From assembly GCA_030695945.1 (NCBI GenBank), contig JAUYOG010000053.1, positions 124,001 to 188,000 of the forward strand: a stretch of DNA of 64,000 nt. The letters run 5' to 3'. Source of the stretch: Ramlibacter sp. Its GTDB lineage: Bacteria > Pseudomonadota > Gammaproteobacteria > Burkholderiales > Burkholderiaceae_C. Of the stretch, positions 1 through 64,000 are shown in pieces. Under the pieces are notes generated by a model, which saw nothing but the letters and a program-made list of their open reading frames with translations, was not told the DNA's origin and did no database searches. The translations under genes were made by a program, and so were the position numbers. Position 1 is the stretch's first letter; each line of letters starts with the position of its first letter.

Positions 1-869
1 TGGCGCTCGGCTTCGTGCTGATCTTCAAGGCCTCCGGCGTCTTCAACTTCGCTCAGGGGGCGATGGTGCTGTTCGCGGCGTTGGCGATGGCCCGCTTCAC
101 GGAGTGGCTGCCGCAGTGGACCGGCATCCAGAACCTGTTCGTGGTCGGGCTGGTGGCAGTCGTCCTGTCCGGCGCCGTGATGTTCATCATGGCGTGGCTG
201 GTCGAGCGCCTCGTGCTGCGCCAGCTGGTCAACCAGGAAGGCGCGACGCTGCTGATGGCGACCCTGGGCATCGCCTACTTCATCGACGGCCTGGGCCAGA
301 CCATCTTCGGCAGCGACATCTACAAGATCGACATCGGCATGCCCAAGGAGCCGGTGATGGCGTTCGAGAACACCTTCCCCGGTGGCATCCTGGTGAGCAA
401 GGAAGACATGATCGCCGCGGCCATCGCCGCGGCCCTCGTGCTGCTGCTCACGCTGTTCTTCCAGAAGACGGGCACCGGCCGCGCGCTGCGCGCGGTCGCC
501 GACGACCACCAGGCCGCGCAATCCATCGGCATCCCCCTCAACCGCATCTGGGTGATCGTCTGGTGCGTGGCCGGCGTGGTCGCCCTGGTGGCCGGCGTGA
601 TCTGGGGAAGCAAGCTGGGCGTGCAGTTCTCGCTGGCCACCGTCGCGATGCGGGCGCTGCCGGTCGTGATCCTGGGCGGCCTCACTTCGGTGCCCGGCGC
701 CATCATCGGGGGCCTGATCATCGGCGTCGGCGAGAAGGTGTCCGAGGTCTACCTCGGCCCGTATGTCGGCGGCGGCATCGAGATCTGGTTCGCCTACGTC
801 CTCGCGCTGCTGTTCCTGCTGGTGCGCCCGCAGGGTTTGTTCGGCGAGAAAATTATCGATCGGGTCTGA
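1..869 (+). CDS. livH: Branched-chain amino acid-type ABC transporter permease (LivH family), 5' truncated by window edge
   Basis: Open reading frame runs to the window start (..LGFVLIFKASGVFNFAQGAMVLF..), typical LivH N-terminal motif and RALRAVADDHQAAQSIGI motif. Confidence 0.88.
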   Translation, partial: ALGFVLIFKASGVFNFAQGAMVLFAALAMARFTEWLPQWTGIQNLFVVGLVAVVLSGAVMFIMAWLVERLVLRQLVNQEGATLLMATLGIAYFIDGLGQTIFGSDIYKIDIGMPKEPVMAFENTFPGGILVSKEDMIAAAIAAALVLLLTLFFQKTGTGRALRAVADDHQAAQSIGIPLNRIWVIVWCVAGVVALVAGVIWGSKLGVQFSLATVAMRALPVVILGGLTSVPGAIIGGLIIGVGEKVSEVYLGPYVGGGIEIWFAYVLALLFLLVRPQGLFGEKIIDRV

Positions 870-870
870 C

Positions 871-1947
871 ATGCTCTACAGAGAAAACGGCCAGTTCAAG
901 ACGACCTACCGCGCCGACCAGCAGATCTTCCCGATCGCGCAGGACCGGCTGTTCATCCTCGCGGCGGTGCTGTTCGCCTTCGTGGTGGTGCCCGCCATCG
1001 CCAGCGACTACACCTTCCGCGCCCTGCTGATCCCCTTCGCGATCATGTCGCTCGCCGCGCTAGGCGTGAACGTCCTGGTGGGTTACTGCGGGCAGATCTC
1101 GCTCGGGTCGGGCGCGTTCATGGCGGTGGGCGCCTACGGCGCCTACAACTTCTTCGTGCGCATTCCGGACATGCCGCTCATCCCGGCACTCATCCTCGGC
1201 GGGCTGTGCTCGACGGCGTTCGGGATCCTGTTCGGCCTGCCGAGCCTGCGCGTGAAGGGCCTGTACCTGGCGGTGGCGACCCTGGCCGCCCAGTTCTTCG
1301 CCGACTGGATGTTCCTGCGCATCAAGTGGTTCACGCTGAACACGCCCTCGGGCTCGGTGTCGGTCTCGGGGATGCAGGTGTTCGGCTACCCGATCGACAG
1401 CCCGACGAGCAAGTACCTGCTGTGCCTGTCGATCCTGGTGGTCATGGGTATCGCGGCCAAGAACCTCGTGCGCAGCGCGATCGGGCGCGAATGGATGGCC
1501 ATCCGCGACATGGACGTGGCGGCGGCCGTGATCGGCATCCGGCCGATGTACGCCAAGCTCAGCGCCTTCGCCGTCAGCTCCTTCATCATCGGCGTGGCCG
1601 GCGCGCTCTGGGGCTTCGTCTACCTGGGCGCGTGGGAACCCGCGGCGTTCTCCGCCGACATGTCGTTCCGGCTGCTGTTCATGGTGATCATCGGCGGCCT
1701 CGGCTCGATCATGGGCAGCTTCTTCGGCGCGGCGTTCATCGTGCTGCTGCCGATCGCGCTCAACCAGTTCCTGCCGGTGCTGCTCGGCGTCTTCGGGATC
1801 GAGATTTCCACGGCGGGCATCTCGCATGCCGAGCTGATCATCTTCGGCGGCCTGATCGTGTGGTTCCTGATCGTGGAGCCGCATGGCCTGGCCAAACTGT
1901 GGTCGACCGGCAAGCAGAAGCTTCGCCTGTGGCCGTTCCCCCATTGA
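871..1947 (+). CDS. livM: Branched-chain amino acid-type ABC transporter permease (LivM family)
   Basis: ATG at 871 immediately after livH; GYCGQISLGSGAFMAVGAYGAY motif of LivM. Confidence 0.9.
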   Translation: MLYRENGQFKTTYRADQQIFPIAQDRLFILAAVLFAFVVVPAIASDYTFRALLIPFAIMSLAALGVNVLVGYCGQISLGSGAFMAVGAYGAYNFFVRIPDMPLIPALILGGLCSTAFGILFGLPSLRVKGLYLAVATLAAQFFADWMFLRIKWFTLNTPSGSVSVSGMQVFGYPIDSPTSKYLLCLSILVVMGIAAKNLVRSAIGREWMAIRDMDVAAAVIGIRPMYAKLSAFAVSSFIIGVAGALWGFVYLGAWEPAAFSADMSFRLLFMVIIGGLGSIMGSFFGAAFIVLLPIALNQFLPVLLGVFGIEISTAGISHAELIIFGGLIVWFLIVEPHGLAKLWSTGKQKLRLWPFPH

Positions 1948-2008
1948 AGAGTCCTGGTAGCAGGCAAACCCGGCACCGCAAGTGCCTCATTAAAGTAGGA
2001 GACGACTC

Positions 2009-3325
2009 ATGAAACTGCGCAATTTCGCACTGGCAGCTTGCCTGGCGGCCGTGGGGCTCACGGCCTTCGCCCAGCCCAAGGAGCAATTCTTCCCCGCCTT
2101 GCCGTACCGCACCGGGCCGTTCGCGCCCAACGGCGTGCCGTGGGCCAACGGCTATCTCGACTACCTCAAGCTGGTCAACGCACGCGGCGGCATCAACGGC
2201 GTGAAGATCATTTTCGAGGAGTGCGAAACCGCCTACGACACCGCCCGCGGCGTCGAGTGCTACGAGCGCCTGAAGGGCAAGCACGGCGGCGCGTCGCTGT
2301 TCCAGCCGCTGTCCACCGGCATCACCTTCGCACTGACCGAAAAGGCCCCCGGCGACAAGATCCCCCTGATCACTGCCGGCTACGGCCGCAGCGAAAGCGC
2401 CGACGGCGGCGTGTTCAAGTGGAACTTCCCGCTGGCCGGCACCTACTGGATGGCGGCCGACGTGCTGGTGCAGTACCTCGGCAAGAAGGAAGGCGGCCTG
2501 GACAAGCTCAAGGGCAAGAAGATCACGCTGGTCTACCACGACAGCCCGTACGGCAAGGAGCCGATCCCGCTGCTGCAGGAGCGCAGCAAGATGCACGGCT
2601 TCGACCTCCAGCTGCTGCCCGTCGCCTCCCCCGGCATCGAGCAGAAAGCCACGTGGCTGCAGATCCGGCAGAACCGTCCGGACTACGTGCTGCTGTGGGG
2701 CTGGGGCGTGATGAACTCCACGGCCATCAAGGAAGCGCAGGCCACGGGCTACCCGCGCGAAAAGATGTACGGGGTGTGGTGGTCGGGCGCGGAGCCGGAC
2801 GTCAAGGACGTGGGCGACGGCGCCAAGGGCTACAACTCGATCGCGATGCAGCACGGCGCCGAGCCCCAGTCGGCCGTCGTGAAGGAAATCCTCGAGAAGG
2901 TCCATGGCAAGGGCCAGGGCACCGGGCCGAAGGAGGACGTGGGCCAGGTGCTCTACATGCGCGGCGCCATGAGCGCGATGATGGCCGTGGAAGGCGTCCG
3001 CGCCGCCCAGGAGCGCTTCGGCAAGGGCAAGTGGATGAGCGGTGAGCAGGTGCGTTGGGGCCTGGAGAACCTGAACCTGACGCAACCCAAGCTCGACGCG
3101 CTGGGCTTCAAGGGCGTGATGCGCCCGATCAGCACGTCGTGCATGGACCACCAGGGTGCGAACTGGGCTCGCATCCACACCTGGGACGGCAAAAAATGGA
3201 ACTTCACCTCCGACTGGCTGCAGGCCGACGAGCAGGTGCTCAAGCCCATGATCAAGCAGACGGCCGACAAGTACGCCGCCGAGAAGAAGCTGCAGCGCCG
3301 CACTCCGGCTGACTGTCAGTCCTGA
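2009..3325 (+). CDS. ABC transporter periplasmic substrate-binding protein (Leu/Ile/Val-binding type)
   Basis: Signal peptide MKLRNFALAACLAAVGLTAFAQ; position between livM and livF; periplasmic-binding fold-like sequence. Confidence 0.85.
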   Translation: MKLRNFALAACLAAVGLTAFAQPKEQFFPALPYRTGPFAPNGVPWANGYLDYLKLVNARGGINGVKIIFEECETAYDTARGVECYERLKGKHGGASLFQPLSTGITFALTEKAPGDKIPLITAGYGRSESADGGVFKWNFPLAGTYWMAADVLVQYLGKKEGGLDKLKGKKITLVYHDSPYGKEPIPLLQERSKMHGFDLQLLPVASPGIEQKATWLQIRQNRPDYVLLWGWGVMNSTAIKEAQATGYPREKMYGVWWSGAEPDVKDVGDGAKGYNSIAMQHGAEPQSAVVKEILEKVHGKGQGTGPKEDVGQVLYMRGAMSAMMAVEGVRAAQERFGKGKWMSGEQVRWGLENLNLTQPKLDALGFKGVMRPISTSCMDHQGANWARIHTWDGKKWNFTSDWLQADEQVLKPMIKQTADKYAAEKKLQRRTPADCQS

Positions 3326-3385
3326 CGGCCTGACCGTCAGCCTTCGTGCGGCGCCTTGCGCCCGTACGGAGGCACCCTCCCCGGG

Positions 3386-3490
3386 CCCCTCCCGCCAGGC
3401 GGGAGGGGTAGCGGACCCCAAGGGTCCGCAGGTTGCGGCTCTGACGAGCCGCCAATCGAAAGGGACGCGCTGCGCGCTCCTTTCGATTGG
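3386..3490. repeat. Cluster of four consecutive perfect inverted repeats between the substrate-binding protein gene and livF
   Basis: CCCCTCCCGCC/GGCGGGAGGGG, GCGGACCC/GGGTCCGC, GCGGCTC/GAGCCGC, CCAATCGAAAGG/CCTTTCGATTGG. Confidence 0.85.
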
Positions 3491-3507
3491 TGAAACCAAG
3501 GAATCCC

Positions 3508-4317
3508 ATGGATCCAAAGAAAATCGTTCTTGACGTCAACGGCATCGAGGTGATCTACAACCACGTGATCCTCGTGCTCAAGGGCGTCTCGCTGCAGGTG
3601 CCCGAAGGCGGCATCGTGGCCATCCTGGGCGGCAACGGCGCGGGCAAGACCACGACGCTGCGCGCGGTGTCCAACCTGCTCAAGGGCGAGCGCGGCGCCG
3701 TGACCAAGGGCTCGATCGAGCTGCGCGGCGAGCGCATCGAGAACCTCACGCCGGCCGACCTCGTCCAACGCGGCGTCGTGCAGGTGATGGAGGGCCGGCA
3801 CTGCTTCGCCCACCTCACGATCGAGGAGAACCTGCTCACCGGCGCCTACACGCGCAAGAGCAAGGCCGAGGTGGCCAACAACCTGGACAAGGTGTACACG
3901 TATTTCCCCCGCCTGAAGACGCGCCGCACTTCGCAGGCCGCCTACACCTCGGGCGGCGAGCAGCAGATGTGCGCGATCGGCCGCGCGCTGATGGCGAGCC
4001 CCAGCATGGTGCTGCTGGACGAACCCTCGATGGGGCTGGCGCCCCAGATCGTGCAGGAGGTGTTCGGCATCGTGAAGGACCTGAACACCAAGGAGAAGGT
4101 CACCTTCCTGCTGGCCGAGCAGAACACCAACATGGCCCTGAAGTACTCGGACTACGGCTACATCATGGAGAGCGGCCGCGTCGTGATGGACGGGCCGGCC
4201 GCCGAGCTGGCCACGAACGAGGACGTCAAGGAGTTCTACCTGGGCGTGGGCGGCGGCGAGCGCAAGAGCTTCCGCGACGTGAAGAGCTACAAGCGCCGCA
4301 AGCGCTGGTTGGCGTGA
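3508..4317 (+). CDS. livF: ABC transporter ATP-binding protein (LivF family)
   Basis: Walker A GGNGAGKTT, signature SGGEQQMCAIGRAL, Walker B VLLDEPSMGLAP. Confidence 0.9.
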   Translation: MDPKKIVLDVNGIEVIYNHVILVLKGVSLQVPEGGIVAILGGNGAGKTTTLRAVSNLLKGERGAVTKGSIELRGERIENLTPADLVQRGVVQVMEGRHCFAHLTIEENLLTGAYTRKSKAEVANNLDKVYTYFPRLKTRRTSQAAYTSGGEQQMCAIGRALMASPSMVLLDEPSMGLAPQIVQEVFGIVKDLNTKEKVTFLLAEQNTNMALKYSDYGYIMESGRVVMDGPAAELATNEDVKEFYLGVGGGERKSFRDVKSYKRRKRWLA

Positions 4318-4348
4318 CCCACCCCGAAGCGCAAACCGAGGACATGCG

Positions 4349-5596
4349 ATGACGGACTTTTACGACGCGCTGGAACAGCGCGATCCCGCACAAAGGGAAG
4401 CCCAGCTGATGGCGGCCTTGCCGCAGCAGGTGGCGCATGCGCAGCAGAATACGGCCGCGTTCGCACAGGCGCTTGCCAGCGTCTATGCGGCCACGGTCAC
4501 CTCGCGCGAGGCCCTCGCCCGCCTGCCTGTCACGCGCAAGCCCGAACTGCTGGAACGCCAGAAAGCGAACCGGCAAGCCGATCCGTTCGGCGGCTTCTCG
4601 ACCCTCGTCCGGGGCCCGAAGATGCCCCGCGTCTACGCTTCGCCCGGGCCGATCTATGAGCCCGAGGGCAGCGGCAAGGATTACTGGCGCATGGCGCGCG
4701 CGATCTTCGCGGCGGGTTTCCGCAGCGGCGACCTGGTGCACAACTCGTTCAGCTATCACATGACGCCCGGCGCGTTCATGATGGAGTCGGGCGCCTTCGC
4801 GGTCGGCTGCACGGTGTTTCCCGCCGGCGTGGGGCAGACCGAGCAGCAATTGCAGGCCATCGCGGAACTGCGGCCCGATGCCTACCTGGGCACCCCGAGT
4901 TTCCTGCGCATCCTGGTCGAGAAGGCCGCGGAGGGCGGCACCGACATTTCCGCCTTGCGCAAGGCGATGACCGGCGGAGAGGCCCTGCCGCCGAGCCTGC
5001 GGGCGTGGTTCGCCGATCGCGGCATCGCCGTGTACCAGAGCTATGCCACGGCCGACCTGGGGCTGATCGCCTACGAGACCCCGTCGAAGGAAGGCATGGT
5101 GGTGGACGAGGGCGTCATCGTCGAGATCGTGCGGCCCGGCACCGGCGACCCGGTGGCTGCCGGCGACGTGGGCGAGGTGGTGGTGACGACGCTCAATCCT
5201 GCTTACCCCTTGATCCGGTTCGGCACCGGCGACCTCTCGGCGGTCCTGCCCGGGACCTGCCCGACCGGCCGTACCAACGCGCGCATCAAGGGCTGGCTCG
5301 GACGCGCCGACCAGACCACGAAGATCCGCGGCATGTTCGTGCATCCCGCTCAGGTCGCGGACATCGCGAAACGCTTCCCCGAGGTGATCAAGGCCCGGCT
5401 GGTGGTCAGCGGCGAAATGGCCAACGACGTGATGACGCTCCAGGTCGAGGCCGCGTCAGCGCCGCAAGGGCTCGACGCGCGCATCGGCGAGGCCATCCGC
5501 GACGTCACGAAACTGCGGGGCGACGTCCAGCTGCTGCAGCCGGGCAGCCTGCCCAACGACGGCAAGGTGATCGAGGACGCCCGCAGCTACAAGTAG
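4349..5596 (+). CDS. Phenylacetate-CoA ligase (PaaK)-like adenylate-forming protein
   Basis: Similarity to PaaK C-terminal half (MTGGEALPPSLRAWF, YPLIRFGTGDLSAVLPG, GRADQTTKIRGMFVHP). Confidence 0.75.
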   Translation: MTDFYDALEQRDPAQREAQLMAALPQQVAHAQQNTAAFAQALASVYAATVTSREALARLPVTRKPELLERQKANRQADPFGGFSTLVRGPKMPRVYASPGPIYEPEGSGKDYWRMARAIFAAGFRSGDLVHNSFSYHMTPGAFMMESGAFAVGCTVFPAGVGQTEQQLQAIAELRPDAYLGTPSFLRILVEKAAEGGTDISALRKAMTGGEALPPSLRAWFADRGIAVYQSYATADLGLIAYETPSKEGMVVDEGVIVEIVRPGTGDPVAAGDVGEVVVTTLNPAYPLIRFGTGDLSAVLPGTCPTGRTNARIKGWLGRADQTTKIRGMFVHPAQVADIAKRFPEVIKARLVVSGEMANDVMTLQVEAASAPQGLDARIGEAIRDVTKLRGDVQLLQPGSLPNDGKVIEDARSYK

Positions 5597-5728
5597 TTGA
5601 GCTGGCTCAAGCCCGGCGCATTCAGCGCCGTCAGGGCTTCCCCGGGGGCGCCCGGTACGTAGTTCCCGTGATGGCAAGCGCTTCGGCGGACTCTACGATC
5701 CGGGGGTCCCATCCAAGGAGTGCTTCCC

Positions 5729-6727
5729 ATGAATACCCTTTTCAAGTCCATCGTGCCCCTGGCCGCCTTGGCGACCGTCGCATTCGCCGCGCAGGCCGCC
5801 GACTACCCCATCAAGGACAAGCCCGTGGCCCTCGTCGTGCCGTTCGCAGCCGGCGGGCCCACCGACCGGGTGGCGCGCGACCTGGCGGAAGCCCTGCGCA
5901 AGGCGTTCGGCGGCGCCACCAGCGTGGTGGTGGAGAACTCCGCGGGCGGCCCCGGCGGGTTGATCGGCGCCAACAAGGTCGCCAAGGCCAACCCGGACGG
6001 CCACACGCTGCTCGTGCACCACATCGCCATGAGCGTGTTCCCCGGACTCGTTCGCAACCTGCCATTCAAGGTGGAAACCGACTTCGAGTACCTGGGCATG
6101 ATCAACGACGTCCCGATGACGCTGATCGGCAAGCCCCAGCTGCCGGCCAACAACTACAAGGAACTGATGACCTGGGTGCAGGCCAACAAGGGCAAGATCA
6201 ACCTGGCCAACGCCGGTATGGCGTCCGCGTCGCACCTGTGCGGCATGCTATGGCAGTCCGCCGTGGGCGTCGACATGACGACGGTCCCGTACAAGGGCAC
6301 CGCGCCGGCCATGACCGACCTGATCGGCGGCCAGGTCGACCTGATGTGCGACCAGACCACCAACACCACCAGCCAGATCGAGGGCAAGAAGGTCAAGGCA
6401 TTCGGCGTCACCACGGCCAAGCGCCTGACGACCCCCGCGCTGAAGGACCTCCCGACGCTGCAGGAGCAGGGCGTCAAGGATTTCCAGATCACGATCTTCC
6501 ACGGCCTGTACGCGCCCAAGGGCACGCCGGCCGATGTCCAGAAGAAGATCAACGACGCCCTGAAGATTGCCCTGAAAGACCCCGATTTCATCAAGAAGCA
6601 GGAAGGCCTGGGCGCGGTGGTGGTGACGGACAAGCGCATGGAGCCGGCCGAGCACAAGAAATTCATCGCGGCCGAGATCGCCAAGATGACCCCGGTCATC
6701 AAGGCCGCCGGCGTCTACGCCGACTGA
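5729..6727 (+). CDS. Bug/TctC-family tripartite tricarboxylate transporter substrate-binding protein
   Basis: Signal peptide plus [28 protein letters not shown], typical Bug motif. Confidence 0.9.
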
Positions 6728-6750
6728 CGGCCTGCGGCCACCCGCTTTTC

Positions 6751-6775
6751 GAAAGCCGCCTTCGGGCGGCTTTTC
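6751..6775 (+). terminator. Rho-independent-type terminator
   Basis: GAAAGCCGCC TTCG GGCGGCTTTTC. Confidence 0.7.
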
Positions 6776-6827
6776 GCACTTTCGGGACTGCGAGCGGGCG
6801 GCGAATCATTCACAATGCCCCGAAACC

Positions 6828-7844
6828 ATGAAGGAGCCCGCCTTGAAGTACTCATCGACCCGACGCCTTGTCCTTTCCGCCATCGCCGCTGCCGCCGGCT
6901 CCGCAGCCCTGCCCGCTGTTGCGCAGGGCGCATGGCCCAGCAAGCCGGTGAAGATCATCGTGCCGTTCCCGGCCGGGGGCACGACCGACATCCTGGCCCG
7001 CGCGATCGCTCCCGAACTCTCGAAGGCCTTCGGCCAGCAGTTCTTCGTGGATAACCGCGCCGGCGCCGGCGGCAACGTGGGCTCGGAGATCGTGGCGAAG
7101 TCCCCGGCGGACGGCTACACGCTGCTCATGGGCACCGTGGGCACGCACGGCATCAACCGCGCGCTCTACGCCAAGCTCGCCTATGACCCGATCAAGGAAT
7201 TCGCGCCCATCACGCTGGTCGCGGGCGTGCCCAACGTGATGGTGATGCAGACCGAGCGGGCGCGCGCCCTCGGCATCAACACGGTGGCGGACTTCATCAG
7301 GTACGCCAAGGCCAATCCCGGCAAGCTGAACATGGCCTCCAGCGGCAACGGCACGTCCATCCACATGGCGGGCGAGCTGTTCAAGAGCATGAGCGGCACC
7401 TACATGGTCCACTTCCCCTACCGTGGCTCGGGCCCCGCCCTGCTGGACCTGCTGGGCGGCACCATGGACGTGATGTTCGACAACCTGCCCTCGTCGATGC
7501 AGCACATCAAGTCGGGCAAGTTCAAGGCCCTGGCTGTCACCAGCCTGAAGCGTTCGGAAGCTTTGCCCGACGTGCCGACGGTCGCGGAGGCCGCGGGTCT
7601 CAAGGGCTTCGACGCCACGTCGTGGTTCGGCTTGCTGGCGCCGGCCGGCACGCCCCCGGACATCGTCAACCGCATCCAGCAGGAGACGGCCAAGGCGCTG
7701 AACACGCCGGCGATCAAGGAAAAGCTGCTCTCTCAGGGCGCCATCCCCAGCGGCAACACGCCCGCGGAGTTTGCACGCCATATCGAGGCCGAGCACAAGA
7801 AGTGGGCGCCGGTGGTCAAGGCCTCCGGCGCGAAGGTCGACTAA
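6828..7844 (+). CDS. Bug/TctC-family tripartite tricarboxylate transporter substrate-binding protein
   Basis: [50 protein letters not shown] motif. Confidence 0.92.
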
Positions 7845-8094
7845 TGATCAAAAGGATATTTCGCAAGCGAAATATCCTTTTGGCTGATCAGTGAGAAAGC
7901 TTGGGGCGGCCCGGCGCTTTCTCAAGCATCAAACAGCCACGAAGCCGCTTCGCGGCAACGAGCGTAAGCAATCCCCGTAGGGGCACCGGCTGCGCGCAAC
8001 AACGTGCAGCGCAGCCTCCTCATGAAAAAGTGCGGCTTTGCCGCATTTTTTCATCTGACCAGGACACATTGAAAACGCGCAGCGTTTTCAATGT
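7845..8094. repeat. Intergenic array of successive hairpin-forming palindromes
   Basis: AAAGGATATTTCGC/GCGAAATATCCTTT inside TGATCA..TGATCA; GAGAAAGC/GCTTTCTC; GGCTGCGCGCA..TGCAGCGCAGCC; AATGCGGC-type stem TGCGGC/GCCGCA with A/T tails; CATTGAAAACGC/GCGTTTTCAATG. Confidence 0.8.
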
Positions 8095-8099
8095 GAATG

Positions 8100-8423
8100 T
8101 CATACACCCCAGACGATCTCCTTGCCGGCCTTCTGGCAGCGGCGGAGCATGTCGAGGAAGGGAACGGCGCGCTGGCGCAGGGAGACGACGTCGAAGCGCG
8201 GCGGCGTATCGCCCTTGGCCTTGGCCTCGTCGGCGATGGCCTGCTGGTCGGCCTCCTCCTTCGCGATCGCGGCTTCCAGCGAGCTGATGGCGGCGGGCAT
8301 TTCGCCGGGGAGGATGATGCCCTTCGGGCCGGGATCCTTGCCGATGATCTCGAGCACGCGCCGGCCGTTCGGCTCGAGCATGATCAGATCGCCGGCCGCC
8401 TTGGATTTGAATTTGAAGAGCAT
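8100..8423 (-). CDS. DUF1840-like small conserved protein
   Basis: 107 aa, LMLEPNGRRVLEIIGKDPGPKGIILPGEMPAAI sequence pattern; overlaps start/stop with upstream CDS. Confidence 0.75.
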   Translation of the reverse strand: MLFKFKSKAAGDLIMLEPNGRRVLEIIGKDPGPKGIILPGEMPAAISSLEAAIAKEEADQQAIADEAKAKGDTPPRFDVVSLRQRAVPFLDMLRRCQKAGKEIVWGV

Positions 8424-9691
8424 CAGTTGCCGGCGTACATGTAGCCGCGGTTGAAGGGATAGGCCGATTGTGCCCCCCTCAGCGCTCCGGACTGCAACTG
8501 CCCGTCAGGACGCGTCGCAAGGACCTGGTGCAACCCGATCCAGCCCTGCTCGAAAGTCATCGCGCAGCCGGCCAGGTACAGCCGGTAGGCCCGCAGCACT
8601 TTCGCGGCATCGGTGGCGTTGCCGGTCGTCTCCAGCACGCGCTGCGCTTCGTCCAACCGGGACTCGAGGGAATCGGACCACGCCCACAGGGTGCGCGCGT
8701 AATGGGGCCGCAGGTTCTCGGCATCCACCATCTCCAGGCCGGCCATGGCCAGGTCCCGCAGCACATGGCTCACATGCAGGAGCTCGCCGCCGGGGAAGAT
8801 GTATTTTTCGATGAAAGCGCCCATCCCGGCCCCGAGCTCGCTGGGCTCGATGCTGCCCGCGGTGATGCCGTGGTTCATCACCAGCCCGCCGGGCTTCAGC
8901 AGGCGCTGGACCTTGGCGAAATAGGCCGGCATGTTGACCTGGCCGACATGCTCGAACATGCCGACGGACGCGATCTTGTCGAAGCCCTGCGCCTCGTCGA
9001 GTTCGCGATAGTCACGCAGCTCCATCCGCACGCGGCCCTGCAAGCCGTTGTCCTCGATCAACCGCTGCACGTAGGCATGCTGGTTCTTCGACAGCGTGAT
9101 GCCGGTGGCGTTGACGCCGTAGTTTTCCGCCGCCCACATCAACAGGCCGCCCCAGCCGGCGCCGATGTCCAGGAAGCGCTCGCCCGGTTTCAGCATCAGC
9201 TTGCGGCAGATGTGGTCCAGCTTGGCTTCCTGCGCCTGCGCGAGCGACATGCCGGCATCCCGGAAGTAGGCGCAGGAATAGACGCGCCGCGGGTCCAGCC
9301 ACAGGGCGTAGAAATCGTCCGACACGTCGTAGTGGAACTGGACCTGCTCCGCGTCCCGGTGCGGCGAGTGATGCGCCAGCGACCGTGCGCGCCGCAGCAC
9401 TTGCGTCCACCAGCCGGTGTTGCTGGCGACGGGCGTGCCCGGCAACAGCCGCGCGGCAACGGCCATCAGGTCCCGCATGCGGCCTTTGAGCTGGACCCGG
9501 CTCTCGACGAAGTCTTCCGCCATGCGACCGATCTGGCCCGCGGCCATGGTGGCCAGGCCCGACCAATCCTCGAACGACAGCGTCACGGCCGCCGACGGGG
9601 GACCGACGCGCTTGCCCTTGGGCAATTCCACGGCCACCGGCACCGGCAATCCGGCCAACTTCGCCTCGATCTGATGCAGAAGTGTGTCCAT
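8423..9691 (-). CDS. Cyclopropane-fatty-acyl-phospholipid synthase-like SAM-dependent methyltransferase
   Basis: FHYDVSDDFYALWLD, CAYFRDAGMSLAQAQEAKLDHICRKL, LDIGAGWGGLLMWAAENYGV motifs. Confidence 0.88.
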   Translation of the reverse strand: MDTLLHQIEAKLAGLPVPVAVELPKGKRVGPPSAAVTLSFEDWSGLATMAAGQIGRMAEDFVESRVQLKGRMRDLMAVAARLLPGTPVASNTGWWTQVLRRARSLAHHSPHRDAEQVQFHYDVSDDFYALWLDPRRVYSCAYFRDAGMSLAQAQEAKLDHICRKLMLKPGERFLDIGAGWGGLLMWAAENYGVNATGITLSKNQHAYVQRLIEDNGLQGRVRMELRDYRELDEAQGFDKIASVGMFEHVGQVNMPAYFAKVQRLLKPGGLVMNHGITAGSIEPSELGAGMGAFIEKYIFPGGELLHVSHVLRDLAMAGLEMVDAENLRPHYARTLWAWSDSLESRLDEAQRVLETTGNATDAAKVLRAYRLYLAGCAMTFEQGWIGLHQVLATRPDGQLQSGALRGAQSAYPFNRGYMYAGN

Positions 9692-9806
9692 CTTCAAATT
9701 CTTACGGCCCTCGGCCGCCGACGTCAACTGCCGGGGTTGTAGGACGGGGTCGCGTTCCAGCCAATGGTTGCGCAGCCGCAAGGACGGTGCGGCGGGGGAA
9801 TGCCGG

Positions 9807-9834
9807 TTGACAGCAGTTCGTTTAGGCCTAAACT
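9807..9834 (+). promoter_or_regulatory. Putative marR-family gene promoter with overlapping operator
   Basis: TTGACA (9807-9812), 16-nt spacer, TAAACT (9829-9834); perfect 14-bp palindrome GTTTAGGCCTAAAC at 9820-9833. Confidence 0.6.
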
Positions 9835-9840
9835 ATTTAG

Positions 9841-10338
9841 ATGACTACAAGGATCCCGGCCGTGGACATGGAAGCCCGTGCCCACAGCGAACACCCGGAA
9901 GCGTTGCGCCTGTGGCTGCGCCTGCTCACCTGCACCCAGATCGTCGAGAAGCAGGTGCGCACGCAGCTGCGCGAGCGCTTCGACACCACCTTGCCCCGCT
10001 TCGACCTGATGGCACAGCTCGAGCGGGCGCCGGACGGCCTGAAGATGAACGAGCTTTCGCGCCGGATGATGGTCACCGGCGGCAACGTCACCGGCATCAC
10101 CGACCAGCTGGTGGCCGAGGGCCTGGTGGACCGCGTCGACGTCGAAGGCGACAGGCGCGCCTACCGCGTGCGCCTCACGCCCAAGGGACACAGGACCTTC
10201 CAGGAGATGGCGCGAGAGCACGAGGGCTGGATCGTCGAGGCATTCGCCGGCCTCACCGACAAGGACCTCGCCACGCTGCACCGCCTGCTCGGCAAGGTGA
10301 AGGACCACGCCAACGCGCGCGCCGACTCGGCCGCATGA
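9841..10338 (+). CDS. MarR-family transcriptional regulator
   Basis: LKMNELSRRMMVTGGNVTGITDQLVAEGLVDRVDVEGDRRAYRVRLTPKG winged-helix signature. Confidence 0.9.
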   Translation: MTTRIPAVDMEARAHSEHPEALRLWLRLLTCTQIVEKQVRTQLRERFDTTLPRFDLMAQLERAPDGLKMNELSRRMMVTGGNVTGITDQLVAEGLVDRVDVEGDRRAYRVRLTPKGHRTFQEMAREHEGWIVEAFAGLTDKDLATLHRLLGKVKDHANARADSAA

Positions 10339-10352
10339 GGAGTATTGCCACG

Positions 10353-11963
10353 ATGTCCGCCCAGCAAGACCGCTTCGTCCATGATCGCCTGCCGCCCCGG
10401 TCCGCCTGGCCGCAGCTGCGCTACGACCTGCCGGAGCTGCAGTTTCCCGACCAGGTGAACCTGGTGGAGGAACTGCTGGACAAGGCCCCGGCCAGGGGAT
10501 TCGGCGACCGGCCGATGCTGCGTTCCAGCCGCATCACGCTCACCTACGCCGACGCGCGCGACCGCGTCGACCGCATCTGCCGCGTGCTGACCGAGGACCT
10601 CGGCCTGGTGCCCGGCAACCGGGTGCTGCTGCGCGGCGGCAACTCGATCGGGCTGGCGCTCGCCTGGCTGGCGGTCGTGAAAGCCGGCCTCGTCGCCGTG
10701 GCCACCATGCCGCTGCTGCGCGCGCGCGAGCTCGGCGACATCATCGACAAGGCGCAGCCGACCGTCGCGCTGTGCGACATCAAGCTGCTGGACGAACTCG
10801 AGCTGGCACGCCAGGACCGGCCCGTGCTCGGCACGGTGATCGCGTTCAACTCGATGGACGCGCCGGGCTCGCTGGCCGTGCGCGCGGCGCAGAAGCAGGG
10901 CGACTTCGCACCGTGCCCGACGGCCGCCGACGACATCGCCATGATGGCGTTCACCTCGGGCACCACCGGCAAGCCCAAGGCCGCCGTGCACACCCACCGG
11001 GACGTGCTGGCGTCCTGCGAGGCCTGGCCGCGCCACGTGCTGCGGGCCACGCCCGACGACATCGTGGTCGGCTCGCCGCCGCTCGCGTTCACCTTCGGCC
11101 TGGGCGGCTTGCTGATCTTCCCGATGTGGGCCGGGGCCAGCGTCTACTTCCCCGACGCCCCGTACACGCCCGAAGCCATGGTGACAATGATGCGGGAGAC
11201 GGGCGCGACGATCTGCTACACCGCGCCGACGTTCTACCGGCAGATGGCGCCGTTCGCACGCCAGCACGGCGTGGGCAAGCTGCGCATCACCGTGAGCGCC
11301 GGCGAGGGCCTGCCCGACGCGACGCGCCAGCTGTGGAAGCAGGCCACCGGCATCGAGATGCTGGACGGCATCGGCGCGACGGAGATGTTCCACATCTTCA
11401 TTTCTGCCGCGGGCAGCGCCGTGCGCCCGGGCGCCATCGGCAAGGTGGTGCCCGGCTACACGGCCAAGGTGGTGGACGACGATGGCAGGGAAGTGCCGCG
11501 CGGCACGATCGGCAAGCTGGCGGTCGTCGGCCCCACCGGCTGCAAGTACCTGGACGACCCGCGCCAGGCCAGCTACGTGAAGGACGGCTGGAACTACCCC
11601 GGCGACGCCTTCATGCAGGACGACGACGGCTACTTCTTCTACCAGGCGCGCGCCGACGACATGATCATCACGGCGGGCTACAACGTCGGCGGCCCGGAGG
11701 TCGAGGACGCGCTGCTCAGGCACCCCGCCGTGGCCGAGTGCGGCGTGGTCGGCAAGCCCGACGAGGAGCGCGGCATGATCGTCAAGGCCTTCTGCGTGCT
11801 CAAACCCGGCTACGCGCCCGACGCCGCGATGGTCAAGATCCTGCAGGACCACGTGAAGTCGAGCATCGCGCCGTTCAAGTACCCGCGCGAGATCGAGTTC
11901 CTGCCCAGCCTGCCGCGCACCGAAACCGGCAAGCTGCAACGCTTCAAGCTGCGGCAGGCTTGA
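10353..11963 (+). CDS. Benzoate/2-aminobenzoate-CoA ligase-like AMP-binding protein
   Basis: MAFTSGTTGKPKAAVHTHRDVLASCEAWPRHVL, GYNVGGPEVEDALLRHPAVAECGVVGKPDEERG. Confidence 0.85.
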   Translation: MSAQQDRFVHDRLPPRSAWPQLRYDLPELQFPDQVNLVEELLDKAPARGFGDRPMLRSSRITLTYADARDRVDRICRVLTEDLGLVPGNRVLLRGGNSIGLALAWLAVVKAGLVAVATMPLLRARELGDIIDKAQPTVALCDIKLLDELELARQDRPVLGTVIAFNSMDAPGSLAVRAAQKQGDFAPCPTAADDIAMMAFTSGTTGKPKAAVHTHRDVLASCEAWPRHVLRATPDDIVVGSPPLAFTFGLGGLLIFPMWAGASVYFPDAPYTPEAMVTMMRETGATICYTAPTFYRQMAPFARQHGVGKLRITVSAGEGLPDATRQLWKQATGIEMLDGIGATEMFHIFISAAGSAVRPGAIGKVVPGYTAKVVDDDGREVPRGTIGKLAVVGPTGCKYLDDPRQASYVKDGWNYPGDAFMQDDDGYFFYQARADDMIITAGYNVGGPEVEDALLRHPAVAECGVVGKPDEERGMIVKAFCVLKPGYAPDAAMVKILQDHVKSSIAPFKYPREIEFLPSLPRTETGKLQRFKLRQA

Positions 11964-11996
11964 TGCCCGGGCGGGGACCCGGCCCATAATCTCCCC

Positions 11997-13229
11997 ATGC
12001 CAGCTTATTCCTTCGAGGCACTGGACGCCCAGGGCGAAACCCGCCGCGGCGTGATGGAGGCCGACACCGCCAAGGCGGCGCGCAGCCTGCTGAGGGCGCA
12101 GGCCCTGGTCCCGCTGGACGTCGTCCCCGTCAGCTCCGGCGTGGCCGCCAACGAGCAAAGCTTTGGCTGGAGCGAGCGCGCCTTCAGCCGGGCGGTGTTC
12201 TCGGCCACCGGCCTGGCGGTGTGGACCCGGCAGCTGGCTGGGCTGGTCACTTCGGGGCTGCCGCTCGAGCGGGCGCTCACCGCCCTCACCGACGAAACGG
12301 AAAACGAGCGAGAGCGGCACCTGGTCGCTGCGCTGCGCGCCGAGGTCAATGCCGGCTCGCCGTTCGGCAAGGCGCTGGGCCGCTTTCCGCGCGAGTTCCC
12401 GGACATCTACGTCGCCGTCGTGGGCGCGGGGGAGCAAAGCGGCAACCTGGGCCTGGTGCTGGAGCGCCTGGCCGACGACCTCGAGGAGAGGCAGGCCCTG
12501 CAGGCCAAGCTGCTGGGCGCCGCACTGTATCCCGCGATCGTGACGGTGGTGGCGATCGCGATCGTGCTGTTCCTGGTGGCCTATGTCGTGCCGCAGGTGG
12601 CGAACGTGTTCGCCGGCACCAAGCGCTCGCTGCCCTTCCTCACGGTGGCGATGCTGGCGGTGAGCGGCTTCGTGCGCAACTGGGGCTGGCTGGCCGCGTT
12701 GCTGCTGGCCGGCGGCACGGTGGCCCTGCGGCTGGCGCTGCGCAACGAAAGAACACGCGAGCGCTTCGATGCAGGCTGGCTCAAGCTGCCGCTGGTGGGC
12801 CGGCTCTCGCGCGGCTACAACGCCGCCCGCTTCGCCAGCACGCTGGCGATGCTGGCGGGCGCGGGCGTGCCCATCCTCAAGGCATTGCAGGCCGCGGCCG
12901 AAACCCTGGGCAACCGCGCGATGCGCGCCGACGCGATGGATGCGCTGGTGCTGGTGCGCGAAGGCGCGCCGCTGGCCTCGGCCATCGCGCAGAAGAAGCG
13001 CTTTCCGGGCCTGCTGCCGATGTTCGCGCGGCTGGGCGAGCAGACCGGGCAGCTGCCCGTGATGCTGCAGCGCGCCGCGTCCCAGCTCGCCGCCGAAGTG
13101 CAGCGGCGCGCCATGCAGCTGGCCACCATCCTCGAGCCCTTGCTGATCGTCGCCATGGGCTTCGTCGTGATGCTGATCGTGCTGGCCGTGCTGCTGCCGA
13201 TCATCCAGCTGAACCAGTTCGTCAAATGA
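11997..13229 (+). CDS. gspF: Type II secretion system inner-membrane protein GspF
   Basis: N-terminal AYSFEALDAQGETRRGVMEADTAKAARSLLRAQALVPLDV, AVVGAGEQSGNLGLVLERLADDLEERQALQAKL, C-terminal LEPLLIVAMGFVVMLIVLAVLLPI. Confidence 0.93.
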   Translation: MPAYSFEALDAQGETRRGVMEADTAKAARSLLRAQALVPLDVVPVSSGVAANEQSFGWSERAFSRAVFSATGLAVWTRQLAGLVTSGLPLERALTALTDETENERERHLVAALRAEVNAGSPFGKALGRFPREFPDIYVAVVGAGEQSGNLGLVLERLADDLEERQALQAKLLGAALYPAIVTVVAIAIVLFLVAYVVPQVANVFAGTKRSLPFLTVAMLAVSGFVRNWGWLAALLLAGGTVALRLALRNERTRERFDAGWLKLPLVGRLSRGYNAARFASTLAMLAGAGVPILKALQAAAETLGNRAMRADAMDALVLVREGAPLASAIAQKKRFPGLLPMFARLGEQTGQLPVMLQRAASQLAAEVQRRAMQLATILEPLLIVAMGFVVMLIVLAVLLPIIQLNQFVK

Positions 13230-13328
13230 CTCCCCCCCGAAGCGCCTTCGGCGCCTCCCCCTCAAGGGGGCGCCACCAGCGGCCCGGCGAAGCCGGTTCC
13301 GCGGTGGCTCCCGAATGGGACCACTGAC

Positions 13329-14243
13329 ATGGCCGTGTCTCTGGACAACAAGCTGGTGGTCGCGATCTCGTCGCGCGCCCTCTTCAATCTCGAAGAGGAA
13401 AACCACGTCTACGAGTCCGGCAACCCGCAGGAGTACATGAAGCTGCAGTTCGAGCGGCTGGACCTGCCGGCCGGCCCGGGCATCGCCTTCTCGCTGATCA
13501 AGAAGCTGCTCGCGTTCAACGACACGACGACCCAGCGGGTCGAGGTGGTGATCCTCTCGCGCAACGATCCCGTGTCGGGCATGCGGATCTTCCGCTCCGG
13601 GCTCGCCAACGAGATCACGCTGCAGCGCGGGGTGTTCACGCAAGGGCGTTCCCCGTTTCGCTACCTGCGGCCGCTCGGCGCGCACCTGTTCCTCTCGGCC
13701 AACGCGGAGGACGTGCGCGAGGCGCTGGCCGCCGGCTTCCCGGCCGCGCGCGTCCTGACCGAATCGGTGCTGGCCGGCAGCAACTACCCGAACGAAGTGC
13801 GGATCGCCTTCGACGGCGACGCCGTCCTGTTCTCCGACGAAGCCGAGCGCGTGTTCCAGTCGCAGGGCCTGGATGCCTTCCAGCAGCACGAACTCTCCAA
13901 GGCGGCGCAGCCGCTGCCCGAGGGCCCCTTCAAGCCGCTGCTCGCGGCGCTGCACCGCCTGCAGCAGGCCGGCACCCCGCAGATGCGCATCCGCACCGCG
14001 CTGGTGACGGCGCGCAGCGCGCCCGCGCACGAACGCGCGATCCGCACGCTGATGAACTGGGACATCCGGGTGGACGAGGCGATGTTCCTCGGCGGCTTGC
14101 CCAAGGGCGAGTTCCTGCGCGAATTCGAACCCGACTTCTTCTTCGACGACCAGACCGGCCACGTCGACCATGCCGCCCGGCACGTGCCCTCGGGCCATGT
14201 CGCCAGCGGCATCTCGAACCCACGCCCGCCACGCCCCGGGTAG
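13329..14243 (+). CDS. 5'-nucleotidase family protein (cytosolic NT5C1-like)
   Basis: LVVAISSRALFNLEEENHVYE.. VEVVILSRNDPVSGMRIFRSGLANEI, bacterial 5'-nucleotidase pattern. Confidence 0.7.
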   Translation: MAVSLDNKLVVAISSRALFNLEEENHVYESGNPQEYMKLQFERLDLPAGPGIAFSLIKKLLAFNDTTTQRVEVVILSRNDPVSGMRIFRSGLANEITLQRGVFTQGRSPFRYLRPLGAHLFLSANAEDVREALAAGFPAARVLTESVLAGSNYPNEVRIAFDGDAVLFSDEAERVFQSQGLDAFQQHELSKAAQPLPEGPFKPLLAALHRLQQAGTPQMRIRTALVTARSAPAHERAIRTLMNWDIRVDEAMFLGGLPKGEFLREFEPDFFFDDQTGHVDHAARHVPSGHVASGISNPRPPRPG

Positions 14244-14296
14244 GACGCCCGCGCGGCCGCGCGCTACGATGCCCCGTTCCTGGAAGGGTACGTCGC

Positions 14297-16051
14297 ATGA
14301 AAACGCTCGAGAAGCTGGCCACGGCCAGAGGCACGGTTGGCAAGGTCTGGGCGCTCACCACCCCCTACTTCGGCTCGGACGAGAAATGGAAGGCGCGCGC
14401 GCTGCTGGCGGCGATCGTGGGCCTGAACCTCGCGGCCGTGTACATGCTGGTCCTGATCAACGACTGGAACCGCACCTTCTACGACGCACTCGAAAAGCGC
14501 GACCAGGCAGAGTTCTGGGTGCAGTTGCTGCGCTGGACGTACCTCGCGTTCGGCTACATCGTCATCGCCGTCTACAAGTTCTACCTGACGCAGTTGCTCG
14601 AGGTGCGCTGGCGCGCCTGGATGACCACCCACTACCTGGAGCGCTGGCTGACTGGGCAGGCCTTCTACCGCATGGAGCTGGCGCGCTTTTCCGGCGGCGC
14701 CGCGACGCCCGACAACCCCGACCAGCGCATCCAGGAAGACCTGAACCTGTTCACCTCCTACAGTGTGTCGCTCACGATGGGTTTGCTGAACGCCGTGGTC
14801 ACCCTGATCAGTTTTGTCGGCATCCTGTGGACCCTCTCGGGCAGCTTCGCCTTCAGTGCCGGCGGGAGCCAGTACGAGCTGCACGGCTACATGGTGTGGG
14901 CCGCGGTGGCGTACTGCCTCGTCGGCAGCGTGCTCACGCACTACATCGGGCGGCCGCAGATCGCGCTGAACTTCCAGCAGCAGCGCTACGAAGCCGATTT
15001 CCGCCATCACATGGTGCGGGTGCGCGAGTACAGCGAGGCCATCGCGCTGGACAAGGGCGAGGCCGTGGAGCGCGGCCACCTCGACCGGCGCTTCGTCAAG
15101 GTCCTGGCCAACTACCTCAAGCTGATCAAGGCGCAGAAGAACCTGATCTGGTTCAACATCTTCTTCGGCCAGGCGGCGCTGATCTTCCCGCTGCTGGTGG
15201 CCTCGCCTCGGTTCTTCAGCGGCGCCATCCAGCTCGGCCAGCTGATGCAGATCGCCTCGGCGTTCGGCCAGGTACAGGACTCGCTCGCCTGGTTCGTCGA
15301 CAACTACAGCACGCTGGCCGCCTGGCGCGCGACCACCGACCGCCTGACCAGCTTCGAGGACAGCGTGGCCGCGCAGGCACGCGCGCAGCGCCCGGAGGTG
15401 GTGCAGGGCACTCCCGAACTGGCCGCGCACGACCTGGCGCTGGAGCTGCCCGATGGGGCGGTGCTGCTGTCGGGGCTGTCGCTGCGCGTCGCGCCCGGCG
15501 AATCGGTGCTTGTCAAGGGTCCGTCCGGCAGCGGCAAGTCGACGTTGTTCCGCGCTTTCGCCGGCATCTGGCCGTTCGCGCGGGGCAAGGTGGAGATTCC
15601 CGCAGACACCATGTGCGTTCCGCAGAACCCCTACTTCCCCGACGGCCCCTTGCGCGATGCACTGGCCTACCCCGAACCGGCCGGCCGTTACAGCGACGAC
15701 GCCTTGCGCCAGGCGCTGCAGGACGCACTGCTGCCGCAGCTCGCGCAGCGGCTGGCCGACGAGGATGCGTGGAGCCAGAAGCTCTCCGGCGGCGAGCGCC
15801 AGCGGCTGGCGCTGGCGCGGGTCTTCCTCAAGCAGCCGGCGTGGGTGCTGGCGGACGAAGCCACCAGCGCGCTGGACGAGCCGGCCGAACGAACGCTCTA
15901 CCTGCGGCTGTCGGCCATGGTCAAGCGCAAGGGCGGTGCGATCGTGTCGATCGCCCACCGGCCCGCGCTGGACGAGTTCCATGCACGGCGCTGGCAGCTC
16001 GAGCCATCTCCAGGGGGTGGGCCGGCGGCTCACCTGTTGCGGCAGGCTTGA
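14297..16051 (+). CDS. ABC transporter ATP-binding/permease, SbmA/BacA-like (ABC_membrane_2 type)
   Basis: LINDWNRTFYDALEKRDQAEFW N-terminal domain; Walker A KGPSGSGKSTLFRAFAGIWP; LSGGERQRLALARV. Confidence 0.87.
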   Translation: MKTLEKLATARGTVGKVWALTTPYFGSDEKWKARALLAAIVGLNLAAVYMLVLINDWNRTFYDALEKRDQAEFWVQLLRWTYLAFGYIVIAVYKFYLTQLLEVRWRAWMTTHYLERWLTGQAFYRMELARFSGGAATPDNPDQRIQEDLNLFTSYSVSLTMGLLNAVVTLISFVGILWTLSGSFAFSAGGSQYELHGYMVWAAVAYCLVGSVLTHYIGRPQIALNFQQQRYEADFRHHMVRVREYSEAIALDKGEAVERGHLDRRFVKVLANYLKLIKAQKNLIWFNIFFGQAALIFPLLVASPRFFSGAIQLGQLMQIASAFGQVQDSLAWFVDNYSTLAAWRATTDRLTSFEDSVAAQARAQRPEVVQGTPELAAHDLALELPDGAVLLSGLSLRVAPGESVLVKGPSGSGKSTLFRAFAGIWPFARGKVEIPADTMCVPQNPYFPDGPLRDALAYPEPAGRYSDDALRQALQDALLPQLAQRLADEDAWSQKLSGGERQRLALARVFLKQPAWVLADEATSALDEPAERTLYLRLSAMVKRKGGAIVSIAHRPALDEFHARRWQLEPSPGGGPAAHLLRQA

Positions 16052-16070
16052 TCCGGCCGGGCACGGCGAG

Positions 16071-17057
16071 TCAGCGCGGGATGACGCCCCGCGCCTCGCG
16101 CCGCGCGATCCAGAGCGTCGACGCGCAGATGACCACGCCGCCGATCAGCGTCGACCGGCTGGGCCTGTCGGCGAAGATCAGCCAGCCCAGCAGCGAGGCC
16201 CACACCAGGTCCAGGAACTTCACCGACTGCGTGGCCGAGATGTCGGCCACGCTGAAGGCGCGCGTGAGGAAGTAGTGGCCGGCGCTGCCGAGGACGCCGC
16301 AGGCCAGGAACGCGATCCACTGCGCGGCCGTCGGCGCCCGCCATGCGAGCAGCGCCAGCGGCAGGCTGATCGCCGTCACGGTGATCGATTGCCACAGCAC
16401 GATCACCTCCGGCCGCTCGTAGCGGGTGAGCCCCTTGGTGATGAGGAACGACGCCGCGAACACCGGTGCGGTGGACAGCATCAGCAGGCTGTAGCCGCCG
16501 CCCGCGCCGGACAGCTTCGGCGCCACGACGATGAGCACGCCGGCCAGGCCGATCAGCGCCGCCAGCCACCGCTCCCAACGCATCTTTTCGCCGAAGACCA
16601 GCGCCGCGCCGATCATGATGAAGATCGGCCCCGTGAAGCCGATCGCCGTGGTCTCGGCCAGCGTGATGTGGGGGATCGCCATGAACCACAGCGCCAGACC
16701 GAAGCTGTGGACGGCGCCGCGCGCAAACTGGCCGCCGATATTGCGGGGCCGCCAGGCGGCCAGGCCCGCGCGCAGGACCAGCGGCAGCATCACGAGCAGG
16801 CCGAAGAGGTAGCGCAGGAACTGGGTCTGGAACGCATCGAGCTCCAGCGCCAGCCCGCGCATGAGGGCATTGAGCACCGCGAACGTGAGGCCCGCCGCGC
16901 CGGACCAGAGCAGGCCGCGCACGACCGGGTCCAGCCGCGAAGCCTGCCTGTGCCACAACCGCGCATGCCGCACGAGCATGTGGCGCTTGGCGCGCGCACC
17001 ACCACCGTCCTGAACTGCCACGGCTTGCCATCTCCACGACCGACTTGAATCGGCCAC
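16071..17057 (-). CDS. DMT-superfamily (EamA) transporter; start uncertain, ATG at 16979 also possible
   Basis: Two EamA-like repeats, ten predicted hydrophobic segments. Confidence 0.85.
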   Translation of the reverse strand: MADSSRSWRWQAVAVQDGGGARAKRHMLVRHARLWHRQASRLDPVVRGLLWSGAAGLTFAVLNALMRGLALELDAFQTQFLRYLFGLLVMLPLVLRAGLAAWRPRNIGGQFARGAVHSFGLALWFMAIPHITLAETTAIGFTGPIFIMIGAALVFGEKMRWERWLAALIGLAGVLIVVAPKLSGAGGGYSLLMLSTAPVFAASFLITKGLTRYERPEVIVLWQSITVTAISLPLALLAWRAPTAAQWIAFLACGVLGSAGHYFLTRAFSVADISATQSVKFLDLVWASLLGWLIFADRPSRSTLIGGVVICASTLWIARREARGVIPR

Positions 17058-17267
17058 TATAGCCGGGTGACCGGCCCGGCCTACTGCCGCACTTTGCCTT
17101 TGCCGCCGAGGATGGCGAGCTTCACGAACTTCGAGCCCGCACGGATGTCGGGCCGGTACGAGACGGAGTAGCCGCCCAGCTCGCAGTACATCGCACCGTT
17201 GCCCGGTTTGCTGCCCTGCGTCACGCAGGCGCCAGCAAAGTCTTGCGCAGGGCGTTAAAGTGTCCGT

Positions 17268-17447
17268 GTCTTCAGGGCGGGGTGAAATTCCCCACCGGCG
17301 GTAGGCGGCGAGGAGAGCGCGAGCTTTTCGGACCGCGAGCCCGCGAGCGCCCCGCGCCGCAAGGCGCGGGGGTCAGCAGACCCAGTCAGATTCTGGGGCC
17401 GACGGTTATGGGAGCGGAAGCTTCCTGAAAGTCCGGATGAAAGAAGA
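17268..17447 (+). promoter_or_regulatory. FMN riboswitch (RFN element) upstream of ribB
   Basis: TTCAGGGCGGGGTGAAATTCCCCACCGGCGGTA ... GCCCGCGAGCG ... GGTCAGCAGACCC ... TCTGGGGCCGACGGTTAT ... AGTCCGGATGAAAGAAGA; closing stem TCTTC/GAAGA. Confidence 0.95.
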
Positions 17448-17560
17448 TTCGTTGCGGCGTTGCCGCGGCGATGTGCTGGCGCGTTTTCTCCGCAAGGAGG
17501 ACGGGCGCGAGCGTTCTTGCCTGCCTTGAAGCGTTTTTGTCCAACCCACAGGAGCGTTTC

Positions 17561-18208
17561 ATGATCGTTACCCACCCCACCCCGGCGTCCACCGACGCCA
17601 TCCCCCTCGCAACCCTGCCCGAGGTCATCGCGCAGATCGTCGCCGGCCGGCCCGTGCTCGTCCTGGACGACGCGGCGCGCGAGAACGAGGCCGACCTGGT
17701 CTGCGCCGCCGACCTGGTCACCCCGGCCGTGATGGCCATGATGATCCGCGAGGGCAGCGGCATCGTGTGCCTGTGCATCCAGCCGGACAAGGCCAGCGCG
17801 CTCCGGCTGCGACCGATGGTCGAGGTCAACCGCTCGCGCTACGCCACCGCCTTCACTCAGTCGATCGAGGCGGAGCACGGCGTCACGACCGGCGTGTCCG
17901 CCGCGGACCGCGTGCAGACCATCCAGTGCGCGCTGCGCTCGACGCTGGAGCGCAGCGAGGTGGTGAGCCCCGGCCATGTGTTCCCGCTGATTGCGCGGCC
18001 GGGCGGCACGCTGGAGCGCGACGGCCACACCGAAGCCGCGGTGGATCTGGCCGTCCTGGCCGGCCTGTCGCCGACGGGCGTGTTATGCGAGTTGATGAAC
18101 CCGGACGGCACGATGGCGCGCGGCGCGCAGGTGGCGCGCTTCGCCCGCGACAACGGCTTGCTCTGCACGAGCGTTGCGGCGATCGCCGGGTACCGGCGCG
18201 CGAACTGA
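17561..18208 (+). CDS. ribB: 3,4-dihydroxy-2-butanone-4-phosphate synthase
   Basis: LDDAARENEADLVCAADLVTPAVMAMMIREGSGIVCLC; downstream of FMN riboswitch; ORF track start is further upstream. Confidence 0.95.
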   Translation: MIVTHPTPASTDAIPLATLPEVIAQIVAGRPVLVLDDAARENEADLVCAADLVTPAVMAMMIREGSGIVCLCIQPDKASALRLRPMVEVNRSRYATAFTQSIEAEHGVTTGVSAADRVQTIQCALRSTLERSEVVSPGHVFPLIARPGGTLERDGHTEAAVDLAVLAGLSPTGVLCELMNPDGTMARGAQVARFARDNGLLCTSVAAIAGYRRAN

Positions 18209-18211
18209 TCG

Positions 18212-18727
18212 TCAGGCGAGGCCGACTACGTCCTCCGACGTGTCGGCCGGCTTGGGCGTTTCGGCGGAGGCCGCCTCGGCCGGTGCGGGCTCGTCCGGCC
18301 GCGCGTGCTTGACCACCGTGACGGGGATCGTCGAATCATGGGCGAGCACCTGCGATACCGATCCCAGCATGGGGCCGGCGAGACCGCCACGCCCCCGCGC
18401 GCCCACGACGATGGCATCGCAGCCATAGCGCTCGGCGATGTCGAGCAGCGTATGCGCGGGGTCGCCGGATGCGATTTCGAATTCATAGCCGACGCCCGCT
18501 GCGTCGCACAGCTGCCGCGCGCCTTCGAGCAGGTGATCTCCGGCGCTGGCCGTCATGCCTTGCACGCGCTGCGGGTCGCGCATGGTCAGCAGTTCATAAA
18601 GCGACGCGGGCTCCTGCACATTGGCCAGGACGAAATCCGCGTTCAGGCCCTGCTGACGCAGGCCGAGCGCGTAGCGCACCGCGTCGAGCGACAGCTCGGA
18701 CCCATCGACCGGGAGCAGGATCTTCAT
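18212..18727 (-). CDS. Universal stress protein (UspA family)
   Basis: MKILLPVDGSELSLDAV.. and GCDAIVVGARGRGGLAGPMLGSVSQVLAHDSTIPVTVV. Confidence 0.92.
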   Translation of the reverse strand: MKILLPVDGSELSLDAVRYALGLRQQGLNADFVLANVQEPASLYELLTMRDPQRVQGMTASAGDHLLEGARQLCDAAGVGYEFEIASGDPAHTLLDIAERYGCDAIVVGARGRGGLAGPMLGSVSQVLAHDSTIPVTVVKHARPDEPAPAEAASAETPKPADTSEDVVGLA

Positions 18728-18860
18728 GACGAGCCTCGCTTTCGTAGTGCAACGCGTTCACCATAGCCATTGCACGCCGCCATGGCAAGCCCGTGACCCA
18801 CGTCAACAAAAGGAACTACCCGCGTTCCTAGAATGAATCCGGGATCCACCTCGGACGGAT

Positions 18861-18888
18861 GGAACATTCGCGTTCGCCGTTCGTTCAA
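18861..18888 (+). promoter_or_regulatory. Putative ECF-sigma promoter, copy 1
   Basis: GGAACATTCGCGTTCGCCGTTCGTTCAA; same length and near-identical to copy at 20396. Confidence 0.65.
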
Positions 18889-18893
18889 CCATC

Positions 18894-19466
18894 GTGAAGG
18901 CAAAGCCCGGCGTGTTCGACACCAGCCGTCCGGAAGCCGAGCTGGTCGCGCTCGCGCAGGAGGGCGACCATGCCGCCTATGGGGCGCTCGTGCGGCGCCA
19001 CCAGGACCGCATCTTTCGCCATCTGCTCAACCTCACAGGGTCGCGGGAGGACGCTTTGGAACTGGCGCAGGACGTATTCATCAAGGCCTGGCAGGCCCTG
19101 CCGGCGTGGCGGCCCGATGTGCAGTTCCACACCTGGGTCTACCGCATCGCGTCCAACGCCGCCATGGACGTGCTGCGCCGGCGCAAGGTCGTGCAATTCG
19201 TGGCGCTGGAAGACGACTACGATGCCCCGTCGCAGCAGCCCGGGCCCGAGGCACAGTTGCAGGGCAGGCAGCGGCTGCGCAACCTGGACGCGGCGCTGGC
19301 CCGCCTGCCCGCGGAGCAGCGGGAGATCATCCTGCTGCGCGAGGTGGAAGGGCTGAGCTACGACGAGCTGGCGGCGGCGCTGGCGATCGACGAGGGCACC
19401 GTGAAATCCAGGTTGGCCCGGGCGCGCGCGGCACTGGCCGCAAGTGATGAGAGGATGAACAGATGA
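18894..19466 (+). CDS. ECF-type RNA polymerase sigma factor (start may be GTG 18912)
   Basis: LELAQDVFIKAWQALPAWRPDVQFHTWVYRIASNAAMDVLRRRK; LPAEQREIILLREVEGLSYDELAAALAIDEGTVKSRLARARAAL. Confidence 0.93.
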   Translation: MKAKPGVFDTSRPEAELVALAQEGDHAAYGALVRRHQDRIFRHLLNLTGSREDALELAQDVFIKAWQALPAWRPDVQFHTWVYRIASNAAMDVLRRRKVVQFVALEDDYDAPSQQPGPEAQLQGRQRLRNLDAALARLPAEQREIILLREVEGLSYDELAAALAIDEGTVKSRLARARAALAASDERMNR

Positions 19467-19921
19467 TGAACGACCAGGCCGACGCGGACTGCCCGCGCAC
19501 CGAGGACATCTCCGCGCTGATGGACGGCGAGTTGGAAGGCCATGCGGGCGAAGTGCTGCGGATGCACCTGGCTCAGTGCTCGGTGTGCCAGCCGGTGCTG
19601 CTGAGGTTCACAGCCATGCGCGCGGACCTGCTGGCACTGCGCGAGGTCCGCAGCGAGGTCGATATCGCCGCGCTCGTGCTGCCGCAGTTGCCCAAAGCGC
19701 CTGAGGCGAAACGGCGCCCGGTGTGGGGCTGGCCCGGGTTGTCCGAACTCGGGCCGCGGGCCGTCGGCGGGGCCGCCGCGCTGGGCCTCGGCGCCTGGCT
19801 GGGCTTGACGCTGGCGGCCGGCGGCGGCGTGGCCGCGCGGCCGGCGATGTCGGTTTTCTATGGCGAGCCGCCGGGCGCGTACTGCGCGGGGCTGCCGTCC
19901 TGTTCCTCACGCGGGAGATGA
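19463..19921 (+). CDS. Anti-sigma factor with zf-HC2-like N-terminus
   Basis: CPRTEDISALMDGELEGHAGEVLRMHLAQCSVCQPVLLRF; overlaps sigma gene by ATGA-type junction. Confidence 0.75.
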   Translation: MMNDQADADCPRTEDISALMDGELEGHAGEVLRMHLAQCSVCQPVLLRFTAMRADLLALREVRSEVDIAALVLPQLPKAPEAKRRPVWGWPGLSELGPRAVGGAAALGLGAWLGLTLAAGGGVAARPAMSVFYGEPPGAYCAGLPSCSSRGR

Positions 19922-19922
19922 C

Positions 19923-20378
19923 ATGCAAAGCCGTGGCCTGATGTTCTACGCACTGCTGCTTTCGGTGCTGCTCAACCTGGGGGTCGTCGGCGCGGCCGGG
20001 TACCGCGCGTTCATCGGCGATCGCGCCGCGGCCGGCGAGCTTGCCGATCGGCTGCGGCTCGACGCGGAGCAGCGCCGCCGCTGGCACGGCCTCGAAGAAG
20101 GCTTCGTGCGCGAGCTCGATGCGGGCTGGAAGGAGATCGCGAGCCATCGCGAAAAACTGGTGCGCGAAGTGTTCTCCGAAACGCCGGACGCAACGCGCAT
20201 CGAGGCCGAGCGGGCGCGCATAGCGCAGATCCAGGTGGTGCAGCAGCAACGCGTGATCGAGCAGTTCCTGCGCGAGCGCGAGATCCTGACCCCCACTCAG
20301 CGGCAGGCGTTGGTGGAGCTGCTGCTGAGCGAAGGGCACGCCGCGCCGAGGGAGCGGCAACTGCACGGCGGGCAGTGA
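19923..20378 (+). CDS. Periplasmic sensor of heavy-metal/Spy-CnrX-like type
   Basis: Single N-terminal TM helix and helical domain with LTPTQRQALVELL; location after anti-sigma gene. Confidence 0.6.
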   Translation: MQSRGLMFYALLLSVLLNLGVVGAAGYRAFIGDRAAAGELADRLRLDAEQRRRWHGLEEGFVRELDAGWKEIASHREKLVREVFSETPDATRIEAERARIAQIQVVQQQRVIEQFLREREILTPTQRQALVELLLSEGHAAPRERQLHGGQ

Positions 20379-20395
20379 AGGCCGGAACGAAAGGC

Positions 20396-20423
20396 GGAAC
20401 ATTCTCTCCCGCGGTTCGTTAAA
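20396..20423 (+). promoter_or_regulatory. Putative ECF-sigma promoter, copy 2
   Basis: GGAACATTCTCTCCCGCGGTTCGTTAAA. Confidence 0.65.
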
Positions 20424-20477
20424 GCATGCAGGAGGCGGCGATGGGCCGCCCTCCACTCACTGAATGGAGCAACTGCA

Positions 20478-21122
20478 ATGAACACACCGACCCGCCATCC
20501 CTATCGCCGCTACTTCGCCGTCGTTGCCGCCGCCGTCGCCCTCGCCTGGGGCAGCACGGCCCAGGCCCACTGCGACACGCTGGACGGCCCTGTCGTCTCG
20601 GAAGCGCGCAAGGCGCTCGACAGCGGCAACGTCAACCTGGTGCTGGGCTGGGTCCAGAAAAAGGACGAGGCCGAGATCCGCAATGCCTTCCAAAAGGCGG
20701 TGAGCGTGCGCAAGACGGGCGCACCGGCCAAGGAACTGGCCGACCATTACTTCTTCGAAACCCTGGTGCGCGTACACCGCGCCGGCGAGGGCGCGCCCTA
20801 CACGGGCCTGAAGCCCGCCGGCGAGGTCGAGCCCGCCATCGCCGCGGCGGACAAGTCGATCGAGACGGGCAAGCTCGAACCGGTGGCCAAGCTGGTCAAG
20901 GAGCGCATGGAGCGCGGGCTGCACCAGCAGTTCGACTCGGTCGCCACGAAGAAGAAGTACAACCCGAACGATGTCGGCGCCGCCCGCGCCTACGTGGGGG
21001 CGTACGTCGAGTACGTGCATTACGTCGAACGCCTGTACGACGCCGCCGGTGTTGCGGGCGGCGCGCACGCCGCGCCCGCGGCGGAAAAACCGGCCGCCAA
21101 GCCCGCCGGGCACGGCCACTGA
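20478..21122 (+). CDS. Exported protein resembling DUF6448; function unknown
   Basis: Signal peptide ..WGSTAQA then HCDTLDGPVVSEARKALDSGNVNLVLGWV; C-terminal His residues. Confidence 0.6.
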   Translation: MNTPTRHPYRRYFAVVAAAVALAWGSTAQAHCDTLDGPVVSEARKALDSGNVNLVLGWVQKKDEAEIRNAFQKAVSVRKTGAPAKELADHYFFETLVRVHRAGEGAPYTGLKPAGEVEPAIAAADKSIETGKLEPVAKLVKERMERGLHQQFDSVATKKKYNPNDVGAARAYVGAYVEYVHYVERLYDAAGVAGGAHAAPAAEKPAAKPAGHGH

Positions 21123-21209
21123 GCTTCGCTTCTGCCTGAAGGCCCCGGCACCGACGCGACGGACAACTCGATCAGCCGCGCGTTGAAGCCGGAGCCAAGG
21201 CGGCGAGGC

Positions 21210-21623
21210 TCAGGCGCCGGGCGCGCAGCTGATCGACTGCCGCCGGATGTGACTCAGCAGCGGCGTTCCCTCTGTTCGCGCTTGTGCTGGATGAGACCCG
21301 AACCGGTCCGTCCCGGTCATGAGTCGACCCCGGCCGCCCCGATGGCGATCATCCCCACCATGGCTCTTGGCGCAGAAGTTGACGCCGCAGGTGATCTGCG
21401 GATTCGTCGAGAGGAAATGCAGCGACAGCCCGATCAGCAACGCGTAGAGCAGCTGCGGACCGCCATAGTGTTCGTGCAGGAAAGTGGCGGCCAGGGCGGT
21501 CACGGCGCAGACCATGATGCCCGGCGCGTGGCCGGCCACGGCGGCCCGCATCGGCCTGCCCCTGGCATGCGCGACGCCGCGCTGCGCGAGCGTCTGCAGC
21601 TGGTCGAGGGTCGGGATCCGCAT
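21210..21623 (-). pseudogene. Truncated YeiH/UPF0324 (putative sulfate exporter, PSE) family gene remnant
   Basis: First ~90 aa match the YeiH N-terminus (PGIMVCAVTALAATFLHEHYGGPQLLYALLIGLSLHFLSTNPQITCGVNFCAK) and then become non-homologous low-complexity sequence; normal length would be >300 aa. Confidence 0.65.
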
Positions 21624-21638
21624 GGGTCAGCGCAGGGG

Positions 21639-22568
21639 TCAGAGCGCCAGCGCTCGCGCCACCTCGGCGGCGATCAGCGCGGACACACGCGTGTTGGCCT
21701 CGGCCGTGACGCCGGCGATGTGCGGGGTCAGCACGACGTTGGGGCAGCCGGCCCACGAGGTGCCTGCCGGCAAGGGCTCCGGTTCGAACACGTCGAAGGC
21801 GGCGCCGCCCAGCTGCCCGGCCCGGATTGCCGCCGCGATGGCCGCTTCGTCGGCCACCCCGCCTCGCGCCGTGTTGATGACGATGGCCCCTTTCTTCATT
21901 CCGGCGACGCGCTGCGCCGAGAGCAGGTCACGCGTCGCGGACGTCATCGGCACGTGAAGGCTGACCACGTCGGCCTGCGCGAGCAGTTCATCCAGCGTCG
22001 TGGCCTGCACGCCGTGCTGCGCCCACACGGCGTCGTGCGGCTGCAGCATCGGGTCGCAGGCCAGCACCCGCATCCCGAGTCCGCGCGCCAGCGTGGCCGT
22101 GAGGCGACCGATGTCGCCGAATCCGACGAGGCCGAGCGTCTTGCCCCCAATCTCTCGGCCGCTCGACAACGCGGCGCGCGGCCAGGCGCCGCCGGCCACC
22201 GCGTCGGTGGACCGGTACGCGCCGCGCAACAGCAGCATGGCCGTGCCGAGCACGTATTCGGCCACCGCCCGGGCATTGGCGCCCGTGGCTGCGATGACGC
22301 GGATGTCGCGGGCCTCGCACGCCGCCAGGTCGATGTTGTCCAGGCCCACGCCCAACCGGCCAATCACGGACACCGCGCCGCACGCGGCCAGCAGCTCGCC
22401 GCGCATCTGCGTGCGGTTGCGCACGATCACTGCATCGGCGTCGCGGACTTGCGACAACAGGCGCGGCGCATCGTCGACCAGCGCGGCGTCGTAGCAGACG
22501 TCCGCCTGGTTCGCCAGCGCCTGCACCGCCTGCGGATCCATGAACTCGGTGATGACGATCTTCTTCAC
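21639..22568 (-). CDS. D-2-hydroxyacid dehydrogenase, PGDH type (candidate (S)-sulfolactate dehydrogenase, SlcC-like)
   Basis: LGLVGFGDIGRLTATLARGLGMRVLACDP Rossmann motif, INTARGGVADEAAIAAAIRAGQLGGAAFDVFEPEPLP, LTPHIAGVT. Confidence 0.85.
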   Translation of the reverse strand: MKKIVITEFMDPQAVQALANQADVCYDAALVDDAPRLLSQVRDADAVIVRNRTQMRGELLAACGAVSVIGRLGVGLDNIDLAACEARDIRVIAATGANARAVAEYVLGTAMLLLRGAYRSTDAVAGGAWPRAALSSGREIGGKTLGLVGFGDIGRLTATLARGLGMRVLACDPMLQPHDAVWAQHGVQATTLDELLAQADVVSLHVPMTSATRDLLSAQRVAGMKKGAIVINTARGGVADEAAIAAAIRAGQLGGAAFDVFEPEPLPAGTSWAGCPNVVLTPHIAGVTAEANTRVSALIAAEVARALAL

Positions 22569-22575
22569 GCGCGGC

Positions 22576-23751
22576 TCACGCGCTCTCGAACAGCCGCGTC
22601 AGCACGAACTCGCGGTGACCCAGCGCCTCGGCGGCGGTGAGGCGGCCGTTGATGGTGCGCATCATCATCTCGAGCAACTGGTCGCCCGCCTGGTCCATGG
22701 TCCGCTCGCGCTGCAGCAGCCCGGAGCAGTCGACGTCGATGTGCTCGCGCATGGTTCGCACCGTGCGCGGATTGGCGCAAAGCTTGATGACGGGAAGGAT
22801 CGGATTGCCGATCACGTTGCCCTGGCCGGTCGGGAAGAAGTGCACGACGAAACCCGAGGCCGCGCACAGCGTCACCATTTCGGCGGCGGCGGACGAGGAG
22901 TCCATGAACCACAGGCCGGGGTGCGTCGGCATCTCGGCCTTGTCGATCACGCCGTCGACCGTGCACTTGCGGCCGATCTTCTGGATGTTGCCGAGCGCCT
23001 TCTCCTCGATGGTCGTCAGGCCGCCGGCGATGTTGCCCTTGGTCGGCTGCGAGTCGGACAGGTCGCTCGTCTTATGGCGGTTGACCACGCCCTGGTAGCG
23101 ATCGAACATGAACATGAACTTCTCGCGCACCGCGTCGTTGGCGCAGCGTGCGGCCACGATGTGCTCGCCCCCGGTCAGCTCGGTGGTCTCGCCGAAGACC
23201 AGCGTCGTGCCCAGCGCGTGCAGCTTGTCGAAAGCGTCGCCCACCGTCGGGTTGGCACCGCAGCCCGAAGTGGTGTCCGATTCGCCGCATTTGGTGGAGA
23301 TCCAGAGGTCCGAGATCGGGCATTCCGTGCGCCGCTTCTCGCTGGCCCACTGAACGTACTCGCGGGCTGCCTGCGACGCCTTCATGATGGTTTCATGATC
23401 GCCGTGGCCCTCGATGCCGAAGCCCGAGACCGGCTTGCCGGTGGCCGCGATGCCATCGACGACCTTCTTGGTCCAGGCATCCTCGATCCCGATGACCACC
23501 ACGGCGGCGACGTTCGGGTTGCTGCCCGCGCCGATCAGCGTCGCGAAGTGCAGGTCCAGGTCCGCGCCGAATTGCAGGCGCCCGTACGGGTGCGGGATGG
23601 CCATCGCGCCTTTGATGTTGTTCGCCACCGCCTCGGCCGCCGCGTTGGACAGGTCGTCCAGCGGCAGGACGATGACGTGGTTGCGCACGCCGACACGGCC
23701 GTTTTCGCGGCGATAGCCCCAGAAAGTGGAGTCCTTGGAAAGAAAAGACAT
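22576..23751 (-). CDS. suyB: UxaA-family large subunit, candidate (2R)-sulfolactate sulfo-lyase beta subunit (SuyB-like)
   Basis: [84 protein letters not shown]; context with SuyA and exporter genes. Confidence 0.7.
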
Positions 23752-23786
23752 TGGGTGTGATCCTTGATGACGGGGTGGGCTTGCGC

Positions 23787-24068
23787 TTACCAGCGCTTGG
23801 TCTTGATGTTGTGGACGTGGGCGTGCTCGCCGGTGCGCATCGGCGCGACGACCTTGCCGATGTCCACGCCGTACTTGATCACCGTGTCGCCGGTGTCCAT
23901 GTTCTTCATGGCCACCTTGTGGCCGAGCGGAATGTCGGACTGGCAGGGAATCTGGATGGTGCGGTCCTCGTCCAGGATGAGGGCCGTCAGCATCTGGCCC
24001 GCGGTGACGCCTTCGGCGACCACGACCGCGACGCTGTCGTCGGGGTCGTGCAATACGCAATGAATCAT
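23787..24068 (-). CDS. suyA: UxaA N-terminal-domain small subunit, candidate (2R)-sulfolactate sulfo-lyase alpha subunit (SuyA-like)
   Basis: 93 aa, [48 protein letters not shown]. Confidence 0.72.
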
Positions 24069-24101
24069 GGTTGCTCCTTCAATAAAAAGTGGGATGAACT
24101 G

Positions 24102-24851
24102 TCAGTCCATGGCCAGGCTGCGCCAGAGCAGGCCGGCGCCTCCCGCGACCAGCAGCAGCCAGACGGCTTGCGCGACCCGTTCGGCCGGCAGCCGGCCATG
24201 CAGGTTCGCGCCGGCCAGGTAGCCGGCCAACGCGCAGGGAACCAGGGCGAACGCGAGCGGCAGCAGGCCCTCCTGCGCGTAGAAGCCGCTGCCGGTGAAC
24301 AGGGCCAGCCGGATCAGTGCGGTCATGAGAATCAGGATGCCGATCGTGGCTCGCAGCGCGAACTTGTCCGACAGGCGCCGCGCGAGGTACATCGTGTACA
24401 CGGGCCCACCCGTCCCGTACAGGGCCGTGAATACGCCGCCCACGGCGCCGGCGGGCGCGGCCCAGGCGGTCGAGATGAGCGCGGGCCGGCCCCGGCGCAG
24501 CAGGTTCATGGCCCCATAGCCGAGCACGAAGGTGCCGAGCAGCAGCAACAGCCAGCGGTCGCTGGCCTGCGCCAGCAGCGTCACCCCGACGGCCATGCCC
24601 ACCAGCAGGAAGGGCAACAGCCGCAGCACTTCGGCGCGGGCGAGGTGCTCGCGGTTCTTCAGGCCCAGCAGGAAGCCGGCGAACAGGTCGAACACCAGCA
24701 TCATCGGCACCGCGAAGCGCAGCGGCAGGAAGTGCGCGAGCAGGGGGATGGCAACGATGGAAGCACCGAAGCCGGTGATGCCGTACACCGTGTAGGCGAG
24801 CAGCACGATGAACCCGATACCCGCCAGCGCGGTCCACGGCAGGTCGATCAT
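24102..24851 (-). CDS. TauE/SafE-family (DUF81) anion/sulfite exporter
   Basis: VYGITGFGASIVAIPLLAHFLPLRFAVPMMLVFDL, PAGAVGGVFTALYGTGGPVYTMYLARR. Confidence 0.85.
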   Translation of the reverse strand: MIDLPWTALAGIGFIVLLAYTVYGITGFGASIVAIPLLAHFLPLRFAVPMMLVFDLFAGFLLGLKNREHLARAEVLRLLPFLLVGMAVGVTLLAQASDRWLLLLLGTFVLGYGAMNLLRRGRPALISTAWAAPAGAVGGVFTALYGTGGPVYTMYLARRLSDKFALRATIGILILMTALIRLALFTGSGFYAQEGLLPLAFALVPCALAGYLAGANLHGRLPAERVAQAVWLLLVAGGAGLLWRSLAMD

Positions 24852-26584
24852 GCGGCTCGTTCAGCGGCGTCCACCACCGTGGTCTGGCCGGGAACGACGC
24901 GCGTGAAGTGCACCGGTTCGCGCGAAGTGGACAGGGCATTGCCGTCCTGGTGAACCACGATGTAGGTCGAGCCCTCGAGGTCGCCGGTTTCAGGATGGTC
25001 CTCGCGGAAATGCGCGCCGCGCGAATCCTCTCGCTCCAGCGCCGAAGTGGCGATCACCCGGCTCACGCCGATCAGGCTTTGCAGGTTGAGCCAGTCGTGC
25101 CAGCTGAGGTTGAAGCCGCGGTCGCCGTCTGCCAGGCCGGTTCGCGACAGTTGCGTGTCGAGATCGGCCAAGGTCGCGAGCGCGCGCTTCAGGCCGCCCT
25201 CGTCGCGCAGGATGCCGACGTCGTCCCACATGCAGGCGAACAGCGCCTCGCGGATCGGCTCGAGGCTGCCCGGCGCGGCCTGGAATGGTGCGAGGTGCGC
25301 AGCGACGCTCCGCGCGATCGCCGCCTCGTCGGGGCCGCGCCAGCCGTCGTTGCGCTGCACCCACTGAGCCATGCTGTCGCCGGCAATGCCGCCGAACACC
25401 GTCGAGTTCGCAACGCCGTTGCCGCCCAGGCGATTGGCGCCATGCACGCCGCCGGTATCCTCGCCGGCGGCGAACAGGCCCGTCAGCGCCGTGGTGCAGT
25501 CGGCGCGGAACATCACGCCGCCCATCATGTAGTGGGCCGTGGGCACCACCTCCACCAGCCCGCCGGCCAGGTCGAAGCCGCAGTCGGCGCAGCGGTCCAC
25601 CATGCCCTTGAACTGGCGGCGCACGTTCTCGGGGCCGAGGTGTTCCATCTGCAGGTAGACGCCGCCGTTCGGCGATGTGCGGCCCGCGCGCATCTCGGAG
25701 TAGATCGAGCGCGAAACGATGTCGCGGGTCGCGCGCTCCAGCCGCGGGTCGTAGCGGTCCATGAAGCGCTGCCTGTCGCCGTTGAGCAGGTAGCCGCCGG
25801 CGCCCCGCAGCCCTTCTTCCAGCACCGTACCCGTCATGCGGGTGCCGGCGCCCGCCAGCAGGCCGGTCGGGTGGAACTGCACCATTTCCATGTCGCGCAG
25901 CGGCAGGCCGGCGCGCAGCGCCATGGCCAGCCCGTCGCAGCTCTTGTCGCCCGAAGGCGTGTGGTACCGGTACATGGTCGGGCCGCCGCCGGTGGCCAGC
26001 AGCACGGCCTTGGCCTGGACGAAGACGAACTCGCCGCTGCGCATGTCGATCATCAGCACGCCGGCGAGCGCGCTGCCGTCGGCGGTCTTCACCAGCTCGA
26101 CGGCGCGGTGCTCCTCCATCCGTGCGATGCCGCGCGACCACACCTGCTCGGAGAGCCTGTTGATGATCTCGATGCCGGTCAGGTCGCCCTTGTGCACGGT
26201 GCGGTCGAAGGTCTGGCCGGCAAAGGCCTTCTGGTGCACGGTGCCGTCGGGGTTGCGGTCGAAGAAGCAGCCGAGTTCGTTCTCCAGCTCGTGCACGCGC
26301 TCGACAGCCTTGGTCACCAGCGTCCAGGCCAGGTCCTGGTTCGACAGCCATTTGCTGCCTTCGATCGTGTCCATGAAATGCCGCTCGACCGAATCGCCGG
26401 CCGCCAGCGCCACGTTGTAGCCGCCCTGGACCATGCGCGTGCAGCCGCACTTGCCCAGCAGGCCCTTCACCGCCACGGTGATCGACAGCTGCGGCGCGCT
26501 CTGGTGCGCGTGCAGCGCGGCGAACAGGCCGGCGCCGCCGGAGCCCAGGATCAGGATGTCGGTCTGCAGGCGCTTGACGGTCAT
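24848..26584 (-). CDS. Succinate dehydrogenase/fumarate reductase-type flavoprotein subunit (divergent)
   Basis: ILILGSGGAGLFAALHAHQ; MVQFHPTGLLAGAGTRMTGTVLEEGLRGAGGYLLN; VVPTAHYMMGG; GGVHGANRLGGNGVANSTVFGG. Confidence 0.9.
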   Translation of the reverse strand: MTVKRLQTDILILGSGGAGLFAALHAHQSAPQLSITVAVKGLLGKCGCTRMVQGGYNVALAAGDSVERHFMDTIEGSKWLSNQDLAWTLVTKAVERVHELENELGCFFDRNPDGTVHQKAFAGQTFDRTVHKGDLTGIEIINRLSEQVWSRGIARMEEHRAVELVKTADGSALAGVLMIDMRSGEFVFVQAKAVLLATGGGPTMYRYHTPSGDKSCDGLAMALRAGLPLRDMEMVQFHPTGLLAGAGTRMTGTVLEEGLRGAGGYLLNGDRQRFMDRYDPRLERATRDIVSRSIYSEMRAGRTSPNGGVYLQMEHLGPENVRRQFKGMVDRCADCGFDLAGGLVEVVPTAHYMMGGVMFRADCTTALTGLFAAGEDTGGVHGANRLGGNGVANSTVFGGIAGDSMAQWVQRNDGWRGPDEAAIARSVAAHLAPFQAAPGSLEPIREALFACMWDDVGILRDEGGLKRALATLADLDTQLSRTGLADGDRGFNLSWHDWLNLQSLIGVSRVIATSALEREDSRGAHFREDHPETGDLEGSTYIVVHQDGNALSTSREPVHFTRVVPGQTTVVDAAERAA

Positions 26585-26642
26585 CCGGCAACCTCCGCAC
26601 GTTGTGCAGCGGTGCCATGAGCCTCGGGAGCGTCCCGGCGGC

Positions 26643-27254
26643 TCATGACTTCACTCCCAGGCCGGCCAGCACGCCGGCGCGGCGGGCATGGGCCTGGTCG
26701 TTCACCACGCTGTAGAGGCTCTGGCCATGGCTGTCCATGGCCACCAGCAGCGGCCCGAAATCGCGGATGCGGAACTTCCACAGCGACTCGGGGTTGAGGT
26801 CGTCCAGGTCGACGTCCTCGATCTGCTCTATCCAGGTCGTTTCCAGGGCCGCGGTGCCGCCGATGATGGCGAGGTACGCGCCGCCCAGTTCCCTGAACGC
26901 GGCGGCCGAGCTCTCGCGCAGGCCGCCCTTGCCGACGACGATCCGCACGCCGTTGCGTTCCATCAGCGGCCGGGTGAAGCGCTCCATCCGGTCGGACGTC
27001 GTGGTGCCGACGCAGATCGGCCGGTAGCCGGCGGGGCAGGCGCTGCTGGCCGGGACTTTCTGCACATTCGGCGCGGTGTGGATCACGGCATGGCCGTTCA
27101 GGTCGAAGCGCGTGGTGCGGCCGCGGTCGAACATGTGGATCTGGGTGGCATCGCGGATCCCGTACAGCGTGCGTTGCAGCGTGACCGTGTCGTTGACGTG
27201 CAGCGCGCGCACCTGCTGGGCGGTCACGGGCATCTCGAATTCGTAGTGGGCCAT
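26643..27254 (-). CDS. Class I fumarate hydratase-type beta subunit
   Basis: HTAPNVQKV..ICVGTTTSDRMERFTRPLMERNGVRIVVGKGGL.. GGAYLAIIGGTAAL. Confidence 0.87.
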   Translation of the reverse strand: MAHYEFEMPVTAQQVRALHVNDTVTLQRTLYGIRDATQIHMFDRGRTTRFDLNGHAVIHTAPNVQKVPASSACPAGYRPICVGTTTSDRMERFTRPLMERNGVRIVVGKGGLRESSAAAFRELGGAYLAIIGGTAALETTWIEQIEDVDLDDLNPESLWKFRIRDFGPLLVAMDSHGQSLYSVVNDQAHARRAGVLAGLGVKS

Positions 27255-27263
27255 GGCGCGTCC

Positions 27264-28139
27264 TTAGAAACCGTAGCTCACGCCCGCCGGCGTGAAGCTG
27301 GCGCGGGCGCGCCGCGCCGAATGGCACTGCATGTTCACCGCGATCGGGTTCATGGTGATGTGCGTCGCCGCCAGTTCGATCTGCACCGCGAAGGCCGTGG
27401 CGTCGCCGCCCAGCCCCTGTGGGCCGACGCCCAGCAGGTTCACCGCCTCGGACAGCTGCGCCTCGAGCGCCGCGCCTTCCGGGTCCGCGCAGCGGCTGCC
27501 GAGCTCGCGCGTGGCGGCGCGCTTGGCCAGCGCGACCGCCAGGTCCGACGTGCCGCCCAGGCCCACGCCGACGATGGTCGGCGGGCAGGTCTTGCCGCCG
27601 GCGGACAGCACGCAATCGATGACGAAGGTCTTGATCGCGTCGACGCCTTCGGCCGGTATCGCCATCTTCAGGAAGGAGTTGTTTTCCGATCCGCTGCCCT
27701 TGGGGATCATTTCGATCTCCAGCAGTTCGGTCCTGTCGCTGAAGTCGATGTGGATCACCGGCACTTCGATGCCGCAGGAGGTATGTTCGTTCCTGCGGGT
27801 GAGCGGGTGCACGACCGAGCTGCGCAGCGGGTGTTCCCGCGTGGCCCGTTCGCAGCCGCGCCGCACCGCCTGCTTGAGCGCATGGCCGTCCACCTGCACG
27901 CCACGGCCGATCACGATGTTGTAGATCGGCACGCCCGTGTCCTGGCACAGCAGGTTGTCGGTGTCTTCCGCCACCTGGATGTTGGTCATCATCGTCGCCA
28001 GCACCCGGTTGGCGGTGGCGTCGGTCTCGGCAGCCTGCAAGCGGCCGAAGCCCCGCTTGATGTCCGGCGGCAGTACCTTGAGGGCGCGGATGTACAGCGC
28101 CTTGGCCGCTTCCTCGACGGCCTGCAGATCGATCTTCAT
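27264..28139 (-). CDS. Class I fumarate hydratase-type alpha subunit ([4Fe-4S])
   Basis: CQDTGVPIYNIVIG; GGKTCPPTIVGVGLGGTSDLAVALAKRA; conserved cysteines. Confidence 0.88.
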   Translation of the reverse strand: MKIDLQAVEEAAKALYIRALKVLPPDIKRGFGRLQAAETDATANRVLATMMTNIQVAEDTDNLLCQDTGVPIYNIVIGRGVQVDGHALKQAVRRGCERATREHPLRSSVVHPLTRRNEHTSCGIEVPVIHIDFSDRTELLEIEMIPKGSGSENNSFLKMAIPAEGVDAIKTFVIDCVLSAGGKTCPPTIVGVGLGGTSDLAVALAKRAATRELGSRCADPEGAALEAQLSEAVNLLGVGPQGLGGDATAFAVQIELAATHITMNPIAVNMQCHSARRARASFTPAGVSYGF

Positions 28140-28155
28140 CGCACGTCCGATCGTG

Positions 28156-29148
28156 TCAGTTCGCAGCCAGCTTGCGTTCCTTGACCACGGTGGCCCAGCG
28201 CATGCTTTCCTGCTTCAGGGCGGCCGCGAACTCGGTGGAGGTGTTGCCCACCGGTTTCATCCCCTGCACGTAGAGGCGTGCCTTGACGTCGGTTTCGCCC
28301 AGCACGGCCGCCGTGTCGCGCTCGATTCGCGCAAGCACGTCCTTGGGCGTCGCGGCCGGCGCGAACAGGCCGAACCAGCCGATGTTCTCGAAGCCGGGCA
28401 AGCCGCCCTCGGCCGCCGTGGGCACGTCGGGCAGTTGCTGCGAGCGGGTCTTGCCCGTCACCGCCAGGGCGCGCAGCCGGCCGTTGCCCAGCAGCGCGGA
28501 AGCGGGCGCGAAGTTGCCGACCATCATCTGGATCTGCCCGGCCATCAGGTCGTTGTAGGCGAGGGATTCGCCCTTGTAGGGCACATGGGTGATTTCGACT
28601 TGCGCGGAGTGCGCGAAGCTTTCGGCGGCCATGTGCACCTGGCTGCCCACGCCGGCCGAGCCGAAGTTGATGGCGCCCGGCTTGGCCTTGGCCGCCGCGA
28701 CGAGGTCCTTGACGCTCCTGATCGGGGAACGCTCTGGCACCACCAGCAGCATCGGCCCGCTGGCGACATTCGTGATCGGCACCAGGTCCTTCTCCGTGTC
28801 GAAAGGCAGGCGCTTGTAGATGTGCGGGTTGATGGCAATGCTGCCCGACGCGAACAACAGCGTGTACCCGTCCGCCGGCGACTTGGCGACGAGGTCGGCG
28901 CCCACGTTGCCGCCGGCACCCGCACGGTTCTCGATCACGACCGCCTGGTTCCAGCGCGTCGCCAGCTTCTGTCCGATCATGCGGGCGACGACATCGGTCG
29001 CGCCGCCCGCGGCGAACGGGACGATGAGGCGGACCGGCTTGGACGGCCACGGCTCCTGCGCGGCGGCGGGCAGTGCGTGCGCCGCTGCGAGGGTGGCCAA
29101 AGCGAGGGCGGCGAAGCGGCCCAGGGCCGAACGGCGGATTGTTTTCAT
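28156..29148 (-). CDS. Bug/TctC-family substrate-binding protein
   Basis: [64 protein letters not shown]. Confidence 0.92.
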   Translation of the reverse strand: MKTIRRSALGRFAALALATLAAAHALPAAAQEPWPSKPVRLIVPFAAGGATDVVARMIGQKLATRWNQAVVIENRAGAGGNVGADLVAKSPADGYTLLFASGSIAINPHIYKRLPFDTEKDLVPITNVASGPMLLVVPERSPIRSVKDLVAAAKAKPGAINFGSAGVGSQVHMAAESFAHSAQVEITHVPYKGESLAYNDLMAGQIQMMVGNFAPASALLGNGRLRALAVTGKTRSQQLPDVPTAAEGGLPGFENIGWFGLFAPAATPKDVLARIERDTAAVLGETDVKARLYVQGMKPVGNTSTEFAAALKQESMRWATVVKERKLAAN

Positions 29149-29189
29149 GGTTGATGTCTCCTTGATGCTGAAAACCCCGTCGGCCCTTG

Positions 29190-29549
29190 TCAGCCGATGA
29201 GGGAGAGGGCGAATGCCATGCCCATGGCCGCGGCAAACCCGGCGGCGCCCGCGATCCAGTTCTTGCGCAGCCCCGAGGCGCTGCCGAAGTCGATGATCAA
29301 GAGGCGCACGCCGCCCATCATGTGCAGCGAGAGCAGCACCACCAGGCCCCACTCGGCGAACTTGAACAGGCCCTGGTCGGTGAAGCGCAGGAAGCCGTCG
29401 AGGGCGGCGTCGCCCTGAAGTGCCTGGCCGAGCGCCCAGAAGTGCACCGGCAGGAAGCAGGCCAGGGCCAGGCCCGACAGGCGGTGGACCAGGAAGGCCC
29501 AATAGGAGGGGTGGGCGCGGGTGCGCCAGTCGTTGCGGCGCGTGATCAT
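29190..29549 (-). CDS. SDH-like membrane anchor subunit (cytochrome b-type)
   Basis: RAHPSYWAFLVHRLSGLALACFLPVHFW; LHMMGGVRLLIIDFG. Confidence 0.8.
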   Translation of the reverse strand: MITRRNDWRTRAHPSYWAFLVHRLSGLALACFLPVHFWALGQALQGDAALDGFLRFTDQGLFKFAEWGLVVLLSLHMMGGVRLLIIDFGSASGLRKNWIAGAAGFAAAMGMAFALSLIG

Positions 29550-29902
29550 GCCGCCACCACCGCGTAGATCGCTCGCAGCCCGGCCACCAGGAGCAGGACG
29601 GCGAAGGCCCGGGCCAGCCAGAGTGCGGGGCCTTCCCGCAGCCCCGCCCATTCCTGCGCGATGTTGGCCAGGCCCCCCGGCACATGCACGGCGCAGGCGA
29701 TCACGAACACCGAATAAAAGGCCGCGAAGCCCCAGTTGCCGCGCGTGCGGCCCAGCAGGGCGGCGGCACTGAGCCCGCCGCGCACTGCGTAGATGATGAT
29801 CGCCAGGTGCACCACCACGCACAGCGCCAGCACCATGGCGCTGATGCGCTGCCAGTACCAGCGCTTGGCCTGCGCGATCGCCGGGGCGGCTGCAGCGCTC
29901 AC
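29546..29902 (-). CDS. SDH-like membrane anchor subunit (second), GTG start overlapping sdhB-like stop
   Basis: YWQRISAMVLALCVVVHLAIIIYAVRGGLSAAALLGRTRGN; three hydrophobic segments. Confidence 0.75.
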   Translation of the reverse strand: MSAAAAPAIAQAKRWYWQRISAMVLALCVVVHLAIIIYAVRGGLSAAALLGRTRGNWGFAAFYSVFVIACAVHVPGGLANIAQEWAGLREGPALWLARAFAVLLLVAGLRAIYAVVAA

Positions 29903-30651
29903 AGCTTTCCCCGTACGGCGGCCTTGGCCACCGTGCGCTTGAGGCCCGCGATCGACATCGTCGGCGTCAGCTCCTTCGGGCACCGCTCGGTGCAGGAACC
30001 CTGCGTGTGGCAGGAGTGGCAGCCCGCGTCGCCGGCGACGGCGCGCAGCCGGTCCTGCTGCTCGATGTCGCGCACATCGTTGACCAGGGTCCAGGCCCGG
30101 TTGAGCGCGGCCGGGCCCAGGAAGTCGGGGCGCCAGCCCACTACGTCGCACGAGGCGTAGCAGATACCGCATCCGATGCACTCGATGCCGGCGTTCGCGG
30201 CGATGCGTTCGGGCGATGCCGGCTCGACGCGCTGGAAGTCGTCATGACGTGTCGCCGCGCCTGTGAACCGGCCCTTGGCACGGGCCCACTTGTCGAAGAA
30301 CCGGCTCATGTCGGTGGCCAGGTCCTTGATCACGGGCAGGTTGGCCAGCGGCGCGATCTCCAGCCGGCCCTGGCCGTCGACCACGTCGGCCACGTGGGTG
30401 CGGCAACTCCAGCGGGCTTTCCCGTTGACGGTCACCGCGCAGGAGCCGCACATGCCCACCCGGCAGGCGAAGCGGTAGGCGAGCGACGGCTCGATAAAGC
30501 GCTGGATGTGCGTCACCACGTCGAGCACGGTCTGGCTGTCCTGGCGCGGCACGTCGTAAGTGCTGAACGCGCCCTGCTCCTGGCCGCGCCAGACCTTCAC
30601 CGAGAGTGTCGGCCTGCCCGTGGGTTTGCGCTTTTTTTGATCGATCGTCAT
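29899..30651 (-). CDS. Succinate dehydrogenase/fumarate reductase-type iron-sulfur subunit
   Basis: CRVGMCGSCAVTVNGKARWSCRT; CIGCGICYASCDVVGW; GCHSCHTQGSCTERCPKELTPTMSIAGLKR. Confidence 0.93.
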   Translation of the reverse strand: MTIDQKKRKPTGRPTLSVKVWRGQEQGAFSTYDVPRQDSQTVLDVVTHIQRFIEPSLAYRFACRVGMCGSCAVTVNGKARWSCRTHVADVVDGQGRLEIAPLANLPVIKDLATDMSRFFDKWARAKGRFTGAATRHDDFQRVEPASPERIAANAGIECIGCGICYASCDVVGWRPDFLGPAALNRAWTLVNDVRDIEQQDRLRAVAGDAGCHSCHTQGSCTERCPKELTPTMSIAGLKRTVAKAAVRGKL

Positions 30652-30690
30652 GGGTCCGCCGCATCATGTCCGCTCGTTGGCGAAAGAAAA

Positions 30691-30708
30691 AGCCAAAAAT
30701 TCTTGGCT
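30691..30708. promoter_or_regulatory. Candidate LysR operator in divergent intergenic region
   Basis: AGCCAA-AAATTC-TTGGCT inverted repeat. Confidence 0.5.
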
Positions 30709-30759
30709 CGAGCAAAAGAAAAACTTTATAGTTGGTGCCGATCGTTCTTTGGCCCTCCG

Positions 30760-31662
30760 ATGCCTTCCATCCGCACACTCAAGAGCTTCCTGGCTGTGGC
30801 GCGCCATGGCAGCTTTGCCGCCGCCGGCAAGGAGATCGGCCTCACCGCGGCTGCGGTGGGCCTGCAGATCCGGTCGCTGGAAACCGACCTGAACCAGACA
30901 TTGTTCGACCGCAGCGGGCGGGCCATCGTCCTGAACACGGCGGGGCGCGGCCTGGTCGACCCGGTGAAGGAACTGGTGGCGCGCTACGAGTCGCTGCCGG
31001 CCCGGCAGCGCGGGGAGGAGCTCACCGGCACAGTCGTGATCGGCGCGCTGGTGTCGGCCCTGATGGGGTCCTTCGCCGACGGCCTGTGGGCCCTGATGCG
31101 CAAGCACCCGGGGCTGGAAGTGAAATTGTTCGCCGGGCTGTCGGCGGACTTCGCGCGGCGCGTCGACCAGGGGGAACTGGACGCCGCCGTGATCACGCAG
31201 CCACCCGACCGCCTGCCCTCGAACCTGATATGGACGGCGTTGTATTCCGAACCCCTGGTCCTGATCGTGCCGCGGCGTCCGCACTTCGCCATGCACGCGA
31301 ACCCGCTGGAAATCCTCATGCAATGCCCGTTCCTGCGCTTCGACCGCCAAGCCTGGACCGGGCATCTGGTCAATGAGGCGCTGGAACAGTGCGGTGCCAC
31401 CGTCAGGGAAGGCATGGAGCTGAATTCCGTGGAGGCCATCGTGGCCCTGGTGCGCCAGGGCTTCGGCGTGTCGATCGTGCCGCAGCTGGCAAACGTGCAA
31501 TGGTCGCGCGACCGGATGCTGCGGATCGTGCCGCTGCCCGCGATCACGGTGCAGCGCCATGTCGGACTGCTCGAGCGCAAGCAGCACAGCCGAAAGCGTT
31601 TCACCGACGCGATCAAGGCCTATTTTGCGTCCGGCAACCTCGGCCGGGCGGGCGCCCCTTGA
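30760..31662 (+). CDS. LysR-family transcriptional regulator (divergent from SDH-like/SuyAB operon)
   Basis: LKSFLAVARHGSFAAAGKEIGLTAAAVGLQIRSLETDLNQTLFDR HTH. Confidence 0.92.
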   Translation: MPSIRTLKSFLAVARHGSFAAAGKEIGLTAAAVGLQIRSLETDLNQTLFDRSGRAIVLNTAGRGLVDPVKELVARYESLPARQRGEELTGTVVIGALVSALMGSFADGLWALMRKHPGLEVKLFAGLSADFARRVDQGELDAAVITQPPDRLPSNLIWTALYSEPLVLIVPRRPHFAMHANPLEILMQCPFLRFDRQAWTGHLVNEALEQCGATVREGMELNSVEAIVALVRQGFGVSIVPQLANVQWSRDRMLRIVPLPAITVQRHVGLLERKQHSRKRFTDAIKAYFASGNLGRAGAP

Positions 31663-31712
31663 AACCGGGGCGAAATCCCTTATGATTAGCACTCGCAGGA
31701 GATGAGTGCTAA
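31659..31712 (+). promoter_or_regulatory. groESL promoter and CIRCE (HrcA operator)
   Basis: TTGAAA (31659-31664) -16 nt- TATGAT (31681-31686); perfect CIRCE TTAGCACTC-N9-GAGTGCTAA at 31686-31712; sigma32-like CTTGAAA overlaps. Confidence 0.95.
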
Positions 31713-31739
31713 CAGCAGAGCATCTCCTCAAAGTTAATG

Positions 31740-31764
31740 AGCGCTAACTTCGTTGGCGCTTTTT
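31740..31764 (+). promoter_or_regulatory. Terminator-like hairpin in groES 5' leader
   Basis: AGCGCTAAC-TTC-GTTGGCGCT followed by TTTT. Confidence 0.65.
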
Positions 31765-31795
31765 GATATCCCCAGTTTCAAGTCAAGGAGATGCA

Positions 31796-33797
<2,002 letters not shown>

Positions 33798-33845
33798 CAT
33801 TCACTCAGAAAGCGCTTCGCGTTTTCTGAGTGCTCTAGTCAGACG

Positions 33846-33872
33846 AAAAAACCGGGCAAAGCCCGGTTTTTT
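33846..33872 (+). terminator. Rho-independent terminator after groEL
   Basis: AAAAAACCGGGC AAA GCCCGGTTTTTT. Confidence 0.88.
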
Positions 33873-33915
33873 CATGGGGGGGTGCGCTGCATGTTATTTC
33901 GCGCACCGAAGAACG

Positions 33916-33944
33916 AAAAAACGCCGCTCTGGGAGCGGCTTTTT
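33916..33944 (-). terminator. Bidirectional-type terminator between groEL and DUF805 gene
   Basis: AAAAAACGCCGCTC TGG GAGCGGCTTTTT. Confidence 0.7.
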
Positions 33945-33960
33945 GTTGCCTCGGCCTTCT

Positions 33961-34338
33961 CTATTGCTGGCCGGGGCCGGGCATGACCGTCGGGGCGTCG
34001 GGGGCGGCTTCCTGGCCTCCGTACTCGTTGGCAGGGCCGCTGGGCTGCACGAAGAAGTACAACAGGACCAGGAAACCGATCAGCGGGATCAGGGCCAGCA
34101 GCAGGAACCAGGCGCTCTTGCCGATGTCGTGCAGGCGGCGCGCACCAACAGCCAGGCTGGGCAACAGCAGGGCGAGCGCGACGAGACCATAAAGAATGTC
34201 GCCGCCGATGATGCGAGCGACGAGCAGCACGACGATCTGGAACAGGAAGAACCACCAGAATTCCGGCCGTGCCGCACGGCCCGAGAAATCGGCGTACTTG
34301 TTGAAGCAGGTCTTCACTGCTTTCAGGATGTCATCCAT
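33961..34338 (-). CDS. DUF805 membrane protein
   Basis: MDDILKAVKTCFNKYADFSGRAARPEFWWFFLFQIVV.. ARRLHDIGKSAWFLLL. Confidence 0.9.
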   Translation of the reverse strand: MDDILKAVKTCFNKYADFSGRAARPEFWWFFLFQIVVLLVARIIGGDILYGLVALALLLPSLAVGARRLHDIGKSAWFLLLALIPLIGFLVLLYFFVQPSGPANEYGGQEAAPDAPTVMPGPGQQ

Positions 34339-34408
34339 TGCGTCTCCTCGTTGGGTTGATTGCCCGCGCATGATAGGCGTTTGGCGCGGGCGACGCCACT
34401 GCTGCGCC

Positions 34409-35968
34409 TCACCCCCGGATGTGGCGCAGCAGGCCCGCGGTGGAGCCGTCGAGGCCGGCGGCGTCACCGCTGCCGAGCCGCGCGGCCACGTCGAGCGCGA
34501 GCACCTTGCCCAGCTCCACGCCCCACTGGTCGAAGCTGTTGATGCCCCAGAGCGATCCGCTGACGAAGACGCGGTGCTCGTGCATCGCCAGCAAGGCGCC
34601 CAGGCTCGCCGGCGTCAGCGCGTCGAGCAGGAAGAAAGAGCTAGGCCGGTTGCCCGGAAAGTTGCGGTGACCGCCGTCGTCCGCCTTGCCCTGCATGAGC
34701 GCCTGGGCTTGCGCCATCGCGTTGGCCAACAGGAGGTCATGATGCCCCGGCAGCAGGTGCGCCGGCTTCCTCACCGCGACGAACTCCACCGGCACGACGT
34801 CGGTGCCTTGATGCAACATCTGGAAGTACGCGTGCTGGCCGTTGGTGCCGGGCTCGCCCCACAGCACGGGCGAAGTTGCGAATGCCACGGCACGGCCCTG
34901 CGCATCGACGCGCTTGCCGTTGCTCTCCATTTCCAGCTGCTGGAGGTACGCCGGCAAGCGGCGCAGCGCGCTGTGATACGGCGCGATGTTGCGGCTGGTG
35001 AAGCCGTGGAAGTTGCGATACCAGACGTCCAGCAGGCCGAGCCGCACCGGCAGGTTGGTCTCCAGCGGCGTCGTGGCGAAGTGACGGTCCATCTCGTGCG
35101 CGCCGGCCAGCAACTCCCGAAACCCCGCGGCGCCGATGGCGATGGCTACCGGCAGCCCAATGGCCGACCACACCGAATAGCGGCCGCCCACCCAGTCCCA
35201 GAACCCGAAGGTGGTCGCAATGCCGAACTCGCGCGCGGCCGCGACGTTGGTCGTGAGCGCCGCGAAGTGCCGTGCGATGTCGCGCCCGCCCTCGGCCTCG
35301 AACCAGGCCCTCGCCGAGCGCGCGTTGGTCATGGTCTCGATGGTGGTAAAGGTTTTCGACGCCACCAGGAACAGTGTGCTGCCGGGGCGGACTCTCCTCA
35401 GCACCGCCGCCAGTTCGTGCCCATCGATGTTGGAGACGAAGTGAAAGCGCTTGCCTTCGGCCGCGAACGACTCCAGTGCCGCGACCGCCATCTGCGGCCC
35501 GAGGTCCGAACCGCCGATGCCGATGTTCACGATGTCGGTGATCGCGCCATCGCCGCGCACCTGCTCCGCGTACGCGAGCATGGCGTCCAGCGTGGAATGG
35601 ACGAGCGCGAGGTCGGGGTCACCGCCGTCGCCCGGCGGCGCGCGCAACAGCCAATGCTTGACCGCGCGTTGCTCCGTGTTGTTGACGGCCTCGCCCGCGA
35701 ACAGGGCGTCGCGGTGCCGCTCCAGCCCGCACTCGCGCGCCAGTTCCATCAGCAGCGCCTGAGATTGGTTATCGATGAGGTTCTTCGACAGGTCGGCGAA
35801 CACATGAGGGGCGGCCTGGCTGAACGCCTGGAAGCGGCCCTCGTCGCGCCGAAAGGCGTCGCGCAGGTCGAGCTTGCTGCCGATGGATTCGAAATGCTCC
35901 CGCAAGGCGGCCCAGGCCGGCGCGTGGTCGCACCGCAGCCGCGTCATGACGTTGTTCATGCGTGCCAT
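34409..35968 (-). CDS. pgi: Glucose-6-phosphate isomerase
   Basis: IGIGGSDLGPQMAV; VASKTFTTIETMTNA; FGFWDWVGGRYSVWSAIGLP; GTNGQHAYFQMLHQGT. Confidence 0.97.
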   Translation of the reverse strand: MARMNNVMTRLRCDHAPAWAALREHFESIGSKLDLRDAFRRDEGRFQAFSQAAPHVFADLSKNLIDNQSQALLMELARECGLERHRDALFAGEAVNNTEQRAVKHWLLRAPPGDGGDPDLALVHSTLDAMLAYAEQVRGDGAITDIVNIGIGGSDLGPQMAVAALESFAAEGKRFHFVSNIDGHELAAVLRRVRPGSTLFLVASKTFTTIETMTNARSARAWFEAEGGRDIARHFAALTTNVAAAREFGIATTFGFWDWVGGRYSVWSAIGLPVAIAIGAAGFRELLAGAHEMDRHFATTPLETNLPVRLGLLDVWYRNFHGFTSRNIAPYHSALRRLPAYLQQLEMESNGKRVDAQGRAVAFATSPVLWGEPGTNGQHAYFQMLHQGTDVVPVEFVAVRKPAHLLPGHHDLLLANAMAQAQALMQGKADDGGHRNFPGNRPSSFFLLDALTPASLGALLAMHEHRVFVSGSLWGINSFDQWGVELGKVLALDVAARLGSGDAAGLDGSTAGLLRHIRG

Positions 35969-36004
35969 TATCCGATGCGGCGCGCAAGCCGTGGGCCGTC
36001 CTGC

Positions 36005-37063
36005 TTACGTCACCTGCACCACGGACACCCCATGGTCGGCCAGCCCCAGGCCGACGTCGCTGCCCAGCTCCAGCACGCGGCCCAGGTCGGCCGAGACCAC
36101 GAAAATCGGGCCCAGCTCGGTCTCGAAGGTGTACTCGTAGTTGCTGCCCAGGTAGGCCAGCTTGGCCAGCCGCGCCCCCAGCCCCGTGCCCGGCGGGCCG
36201 ATGTGCCACGCCTCCGGCCGCACCGCGACCTTCACCGCGCCTTCGACCATGCCCTGGCGCGGCTTGATGCGCAGCGGGCCAAGCGCGACCGTGCCCATCG
36301 CATCGGCCTTGGCGGGGAACAGCATCGCTTCGCCCATGAAACCCGCCACGAACTCCGTGGATGGAAATTCGTACAGGTCCTGCGGCGTGCCTTGCTGCGC
36401 GATGATGCCGTGGTCCATCACGATGATCTGGTCGCTCACGGCCAGCGCCTCGCTCTGGTCGTGCGTCACGTAGGCCACCGTGAGCTTGAGCCGCTGCTGC
36501 AGGGATCGGATTTCCTCGCGCATCTCGCGCCGCAGCCTGGCGTCGAGGTTGGACAGCGGTTCGTCGAAGAGGAGCACCGCCGGCTCCAGCACCAGCGCCC
36601 GCGCCAGCGCCACGCGCTGCTGCTGCCCGCCTGACAATTCGCTGGGCAGCCGGGTGTCGTAGCCGACGAGGCCGACGTTGCGCAACGCCTCGACGGCGCG
36701 TGCACGGGCCGCAGCCTTGGGGATGCCGGACATCCGAAGGCCATACATCACGTTCTCCACCACGTCCATGTGGGGAAAGAGCGCATAGCTCTGGAACATC
36801 ATGCTCACGTTGCGGTCGGCCGGGCCGAGCGTCGTGACGTCCCGGCCGTCCACGAGGATGGTGCCGGAGGTGGGCGATTCCAGGCCTGCGATCATGCGCA
36901 GTGTCGTTGTCTTGCCGCAGCCCGAAGGGCCGAGGATGGTCGTCAGCGTCCCGCGCGGCACTGTGAAGCTGATCCCCTTGACGGCCAGCGGCGCCGCGGG
37001 GTCCGTGCTGTAGCGCTTGGTGACTTCGCGGAATTCGATGCCCGCGTCCGGTGCTGCATTCAT
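36005..37063 (-). CDS. ABC transporter ATP-binding protein, FbpC/AfuC/PotA type
   Basis: LGPSGCGKTTTLRMIAGLESPTSG; LSGGQQQRVALARALVLEPAVLLFDEPLSNLDARLR. Confidence 0.93.
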   Translation of the reverse strand: MNAAPDAGIEFREVTKRYSTDPAAPLAVKGISFTVPRGTLTTILGPSGCGKTTTLRMIAGLESPTSGTILVDGRDVTTLGPADRNVSMMFQSYALFPHMDVVENVMYGLRMSGIPKAAARARAVEALRNVGLVGYDTRLPSELSGGQQQRVALARALVLEPAVLLFDEPLSNLDARLRREMREEIRSLQQRLKLTVAYVTHDQSEALAVSDQIIVMDHGIIAQQGTPQDLYEFPSTEFVAGFMGEAMLFPAKADAMGTVALGPLRIKPRQGMVEGAVKVAVRPEAWHIGPPGTGLGARLAKLAYLGSNYEYTFETELGPIFVVSADLGRVLELGSDVGLGLADHGVSVVQVT

Positions 37064-39336
37064 GTCATGCCCTGGGTCGTTGCGAGGGCGGGCAGCCGCG
37101 CCGCCTTGCGGCGGCCGAGCTTGCGCTCGCCCACGAGGAACTGGATCAATGCGGTGGCCGCGCTCATCAGCACGATGAGCACGGTGCAATAGGCAAGCGC
37201 CACGCCGTAGTCGCCGTTGCCGACGCGGCCGATGATGTAGGTGGTGGCCAGCTCGTTCTCCGCGGTGACCAGGAAGATCACGGCCGACACGGTGGTGATG
37301 GCGCGCACGAAGCTGTACACCAGCGCCGCCACCAACGCCGGCTTGAGCAGCGGCAGCACCACATGGCGCAGCGTCTGGATGCTCGACGCGCGCAGCATGA
37401 CGGAGGCCTCGTCGAGCGCGCGGTCCAGCTGCTTGAACGCCGCCGTCCCCGCGCGCACGCCCACCGGCAGGTTGCGGAACAGGAAGCACAGCACGATGAT
37501 GAGCCCCGTGCCGGTCAGCTCGAAAGGCGGCACGTTGAAGGCGAGGATGTAGCTCACGCCCAGCACGGTGCCCGGGATCGCGAACGCCAGCAGGGCGGAG
37601 AACTCGAACAGGCCCTGGCCCTTGAACTCGGTGCGCGCGAGCAGGTAGGCGATCAGCAGGCCCAGCCCTGCCGTCATCGGCGCGGAAATGGCGGCGAGCT
37701 TGATGGTGGTGAAGAAGGAGTTCCACGCCGTGCCCGCCCACACCATGCCGAACTGGCCCCACTCCAGGGCGAATGCCGTGCGGAAGTGGTTCAGCGTCAG
37801 CGTGTAGTCGCGCCCCCAGGTCTGCACGAAGCCGCCCGCGAAGGCGAACAGGTAGACCAGCAGCGTGAATGCGATCCACGGCAGCGCGACGCCGTTCACG
37901 ATGTGGCGCACGCGCGGCGGCAGCGGCATCGCGATGCCCGCGTCGCCCTTGCCGCTCACCGTGGTGTAGCTCTGCCTGCCCATCACGGCGCGCTGCAGCG
38001 CGAACACCCCGAGCGCGAACAGCGTGAGGATCCAGGCCAGCGACGCGGCGCGTCCCTGATCGTACTGCGCGCCGACGATGGCGAAGAATATCTCGGTGGA
38101 GAGCACCGAGAACTGGCCGCCGACGACGATCGGGTTCCCGAAATCCGCCATGCTTTCGATGAAGCCGACCAGGAACGCATTCGCGAGTCCCGGGGTGAGC
38201 AGCGGCAATGTCACCGTCATGAAGGTGCGTTGCGGGCTGGCACGCAAGGTCTGCGCCGCTTCCTCGAGGCTGGGCGCCACGCCCTGCACCACGCCGCGCA
38301 TGATCATGAAGGCGATCGGCGTGAAGGCGAAGGTCTGCGCGATCCAAACGCCGAACCAGCCGTAGAACCAGCGTGAGGGCGCGATGCCGAACGCCGACTC
38401 GAGCCCCTGGTTGACGATGCCGGCGCGGCCGAAGAGCAGGATCAGGCCCAGGCCCACGACGAAGGGCGGCGTGATGATGGGCAGCATGGCGAGCACGTTG
38501 AGCGTGCGGCCGTAGCGTTTGCCCGAACGCTCGGACATCAGCGCCATCAGCGTGCCCAGCAGCGTGGTGCTGGTGGCCGTCATCAGCCCGAGGAACAGCG
38601 TGTTCCACGCCACGCCGCAGCGCACGCCGCCGACGACGCAGCCGAGCCCAAAGTTGCGCTCGTTGGCCACGCGCTCCCACAACGCTCCTAGCGCGAACCG
38701 GCCTTCCTCCGAGTACATCGCGCTCGAGAGCGCCTTGAGCACGGGAAACAGGATGAACACGGCCAACAGCGTGCCGCTGCCCGCAACGGACGCTGCGATG
38801 AACAGATCACCTTTGAAGAATCCGCGCCGCGCGACGCCGAACGCGGTGAGCATCACCAAGGAGCCCAGCACGACGAATGCGCCCCAGCCCATTCCGAACT
38901 GGTTCTTGGACAGTTCGCCGAATGCAGCCGCGAGCACCGCGCTGTTCCAGCCCTTGGCGCCGATCAGGAAGCCCGACAGGGCGAGGCCCCCCGCCCCCAC
39001 CAGGCCCCCCGCCAGCAACAGCGCACCTTGCGACCGGCCCGGCGGCTGCATCAGCGCCGTGGCGGCAATGCCCAGGCCGAACAGCCCCAGCCAGAGCCAG
39101 GTGCGCCCGTGCCGCGCCGCCTGCACCAGGCCATTGGCGGTGTCCTCGCCGCCGAACACACCAGGGATCGCCATCAACCCATTGCTGTCCTGCATCGCAT
39201 ACCAGGGCAGCACCAGGTAGCCCGCGATGCCCAAGGCCAGCCACCACCAGATGGCCGTGTTGGCGGAAGGGCGCCGCGTGGAAAACGTGCGCACGCCCAA
39301 AGGCGCGAGCTCGCCTTCCACGGTGGAAGAGGTCAT
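37060..39336 (-). CDS. ABC transporter permease, double-domain FbpB/AfuB type (758 aa)
   Basis: Two BPD-type permease domains with EAA-like motifs (EEAAQTLRASPQRTFMTVTLPLLTPG; DEASVMLRASSIQTLRHVVLPLLKP). Confidence 0.92.
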   Translation of the reverse strand: MTSSTVEGELAPLGVRTFSTRRPSANTAIWWWLALGIAGYLVLPWYAMQDSNGLMAIPGVFGGEDTANGLVQAARHGRTWLWLGLFGLGIAATALMQPPGRSQGALLLAGGLVGAGGLALSGFLIGAKGWNSAVLAAAFGELSKNQFGMGWGAFVVLGSLVMLTAFGVARRGFFKGDLFIAASVAGSGTLLAVFILFPVLKALSSAMYSEEGRFALGALWERVANERNFGLGCVVGGVRCGVAWNTLFLGLMTATSTTLLGTLMALMSERSGKRYGRTLNVLAMLPIITPPFVVGLGLILLFGRAGIVNQGLESAFGIAPSRWFYGWFGVWIAQTFAFTPIAFMIMRGVVQGVAPSLEEAAQTLRASPQRTFMTVTLPLLTPGLANAFLVGFIESMADFGNPIVVGGQFSVLSTEIFFAIVGAQYDQGRAASLAWILTLFALGVFALQRAVMGRQSYTTVSGKGDAGIAMPLPPRVRHIVNGVALPWIAFTLLVYLFAFAGGFVQTWGRDYTLTLNHFRTAFALEWGQFGMVWAGTAWNSFFTTIKLAAISAPMTAGLGLLIAYLLARTEFKGQGLFEFSALLAFAIPGTVLGVSYILAFNVPPFELTGTGLIIVLCFLFRNLPVGVRAGTAAFKQLDRALDEASVMLRASSIQTLRHVVLPLLKPALVAALVYSFVRAITTVSAVIFLVTAENELATTYIIGRVGNGDYGVALAYCTVLIVLMSAATALIQFLVGERKLGRRKAARLPALATTQGMT

Positions 39337-39351
39337 GGTCGCGCGGCCGTG

Positions 39352-40368
39352 TCAGCGCGGCAGGGAGTTGACTTCCTTTTCCCAGCGCGAAATCAGGCGG
39401 CGGCGCTCCGCGCTCGCGCCGTACTTCGCGTAGTCGTAGTTGATGAACCTGATCTTCTTGAAATCCGGCACCCGTGCATCGACCTTGGCGGCCTTGTTGC
39501 TCGGCACCTGGAATTGCCGGGCGGCGGCGGCCATCTCCTGCGCAGCCGGCGTCAAGGCCCACTCGTAGAACTTCTTCGCGACGTCCTGGTTGCGCGAGCC
39601 CTTGATGATGCTCATGGAGCCGATCTCGGCGCCTGTGCCGTCGGCGGGCGTGATGGTTTCGACCGGAAAGCCCTGCATCTTCTCGCCCGGGCCGTCATGG
39701 ACAAAACTGATCGACACGGCGGTTTCGCCGCGCGCCACGGCCTTGATGGGGCCGGTGCCCGAGCGGGAGTAGGCGCTGACGTTCTTGTGCAGGCCCTTGA
39801 GGTACTCGAACGCCTTGTCCTCGCCCATCAGTTGCACCAGCGTCGCGATCATGGTGTAGGCGGTGCCGCTGGACGCCGGGTTGGCGACCTGGATGTCGCC
39901 CTTGTACTCGGGCCGCGTCAGGTCGGCCCAGGTCCTGGGCACGGCCAGCTTCTTCTTCGCGAGCAGTTCAGGGTTGTAGCCGAAGCCCAGCGGCCCGGAG
40001 TAGATGCCGACGGTCTTGTAATTCGATTGCCTGGCCTGCTGCTGCGCCCACTCGTGCAACTGGGGCAGCGAAGGCGATTTGTATTCGATTGTCAGGCCCT
40101 GTTCGGCCGCCTGCAGGTGCGGATCGCCCGTGCCGCCGAACCAGATGTCGGTCTTGGGATTTTCCTTCTCCGCGATGATCTGGGCCAGCGCCTCGCCCGA
40201 CCCCTTCATCGATACGTTGACCTTGACGCCCGTGGTGCGTGCGTACACGGTGGAAATCATGTTGCACCACTCGGCCTGTACCGAGCAGATGATGTTCACC
40301 TGGCCTTGCGCGGCTGCGCCGAACGACAAGCCGGCCAGCGCGGCGACTGCCATAAGTTTCTTGTTCAT
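39352..40368 (-). CDS. ABC transporter substrate-binding protein, FbpA/AfuA type
   Basis: Signal peptide; NIICSVQAEWCNMISTVYARTTGVKVNVSMKGSGEALAQI; SISFVHDGPGEKMQGFPVETITPADGTGAEIGSMSIIKGS. Confidence 0.88.
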   Translation of the reverse strand: MNKKLMAVAALAGLSFGAAAQGQVNIICSVQAEWCNMISTVYARTTGVKVNVSMKGSGEALAQIIAEKENPKTDIWFGGTGDPHLQAAEQGLTIEYKSPSLPQLHEWAQQQARQSNYKTVGIYSGPLGFGYNPELLAKKKLAVPRTWADLTRPEYKGDIQVANPASSGTAYTMIATLVQLMGEDKAFEYLKGLHKNVSAYSRSGTGPIKAVARGETAVSISFVHDGPGEKMQGFPVETITPADGTGAEIGSMSIIKGSRNQDVAKKFYEWALTPAAQEMAAAARQFQVPSNKAAKVDARVPDFKKIRFINYDYAKYGASAERRRLISRWEKEVNSLPR

Positions 40369-40381
40369 GGGTTCCTTGACG

Positions 40382-40394
40382 GTAACTGGATTAC
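40382..40394. promoter_or_regulatory. HexR/RpiR-like inverted repeat upstream of substrate-binding protein gene
   Basis: GTAACT-G-GATTAC. Confidence 0.45.
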
Positions 40395-40492
40395 GATTCA
40401 GCATAAACGCGACCCTCAACCGTGCGGCATGGGGAAAACACCAGTCGTGGGTCTGCATTGGACTCGCGTCCATCGTCCTTTTGGCGTCGTCA

Positions 40493-40507
40493 TGAAACTA
40501 AGTTACA
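40493..40507. promoter_or_regulatory. HexR/RpiR-like inverted repeat upstream of zwf
   Basis: TGAAACT-A-AGTTACA. Confidence 0.5.
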
Positions 40508-40535
40508 GTACCCTTTCCGCCTTCCCCTATCGACC

Positions 40536-41996
40536 ATGAGCTTCGATCTCGTCCTCTTCGGCGGCACCGGCGACCTTGCCTGGCGCAAGCTGATGCCCGC
40601 CCTTTTCCAGGCCTTCCGTCACGGCTCGTTGCCGGCCGGCGGCCGCATCCTCGGGGTCGCGCGCGACGCCCTGGACGATTCGCAATATCGCGCCCTGATA
40701 CGCTCTCGCTTCAACGAGGTGGAGCTGGCCAAGCGCCCGTCGCCGGAGGAGTTCGACCGGTTCGCCGCGATGTTGCACTTCCTGCGCATGGACCTGTCGC
40801 AGCCGCAGGATTACCAGAGACTCGCCGACAAATTGCGAGAGCGCAATGCCGACATCGTGGTTATGTACCTGGCAACGGCGCCGTCGCTGTTCACGGTCGC
40901 GTGCGAGCAGCTGGCCGCGGCGGGTCTGAACACGGAGAACACGCGCCTCGTGCTGGAAAAACCGCTGGGCCACGACCTGGCGTCCAACCGTGCGATCAAC
41001 GAAACCGTTCGCAGCGTGCTGTCCGAAAAGCAGATCTTCCGCATCGATCATTACCTGGGCAAGCCCTCGGTGCAGAACCTGTTCGCGCTGCGGTTCGGCA
41101 ATGCGCTGTTCGAGCCGCTCTGGCGGCGCGAAACCATCGCCAACATCCAGATCACCATCGCGGAAGACCTGGGGGTGGAGAAACGCGGCGCCTTCTACGA
41201 CAGCACGGGCGCGCTGCGCGACATGGTGCAGAACCACGCGCTGCAGCTGCTGTGCGCGCTGGCGATGGAGCCGCCGATCAACGCGCATGCGGACGCCATC
41301 CGCGACGAGAAGCTCAAGGTGCTGCGCTCGCTCAAGCCCTGGACGCCGCAGGCGCTCGGGCCGGATGTGATACGCGGCCAGTACATGTCCGGAAAGATGG
41401 GCGGCGAGATCGTGCCGGGCTATCGGGACGAGCCGGGGGTGAACCCCCAAAGCATGACCGAAACCTTCGTCGCGCTGCGCGCCGAGATCGCCAACTGGCG
41501 CTGGGCCGGCGTGCCGTTCTACATTCGCACCGGCAAGCGGCTGGCCGCGCGCGATGCGCGCATCGTGGTGAACTTCCGTCCGGCCCCGCACGCGATCTTC
41601 CATTCTCCCCTGGGCGCGGCCAACCGCCTCATCATCCACCTGCAGCCCAAGGACGGGCTGGAGCTGCACCTGCTCGCGCAGGGCCAGGACAACCGCCAGG
41701 CCCGAAGCGCGCAGTCGCTCACTCCCGTTCACCTGGACCTGGATTTCGACAAGCGCTTCGGCTCCGAGCGCGTGGGCGCGTACGAGCGGCTGCTGCTGGA
41801 CGTGATCGACGGCCGGCTCAACCTGTTCGTGCGCAGCGACGAGCAGGAAGAGGCCTGGCGTTGGGTCGAGCCGATCATGGAGTCCTGGCGCAACGACCCC
41901 TCCGGGCCCCGGCCGTACGCCGCCGGCACGTGGGGCCCGAGCGCCGCCAGCGCGATGATCGCGCGCGACGGCCACTGCTGGAACGAGGAATGTTGA
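40536..41996 (+). CDS. zwf: Glucose-6-phosphate 1-dehydrogenase
   Basis: FGGTGDLAWRKLMPALF; FRIDHYLGKPSVQNLFALRFGNALFEPLWRR. Confidence 0.97.
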   Translation: MSFDLVLFGGTGDLAWRKLMPALFQAFRHGSLPAGGRILGVARDALDDSQYRALIRSRFNEVELAKRPSPEEFDRFAAMLHFLRMDLSQPQDYQRLADKLRERNADIVVMYLATAPSLFTVACEQLAAAGLNTENTRLVLEKPLGHDLASNRAINETVRSVLSEKQIFRIDHYLGKPSVQNLFALRFGNALFEPLWRRETIANIQITIAEDLGVEKRGAFYDSTGALRDMVQNHALQLLCALAMEPPINAHADAIRDEKLKVLRSLKPWTPQALGPDVIRGQYMSGKMGGEIVPGYRDEPGVNPQSMTETFVALRAEIANWRWAGVPFYIRTGKRLAARDARIVVNFRPAPHAIFHSPLGAANRLIIHLQPKDGLELHLLAQGQDNRQARSAQSLTPVHLDLDFDKRFGSERVGAYERLLLDVIDGRLNLFVRSDEQEEAWRWVEPIMESWRNDPSGPRPYAAGTWGPSAASAMIARDGHCWNEEC

Positions 41997-42082
41997 ATGA
42001 CCCCCACGCTTTTCACTTCGTGTAGTTCGCCGCGCCCCGAGGGGGCTTTGCGGCCCAGGGGCGGCCCGTCGGCGGCACGGCC

Positions 42083-42928
42083 ATGCTAGACCGCATCAAG
42101 GCTTCGCTGCCGTCGCTCGCGCCGGCTGAACAACGCGTGGGCAAGCTGGTGCTGAGCGATCCGCGCGCTTTCGCCAACCTGCCCGTGAGCGAGCTGGCGG
42201 ACCGCGCCCACGTGAGCAAGCCCACGGTCGTCCGTTTCTGCCGCAGCATCGGCTACGACGGGCTGTCGGACTTCAAGCTCAAGCTGGCCGGCAGCGTGAG
42301 CGAAGGCGTGCCTTTCATCCATCGCAGCGTGGACGTGGACGACAAGACGAGCGACGTGCTGGTGAAGGTCATCGACAACACGGTCGCGGCTTTCCTGAAG
42401 TACCGCAACGATGCGTCGACATTCGCCATCGAAAAGGCGGTGGAAGCGCTCGCGGCGACGTACAAGACCGGACGGCGCATCGAGTTCTACGGCGTCGGCA
42501 ACTCCGGCATCGTCGCGCAGGACGCGCAGCACAAGTTCTTCCGCCTCGGTGTCAACACGATCGCCTACAGCGACGGCCACATGCAGGTGATGAGCGCCTC
42601 GCTGCTGGGGCCGGGCGATTGCGTGGTGGTGATTTCCAACTCGGGCCGCACGCGCGACCTGATGGACGCCTGCGACATCGCGCGCAAGAACGGCGCGACG
42701 ACCATCGTGATGACGGCCACGGGGTCACCCCTGGCGTCGGCGGGCAACATCCACCTCGCGGCCGACCACCCGGAAGGCTACGACCGCTACAGCCCCATGG
42801 TGTCGCGCCTGCTGCACCTCGTGATCATCGACGTGCTGGCCACCGCCGTGGCACTTCGCATCGGGCCGCGGCTGCAACCGCTGCTGCGTGAGATGAAGAA
42901 CAACCTCAGGAACAAACGCTACGCGTGA
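42083..42928 (+). CDS. hexR: MurR/RpiR-family regulator with SIS domain (HexR-like)
   Basis: MLDRIKASLPSLAPAEQRVGKLVLSDPRAFANLPVSELADRAHVSKPTVVRFCRSIGYDGLSDFKLKLA; SIS domain; downstream of zwf. Confidence 0.88.
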   Translation: MLDRIKASLPSLAPAEQRVGKLVLSDPRAFANLPVSELADRAHVSKPTVVRFCRSIGYDGLSDFKLKLAGSVSEGVPFIHRSVDVDDKTSDVLVKVIDNTVAAFLKYRNDASTFAIEKAVEALAATYKTGRRIEFYGVGNSGIVAQDAQHKFFRLGVNTIAYSDGHMQVMSASLLGPGDCVVVISNSGRTRDLMDACDIARKNGATTIVMTATGSPLASAGNIHLAADHPEGYDRYSPMVSRLLHLVIIDVLATAVALRIGPRLQPLLREMKNNLRNKRYA

Positions 42929-42951
42929 CGGGTTGTCATGCCGGACTCCCC

Positions 42952-43947
42952 CTAGATCCGCCCTTCCTCCACCGCGTGGCATGCGATGCGGATGCCCTGG
43001 ATCTCCAGCAGCGCGGGCCGCTCGGCCTTGCAGCGCTCGTTGGCATGAGGGCAACGCGGGTGGAACGCGCAACCCGTCGGCGGGTTGAGCGGATTGGGCA
43101 CTTCGCCCTGCACCGGGGTGCGCGAGCGGCCGATGTCGTGCATCTTCGGGATCGCGTCCAGCAGCATGCGCGTGTACGGGTGGCGCGGGTTGCCGAACAG
43201 CTGGCGCTTGCCCGACAGCTCCACCAGCCGGCCCAGGTACATCACGCCGACCTGGTCGCTCACATGGCGCACGACGGCGAGGTTGTGCGAGATGAAGAGG
43301 TAGGTGAGGCCGCGCTGGCGCTGCAGGTCCTTCATGATGTTGAGCACCTGCGCCTGCACGCTCACGTCCAGCGCGGACGTCGGCTCGTCGCACACCAGGA
43401 ACTCGGGCTCGGTGGCCAGGGCCCGCGCGATCGAGACACGCTGGCGCTGACCGCCCGAGAACTGGTGCGGGAACTTCACCATGTCCAGCGGCGAAAGGCC
43501 GACCGAGTCCAGCAGCTCGCCCACCTTGTCCTTGAGCTTCGCGGCGTCGGTGATGATGGCGTGTTCCTTCAGCGGCTCGCCCACGATGTCTTCCACGGTC
43601 CAGCGCGGGTTCAGGCTGGCATACGGGTCCTGGAAGATCATCTGGATGCGCCGGCGCAGCTGCCGGCCCTGCGGCGACTTGAACGTGGCGTGGGCGTCCT
43701 GGCCGTCGAAAGTCAGGCCGCCGCGGGTGGGCTCGTACAGCCCCACCAGCAGGCGCGCCACCGTGCTCTTGCCGCAGCCCGACTCGCCGACCAGCGCCAG
43801 GGTCTGGCCCTTCTCGATATCGAAGCTCACGCCATCGACGGCGTGCAGCAGTTGCCGCGGCCGGTGTTCGATCACGCGGTTGAGCCAGGGCACCGAGACG
43901 TCGAAGGTCTTGGCCAGGTCGTGCGCTTGCACCAGCGGGGCGCTCAT
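42952..43947 (-). CDS. Oligo/dipeptide ABC transporter ATP-binding protein (DppF type)
   Basis: GESGCGKSTVARLLVGLYEPTRG; FSGGQRQRVSIARAL; CAFHPRCPHANERC. Confidence 0.93.
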   Translation of the reverse strand: MSAPLVQAHDLAKTFDVSVPWLNRVIEHRPRQLLHAVDGVSFDIEKGQTLALVGESGCGKSTVARLLVGLYEPTRGGLTFDGQDAHATFKSPQGRQLRRRIQMIFQDPYASLNPRWTVEDIVGEPLKEHAIITDAAKLKDKVGELLDSVGLSPLDMVKFPHQFSGGQRQRVSIARALATEPEFLVCDEPTSALDVSVQAQVLNIMKDLQRQRGLTYLFISHNLAVVRHVSDQVGVMYLGRLVELSGKRQLFGNPRHPYTRMLLDAIPKMHDIGRSRTPVQGEVPNPLNPPTGCAFHPRCPHANERCKAERPALLEIQGIRIACHAVEEGRI

Positions 43948-44921
43948 CGCGGCGCCCCGGCATGCGCGTCGTGCAGCCAGCAAGCCGCGCGCGTCGCGCC
44001 GGCTTCGAGCAGGCCCGGCCGTTCGGCAGTGCAGCGCGCGAACGCCCTGGGACAGCGCGGGTTGTAGGCGCAGCCCGGCGGGATGGCGTTCAGCCGCGGC
44101 ATCGCGCCGTCGATCTGGTGCAGGCGCTCTCGCTCGACGGTGATGTCGGGAATCGCGGCCATCAGTCCCATGCTGTACGGGTGGGCCGGCTGGTTGATCA
44201 CATCGTGCACGGGCCCGATCTCGGCAATGCGGCCGGCGTACATCACGGCGACGCGGTCGCAGGTCTCGGCGATGACGCCCATGTCGTGGGTGATCAGCAT
44301 CACGGCGGCGCCGCGATCCTTGCAGACGCGCTTGAGCAGCTGGATGATCTGGGCCTGGATCGACACGTCCAGCGCGGTGGTCGGCTCGTCGGCGACGATC
44401 AGCTTGGGCTCGGCGGCCAGGGCCAGCGCAATGACCACGCGCTGGCGCATGCCGCCGGAGAACTGGTGCGGGTAGTGGTCGATGCGCTCGGCGGCTGCCG
44501 GGATGCCGGTGTCCTCCAGCAGGCCGACGGCGCGCTTGCGGGCCTCGGCGCCGTCCACCGGCAGGTGCGCCTGGATCGTCTCGGTGAGCTGCCGGCCGAC
44601 GGTGTAGAGCGGATTGAGCGAAGTCAGCGGGTCCTGGAAGATCGCGCCGATCTTGCGCCCGCGGATATGCCGCATCTGCTCGTGCGACAGGTTGTCGATG
44701 CGCTGGCCCTCCAGCATGATCTGCCCCGATGCGACGCGGCCGGGCGGCTCGAGCAGCCCGATGATCGATGCGCCGGTGAGCGACTTGCCGGCGCCCGACT
44801 CACCGACCACGCCGAGGATTTCGCCGGGCGCGATCTCGAAGCTGATGTCGTCCAGCGCGCGCAGCGTGCCGCGGCGATGGGGGAATTCGACGACGAGGTT
44901 CTGGACCTGGAGCAGGGACAC
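43944..44921 (-). CDS. Oligo/dipeptide ABC transporter ATP-binding protein (DppD type)
   Basis: GESGAGKSLTGASIIGLL; FSGGMRQRVVIALALAAEPKLIVADEPTTALDV; CAYNPRCPRAFARC; GTG start. Confidence 0.93.
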   Translation of the reverse strand: MSLLQVQNLVVEFPHRRGTLRALDDISFEIAPGEILGVVGESGAGKSLTGASIIGLLEPPGRVASGQIMLEGQRIDNLSHEQMRHIRGRKIGAIFQDPLTSLNPLYTVGRQLTETIQAHLPVDGAEARKRAVGLLEDTGIPAAAERIDHYPHQFSGGMRQRVVIALALAAEPKLIVADEPTTALDVSIQAQIIQLLKRVCKDRGAAVMLITHDMGVIAETCDRVAVMYAGRIAEIGPVHDVINQPAHPYSMGLMAAIPDITVERERLHQIDGAMPRLNAIPPGCAYNPRCPRAFARCTAERPGLLEAGATRAACWLHDAHAGAPR

Positions 44922-45856
44922 TAGCGCAGTCTCGGGTTGAGCGCGTCGCGCAGCCAGTCGCCCAGCAGGTTCACGGACAGCGCGATCAGCACCAGCATCG
45001 TCCCGGGGAACACCGTGATCCACCAGTTGCCGGAGAAGAGGAATTTGTTGCCCACCTGGATCAGCGTCCCCAGCGAAGGCGAGTTGGGCGGGGCGCCCAC
45101 ACCCAGGAACGAAAGCGTCGCTTCGGTGATGATGGCGGTCGCCACCTGGATCGTTGCGAGCACCATGACCGGCCCGAGGATGTTGGGCAGCACATGGCTG
45201 CGCATGATGCGCAGCGGCGCGACGCCCGTGACCCGCGCGGCCTGGACGTACTCACGGCTGCGCTCGACCAGGGTCGAGCCGCGCACGGTGCGCGCGTACT
45301 GGACCCAGCCGCCGCCGCCGGCCAGCGAGATCGACAGGATCAGCACGCCGAAGACCACGATCTCGCTGGCATTGGGGAACATCGCGCGCCCGACGCCGGC
45401 GATGAGGAGCGCGACGAGGATCGCCGGGAACGACAGGATGACATCGCAGACACGCATGATGAACGCATCGACCTTGCCGCCGACGAAGCCGGCGAGCAGG
45501 CCCAGGCTCACGCCGATCAGCACGGACAGCACGACGGAGGCGATGCCTACCAGCAGCGAGATGCGGGCGCCGTACATCAGCGCCGAGAGGATGTCCCGGC
45601 CCTGGTCGTCCGTGCCCAGCAGGTACTTGGCGCTGCCGCCTTCCACCCAGGCGGGCGGCAGGAACGAGTCGCCCAGCTCCAGCGTCGCCAGGTTGAACGG
45701 CTCATGCGGCGCGACGATGTTCGCGAAGATCGCGCTGAACACGCAGGCGAACGCCACCAGCGCGGCGGCTACCGCGACCGGCGACGTCCGGAAGCTGTGC
45801 CCGATGTCGCTGTGCCAGGCCCTCTGGAACCAGTTGTCCGTGCCACCCGTCATCAC
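44921..45856 (-). CDS. Oligo/dipeptide ABC transporter permease (DppC type)
   Basis: LLGTDDQGRDILSALMYGARISLLVG; REYVQAARVTGVAPLRIMRSHVLPN. Confidence 0.93.
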   Translation of the reverse strand: MMTGGTDNWFQRAWHSDIGHSFRTSPVAVAAALVAFACVFSAIFANIVAPHEPFNLATLELGDSFLPPAWVEGGSAKYLLGTDDQGRDILSALMYGARISLLVGIASVVLSVLIGVSLGLLAGFVGGKVDAFIMRVCDVILSFPAILVALLIAGVGRAMFPNASEIVVFGVLILSISLAGGGGWVQYARTVRGSTLVERSREYVQAARVTGVAPLRIMRSHVLPNILGPVMVLATIQVATAIITEATLSFLGVGAPPNSPSLGTLIQVGNKFLFSGNWWITVFPGTMLVLIALSVNLLGDWLRDALNPRLR

Positions 45857-47433
45857 TTGACCGTGATGTACTTCCAGGGCATGCCGTTATCGGGCCATTG
45901 CACCAGCTCGATGTTCTTCTTGGCGCCCCAGTTCAGGGCCTGCTGGTGCAGGGGAATGTGGCCGATGTCGTCCTGGTGGATCTTGATGGCCTCGCGGATC
46001 ATCTCGTTGCGCTTCTTCTGGTCGGTCTCGGAGCCGATCTTGTCGGTGAGTTCGTCGACCTTCGGGTTGCTGTACGAGCCGAGGTTGAACTGCCCGCGGC
46101 CGCCCTCGCCCGGCGAGGACATGATGGGGTACAGCACGTTGTGCGCATCCACGGTGCTCGACGTCCAGCCCAGCATGTAGAAGCTGGTGTCGCGGCGCAG
46201 GATCTTCGGGAAGTACGTGCCCTTGGTCTCCACCTCCAGCTTGACCTTGACACCCACGCGCGCCAGGTTGGCCGCCGCCGCCTGGCAGATCGCGCCGTCG
46301 TTGACGTAGCGGTCGTTCGGACAGTTCAGCGTCACTTCGAAACCTTGCGGGTAGCCCGCCTCGGCCAGCAGCTTCTTGGACGCTTCGGGATCGTGGGGCA
46401 GGCGCTTGGCGAGATCGGGCGCGAAGCCGTTGACTTGTGCGGGGAACATCTGTGCGATCGGGCTGGACGCACCGCGCATGACCGAGCGCTTGATGCCCTC
46501 GATGTCGATGGCCTGGTAGAACGCCTGGCGCACGCGCTTGTCCTTGAAGGGGTTCTTGCCCTTGACGCTGGAAAATTGCAGCTCGTCGCGCTTCTGGTCC
46601 ATGCCGAAGAAAATGACGCGCAGCTCGGGGCCCTGCAGCACCTTGAGGTTGGGCGCTGCCTTGATCCGGTCCACATCCTGCACCGGCACCGGCTCCATCA
46701 CGTCGATCTCTCCGGACACCAGCGCGGCCACACGGGTGGCATCGTTGCCGATCACGTTGAAGATGACCTCGTCGACGTTGCCCTCGACCTTGCCCCAGTA
46801 ATTGCCGTTGCGCACGAAAGTCGTGCGGACATTGGGCTGGCGCTCGCGCACACGGTACGGGCCGGTGCCGTTGGCGCGGAACGACGCCGCGTTTTCGATG
46901 CCCTTGCGGCGGTCCACCGGCTTGGTGGCGTTGTTGGTCTCGCACCACTTCTTGCTCATGATATTGAAGTGCGTGAAGAGCTCGGGCAGGATCGGGAACG
47001 GGGTGTTCGTCACGACGTCGATGGAGTGATCGTTGATCTTCTTGATCTCCTTGATCACGCCGACGTAGGACTTCATGTCGGAGCCCTCGCCCTTCGCGCG
47101 CTCGTAGCTGAAGATGACGTCGTCGGCGGTGAACGGCGTGCCGTCATGGAATTGCACGCCCTTGCGCAGGTCGAAGTGCCAGACCGTGGGAGCGGTCTGC
47201 TTCCAGGCCGTGGCGAGCTGCGGCTCGATCTTGTACGTCTTGCCGCGCGTGGTCAGCGACTCGTACACGTTCTCGTTCACGGTGATCTGCAGGGATTCGT
47301 TCAGCGAATGCGGGTCCAGCGAGAGCGCGTCCCCCTGATTGGCGATCTTCAGCGTGGCGGCGCCCGCGGCGAAGCTGGTCGCGCCAAGGGCGGCGGCCAG
47401 GGCCGCCGAAAGCAGGGTGGGGTTGAATTTCAT
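45853..47433 (-). CDS. Oligo/dipeptide ABC transporter substrate-binding protein (family 5)
   Basis: Signal peptide; LKIANQGDALSLDPHSLNESLQITVNENVYESL; FHDGTPFTADDVIFSYERAK. Confidence 0.93.
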   Translation of the reverse strand: MKFNPTLLSAALAAALGATSFAAGAATLKIANQGDALSLDPHSLNESLQITVNENVYESLTTRGKTYKIEPQLATAWKQTAPTVWHFDLRKGVQFHDGTPFTADDVIFSYERAKGEGSDMKSYVGVIKEIKKINDHSIDVVTNTPFPILPELFTHFNIMSKKWCETNNATKPVDRRKGIENAASFRANGTGPYRVRERQPNVRTTFVRNGNYWGKVEGNVDEVIFNVIGNDATRVAALVSGEIDVMEPVPVQDVDRIKAAPNLKVLQGPELRVIFFGMDQKRDELQFSSVKGKNPFKDKRVRQAFYQAIDIEGIKRSVMRGASSPIAQMFPAQVNGFAPDLAKRLPHDPEASKKLLAEAGYPQGFEVTLNCPNDRYVNDGAICQAAAANLARVGVKVKLEVETKGTYFPKILRRDTSFYMLGWTSSTVDAHNVLYPIMSSPGEGGRGQFNLGSYSNPKVDELTDKIGSETDQKKRNEMIREAIKIHQDDIGHIPLHQQALNWGAKKNIELVQWPDNGMPWKYITVK

Positions 47434-47470
47434 CAGGGGCTCCTCTTGAAGTACAGGGTTGTCGGTGGTG

Positions 47471-48682
47471 TCACGGGGAAATCGGCATGGACTGCTCGAT
47501 CAGGCCGGCGTGCAGGGCCGAGCCGAGCGGCAGGATGTCGTCGTTGAAGTCGTAGCGGCCGTTGTGCAGGAAGCAGCTGCCTTCCCCGCCCTGCCCGAGG
47601 CGCATGTACGCGCCGGGCTTGGTCTGCAGCATGAAGGAGAAATCCTCCGCGCCCATGCTCGGCTCCATGTCGCGCACGACATTCTCGGCGCCGACGATGC
47701 TTTCCGCGACGTTGCCGGCGAAGACGGCTTCATCGGTCGAATTGATGGTGGCGGGATACACGCGCTCGTATTCCACGGTGGCGGTCGCGCCGAAGCCCAG
47801 GGCCACGGCACTGCACAGCTCGCCCAGCCGGTGCTCGATCTGCGCCTGCACGGCGGAGCTGAAGGCGCGCACAGTGCCGACGATGGTCGCCTTGCCGGGG
47901 ATGACGCTCATCGCGTGCAGGTCGCCGGCCTGGATCGCGCACAGGCTGATCACGGCGCTGTCGATCGGCCGGACGGTGCGCGAGACGATGCTCTGCACGG
48001 CGGTGATGATGTGCGCCGCCACCAGCACCGGATCGATCGCCAGGTAAGCGTGGGCGCCATGGCCGCCTCGTCCAGTCACCTCGATGGTGACGCGGTCGGC
48101 CGCTGCCATCATGGGCCCCGGGTTGAGGCCGACCGTGCCGGGCTTCATGGCAGGCCAGTTGTGCATCGCATAGATCGCCTCGACCGGAAAGCGCTGGAAC
48201 AGGCCCTCCTCGATCATCTGCCTGGCACCGGCGAATCCCTCCTCGCCGGGTTGAAACACCAGCACCGCGGTGCCGTCGAAGTTGCGCGTCTCGGCAAGGT
48301 AGCGCGCGGCGCCCACCAGCATGGCGGTATGGCCATCATGGCCGCAGCCGTGCATCACGCCGTTCTTCGAGGATTTCCAGGCGAAATCGTTCTGCTCGAC
48401 CATGGTGAGCGCGTCCATGTCCGCACGCAGGCCCACCATCCGGCCGCTGCCTGTTCGCCGGCCCTTGATGACGGCCACCACGCCGGTCTTGCCGATGCCG
48501 GTGTGGATCTCATCCACGCCGCACACCTTCAGCGCTTCCGTCACCCGCCCCGCCGTGTACACCTCCTCGAAACCGAGTTCCGGGTGCGCGTGCAGGTCCC
48601 GCCGCAGCGCCGTGAGGTCGGGCAGGAACTGCGCGATGTGGGCGAATGCGCGGCCGTTGGCCTTGAGGCGGGGCGCCAGCAT
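47471..48682 (-). CDS. M20-family amidohydrolase/aminoacylase-like peptidase
   Basis: LRRDLHAHPELGFEEVYTAGRV; GLRADMDALTM; MHGCGHDGHTAMLVGAARYLAE; MGAEDFSFML. Confidence 0.92.
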   Translation of the reverse strand: MLAPRLKANGRAFAHIAQFLPDLTALRRDLHAHPELGFEEVYTAGRVTEALKVCGVDEIHTGIGKTGVVAVIKGRRTGSGRMVGLRADMDALTMVEQNDFAWKSSKNGVMHGCGHDGHTAMLVGAARYLAETRNFDGTAVLVFQPGEEGFAGARQMIEEGLFQRFPVEAIYAMHNWPAMKPGTVGLNPGPMMAAADRVTIEVTGRGGHGAHAYLAIDPVLVAAHIITAVQSIVSRTVRPIDSAVISLCAIQAGDLHAMSVIPGKATIVGTVRAFSSAVQAQIEHRLGELCSAVALGFGATATVEYERVYPATINSTDEAVFAGNVAESIVGAENVVRDMEPSMGAEDFSFMLQTKPGAYMRLGQGGEGSCFLHNGRYDFNDDILPLGSALHAGLIEQSMPISP

Positions 48683-49662
48683 CAATGGGCCCCCGCATTG
48701 GCCACGCGCAGGCGCGGGTCGACCGCGAAATACAGCATGTCGACCACCAGGTTGATGATGACGAAAATCAGGGCGATCAGGCACAGGTACGCGGCCATGA
48801 CGGGGATGTCCGCGAAAGTCACCGCCTGGATGAACAGCAGCCCCATGCCGGGCCACTGGAACACCGTCTCCGTGATGATGGAGAAGGCGATCAGCGTGCC
48901 CAGTTGCAGGCCGATGATGGTCATCACCGGTACCAGCGTGTTCTTGAGCGCGTGGCCGAAATGGATGGCACGGTCCGGCAGGCCGCGCGCGCGCGCGAAC
49001 TTGATGTAGTCGGTGCGCAGCACCTCGAGCATCTCCGCGCGCACCAGCCGCATGATCAGCGTCAGCTGGAAGATGGCGAGCGTGATGCCCGGCAGGATGA
49101 TGTGGTGCCAGCCGTCCACCGTGAGCAGTCCGGTACTCCACCAGCCCAGCGACACGACCTCGCCGCGGCCGAAGCTCGGGAACCAGCCCAGCAGCACGGC
49201 AAACACCAGGATGAGCAGGATGCCGATGAGGAACGTGGGCAGCGACACGCCCAGCAGCGAGACTGTAAGGAACACCTGGCTCATGAACGAGCCGCGCCGC
49301 AGCGCCGCGTAGACGCCCATCGGGATGCCGACGACGACCGCGACGATGGCCGCCACCAGCGCGAGCTCCAGCGTGGCCGGAAACCGCTCGCCGATCAGGC
49401 GAGAGACTTTCGCGCCCTGGCGCAGGCTCAGGCCGAATTCGCCTTGCGCCGCGTTGCCCAGGAAGTGCCAGAACTGCACGAAAAAGGGCTGGTCCAGCCC
49501 CAGGTCGGCGCGCAGCTGCGCGATCTGGTCCGGCTTGGCATCCTGCCCCAGCAGGAAAACCACCGGGTCGCCGACGTACTGGAACAGCATGAAGGCGATG
49601 AACGCGACTGCGACCATCACGATCACAGCCTGGAACAGGCGGCGCAGAACGAAAGCAAGCAT
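48682..49662 (-). CDS. Oligo/dipeptide ABC transporter permease (DppB type)
   Basis: RRLFQAVIVMVAVAFIAFMLFQYVGDPV; GEFGLSLRQGAKVSRLIGERFPATLELAL. Confidence 0.93.
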   Translation of the reverse strand: MLAFVLRRLFQAVIVMVAVAFIAFMLFQYVGDPVVFLLGQDAKPDQIAQLRADLGLDQPFFVQFWHFLGNAAQGEFGLSLRQGAKVSRLIGERFPATLELALVAAIVAVVVGIPMGVYAALRRGSFMSQVFLTVSLLGVSLPTFLIGILLILVFAVLLGWFPSFGRGEVVSLGWWSTGLLTVDGWHHIILPGITLAIFQLTLIMRLVRAEMLEVLRTDYIKFARARGLPDRAIHFGHALKNTLVPVMTIIGLQLGTLIAFSIITETVFQWPGMGLLFIQAVTFADIPVMAAYLCLIALIFVIINLVVDMLYFAVDPRLRVANAGAH

Positions 49663-49782
49663 CTCTTGGGGGCGGGAGGGAGTGGCGATGCTAGCAGAGC
49701 AAGGGGCGGGCCGACACAGGGGTTTCCTTCGGGCCTAAAGAATCGGGCCCGCCGCTGGCGGGTGCGGCAACACGCGCTGCGT

Positions 49783-50595
49783 TCAGTTTTTCGCGGTGGC
49801 GCGGTGGAGCCGCACCGGGCCGTACCACGCCTGCGACGTGCTGCGCGTGTTGTCGCTGTCGCTCATGATCCCGATCCCTACGAGGGCGCCTGGCGCCTCG
49901 CCGAAGGCGCGCCGGTAGTCGGCCCGGATGTCCCGCTCATAGTCGAGCCACTGGTCCAGGTTGCGGGTGCCGGATTCGACCACCATGGTGCGCACCCGCG
50001 TCGTGCGCGGGCTGTCGATCACGGTGCCGGGCTCACGCCGGTTGCACCACACGTACATCAGGGTCGCGTACGGCATTTCCTCGCCGGTCACGGTTCGAAC
50101 GAGTTCGGCCATCATGGCGTCGCGGGGGGAAAAGCGGGCGCGGTCGCCCTCGAAGAACAGGACGATGCGCACGGGGGAGTCGTCCGCCTCGCGGGACGCA
50201 AGGTCGGCCCCCTCGATGAGTTGCGGCACCTTCCACGAGAAGCGTACCCCTGCGAGGTCTGCAGGCTCGATACGCACCTTGCTGCGCAGCATGCTGGCCG
50301 ATGACGCGGCCAGGACCGCCATCGCATCGCGGCCATCCTTGCGGGCATAGCGAAAGCGTGTTTCCGTCTTGCCCGGGAACGGCATGTGATGCCACCCCCG
50401 CGCGGCGGTGCGGGCGGCCGCCGGCCGCGCAGAGCTGGATTGAACAGCCCAGGGATTGTCCGCGATGCCGGGCGCGTGCTCGACCGGCACGGTCGAACAG
50501 CCCGCCAGCAAACAGGCGGCGGCGAGCCACGCAGCCCCGCTCCAGCAGTGCCTCATCAAATCGGTCCCCAACGTCCTTGCTTGTAGTGACGGCAT
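49783..50595 (-). CDS. DUF3047-like lipoprotein
   Basis: Lipobox LLAGC; RFSWKVPQLIEGADLASREADDSPVRIVLFFEGDRARFSPRDAMMAEL. Confidence 0.8.
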   Translation of the reverse strand: MPSLQARTLGTDLMRHCWSGAAWLAAACLLAGCSTVPVEHAPGIADNPWAVQSSSARPAAARTAARGWHHMPFPGKTETRFRYARKDGRDAMAVLAASSASMLRSKVRIEPADLAGVRFSWKVPQLIEGADLASREADDSPVRIVLFFEGDRARFSPRDAMMAELVRTVTGEEMPYATLMYVWCNRREPGTVIDSPRTTRVRTMVVESGTRNLDQWLDYERDIRADYRRAFGEAPGALVGIGIMSDSDNTRSTSQAWYGPVRLHRATAKN

Positions 50596-50647
50596 TATGC
50601 AGTCTCGCGCAGGGGGGCCGCTGCGGGTTTCCAGCTGCCCGGGGCAA

Positions 50648-50675
50648 GAAAAAAGCCGCCCGAAGGCGGCTTTTC
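50648..50675 (-). terminator. Rho-independent terminator downstream of porin gene
   Basis: GAAAAAAGCCGCC CGAA GGCGGCTTTTC. Confidence 0.75.
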
Positions 50676-50717
50676 AAGTTTCTTCATTCGAGGCTGGCCC
50701 AAGGGCCAGCCCGAAGA

Positions 50718-51800
50718 TCAGAAGCTGTGACGGACACCGAAGTCGTAGCCAGTCGACTTGTCGTTGGCAGCGGTGGTTGCACCGTTCAGAGCTTGCGTGG
50801 AACCGCCGTCGTTCTTCACGTGAGCGAACGTAGCGTACAGGGCGGTGCGCTTCGACAGGTTGTGCACGTAGCCCAGAGCCAGCTTCCTGGCCTTCGAACC
50901 CGTGTCGAACTTGTAGGTCGAGACGGCAGCGCGGATTTCGCCGGCGCCGACCGGCACCAGGGCGCCGATCAGGCCGCCCTTGCCTTCGAGTTCGACGATC
51001 GATTCGCGGGTGTCGCGGCTGTATTCGCCCATCAGCTTGGCCATGCCGAAGTCCCACTGGCCGCCGATGTTGATGGACTTGACGTCGCCGGTGGTGGCGG
51101 TCGTGGCGTACTTGGTGCGGGCAACAGCCAAGGCAACGTTGAACGGGCCATTGGCGAAGCCGAAGCGGGCAGCCAGACCGGTGCCGTCGTCTTCCGTCGC
51201 GGCGCCGTTCTTGTTGTTCTCGCCCATGTAGTACTGGGCCTGGCCGTAGAAGCCGCCCAGGTTACCCGGCAGGAAGTAGCCGATGCTGTTCGAGGAACGG
51301 ACGTTGATCGGGCCGGTGATGGCCGAATTCGAGTTCAGGACTTGGGTGGTGCCCACGCCATTGGTGCCGAACGGGTCGAACACCGTCAGGTTCCAGAATT
51401 GCGGGTTGTAGTCACGACCCAGGCGCAGTTCACCCCAGCCGCCGGCCAGGCTCACCGTCGAACGACGATTGAACGTCAGGCCTTGACCGCCGCCGATGCC
51501 TGCAACAGCGCCGCCGGTGGTTTGGTTGTTGGTGTTGGTAGCAGCACCGGTACCGTTGTCATTGTTGACACCGGCTTCCAGCCAGAACGAGGCCGACATG
51601 CCGCCGCCCAGGTCTTCCGTGCCACGGAAGCCCAGACGCGAGCTGTTGTAGCCCGAGTTGGTCAGCTGCGTCTTGTCCGTAAGGGAGCCTTTGCCGAAAG
51701 CAACGGTGGCGTCAACGATACCGAACAGCGTGACGGAAGATTGGGCAGAGGCGGCGCCGGCAGCAGCCAGAACAGCCAGAGCAATCAGGGACTTTTTCAT
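50718..51800 (-). CDS. Gram-negative (burkholderial-type) porin
   Basis: MKKSLIALAVLAAAGAASAQSSVTLFGIVDATVAFGKG; C-terminal aromatic residue (..YDFGVRHSF). Confidence 0.95.
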   Translation of the reverse strand: MKKSLIALAVLAAAGAASAQSSVTLFGIVDATVAFGKGSLTDKTQLTNSGYNSSRLGFRGTEDLGGGMSASFWLEAGVNNDNGTGAATNTNNQTTGGAVAGIGGGQGLTFNRRSTVSLAGGWGELRLGRDYNPQFWNLTVFDPFGTNGVGTTQVLNSNSAITGPINVRSSNSIGYFLPGNLGGFYGQAQYYMGENNKNGAATEDDGTGLAARFGFANGPFNVALAVARTKYATTATTGDVKSINIGGQWDFGMAKLMGEYSRDTRESIVELEGKGGLIGALVPVGAGEIRAAVSTYKFDTGSKARKLALGYVHNLSKRTALYATFAHVKNDGGSTQALNGATTAANDKSTGYDFGVRHSF

Positions 51801-52117
51801 GCAAGTTTCTCCAAGGTTAAACATAGGGCTCCGGTGCGAAGGGGTCACGTGATGCAGGCAATCTTGTGCTCCCGCCGGATCCCCGGGCCAACCTCCTTTT
51901 GGGAAGTTGTCGTTATTGCACCAGAGGGGCTCTTCTTTCGCAAAGTATTTAGCCTACCGGGGATGGAATCGTTGCACCCTGACAACACAAATCCATTGCT
52001 CAGTGGACCTCACGCAACACCGGTCGCCCACGTTTCGGATCGCAAAAAATCGAGGGCAAACCCTTGCCCGCAAGAGGGCGGACGGCGCGGCCGCCCTGGA
52101 CCCTTAAACTAGGCCCC

Positions 52118-52735
52118 ATGGACCGATTTCTAGGCGCCGCCGACAGCGCCCTCAAGACCCTGTTTGCCAAGCCGCGGGCCCTTCGCGCATGCCCCCTGGT
52201 GCCCGCCGACGAAACACGGCTCGCCTCGGCCGACCGGCGGCACTCGGCCGCGTTGATGCGCGTCAACCATGTCGGCGAGGTATGCGCCCAGGCGCTCTAC
52301 ACCGCCCAGGCCCTGGCCACGCGCGACCCCGGCCTGCGGCGGCATTTCGAGAAAGCGGCGTCGGAAGAGACCGACCACCTGGCCTGGACGGCCGAACGCC
52401 TCGCCGAGCTCGATTCCCGCCCTTCGCTGCTCAACCCCCTCTGGTACGCAGGCGCGTTCGGCCTCGGGCTCGTCGCGGGTCGGCTGGGCGACAGCATCAG
52501 TCTCGGCTTCGTCGTCGAGACGGAAAAGCAGGTGGAAGCGCACCTGCAAAGCCACCTGGACCGGCTGCCCACGGGCGACCATGCATCGCGCGCGATCGTG
52601 GTGCAGATGAAGGAAGACGAAGCCGTGCACGCCGCGCAGGCACTGCAGGCGGGAGGCGTCGAGCTGCCGCCGCCCGCCAAGGCCTTGATGCGCGCTGCCG
52701 CGAAGGTCATGACGACCACCGCGCACTACATCTGA
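52118..52735 (+). CDS. coq7: Demethoxyubiquinone hydroxylase (Coq7 family)
   Basis: [74 protein letters not shown]. Confidence 0.93.
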
Positions 52736-52770
52736 TACGACGGGTCAACGTCAGATACGACGGGTCAACG
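52731..52770. repeat. 20-bp tandem duplication
   Basis: TCTGATACGACGGGTCAACG / TCAGATACGACGGGTCAACG, one mismatch. Confidence 0.9.
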
Positions 52771-52810
52771 CGGTCCTGCGGACACGCGTCCTTGAGTCCC
52801 CTTTGGCGGT

Positions 52811-53260
52811 TCAGGCCGCCAGCAACTCGAAACTGGTCGTGATCTCCGCCGTCTTGCCCAGCATGATGGTGGCGGAGCAGTACTTCTCGTGGCTCATGGC
52901 GATCGCGCGCTCCACGGCCGCTGCCGGCAGGTCGCGCCCCGTCACGGTGAAATGCATGTGGATCTTCGTGAACACCTTCGGGTCCGCCGGCGCGCGCTCG
53001 GAAGTGAGCTTCACGGAACAGCCCCGCACATCGTGGCGGCCCCGCTTGAGGATCAGCACGACGTCGTAGGCCGTACAGCCCCCGGTGCCGGCCAGGACGG
53101 TCTCCATGGGCCGCGGCGCGAGGTTCTGGCCCCCGTTCTCCGGCTTCGCGGCGTCGGGCGCGCCATCCATCACCAGGACGTGGCCAGTGCCGGTTTCAGC
53201 GATGAAGCCCATTCCCGAACGTGCTCCCGTGTTTCCCGTCCAACTCACCGTGCATTCCAT
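52811..53260 (-). CDS. OsmC-family protein
   Basis: METVLAGTGGCTAYDVVLILKRGRHDVRGCSVKLTSERA. Confidence 0.9.
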   Translation of the reverse strand: MECTVSWTGNTGARSGMGFIAETGTGHVLVMDGAPDAAKPENGGQNLAPRPMETVLAGTGGCTAYDVVLILKRGRHDVRGCSVKLTSERAPADPKVFTKIHMHFTVTGRDLPAAAVERAIAMSHEKYCSATIMLGKTAEITTSFELLAA

Positions 53261-53381
53261 CGTTTTTCACCCCATCAAAGGCGCTTGCCTCGAATAAATT
53301 CCGCTAATGCGGCGCTGTTTGTCTCACCTTGAGACAGATGAGCGTGCTGCAACGCAACAAAGTTCGGGCTATACTGATTTC

Positions 53382-53475
53382 GCAGCATAACCAATCGGTG
53401 ATGCCCCTCTTGTCTCCTCCACCTCCTCCTATGGTGGATTCAGCCCCCAGGCCGCAAGGTCCGGGGGCTTTTTTC
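53382..53475 (+). ncRNA. Candidate sRNA with CCUCCU loop and Rho-independent terminator
   Basis: -10 TATACT at 53370-53375; stem TCCACC/GGTGGA with loop TCCTCCTAT; terminator AGCCCCC..GGGGGCTTTTTT. Confidence 0.5.
53442..53474 (+). terminator. Rho-independent terminator upstream of ilvA
   Basis: AGCCCCCAGGCCGCAAGGTCCGGGGGCTTTTTT. Confidence 0.85.
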
Positions 53476-53508
53476 CGCCTGTGACCCGCCGCTTATGATG
53501 CTTTTGTC

Positions 53509-55053
53509 ATGAAAAAGCACCTCACACCCGCCGATTACCTCAAGAAGATCCTCACGGCCCGGGTGTACGACGTGGCGGTGGAGTCGCCGCTGGAGCCCGC
53601 GAAGAGCCTGAGCCGGCGCCTGCACAACAAGGTGCTGCTCAAGCGCGAGGACCAGCAGGCGGTGTTCAGCTTCAAGCTGCGGGGCGCCTACAACAAGATG
53701 GCGCACCTGACGCCCGAGCAGCTCAAGCGTGGCGTGATCTGCGCCTCGGCCGGGAACCATGCCCAGGGCGTCGCCATGGCGGCGCACCGCATGGGCGCAC
53801 GCGCCGTGATCGTCATGCCGACCACCACACCGCAACTGAAGATCGACGGCGTGAAGACGCTCGGCGGCGAGGTCGTCTTGCATGGCGACAGCTATTCCGA
53901 CGCCTACGTCCGTGCGCTGGAGCTGGAACAGCAACAGGGCCTGACGTTCGTGCACCCGTTCGACGATCCGGACGTGATCGCCGGCCAGGGCACCATCGCG
54001 ATGGAGATCCTGCGGCAGCACCAGGGACCGCTCGACGCGGTGTTCGTCGCGATCGGCGGCGGCGGCCTCGTGTCCGGAGTCGCCAATTACATCAAGGCCG
54101 TGCGCCCGGAGATCAAGGTCATCGGCGTGCAGATGAACGATTCGGACGCGATGTCGCGCTCGGTCGCCGCCAACAAGCGCATCACGCTGGCGGACGTGGG
54201 CCTCTTCTCCGACGGCACCGCCGTGAAACTGGTCGGCGAGGAAACCTTCCGTGTGGCGCGCGACCTGGTGGATGAATTCATGACGGTGGACACCGACGCC
54301 GTCTGCGCCGCGATCAAGGACGTCTTCATCGACACGCGCAGCATCGTCGAGCCCGCCGGCGCGCTCGCGGTGGCCGCGATCAAGCAGTACGTAGCCCAGA
54401 AGAAGACGCGCGGCGAAACCTACGCGGCCATCCTCTGCGGCGCCAACATGAACTTCGACCGCCTGCGCTTCGTCGCCGAGCGGGCCGAGGTGGGCGAGGA
54501 GCGCGAGGCCCTGTTCGCCGTGACCATCCCCGAGGAACGCGGCAGCTTCAGGCGCTTTTGCGAGCTGATCGGGACGCTGCCGGGCGGCCCGCGCAACGTG
54601 ACCGAATTCAACTACCGCATCAGCGACGCGGCGCAGGCCCATGTCTTCGTGGGCCTCACCACGCACGGCAAGGGCGAATCCGGGAAGATCGCCGCCAACT
54701 TCAGCCGCCATGGCTTCGACGCACTGGACCTCACGCACGATGACCTGGCGAAGGAACACATCCGTCACATGGTGGGCGGCCGCTCGTCGCTGGCGCTGGA
54801 CGAACGGCTGCTGCGCTTCGTGTTCCCCGAGCGGCCGGGCGCCCTCATGAAATTCCTTTCGTACATGAGACCCGGCTGGAACATCACCCTGTTCCACTAC
54901 CGCAACCAGGGCGCCGACTACGGCCGCATCCTGGTGGGGCTGCAGGTGCCCAAAACCGACAACAGGGCCTTCAAGGAATTCCTCGAGTCGCTGGGATACC
55001 CTTACGTCGAGGAAACCGGCAACCCTGTCTACCGGTTGTTTCTGCAGACCTAG
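53509..55053 (+). CDS. ilvA: Threonine ammonia-lyase, biosynthetic
   Basis: LKREDQQAVFSFKLRGAYNKM; CASAGNHAQGVAMAA; two C-terminal ACT-like domains. Confidence 0.96.
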   Translation: MKKHLTPADYLKKILTARVYDVAVESPLEPAKSLSRRLHNKVLLKREDQQAVFSFKLRGAYNKMAHLTPEQLKRGVICASAGNHAQGVAMAAHRMGARAVIVMPTTTPQLKIDGVKTLGGEVVLHGDSYSDAYVRALELEQQQGLTFVHPFDDPDVIAGQGTIAMEILRQHQGPLDAVFVAIGGGGLVSGVANYIKAVRPEIKVIGVQMNDSDAMSRSVAANKRITLADVGLFSDGTAVKLVGEETFRVARDLVDEFMTVDTDAVCAAIKDVFIDTRSIVEPAGALAVAAIKQYVAQKKTRGETYAAILCGANMNFDRLRFVAERAEVGEEREALFAVTIPEERGSFRRFCELIGTLPGGPRNVTEFNYRISDAAQAHVFVGLTTHGKGESGKIAANFSRHGFDALDLTHDDLAKEHIRHMVGGRSSLALDERLLRFVFPERPGALMKFLSYMRPGWNITLFHYRNQGADYGRILVGLQVPKTDNRAFKEFLESLGYPYVEETGNPVYRLFLQT

Positions 55054-55126
55054 CATGTTGGACGGCCACCCCGCGGCAAGCGGGAGATGGCGCCACCTGC
55101 CGCGCGTCCCGGACTAACATCGGCGC

Positions 55127-55933
55127 ATGAGCTTCCTGCGCCAATATCTCCTTGCAGTCCAGTCCTTCACCCGCCTGCCGGTGACGGGCACGCTCGCGCA
55201 ATGGGCCGGCTCCGGCCCCGAGACGGCGCGCGCGAGTGCCGCGCATTACCCGGGCGTCGGCTGGCTGGTCGGCTTCGTGGCCTGCGCCGTTTTTGCGTTG
55301 CTGGCGACGGCGCTCGGTGACACGCCGTTTGCGCCCCTGGCTGCGGCCGTGGGATGCATCGCGGCCGCGCTGATGCTCACCGGGGGCGCGCATGAGACCG
55401 GGCTGGCACGCACGGCCGATGCGATGGGTGTCGCCGCGCCTGCCGCGCCGGCGCCCGGGATCGTCAGGGACCCGCGCATCCGCGGCGATGGCGTTCTGGC
55501 GCTCGCGCTCGCGCTGCTGGCCAAGGTGTCGCTGCTCGCAGTGCTGGCCGCGCAGTCGCCTGCCGCGGTGCTGGGAGCCCTGATCGCCGCCCATGTGTTG
55601 TCGCGGTTCTGGCCTCTGCTGCTGGCGAGCACGCTGCCATCGCTGGGCGATGCGGGCACAACCGGCGTCAGGCCGCTGTCGGCCCGCCTCGACCCGCGCG
55701 GGCTGGGCATCGCAGCGGCGTGGTCGGTGCTGGCGCTCGCGATCGCCTGGCTTGCCGAGGGCGTCGCCTTCGCGGTCCTGGCGCTGGCCGCGGGCGGCCT
55801 CGCGCTGCTGTGGATGAGGCGGCTCTTCGCGCGGCGCCTCCGGGGCTTCACCGACGACGCGCTGGGGGCGACGCAGCAGGCCTGCGAAATCGCCACCTAC
55901 CTCGGCGCGGCCGTCGGCCTGCGCGTCGGCTAG
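55127..55933 (+). CDS. cobS: Adenosylcobinamide-GDP ribazoletransferase
   Basis: FLRQYLLAVQSFTRLPV; ASAAHYPGVGWLVG; TGGAHETGLARTADAMG; DPRIRGDGVLALALALLAK. Confidence 0.92.
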   Translation: MSFLRQYLLAVQSFTRLPVTGTLAQWAGSGPETARASAAHYPGVGWLVGFVACAVFALLATALGDTPFAPLAAAVGCIAAALMLTGGAHETGLARTADAMGVAAPAAPAPGIVRDPRIRGDGVLALALALLAKVSLLAVLAAQSPAAVLGALIAAHVLSRFWPLLLASTLPSLGDAGTTGVRPLSARLDPRGLGIAAAWSVLALAIAWLAEGVAFAVLALAAGGLALLWMRRLFARRLRGFTDDALGATQQACEIATYLGAAVGLRVG

Positions 55934-55939
55934 GGCACC

Positions 55940-56587
55940 TCAGGCGCGACCGATCCAGCGCTGCCGTCCCGCCAGCCGCGCGACATCGCGCCAGTTCGAG
56001 CATTCGGCCACTACACGCGGCCACACGCGAAGGAGCACCTCGCATTCGGCCAGCGTGTCCGCGGCGGCCTGGTGCCGCACGGCGCAGTGGATGCCGAAGT
56101 AACCCATCCACTCGTCGAGCGAACGCGCTCCCACGCCTTCATGGGTGACGGCGCACAGGTGTTCGATGTCCAGCCACGGCGGCGACCAGGCGCCGCCCAG
56201 CTCGGGCCGGGCGTAGCGCTGGATCAGCGCCCGGTCGAAGGCGGCGTGAAAGGCCAGCAGCGGGGAAGTCCCGGCATAGGCCTGCAGTGCGCGCAACGCC
56301 TCGCCCGCCGGGACGCCCTCGCGCTGGCGCTGCGCGCCGATCCCATGAAGGAGGATGTTGTCCACCGCGGACGCCTCCTGCTGGCGCAACACGACCTCGA
56401 AACTGTCCGCCGGCACGATGGCCAGTCGCTTTGCCGCCCAATCCACGCGCACCGCGATCGCCGCGATCGCCAGCAGCCGGTCGCGCGCCGGATCCAGTCC
56501 GCTGGTTTCCACGTCCAGCACCACCCAGCGGGTCTCGTCGACCTCGCGGCGCCTGCCGAGCCAGTCGGGCCAGTCGAGCCGGGCCAT
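55940..56587 (-). CDS. 3'-5' exonuclease (DnaQ/epsilon-like)
   Basis: WVVLDVETSGLDPARDRLLAIAAIAV; LLAFHAAFDRALIQRY; HQAAADTLAECEVLLRV. Confidence 0.9.
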   Translation of the reverse strand: MARLDWPDWLGRRREVDETRWVVLDVETSGLDPARDRLLAIAAIAVRVDWAAKRLAIVPADSFEVVLRQQEASAVDNILLHGIGAQRQREGVPAGEALRALQAYAGTSPLLAFHAAFDRALIQRYARPELGGAWSPPWLDIEHLCAVTHEGVGARSLDEWMGYFGIHCAVRHQAAADTLAECEVLLRVWPRVVAECSNWRDVARLAGRQRWIGRA

Positions 56588-56588
56588 G

Positions 56589-58499
56589 CTAGCGCTCGTA
56601 GTCCAGGTGCATGCGCTGCTGCAGCGAGCGGGCGACGCGGAAGGACTCCTTCAGGATCCGCCGGTCGATGTCATTGAGGCTGGCCACCGCGACGCGGTTC
56701 GGTTCCTCCAGCGGCGATTGCGCCTGCAGCTGCACCTGCAGCCTGAGCATCTGCATGAACTCGAATCCGCCCACCCATGCCTCGTACTCCGACGGCTGCA
56801 GCCCCATGCGCGCGCCCGCGTCTTCGAGCCGCTCGCGCGTGGAGGTTGCAGCGCTGCCGTGCGCCAGGCTGTAGAGCCGGGCCGCATCCACGAAGATCGC
56901 CGTGCCCTGCAGCTTGAGATCGACCGTGCCGCGGTCGTCCACGTCGACGCCTCCGAGCCAGTTCAGGGGCGCGGCCCGCGACAGCGCGTTCTGCGCCATC
57001 TGCTTGAGGAAGCGCGGAGTGCGCCGCGCCGCCTCCAGTACCTCGGCATGCAAGTGCTGCGCGAGTTCGGTGTAGCCCGCGAGCCCCCGCAGGTCGAAAT
57101 AGATGCTGGCGTTGAGCAGGTCCTGCGGGGCGCCGTGGTCGATCCAGTCCGCGAATCGACCACGCCACTCGCGCAGTGTCAGGCAGCACCCCGGCTCGCC
57201 GGCCATGATGCCGCCCCGGCACAGCGGATAGCCGCACGCGTCGAGCGCCAGGTTGACGTCGTGCGCAAAGACGAGAATCTTTTCGCGCTGCGCGTCGGTC
57301 GTGCCATCGGGCAGGATCAGGGCGTTGTCCTGGTCGGTCGCGATCGTCTGCTCGCTGCGGCCTTCCGACCCCAGCGCGAGCCAGCACAGGCTCGCGAGGT
57401 CGACGCCGTGCTCCGCGGACTTGAGTTCCAGCAGGCGCTGCGTCAGCACGTCGTTCAGGTGGCTGATCAGCGAGGTGAGCTGGCGCGCCTGGACGCCCTG
57501 GCTGAGCAGGCTGCGCGCGAGGCGCCGGATGTCCAGCGCCACCAGCTTCAGCGTGCCCACGTCGCGTGCGGCCCGGATCGACGTGCTGACCTGCTTGAGC
57601 GACAGGCGTTGCATCGCGAACAGGTCGCGCTCGGACACCAGCCCGATCGCGACGCCGTCGCGCGTCACCGGCACATGGCGCACGCCATGCCGCGACATCA
57701 GCAGCGCGGCATCGTGCGCCGTGTCGGTTGCCGTCAGCGAGTGCACCGGATGCACCATCACCTTGCCGATCGGCGTGTCCAGCGGCACTTCGGCCAGCGC
57801 AATGCGCCCGATCACGTCGTAGCGCGTCAGGATGCCCAGGGCCCGCCCCTGCGCGTCGACCACGAGGATGGAGCCGGTGCGCTTCTCGTGCATGCGCGCC
57901 AGCGCCTCGCGCAGCGGCGTGTCGGGGCTGCAGCTCACCGGCGGGCGCGACACCAGGTTGCCCAGCGGCGTCTCGAGCGACTGCTCCGCCAGCGTCTGCG
58001 ACGAGTACGCGACCTGCAGCGCGCGGCGCGACAGCTCGAGGAAGCCGGCAATGCGCCGTCGCAGGAAATCGGAGAACACCGGGCTGGCCTCGGCCAGCTC
58101 ACGCATGGCTTCGACCGACATTGCCAGCACGAAGGTGTCGGAGACGGCGCTGTACGTGGCCGTCACCGCGCGCCGCGCGACGGCCGCGCCGACCGGGAAC
58201 ATGTCGCCGGCCTCGTACTGGAATGCGCCGCCGACGTCCGCCAGCCCGCGCACGCCGGTCACCGAGCCCTGGCGGATGAAGAAGACGTGCCGCACCTCGC
58301 CGTCCGGGGGCTCGACCAGCACTTCGCCGGGCGCGAAGTAGCGCTGCTCGCAATGCGTAAGGAAGAAATCGATCGCCGCCGGCTCCATCTGGGCAAAAGG
58401 CGGATGGCGTGTGAGCTCCTGGCGGAAATTGGCCAGCAGGCTCGGCGACGGCACCTGCGCGGCGGCGGCCGGCGCGGGGGCGGTCGGGTGGGACGCCAT
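56589..58499 (-). CDS. cNMP-binding/CBS/DUF294 putative nucleotidyltransferase
   Basis: cNMP-like domain, CBS pair, GSEGRSEQTIATDQDNALI nucleotidyltransferase motif. Confidence 0.9.
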   Translation of the reverse strand: MASHPTAPAPAAAAQVPSPSLLANFRQELTRHPPFAQMEPAAIDFFLTHCEQRYFAPGEVLVEPPDGEVRHVFFIRQGSVTGVRGLADVGGAFQYEAGDMFPVGAAVARRAVTATYSAVSDTFVLAMSVEAMRELAEASPVFSDFLRRRIAGFLELSRRALQVAYSSQTLAEQSLETPLGNLVSRPPVSCSPDTPLREALARMHEKRTGSILVVDAQGRALGILTRYDVIGRIALAEVPLDTPIGKVMVHPVHSLTATDTAHDAALLMSRHGVRHVPVTRDGVAIGLVSERDLFAMQRLSLKQVSTSIRAARDVGTLKLVALDIRRLARSLLSQGVQARQLTSLISHLNDVLTQRLLELKSAEHGVDLASLCWLALGSEGRSEQTIATDQDNALILPDGTTDAQREKILVFAHDVNLALDACGYPLCRGGIMAGEPGCCLTLREWRGRFADWIDHGAPQDLLNASIYFDLRGLAGYTELAQHLHAEVLEAARRTPRFLKQMAQNALSRAAPLNWLGGVDVDDRGTVDLKLQGTAIFVDAARLYSLAHGSAATSTRERLEDAGARMGLQPSEYEAWVGGFEFMQMLRLQVQLQAQSPLEEPNRVAVASLNDIDRRILKESFRVARSLQQRMHLDYER

Positions 58500-58501
58500 G
58501 G

Positions 58502-58951
58502 CTACTTGCGCACCGCCGGCAGTTCGAGCGTGAGCACCGGCGGCCCGTCCTGGCTGGCCGCGATCGTCGCGCGACGCGCTTCGACAGACTGGAGGATCAG
58601 GCCCTCGTCGATGGCCGCGCCCACCCGGAACGGCTTGGCCGGGCGGCCATCCACGGCGATCAGGGCGGCCCCGCCGTGCGAGCGGTTGGCCACAACGCCC
58701 AGCAGCGCGAAGCGGCTCGAAAGGCTGGCGACCGGCGCTGCCGCCGCGGCAGCCGGGCTGGCGCCAAGCAGGCGCGCGATCGCCGCCGGGTCCGCCGGCG
58801 CGGCCGCGCGCAGGGCGGGGGCGGCCGCGACGGGCCCGCCGGAAGGCGTGGTGAACTTGAGGCCCCAGTAAACGGCACTGGCCGCCACCAACGCCCACAA
58901 TACGAAGGTCGCGCCGGCCACGGTCCACCTGGACTGCAAATTGCTCACCAT
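58502..58951 (-). CDS. gspC: Type II secretion protein GspC (short form)
   Basis: N-terminal TM; SSRFALLGVVANRSHGGAALIAVDGRPAKPFRVGAAIDEGLILQSVEARRATI. Confidence 0.82.
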   Translation of the reverse strand: MVSNLQSRWTVAGATFVLWALVAASAVYWGLKFTTPSGGPVAAAPALRAAAPADPAAIARLLGASPAAAAAAPVASLSSRFALLGVVANRSHGGAALIAVDGRPAKPFRVGAAIDEGLILQSVEARRATIAASQDGPPVLTLELPAVRK

Positions 58952-58994
58952 GCGGCGATTATCATTGAACCGAATCGCACTCCCCCACAACCAG

Positions 58995-59435
58995 ATGAAC
59001 TCCCTCCCCCTTCGCCTGCGCGCCGCCGTCCAGGCCGGCTTCACCCTCATCGAGCTGATGGTGGTGCTGGTCATCATCGGGGTGCTCGCGGCCCTGATCG
59101 TGCCCAACGTGCTGGACCGTGCCGATGACGCCCGCGTTACGGCCGCCCGCACGGACGTGAACAACCTGATGCAGGCACTCAAGCTCTACAAGCTGGACAA
59201 CCAGCGCTACCCCACCACCGAGCAGGGCTTGCAGGCGCTGGTCGCCAAGCCGGCGGCGGGCCCGGTTCCCCCGAACTGGAAGCCCTACATCGAAAAGCTG
59301 CCGCAGGATCCCTGGCGCAACGCCTACCAGTACCTCAACCCCGGCGTGAAGGGCGAAATCGACGTCATGTCCTTCGGCGCCGACGGCCAGCCCGGCGGGG
59401 AGGGCAAGAATGCGGACGTCGGCTCGTGGCAATGA
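58995..59435 (+). CDS. gspG: Type II secretion major pseudopilin GspG
   Basis: GFTLIELMVVLVIIGVLAALIVPNVLDRADDARVTAARTDVNNLMQALKLYKLDNQRYPTTEQGLQALV. Confidence 0.97.
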   Translation: MNSLPLRLRAAVQAGFTLIELMVVLVIIGVLAALIVPNVLDRADDARVTAARTDVNNLMQALKLYKLDNQRYPTTEQGLQALVAKPAAGPVPPNWKPYIEKLPQDPWRNAYQYLNPGVKGEIDVMSFGADGQPGGEGKNADVGSWQ

Positions 59436-59436
59436 G

Positions 59437-59910
59437 ATGGGGGCGCGTTCGCCTGGGGGCCGCCCGGCAGCGAACCTAGCCCGGACGCCGGAACGGGGAT
59501 TCACCCTTCTGGAGTTGCTCGTCGTGGTGGCGATCATCGCCATCGCGTCGGCGGGCGTGAGCTTCGCCCTGCGCGACTCGCAGGCCACACAGCTGGAACG
59601 CGAGGCACAACGCCTCGCCGCGCTGCTCGAGTCCGCCCGTGCGCAGTCGCGCAGCAGCGGGGTGCCGGTGCGCTGGTATCCCACCGCCGGGGGCTTCAGG
59701 TTCGACGGCGTGCCGCCCAATGCCCTGCCCGAAAGCTGGCTCTCCGACACGACACAGGTCGTCGGCACGGCGACGCTGCAGCTCGGTCCCGAGCCGATCA
59801 TCGGCAAGCAGGCGGTCGTGCTGGCCTCCACCGGCGCGCCCGAGCGGACCTTGCGCATTGCAACGGATGGGCTTCGACCGTTCGCCGTGACTGCCGGGGA
59901 CGCGCAATGA
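59437..59910 (+). CDS. gspH: Type II secretion pseudopilin GspH (start uncertain)
   Basis: GFTLLELLVVVAIIAIASAGVSFALRDS. Confidence 0.9.
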   Translation: MGARSPGGRPAANLARTPERGFTLLELLVVVAIIAIASAGVSFALRDSQATQLEREAQRLAALLESARAQSRSSGVPVRWYPTAGGFRFDGVPPNALPESWLSDTTQVVGTATLQLGPEPIIGKQAVVLASTGAPERTLRIATDGLRPFAVTAGDAQ

Positions 59911-60266
59911 GGCGATCGCGCCTCGGCTTCACCCTGATCGAGGTGCTGGTGGCGCTGGGCATCGTCGCCATCGCCCTGGCCGCGGGCCTGCGAGCGACCA
60001 GCGCGTTGACCAACAACGCGCTGCGGCAATCCAGCGTGCTGCTGGCCCATCTTTGCGCCGAGAACGAACTCGTGAAGATCCGCCTGGCCCGGCAGATGCC
60101 GGGCGTCGGCGAGACCAGCATCAGCTGCGAGCAGGCGGGCCGCACCTTCGACGTCAGGATCTCGGTCCTGCCCACGCCCAACCCGAGTTTCCACCGGGTG
60201 GATGCCCAGGTCTTCGACGAGGGTGCGCCGGTGCTGCGGCTCTCGACAGTGGTCGGGAGGTATTGA
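59907..60266 (+). CDS. gspI: Type II secretion pseudopilin GspI
   Basis: GFTLIEVLVALGIVAIALAAGLRATSALTNNALRQ. Confidence 0.93.
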   Translation: MRRSRLGFTLIEVLVALGIVAIALAAGLRATSALTNNALRQSSVLLAHLCAENELVKIRLARQMPGVGETSISCEQAGRTFDVRISVLPTPNPSFHRVDAQVFDEGAPVLRLSTVVGRY

Positions 60267-60946
60267 TGAGCCGCCGACCGGCCAGCCGCGGCTTCACGCT
60301 GGTGGAACTGCTGGTGGCGCTGTTCGCCCTTGCCCTGCTCGCGATCATGAGCTGGCGCGGCCTGGACGGCATGGTGCGCGCCCAGGCCCAGACGGAGGCC
60401 CGTGCCGACGAGGCACTGACCCTGCAGGTGGGCCTGGCGCAATGGGCAGCCGACCTGGACGCCCTGGTGCAGTTGCCGCAAGCCACGGCGATCGAATGGA
60501 ACGGCCGCGTGCTGCGCATGACCCGCCGCAGTACCGGGGCGCCCACGGACGGCTTGCTGGTGGTCGGGTGGACCCGCCGCATCATCAACGGCCAGGGTAC
60601 CTGGCTGCGCTGGCAGTCGCCCCAGGTCTTCACGCGAGGCGAACTGGATGCGGCCTGGCAACAGGCCGACATCTGGTCGGCCAATCCCGGCGACGAACAG
60701 ACGCGGCGCGAAGTCACGATCGTGCCGCTGCAGGAGTGGCAGATCTTCTTCTTCCGCGAGGACGCGTGGACCAATCCCCTGTCCAGCGACATCACGGCGC
60801 CGCAGGGCCCGCCCCCCGTGGCGGGCAGGACGGCCCGGGTGATTCCCGACGGCGTGCGACTGGTGCTGACCCTGCCGCCGGGAACCTCGATCAACGGCAC
60901 GCTCACGCGCGACTGGGTGCGACCGACACTCGGGGGCAGCAAGTGA
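60266..60946 (+). CDS. gspJ: Type II secretion pseudopilin GspJ
   Basis: GFTLVELLVALFALALLAIMSWRGLDGMVRAQ. Confidence 0.93.
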   Translation: MSRRPASRGFTLVELLVALFALALLAIMSWRGLDGMVRAQAQTEARADEALTLQVGLAQWAADLDALVQLPQATAIEWNGRVLRMTRRSTGAPTDGLLVVGWTRRIINGQGTWLRWQSPQVFTRGELDAAWQQADIWSANPGDEQTRREVTIVPLQEWQIFFFREDAWTNPLSSDITAPQGPPPVAGRTARVIPDGVRLVLTLPPGTSINGTLTRDWVRPTLGGSK

Positions 60947-61938
60947 TGACGCGCGCGGCCCGCAACGCAGGCGCGGCGCTGCTCGCGGCGATGCTCACGG
61001 TCGCCCTGGTGGCGACCTTCGCTGCGGCGGCGCTGTGGCAGCAATGGCGCAGCACCGAGGTGGAGGCGGCCGAGCGGGCCCGCGTGCAATCGTCCTGGGT
61101 GCTGACCGGTGCGCTCGACTGGGCGCGGCTGCTCCTGCGCGAGGACGGACGCTCCGGCGGGCCCGACCACCTGGGGGAGCCATGGGCCGTTCCGCTGCAG
61201 GAGGCGCGCCTGTCGAGCTTCCTCGCGGCCGACCGTAATGTCACGGCCGACACCGGGCCGGAAGTGCTGGAGGCATTCCTGTCCGGGCAGATCGTGGACA
61301 TGCAATCCTTGCTCAACGTCAATACGCTGGTCGACGACACCGGCAGGATATCGGACACCGACGTGCGCAGCTTCCAGCGCCTGTTCGAACTGCTGGGCCT
61401 GCCCCCGGCCCAACTGGACCTGCTGATCGAGAACATGCGCTTCGCCGCCGACACCAGCGCCAACAACCGCTCCGGCCCCATGGCGGCCCTGCTGCCGCAA
61501 CGGGTGGAGGAGCTGGCATGGCTCGGCCTGCCGCTGGCATCGGTCGCCGCGCTGCAGCCGTACATCGCGGTGCTGCCGGCACGGCAGGGCACGCCGGTCA
61601 ACCTCAATACCGCCTCGGCGGAGGTGATCTTCGCCGCCGTGGATGGGCTGAGCATGGCCGATGCACAGCGCCTCGTCGCCGCCCGTGAACAGGCGCCGTT
61701 CCGCTCCGTGACGGCGGCCAAGGACGCCATCGGTGCGCCCGACGCCATGTTCGCGGCAGGGCAGGTGAACGTCGCCATCGCCTCGGGCTTCTTCGAGGTG
61801 CGCTCGCGGCTGAGGCTGGACCAGCTGGTGGTGGAGGAGCGCTCGCTCGTACAGCGCAGCGGCATCGACGTGAGGACGCTGCAGCGCGAGCGCGGCATTG
61901 CCGATCCCACTGCGTCGTCGCAAGCCGCGAGGCGCTGA
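60946..61938 (+). CDS. gspK: Type II secretion protein GspK
   Basis: AGAALLAAMLTVALVATFAAAALWQQ; VNLNTASAEVIFAAVDGLSMADAQRLV. Confidence 0.93.
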   Translation: MTRAARNAGAALLAAMLTVALVATFAAAALWQQWRSTEVEAAERARVQSSWVLTGALDWARLLLREDGRSGGPDHLGEPWAVPLQEARLSSFLAADRNVTADTGPEVLEAFLSGQIVDMQSLLNVNTLVDDTGRISDTDVRSFQRLFELLGLPPAQLDLLIENMRFAADTSANNRSGPMAALLPQRVEELAWLGLPLASVAALQPYIAVLPARQGTPVNLNTASAEVIFAAVDGLSMADAQRLVAAREQAPFRSVTAAKDAIGAPDAMFAAGQVNVAIASGFFEVRSRLRLDQLVVEERSLVQRSGIDVRTLQRERGIADPTASSQAARR

Positions 61939-61977
61939 GGCCCGCAGGCAGCCGCACCTTTCTACAATGCCCTATCC

Positions 61978-63189
61978 ATGAGCGCACTCATCGTCAACCT
62001 CCCGCCGCACCCCGCCAGCGCCCAGGCGGAATTCGAATACGCGCTGACGCTCGATGGCGCCAGCCTCGAAAGCCACGGAACGGTGCAGGCAGCACTGCTG
62101 CCGGCCCCCGCGCGCGCCGGCGCCGAAGTGGTGGCCGTGGTGCCGGCGGGAATGCTCTCGTGGCATCGCGTGGAATTGCCCAAGGGTACGTCGCCGGGCT
62201 CGCCCCGCCTGCGTGCGGTGCTGGAAGGACTGCTGGAAGACCAGTTGCTGGACGAACCGGAGTCGCTGCACTTCGCGCTGCAGCCGCATGTGCGCCCGGC
62301 GGCGCCCCTGTGGGTCGCCGTGTGCGACCGGGCGTGGCTGCGCAGCGCGCTTCAGGTGCTGGACGAAGCCGGCCGGCCGGCCACGCGCATCGTCCCGGAG
62401 TTCGCGCCCGAGGGCGAGACCGTGCTGTACGCGCTGGGAGATCCGCAGCAGCAGCCGCTGCTCGTGGCCGCGGGCAGCGAGGGGGTCGCCGTGCTGCCGC
62501 TGGCGTCGCAGTCGCTGGCGCTGCTGCCGGCGCTGCCGCAGGACGTCCCTTGCATCGCCGAGCCGCTCGTGGCCGAACTCGCGCAACAGGTGTTGCAGCG
62601 CCCGCCGGGCCTGCAGCAGGCGCCGCAACGCTGGCTGCAGGCGGCGCAGTCCGATTGGGACCTTGCGCAATTCGAATTCTCCAGCTCGGGCCGGACCCGG
62701 GCGCTCAAGAGACTCGGAACGGCCTGGGCCGACGTGCTGGCGGCCCCGCAGTGGCGCCCTGCGCGCTGGGGCGCCGTGCTGCTCGTGGTGCTGAACGTGG
62801 TGGGCCTGAACGCCTGGGCGTGGCGCGAGAGCTCCGCGTTGCAGGACAAGCGCGAGGACGTGCGCAAGACGCTCACCCAGACCTTTCCGCAGGTGAAGGT
62901 GGTGGTGGACGCACCCGTGCAGATGGAACGCGAAGTGGCGGCCCTTCGGCAGCTCACGGGCGCGACCTCCGGGCGCGATTTGGAGGCCATGCTGGGCGCG
63001 CTCAGCGGCGCTTCGCCGCCGCAGCGGCCCGTCAGCGCCCTGGAGTTCGCCAACGGCGAGCTGCGGCTGAAGGGCCTGGCCTATTCGGCCGACGAGGCCC
63101 GCAACGTCGCCGCCGTGCTCAAGGGCCAGGGCCTGTCGGCCGTCCTGCAGGGCGAAACGCTGCTGATCACCCAGGGAGGCGCGCCATGA
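61978..63189 (+). CDS. gspL: Type II secretion protein GspL
   Basis: Position and GspL-like N-terminal actin-like plus C-terminal ferredoxin-like layout. Confidence 0.88.
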   Translation: MSALIVNLPPHPASAQAEFEYALTLDGASLESHGTVQAALLPAPARAGAEVVAVVPAGMLSWHRVELPKGTSPGSPRLRAVLEGLLEDQLLDEPESLHFALQPHVRPAAPLWVAVCDRAWLRSALQVLDEAGRPATRIVPEFAPEGETVLYALGDPQQQPLLVAAGSEGVAVLPLASQSLALLPALPQDVPCIAEPLVAELAQQVLQRPPGLQQAPQRWLQAAQSDWDLAQFEFSSSGRTRALKRLGTAWADVLAAPQWRPARWGAVLLVVLNVVGLNAWAWRESSALQDKREDVRKTLTQTFPQVKVVVDAPVQMEREVAALRQLTGATSGRDLEAMLGALSGASPPQRPVSALEFANGELRLKGLAYSADEARNVAAVLKGQGLSAVLQGETLLITQGGAP

Positions 63190-63665
63190 ACATGGAGATG
63201 CTCAGGGCCCGCTGGGAAGGATTGCGCCCGCGCGAACAAGCCATGGTCGCCGCGGCGGCCGCGGCCGTGGCCGCGGCGCTGGTGTGGCTGGTGGCCCTGG
63301 GGCCGGCCGTGTCGACGCTGCGCGGCGCCGAGGAACAGCGGCGCGCGCTCGACACCCAGCTGCAGCACATGCGCTCGCTCCAGGTGCAGGCGCAGGCTCT
63401 GCAATCGCAGCCAAAGCTGGGCTACGACGAGGCGCTGCGCCTGCTCGAGCAATCCGTGCGGCAGAGACTGGGCGCGACGGCGCGGATGGTGGTCGTCGGC
63501 GAACGCGTGAACATCACCCTCACGGGCACGGCCCCGGATGCGCTGGCCCAGTGGCTGACGCAGGCGCGCGTCAATGCCCGCGCGCTGCCGAGCGAAGCGC
63601 GCCTCTACCGCAATCCCGGCGGTCTGTGGGAAGGCACCCTGGTGCTCACCCTGCCGCCACGCTGA
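63186..63665 (+). CDS. gspM: Type II secretion protein GspM
   Basis: EGLRPREQAMVAAAAAAVAAALVWLVALGPAVSTLR. Confidence 0.88.
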   Translation: MNMEMLRARWEGLRPREQAMVAAAAAAVAAALVWLVALGPAVSTLRGAEEQRRALDTQLQHMRSLQVQAQALQSQPKLGYDEALRLLEQSVRQRLGATARMVVVGERVNITLTGTAPDALAQWLTQARVNARALPSEARLYRNPGGLWEGTLVLTLPPR

Positions 63666-63682
63666 CGGCCGCGCACGACCAC

Positions 63683-64000
63683 GTGGCCCGCGCAGCACCC
63701 ACTCACGTACCCCGTGCCCCCTGGGCATGGGCCTTCGGCGGCATGGCGGTGGGCGTGGCGGCAGCCATGCTGCAATTCGCTCCCGCGCGCTGGCTGGCCG
63801 GCCCCCTGGAGCGCGCGACCGGCGGCCACCTCGTGCTCAGCGAGCCGCGCGGCACGATCTGGAACGGATCCGCCCAGCTCATGCTGGCCGGCGGCGCCGG
63901 CAGCACGGACGCGGTCGCGTTGCCGACGCGCGTGGATTGGCGCCTGTCGCCGCGCTGGGATGGCCTGCTCGCGCAGGTCGAGTCGGCCTGCTGCACGAGC
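63683..64000 (+). CDS. gspN: Type II secretion protein GspN, 3' truncated by window edge (GTG start proposed)
   Basis: Frame not in the ORF track: ..APWAFGGMAVGVAAAMLQFAPARWLAGPLERATGGHLVLSEPRGTIWNGSAQLMLAGG.. typical GspN. Confidence 0.8.
   Translation, partial: MARAAPTHVPRAPWAWAFGGMAVGVAAAMLQFAPARWLAGPLERATGGHLVLSEPRGTIWNGSAQLMLAGGAGSTDAVALPTRVDWRLSPRWDGLLAQVESACCTS

Follow-up and report, generated by a model that had tools for sequence, protein, structure and literature searches.

Among the closest described relatives of the small RNA (sRNA) analysed here are the double-hairpin RNAs of Burkholderia (ncS03/05/27/62, bdhR1), which, like S17 of Bordetella, are included in Rfam family RF02278 and were mapped by dRNA-seq in B. 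cenocepacia (PMC5688073). In B. cenocepacia, these RNAs were more abundant in biofilm and in glucose medium, 55-80% of their predicted contacts fell at ribosome-binding sites, and overexpression of ncS27, a 92-nt RNA that is processed to a short form and has also been studied by Northern blot, slowed growth (PMC5688073). S17 of Bordetella pertussis is an Hfq-dependent sRNA that is processed by RNase E to 67 nt and represses a sigma54 activator; its promoter, PS17, has the -35 hexamer TTGCAT and the -10 box TACTAT separated by a 17-nt spacer, and its authors postulated an unidentified repressor of PS17 (PMC11722255). Exponentially growing E. coli tolerated S17 without toxicity, which means that the RNA need not be a general anti-Shine-Dalgarno (anti-SD) poison. 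Two more distant systems bear on architecture and control. NmsR of Neisseria carries two anti-SD motifs that, as established by mutagenesis, repress TCA-cycle mRNAs at their SD sequences (PMC5362039), and MmgR of Sinorhizobium meliloti is repressed by PhaR (AniA) via a TGCACCGCAGCA box that was bound in EMSA (PMC12542648).

The RNA and its family

We analysed a 64-kb window, meaning the whole stretch of DNA under study, from a Ramlibacter sp. assembly that is 79% complete; the locus lies on the + strand (Table 1). Scanning the window against Rfam 15 returned RF02278, 'Betaproteobacteria toxic small RNA', at 59.0 bits (cut-off 50; E 2.6e-9 in the whole window). The match was full-length (model positions 1-64 of 64) and showed the family hallmarks of two hairpins, a CU-rich 5' strand and loop, and a U-tract. 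This genome holds one copy, and matches were present in 127 of the 151 genomes of the family, in 128 of 200 in the order sample and in 58 of 59 of the genus; it is this last count together with the covariance-model match, not the motif counts in the window, that excludes chance. We regard it as virtually certain that the RNA belongs to RF02278 and hence is an already known kind of sRNA. The first-pass annotation had proposed a candidate sRNA resembling CU-rich burkholderial sRNAs and had suggested a covariance-model search; the above-cut-off match bears out the resemblance and the sRNA itself, but not its newness, since it is a clear RF02278 member. The other Rfam 15 match in the window was an FMN riboswitch (RF00050, 17264-17452, 84.6 bits).

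Table 1. Features at the sRNA locus, in window coordinates; the last row gives examples from phasin loci of related genomes
Feature	Position	Strand	Basis or remark
coq7, demethoxyubiquinone monooxygenase	52064-52735	+	NF033656; conserved neighbour
osmC-family gene	52811-53260	-	PF02566, NF008009; conserved neighbour
Putative PhaR/PhbF-type palindromic operator, TGCTGCAACGCAACA	53345-53359	+	Overlaps -35 region; consensus fit and conservation
-35 hexamer CTGCAA	53347-53352	+	17-nt spacer to -10; sequence
-10 box TATACT	53370-53375	+	Sequence
Predicted primary transcript	53382-53474	+	~93 nt; 5' end placed from the -10 box
SL1, 5' hairpin (GCATAACC..GGTGATGC)	53385-53404	+	Outside the Rfam model
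RF02278 core	53411-53474	+	5' end is the counterpart of the Bordetella processed short form S17S
Anti-SD 1 (UGUCUCC), single-stranded	53411-53417	+	Unpaired in minimum free energy structure, between SL1 and SL2
SL2 hairpin, TCCACC (53418-53423) / GGTGGA (53433-53438)	53418-53438	+	Fold and covariation
Anti-SD 2, SL2 loop TCCTCCTAT (RNA UCCUCCUAU)	53424-53432	+	Sequence and fold
SL3, intrinsic terminator with U6 tail	53442-53474	+	AGCCCCC..GGGGGCT at 53442-53469, six T at 53469-53474; sequence and fold
Likely separate ilvA -10, TATGAT	53494-53499	+	9 nt before ATG
ilvA, threonine ammonia-lyase	53509-55053	+	TIGR01124, 805.6 bits; outside the RNA
Phasin-linked RNA, examples	L102:2145-2220; L105:2136-2212		From phasin loci L092-L115

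The TATACT box, the TCCACC/GGTGGA hairpin with its loop, the CU run preceding it and the terminator were all found where the first-pass annotation had placed them, and its estimate of ~90 nt agrees with a predicted RNA of 93 nt; it had missed SL1 and the palindrome over the -35 region. Folded from 53382, the RNA is predicted to form three hairpins, SL1, SL2 and SL3, at -38.7 kcal/mol (z -3.68; 0 of 200 shuffles as stable), and the 64-nt core gave z = -4.1 in a shuffle comparison. A simple promoter and terminator scan of the window listed neither the promoter nor the terminator of the sRNA, because the -35 hexamer departs strongly from TTGACA and mismatches interrupt the terminator stem; in relatives, this hexamer reads TTGCAA or TTGCAT. 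The first anti-SD stretch opens a CU run, TGTCTCC(TCC), at 53411-53420, 5' of the SL2 loop that holds the second. Sequence and fold thus agree with the earlier description of a discrete, separately terminated sRNA showing two anti-SD stretches, one single-stranded and one in a loop. A U6 terminator tail is also the usual Hfq-binding end, and by analogy with its relatives this trans-acting sRNA probably binds Hfq.

Conservation follows the same architecture. The block GTCTC..TC was invariant across 60 aligned homologues. SL2 pairs were counted on anchored arms (the MAFFT alignment is ambiguous in the SL2 loop), and among 231 distinct cores each of the six positions was paired in 91-100%. Pair 5 exchanged C-G, U-G, U-A and A-U, with 227 cores paired as against a mean of 200 and a maximum of 207 in column shuffles, and pair 3 changed from C-G to U-A. 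Most Ramlibacter loci retain SL1 but build it from other base pairs (e.g. GCATAACGA/TCGTTATGC and GCATAGCGA/TCGCTA.GC), and a leader of 0 to ~60 nt separates SL1 from the core.

Judged by core sequence and coq7 neighbourhood, the RNA is the S17 orthologue, and the Bordetella and Achromobacter loci were also found by the core pattern. Shared with S17 are the UGUCUCCUCCACC core, the coq7 neighbour, a longer precursor, a -35 within a TTGCAN box and a 17-nt spacer; S17L, however, is 190 nt long as against ~93 nt here, the BvgAS link is specific to Bordetella, and ilvA lies downstream in Ramlibacter. The ncS RNAs of B. cenocepacia likewise have the core, the two hairpins, the CU-rich strand and loop, and their own promoter and terminator, and ncS27, at 92 nt and processed, is much like the ~93-nt RNA with predicted processing here, whereas that species has four copies to the one in this Ramlibacter genome and PhaR control was not proposed there. 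The plan of SL1, anti-SD 1, SL2 with an anti-SD 2 loop and SL3 terminator is also that of NmsRA and NmsRB, which differ in being a tandem pair with published control by RelA (PMC5362039), while the RNA here is single and PhaR is the proposed regulator. Membership of the NmsR family (RF02877) was rejected because the score, 22.4 bits, falls well short of the cut-off of 52 (aligned 53380-53474); the three-stem plan is what the two share.

A putative PhaR operator at the sRNA promoter

PhaR is a PHB-binding repressor and thereby a sensor of the storage plastic PHB; it can act as an activator too, and phasin genes are its known targets. Footprint-backed consensus sequences have been published for PhbF (PhaR) of H. 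seropedicae, TG[N]TGC[N]3GCAA (PMC3206438), and for PhaR of Bradyrhizobium (B. diazoefficiens), TGCRNYGCASMA (PMC6201568). The palindrome at the sRNA promoter, which has the TGCRNYGC form, fits the PhbF consensus exactly and on both strands. It fits the Bradyrhizobium consensus except for an A at position 10 instead of C/G, and an A at this position also occurs in several of the listed PhaR target sites (PMC6201568).

In an initial comparison of 89 loci, 83 carried the motif TTGCANYGCANCA with at most two mismatches, as against ~6% of shuffled upstream regions, and we found the exact box in 69 of 80 named loci. The spacing from box to -10 was 10 nt in nearly all Ramlibacter loci, and the pattern of a box with a -10 at 4-13 nt had a single site in the whole genome, which is this sRNA. 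Motif counts in the 64-kb window were not significant (PhbF, 3 vs 1.2 expected; PhaR, 4 vs 2.7 expected), and the operator claim therefore rests on comparative evidence. As a positive control, the phasin (phaP) promoters of 24 family genomes carried the same words, usually twice in tandem, as did most phasin promoters order-wide; the assembly under study, being 79% complete, yielded no phasin gene, and relatives served as the control.

The PhaR gene is present in this genome. We then compared box and gene across the RNA-carrying genomes, with PhaR taken from a PF07879 search and the box sought, at up to one mismatch, in the 220 nt that precede a copy of the RNA. The box was present in 52 of 56 PhaR+ genomes and in 3 of 25 PhaR- genomes of the order sample (Fisher p 7.5e-13), and in 3% of shuffled sequences. 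Two of the three PhaR- genomes with a box are assemblies only 85-87% complete, and the four PhaR+ genomes without one include relatives of PhaR- genomes. Counted by family, most members had the box in 16 of the 17 families that were PhaR+ throughout and in none of the 7 that were PhaR- throughout (p 2.3e-5), although the PhaR- families may form one clade, so that the association may reflect few independent events. In PhaR- genomes, an inverted repeat like ATTAGN6CTAAT lies at the sRNA -10 (26 of 33 loci vs 3 of 74 PhaR+; L124-L201, e.g. L176 and L191). Its presence in place of the PhaR box suggests a different regulator in these genomes.

It could be argued that the RNA is an RF02278 sRNA whose TTGCANYGCANCA motif is a mere -35 or upstream promoter element, or the site of another regulator, with PHB uninvolved. 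Many loci do use TTGCAA or TTGCAT as their -35 hexamer, the PhaR operator at the sRNA promoter is a prediction, and MEME returned an unassigned upstream motif for three of the B. cenocepacia copies (PMC5688073). We nevertheless consider this reading unlikely, as the whole palindrome is conserved beyond the hexamer and sometimes lies upstream of a separate -35, the box is lost where PhaR is lost, and the same words recur at phaP promoters.

Our preferred explanation, to which we assign a probability of roughly 75%, is a trans-acting sRNA of the RF02278/S17 family that has its own promoter and terminator, represses by anti-SD pairing and is controlled by PhaR; taken by itself, the PhaR link, which is new as far as we searched, seems likely from the sequence comparisons. 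A sigma70 promoter would drive the sRNA and its own terminator would end it. RNase E would probably trim it at UU-GUCUCC, near 53410/53411, to ~64 nt, as for S17, and the trimmed sRNA would then be loaded on Hfq. Many mRNAs would be blocked in translation when its free 5' end and SL2 loop pair with their ribosome-binding sites. For relatives, published work has shown that the RNA is expressed, depends on Hfq, is processed by RNase E, represses at ribosome-binding sites and slows growth; for Ramlibacter, we infer that PhaR binds, which way it controls the sRNA and what the targets are. Bound over the -35, PhaR would repress the sRNA. Accumulation of PHB would titrate PhaR and release the sRNA. 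Under carbon excess, the sRNA would then mask SD sequences in mRNAs for uptake and metabolism and dampen uptake and central metabolism. MmgR provides a precedent for PhaR control, although it is alphaproteobacterial, belongs to an unrelated RNA family and targets phasin mRNAs.

The kind of RNA is known, and the new part is the conserved putative PhaR box at its promoter, which would tie it to carbon storage. As to the control of RF02278 RNAs so far, the S17 study postulates a repressor and the Burkholderia study leaves an upstream motif unassigned; PhaR would be a concrete answer. The published PS17 -35 TTGCAT and -10 TACTAT match Achromobacter loci in which TTGCAT is the start of the box TTGCATCGCACAA, and in Bordetella loci, too, this -35 falls at the start of the box; PhaR is a candidate for the postulated PS17 repressor. 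If PhaR control is true, the wide retention of a 'toxic', growth-slowing RNA would be explained by its use as a brake when carbon goes to storage, and the RNA would be a betaproteobacterial counterpart to the PhaR-controlled MmgR of Sinorhizobium.

A second RNA linked to phasin genes

Many genomes of the genus contained a second, sub-threshold RF02278 match of about 30-35 bits. Where phasin loci were compared, this RNA followed the stop codon of the phasin gene at a distance of 10-142 nt. It consists of TTGTCTCCTCGGGTCC.., a hairpin without an anti-SD loop, and a terminator, and it shares the 5' seed UUGUCUCCUC with the RF02278 sRNA. Under a strict rule, 19 of the 24 loci contained it and a further three had a visibly degenerate version, and it was also found after phasins in some other families. 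This may be an undescribed 3'-end-derived sRNA, and in the incomplete literature collection searched we found no description of it and no report joining PhaR to RF02278. The shared seed in the 3' RNA of a PhaR-controlled mRNA supports, without proving, a connection to PHB. We lean, with less assurance than for PhaR control of the sRNA, towards a two-RNA response to PHB storage in Burkholderiales. Here PhaR would repress the RF02278/S17 sRNAs directly, the second RNA would be released from the 3' end of the PhaR-controlled phasin mRNA, and the two together would lower uptake and catabolic translation as PHB accumulates, with PhaR then a candidate repressor of PS17.

Neighbouring genes and readings tied to ilvA or to cuckoo RNAs

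The order coq7-osmC-sRNA-ilvA was kept in nearly all Ramlibacter loci and in other loci of the family. Among the 80 named loci, coq7 or osmC lay upstream in 73 and ilvA downstream in 29, with ilvA downstream in no locus named Alcaligenaceae; outside Comamonadaceae-type genomes, coq7 and osmC remain beside the RNA and ilvA is absent. The link to ilvA drawn in the first-pass annotation was right as to position, but it is limited to part of the order. In most Ramlibacter loci we found CTTATSAT ~8-13 nt before the ilvA ATG, despite a gap between terminator and ilvA that is ~35 nt here and reaches >250 nt in other loci. This suggests that ilvA has its own leaderless-type promoter in Ramlibacter, and a leaderless ilvA would leave no SD there for the sRNA to mask.

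These observations bear on a further reading, in which the RNA is a transcription attenuator or leader peptide of ilvA with a 27-codon ORF (MPLLSPPPPPM...) reading through the terminator. The short distance from terminator to ilvA speaks for it, as does an ORF that is open in the window (a 51-codon TTG ORF in the same frame, which contains an ATG at 53401). The open frame is nevertheless not coding, because the leader varies in length and the loop length is not constant modulo three (17/9/4); an in-frame start was present in only 11 of 30 Ramlibacter loci. The leader ORF also has no run of Ile, Val or Thr codons, the RNA is kept where ilvA is missing, the gap to ilvA varies as given above, and a TATSAT element of its own precedes ilvA. 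Attenuation of ilvA is thus extremely improbable for this locus, and as a general function it is excluded by synteny, frame and the likely separate ilvA promoter.

CcsR/cuckoo RNAs of Rhodobacter and rhizobia carry CCUCCUCCC-type anti-SD loops. Despite its CU-rich anti-SD loops, the RNA has next to no chance of belonging to this alphaproteobacterial family, to which the earlier annotation had likened it: no cuckoo-type family matched at E <1 in Rfam 15 (which may hold no cuckoo model), a DUF1127 gene was absent from the two flanking genes tested (the neighbours being osmC and ilvA), the core and the stems match RF02278 from one end of the model to the other, and with family, architecture, context and lineage all different the likeness is in mode of action only.

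RF02278 itself has expanded in one lineage, as some genomes carry 8-9 copies (G007: L150, L155, L156, L161; G178: L013, L133, L138, L142). Several of the extra copies in multi-copy genomes have no clear PhaR box.
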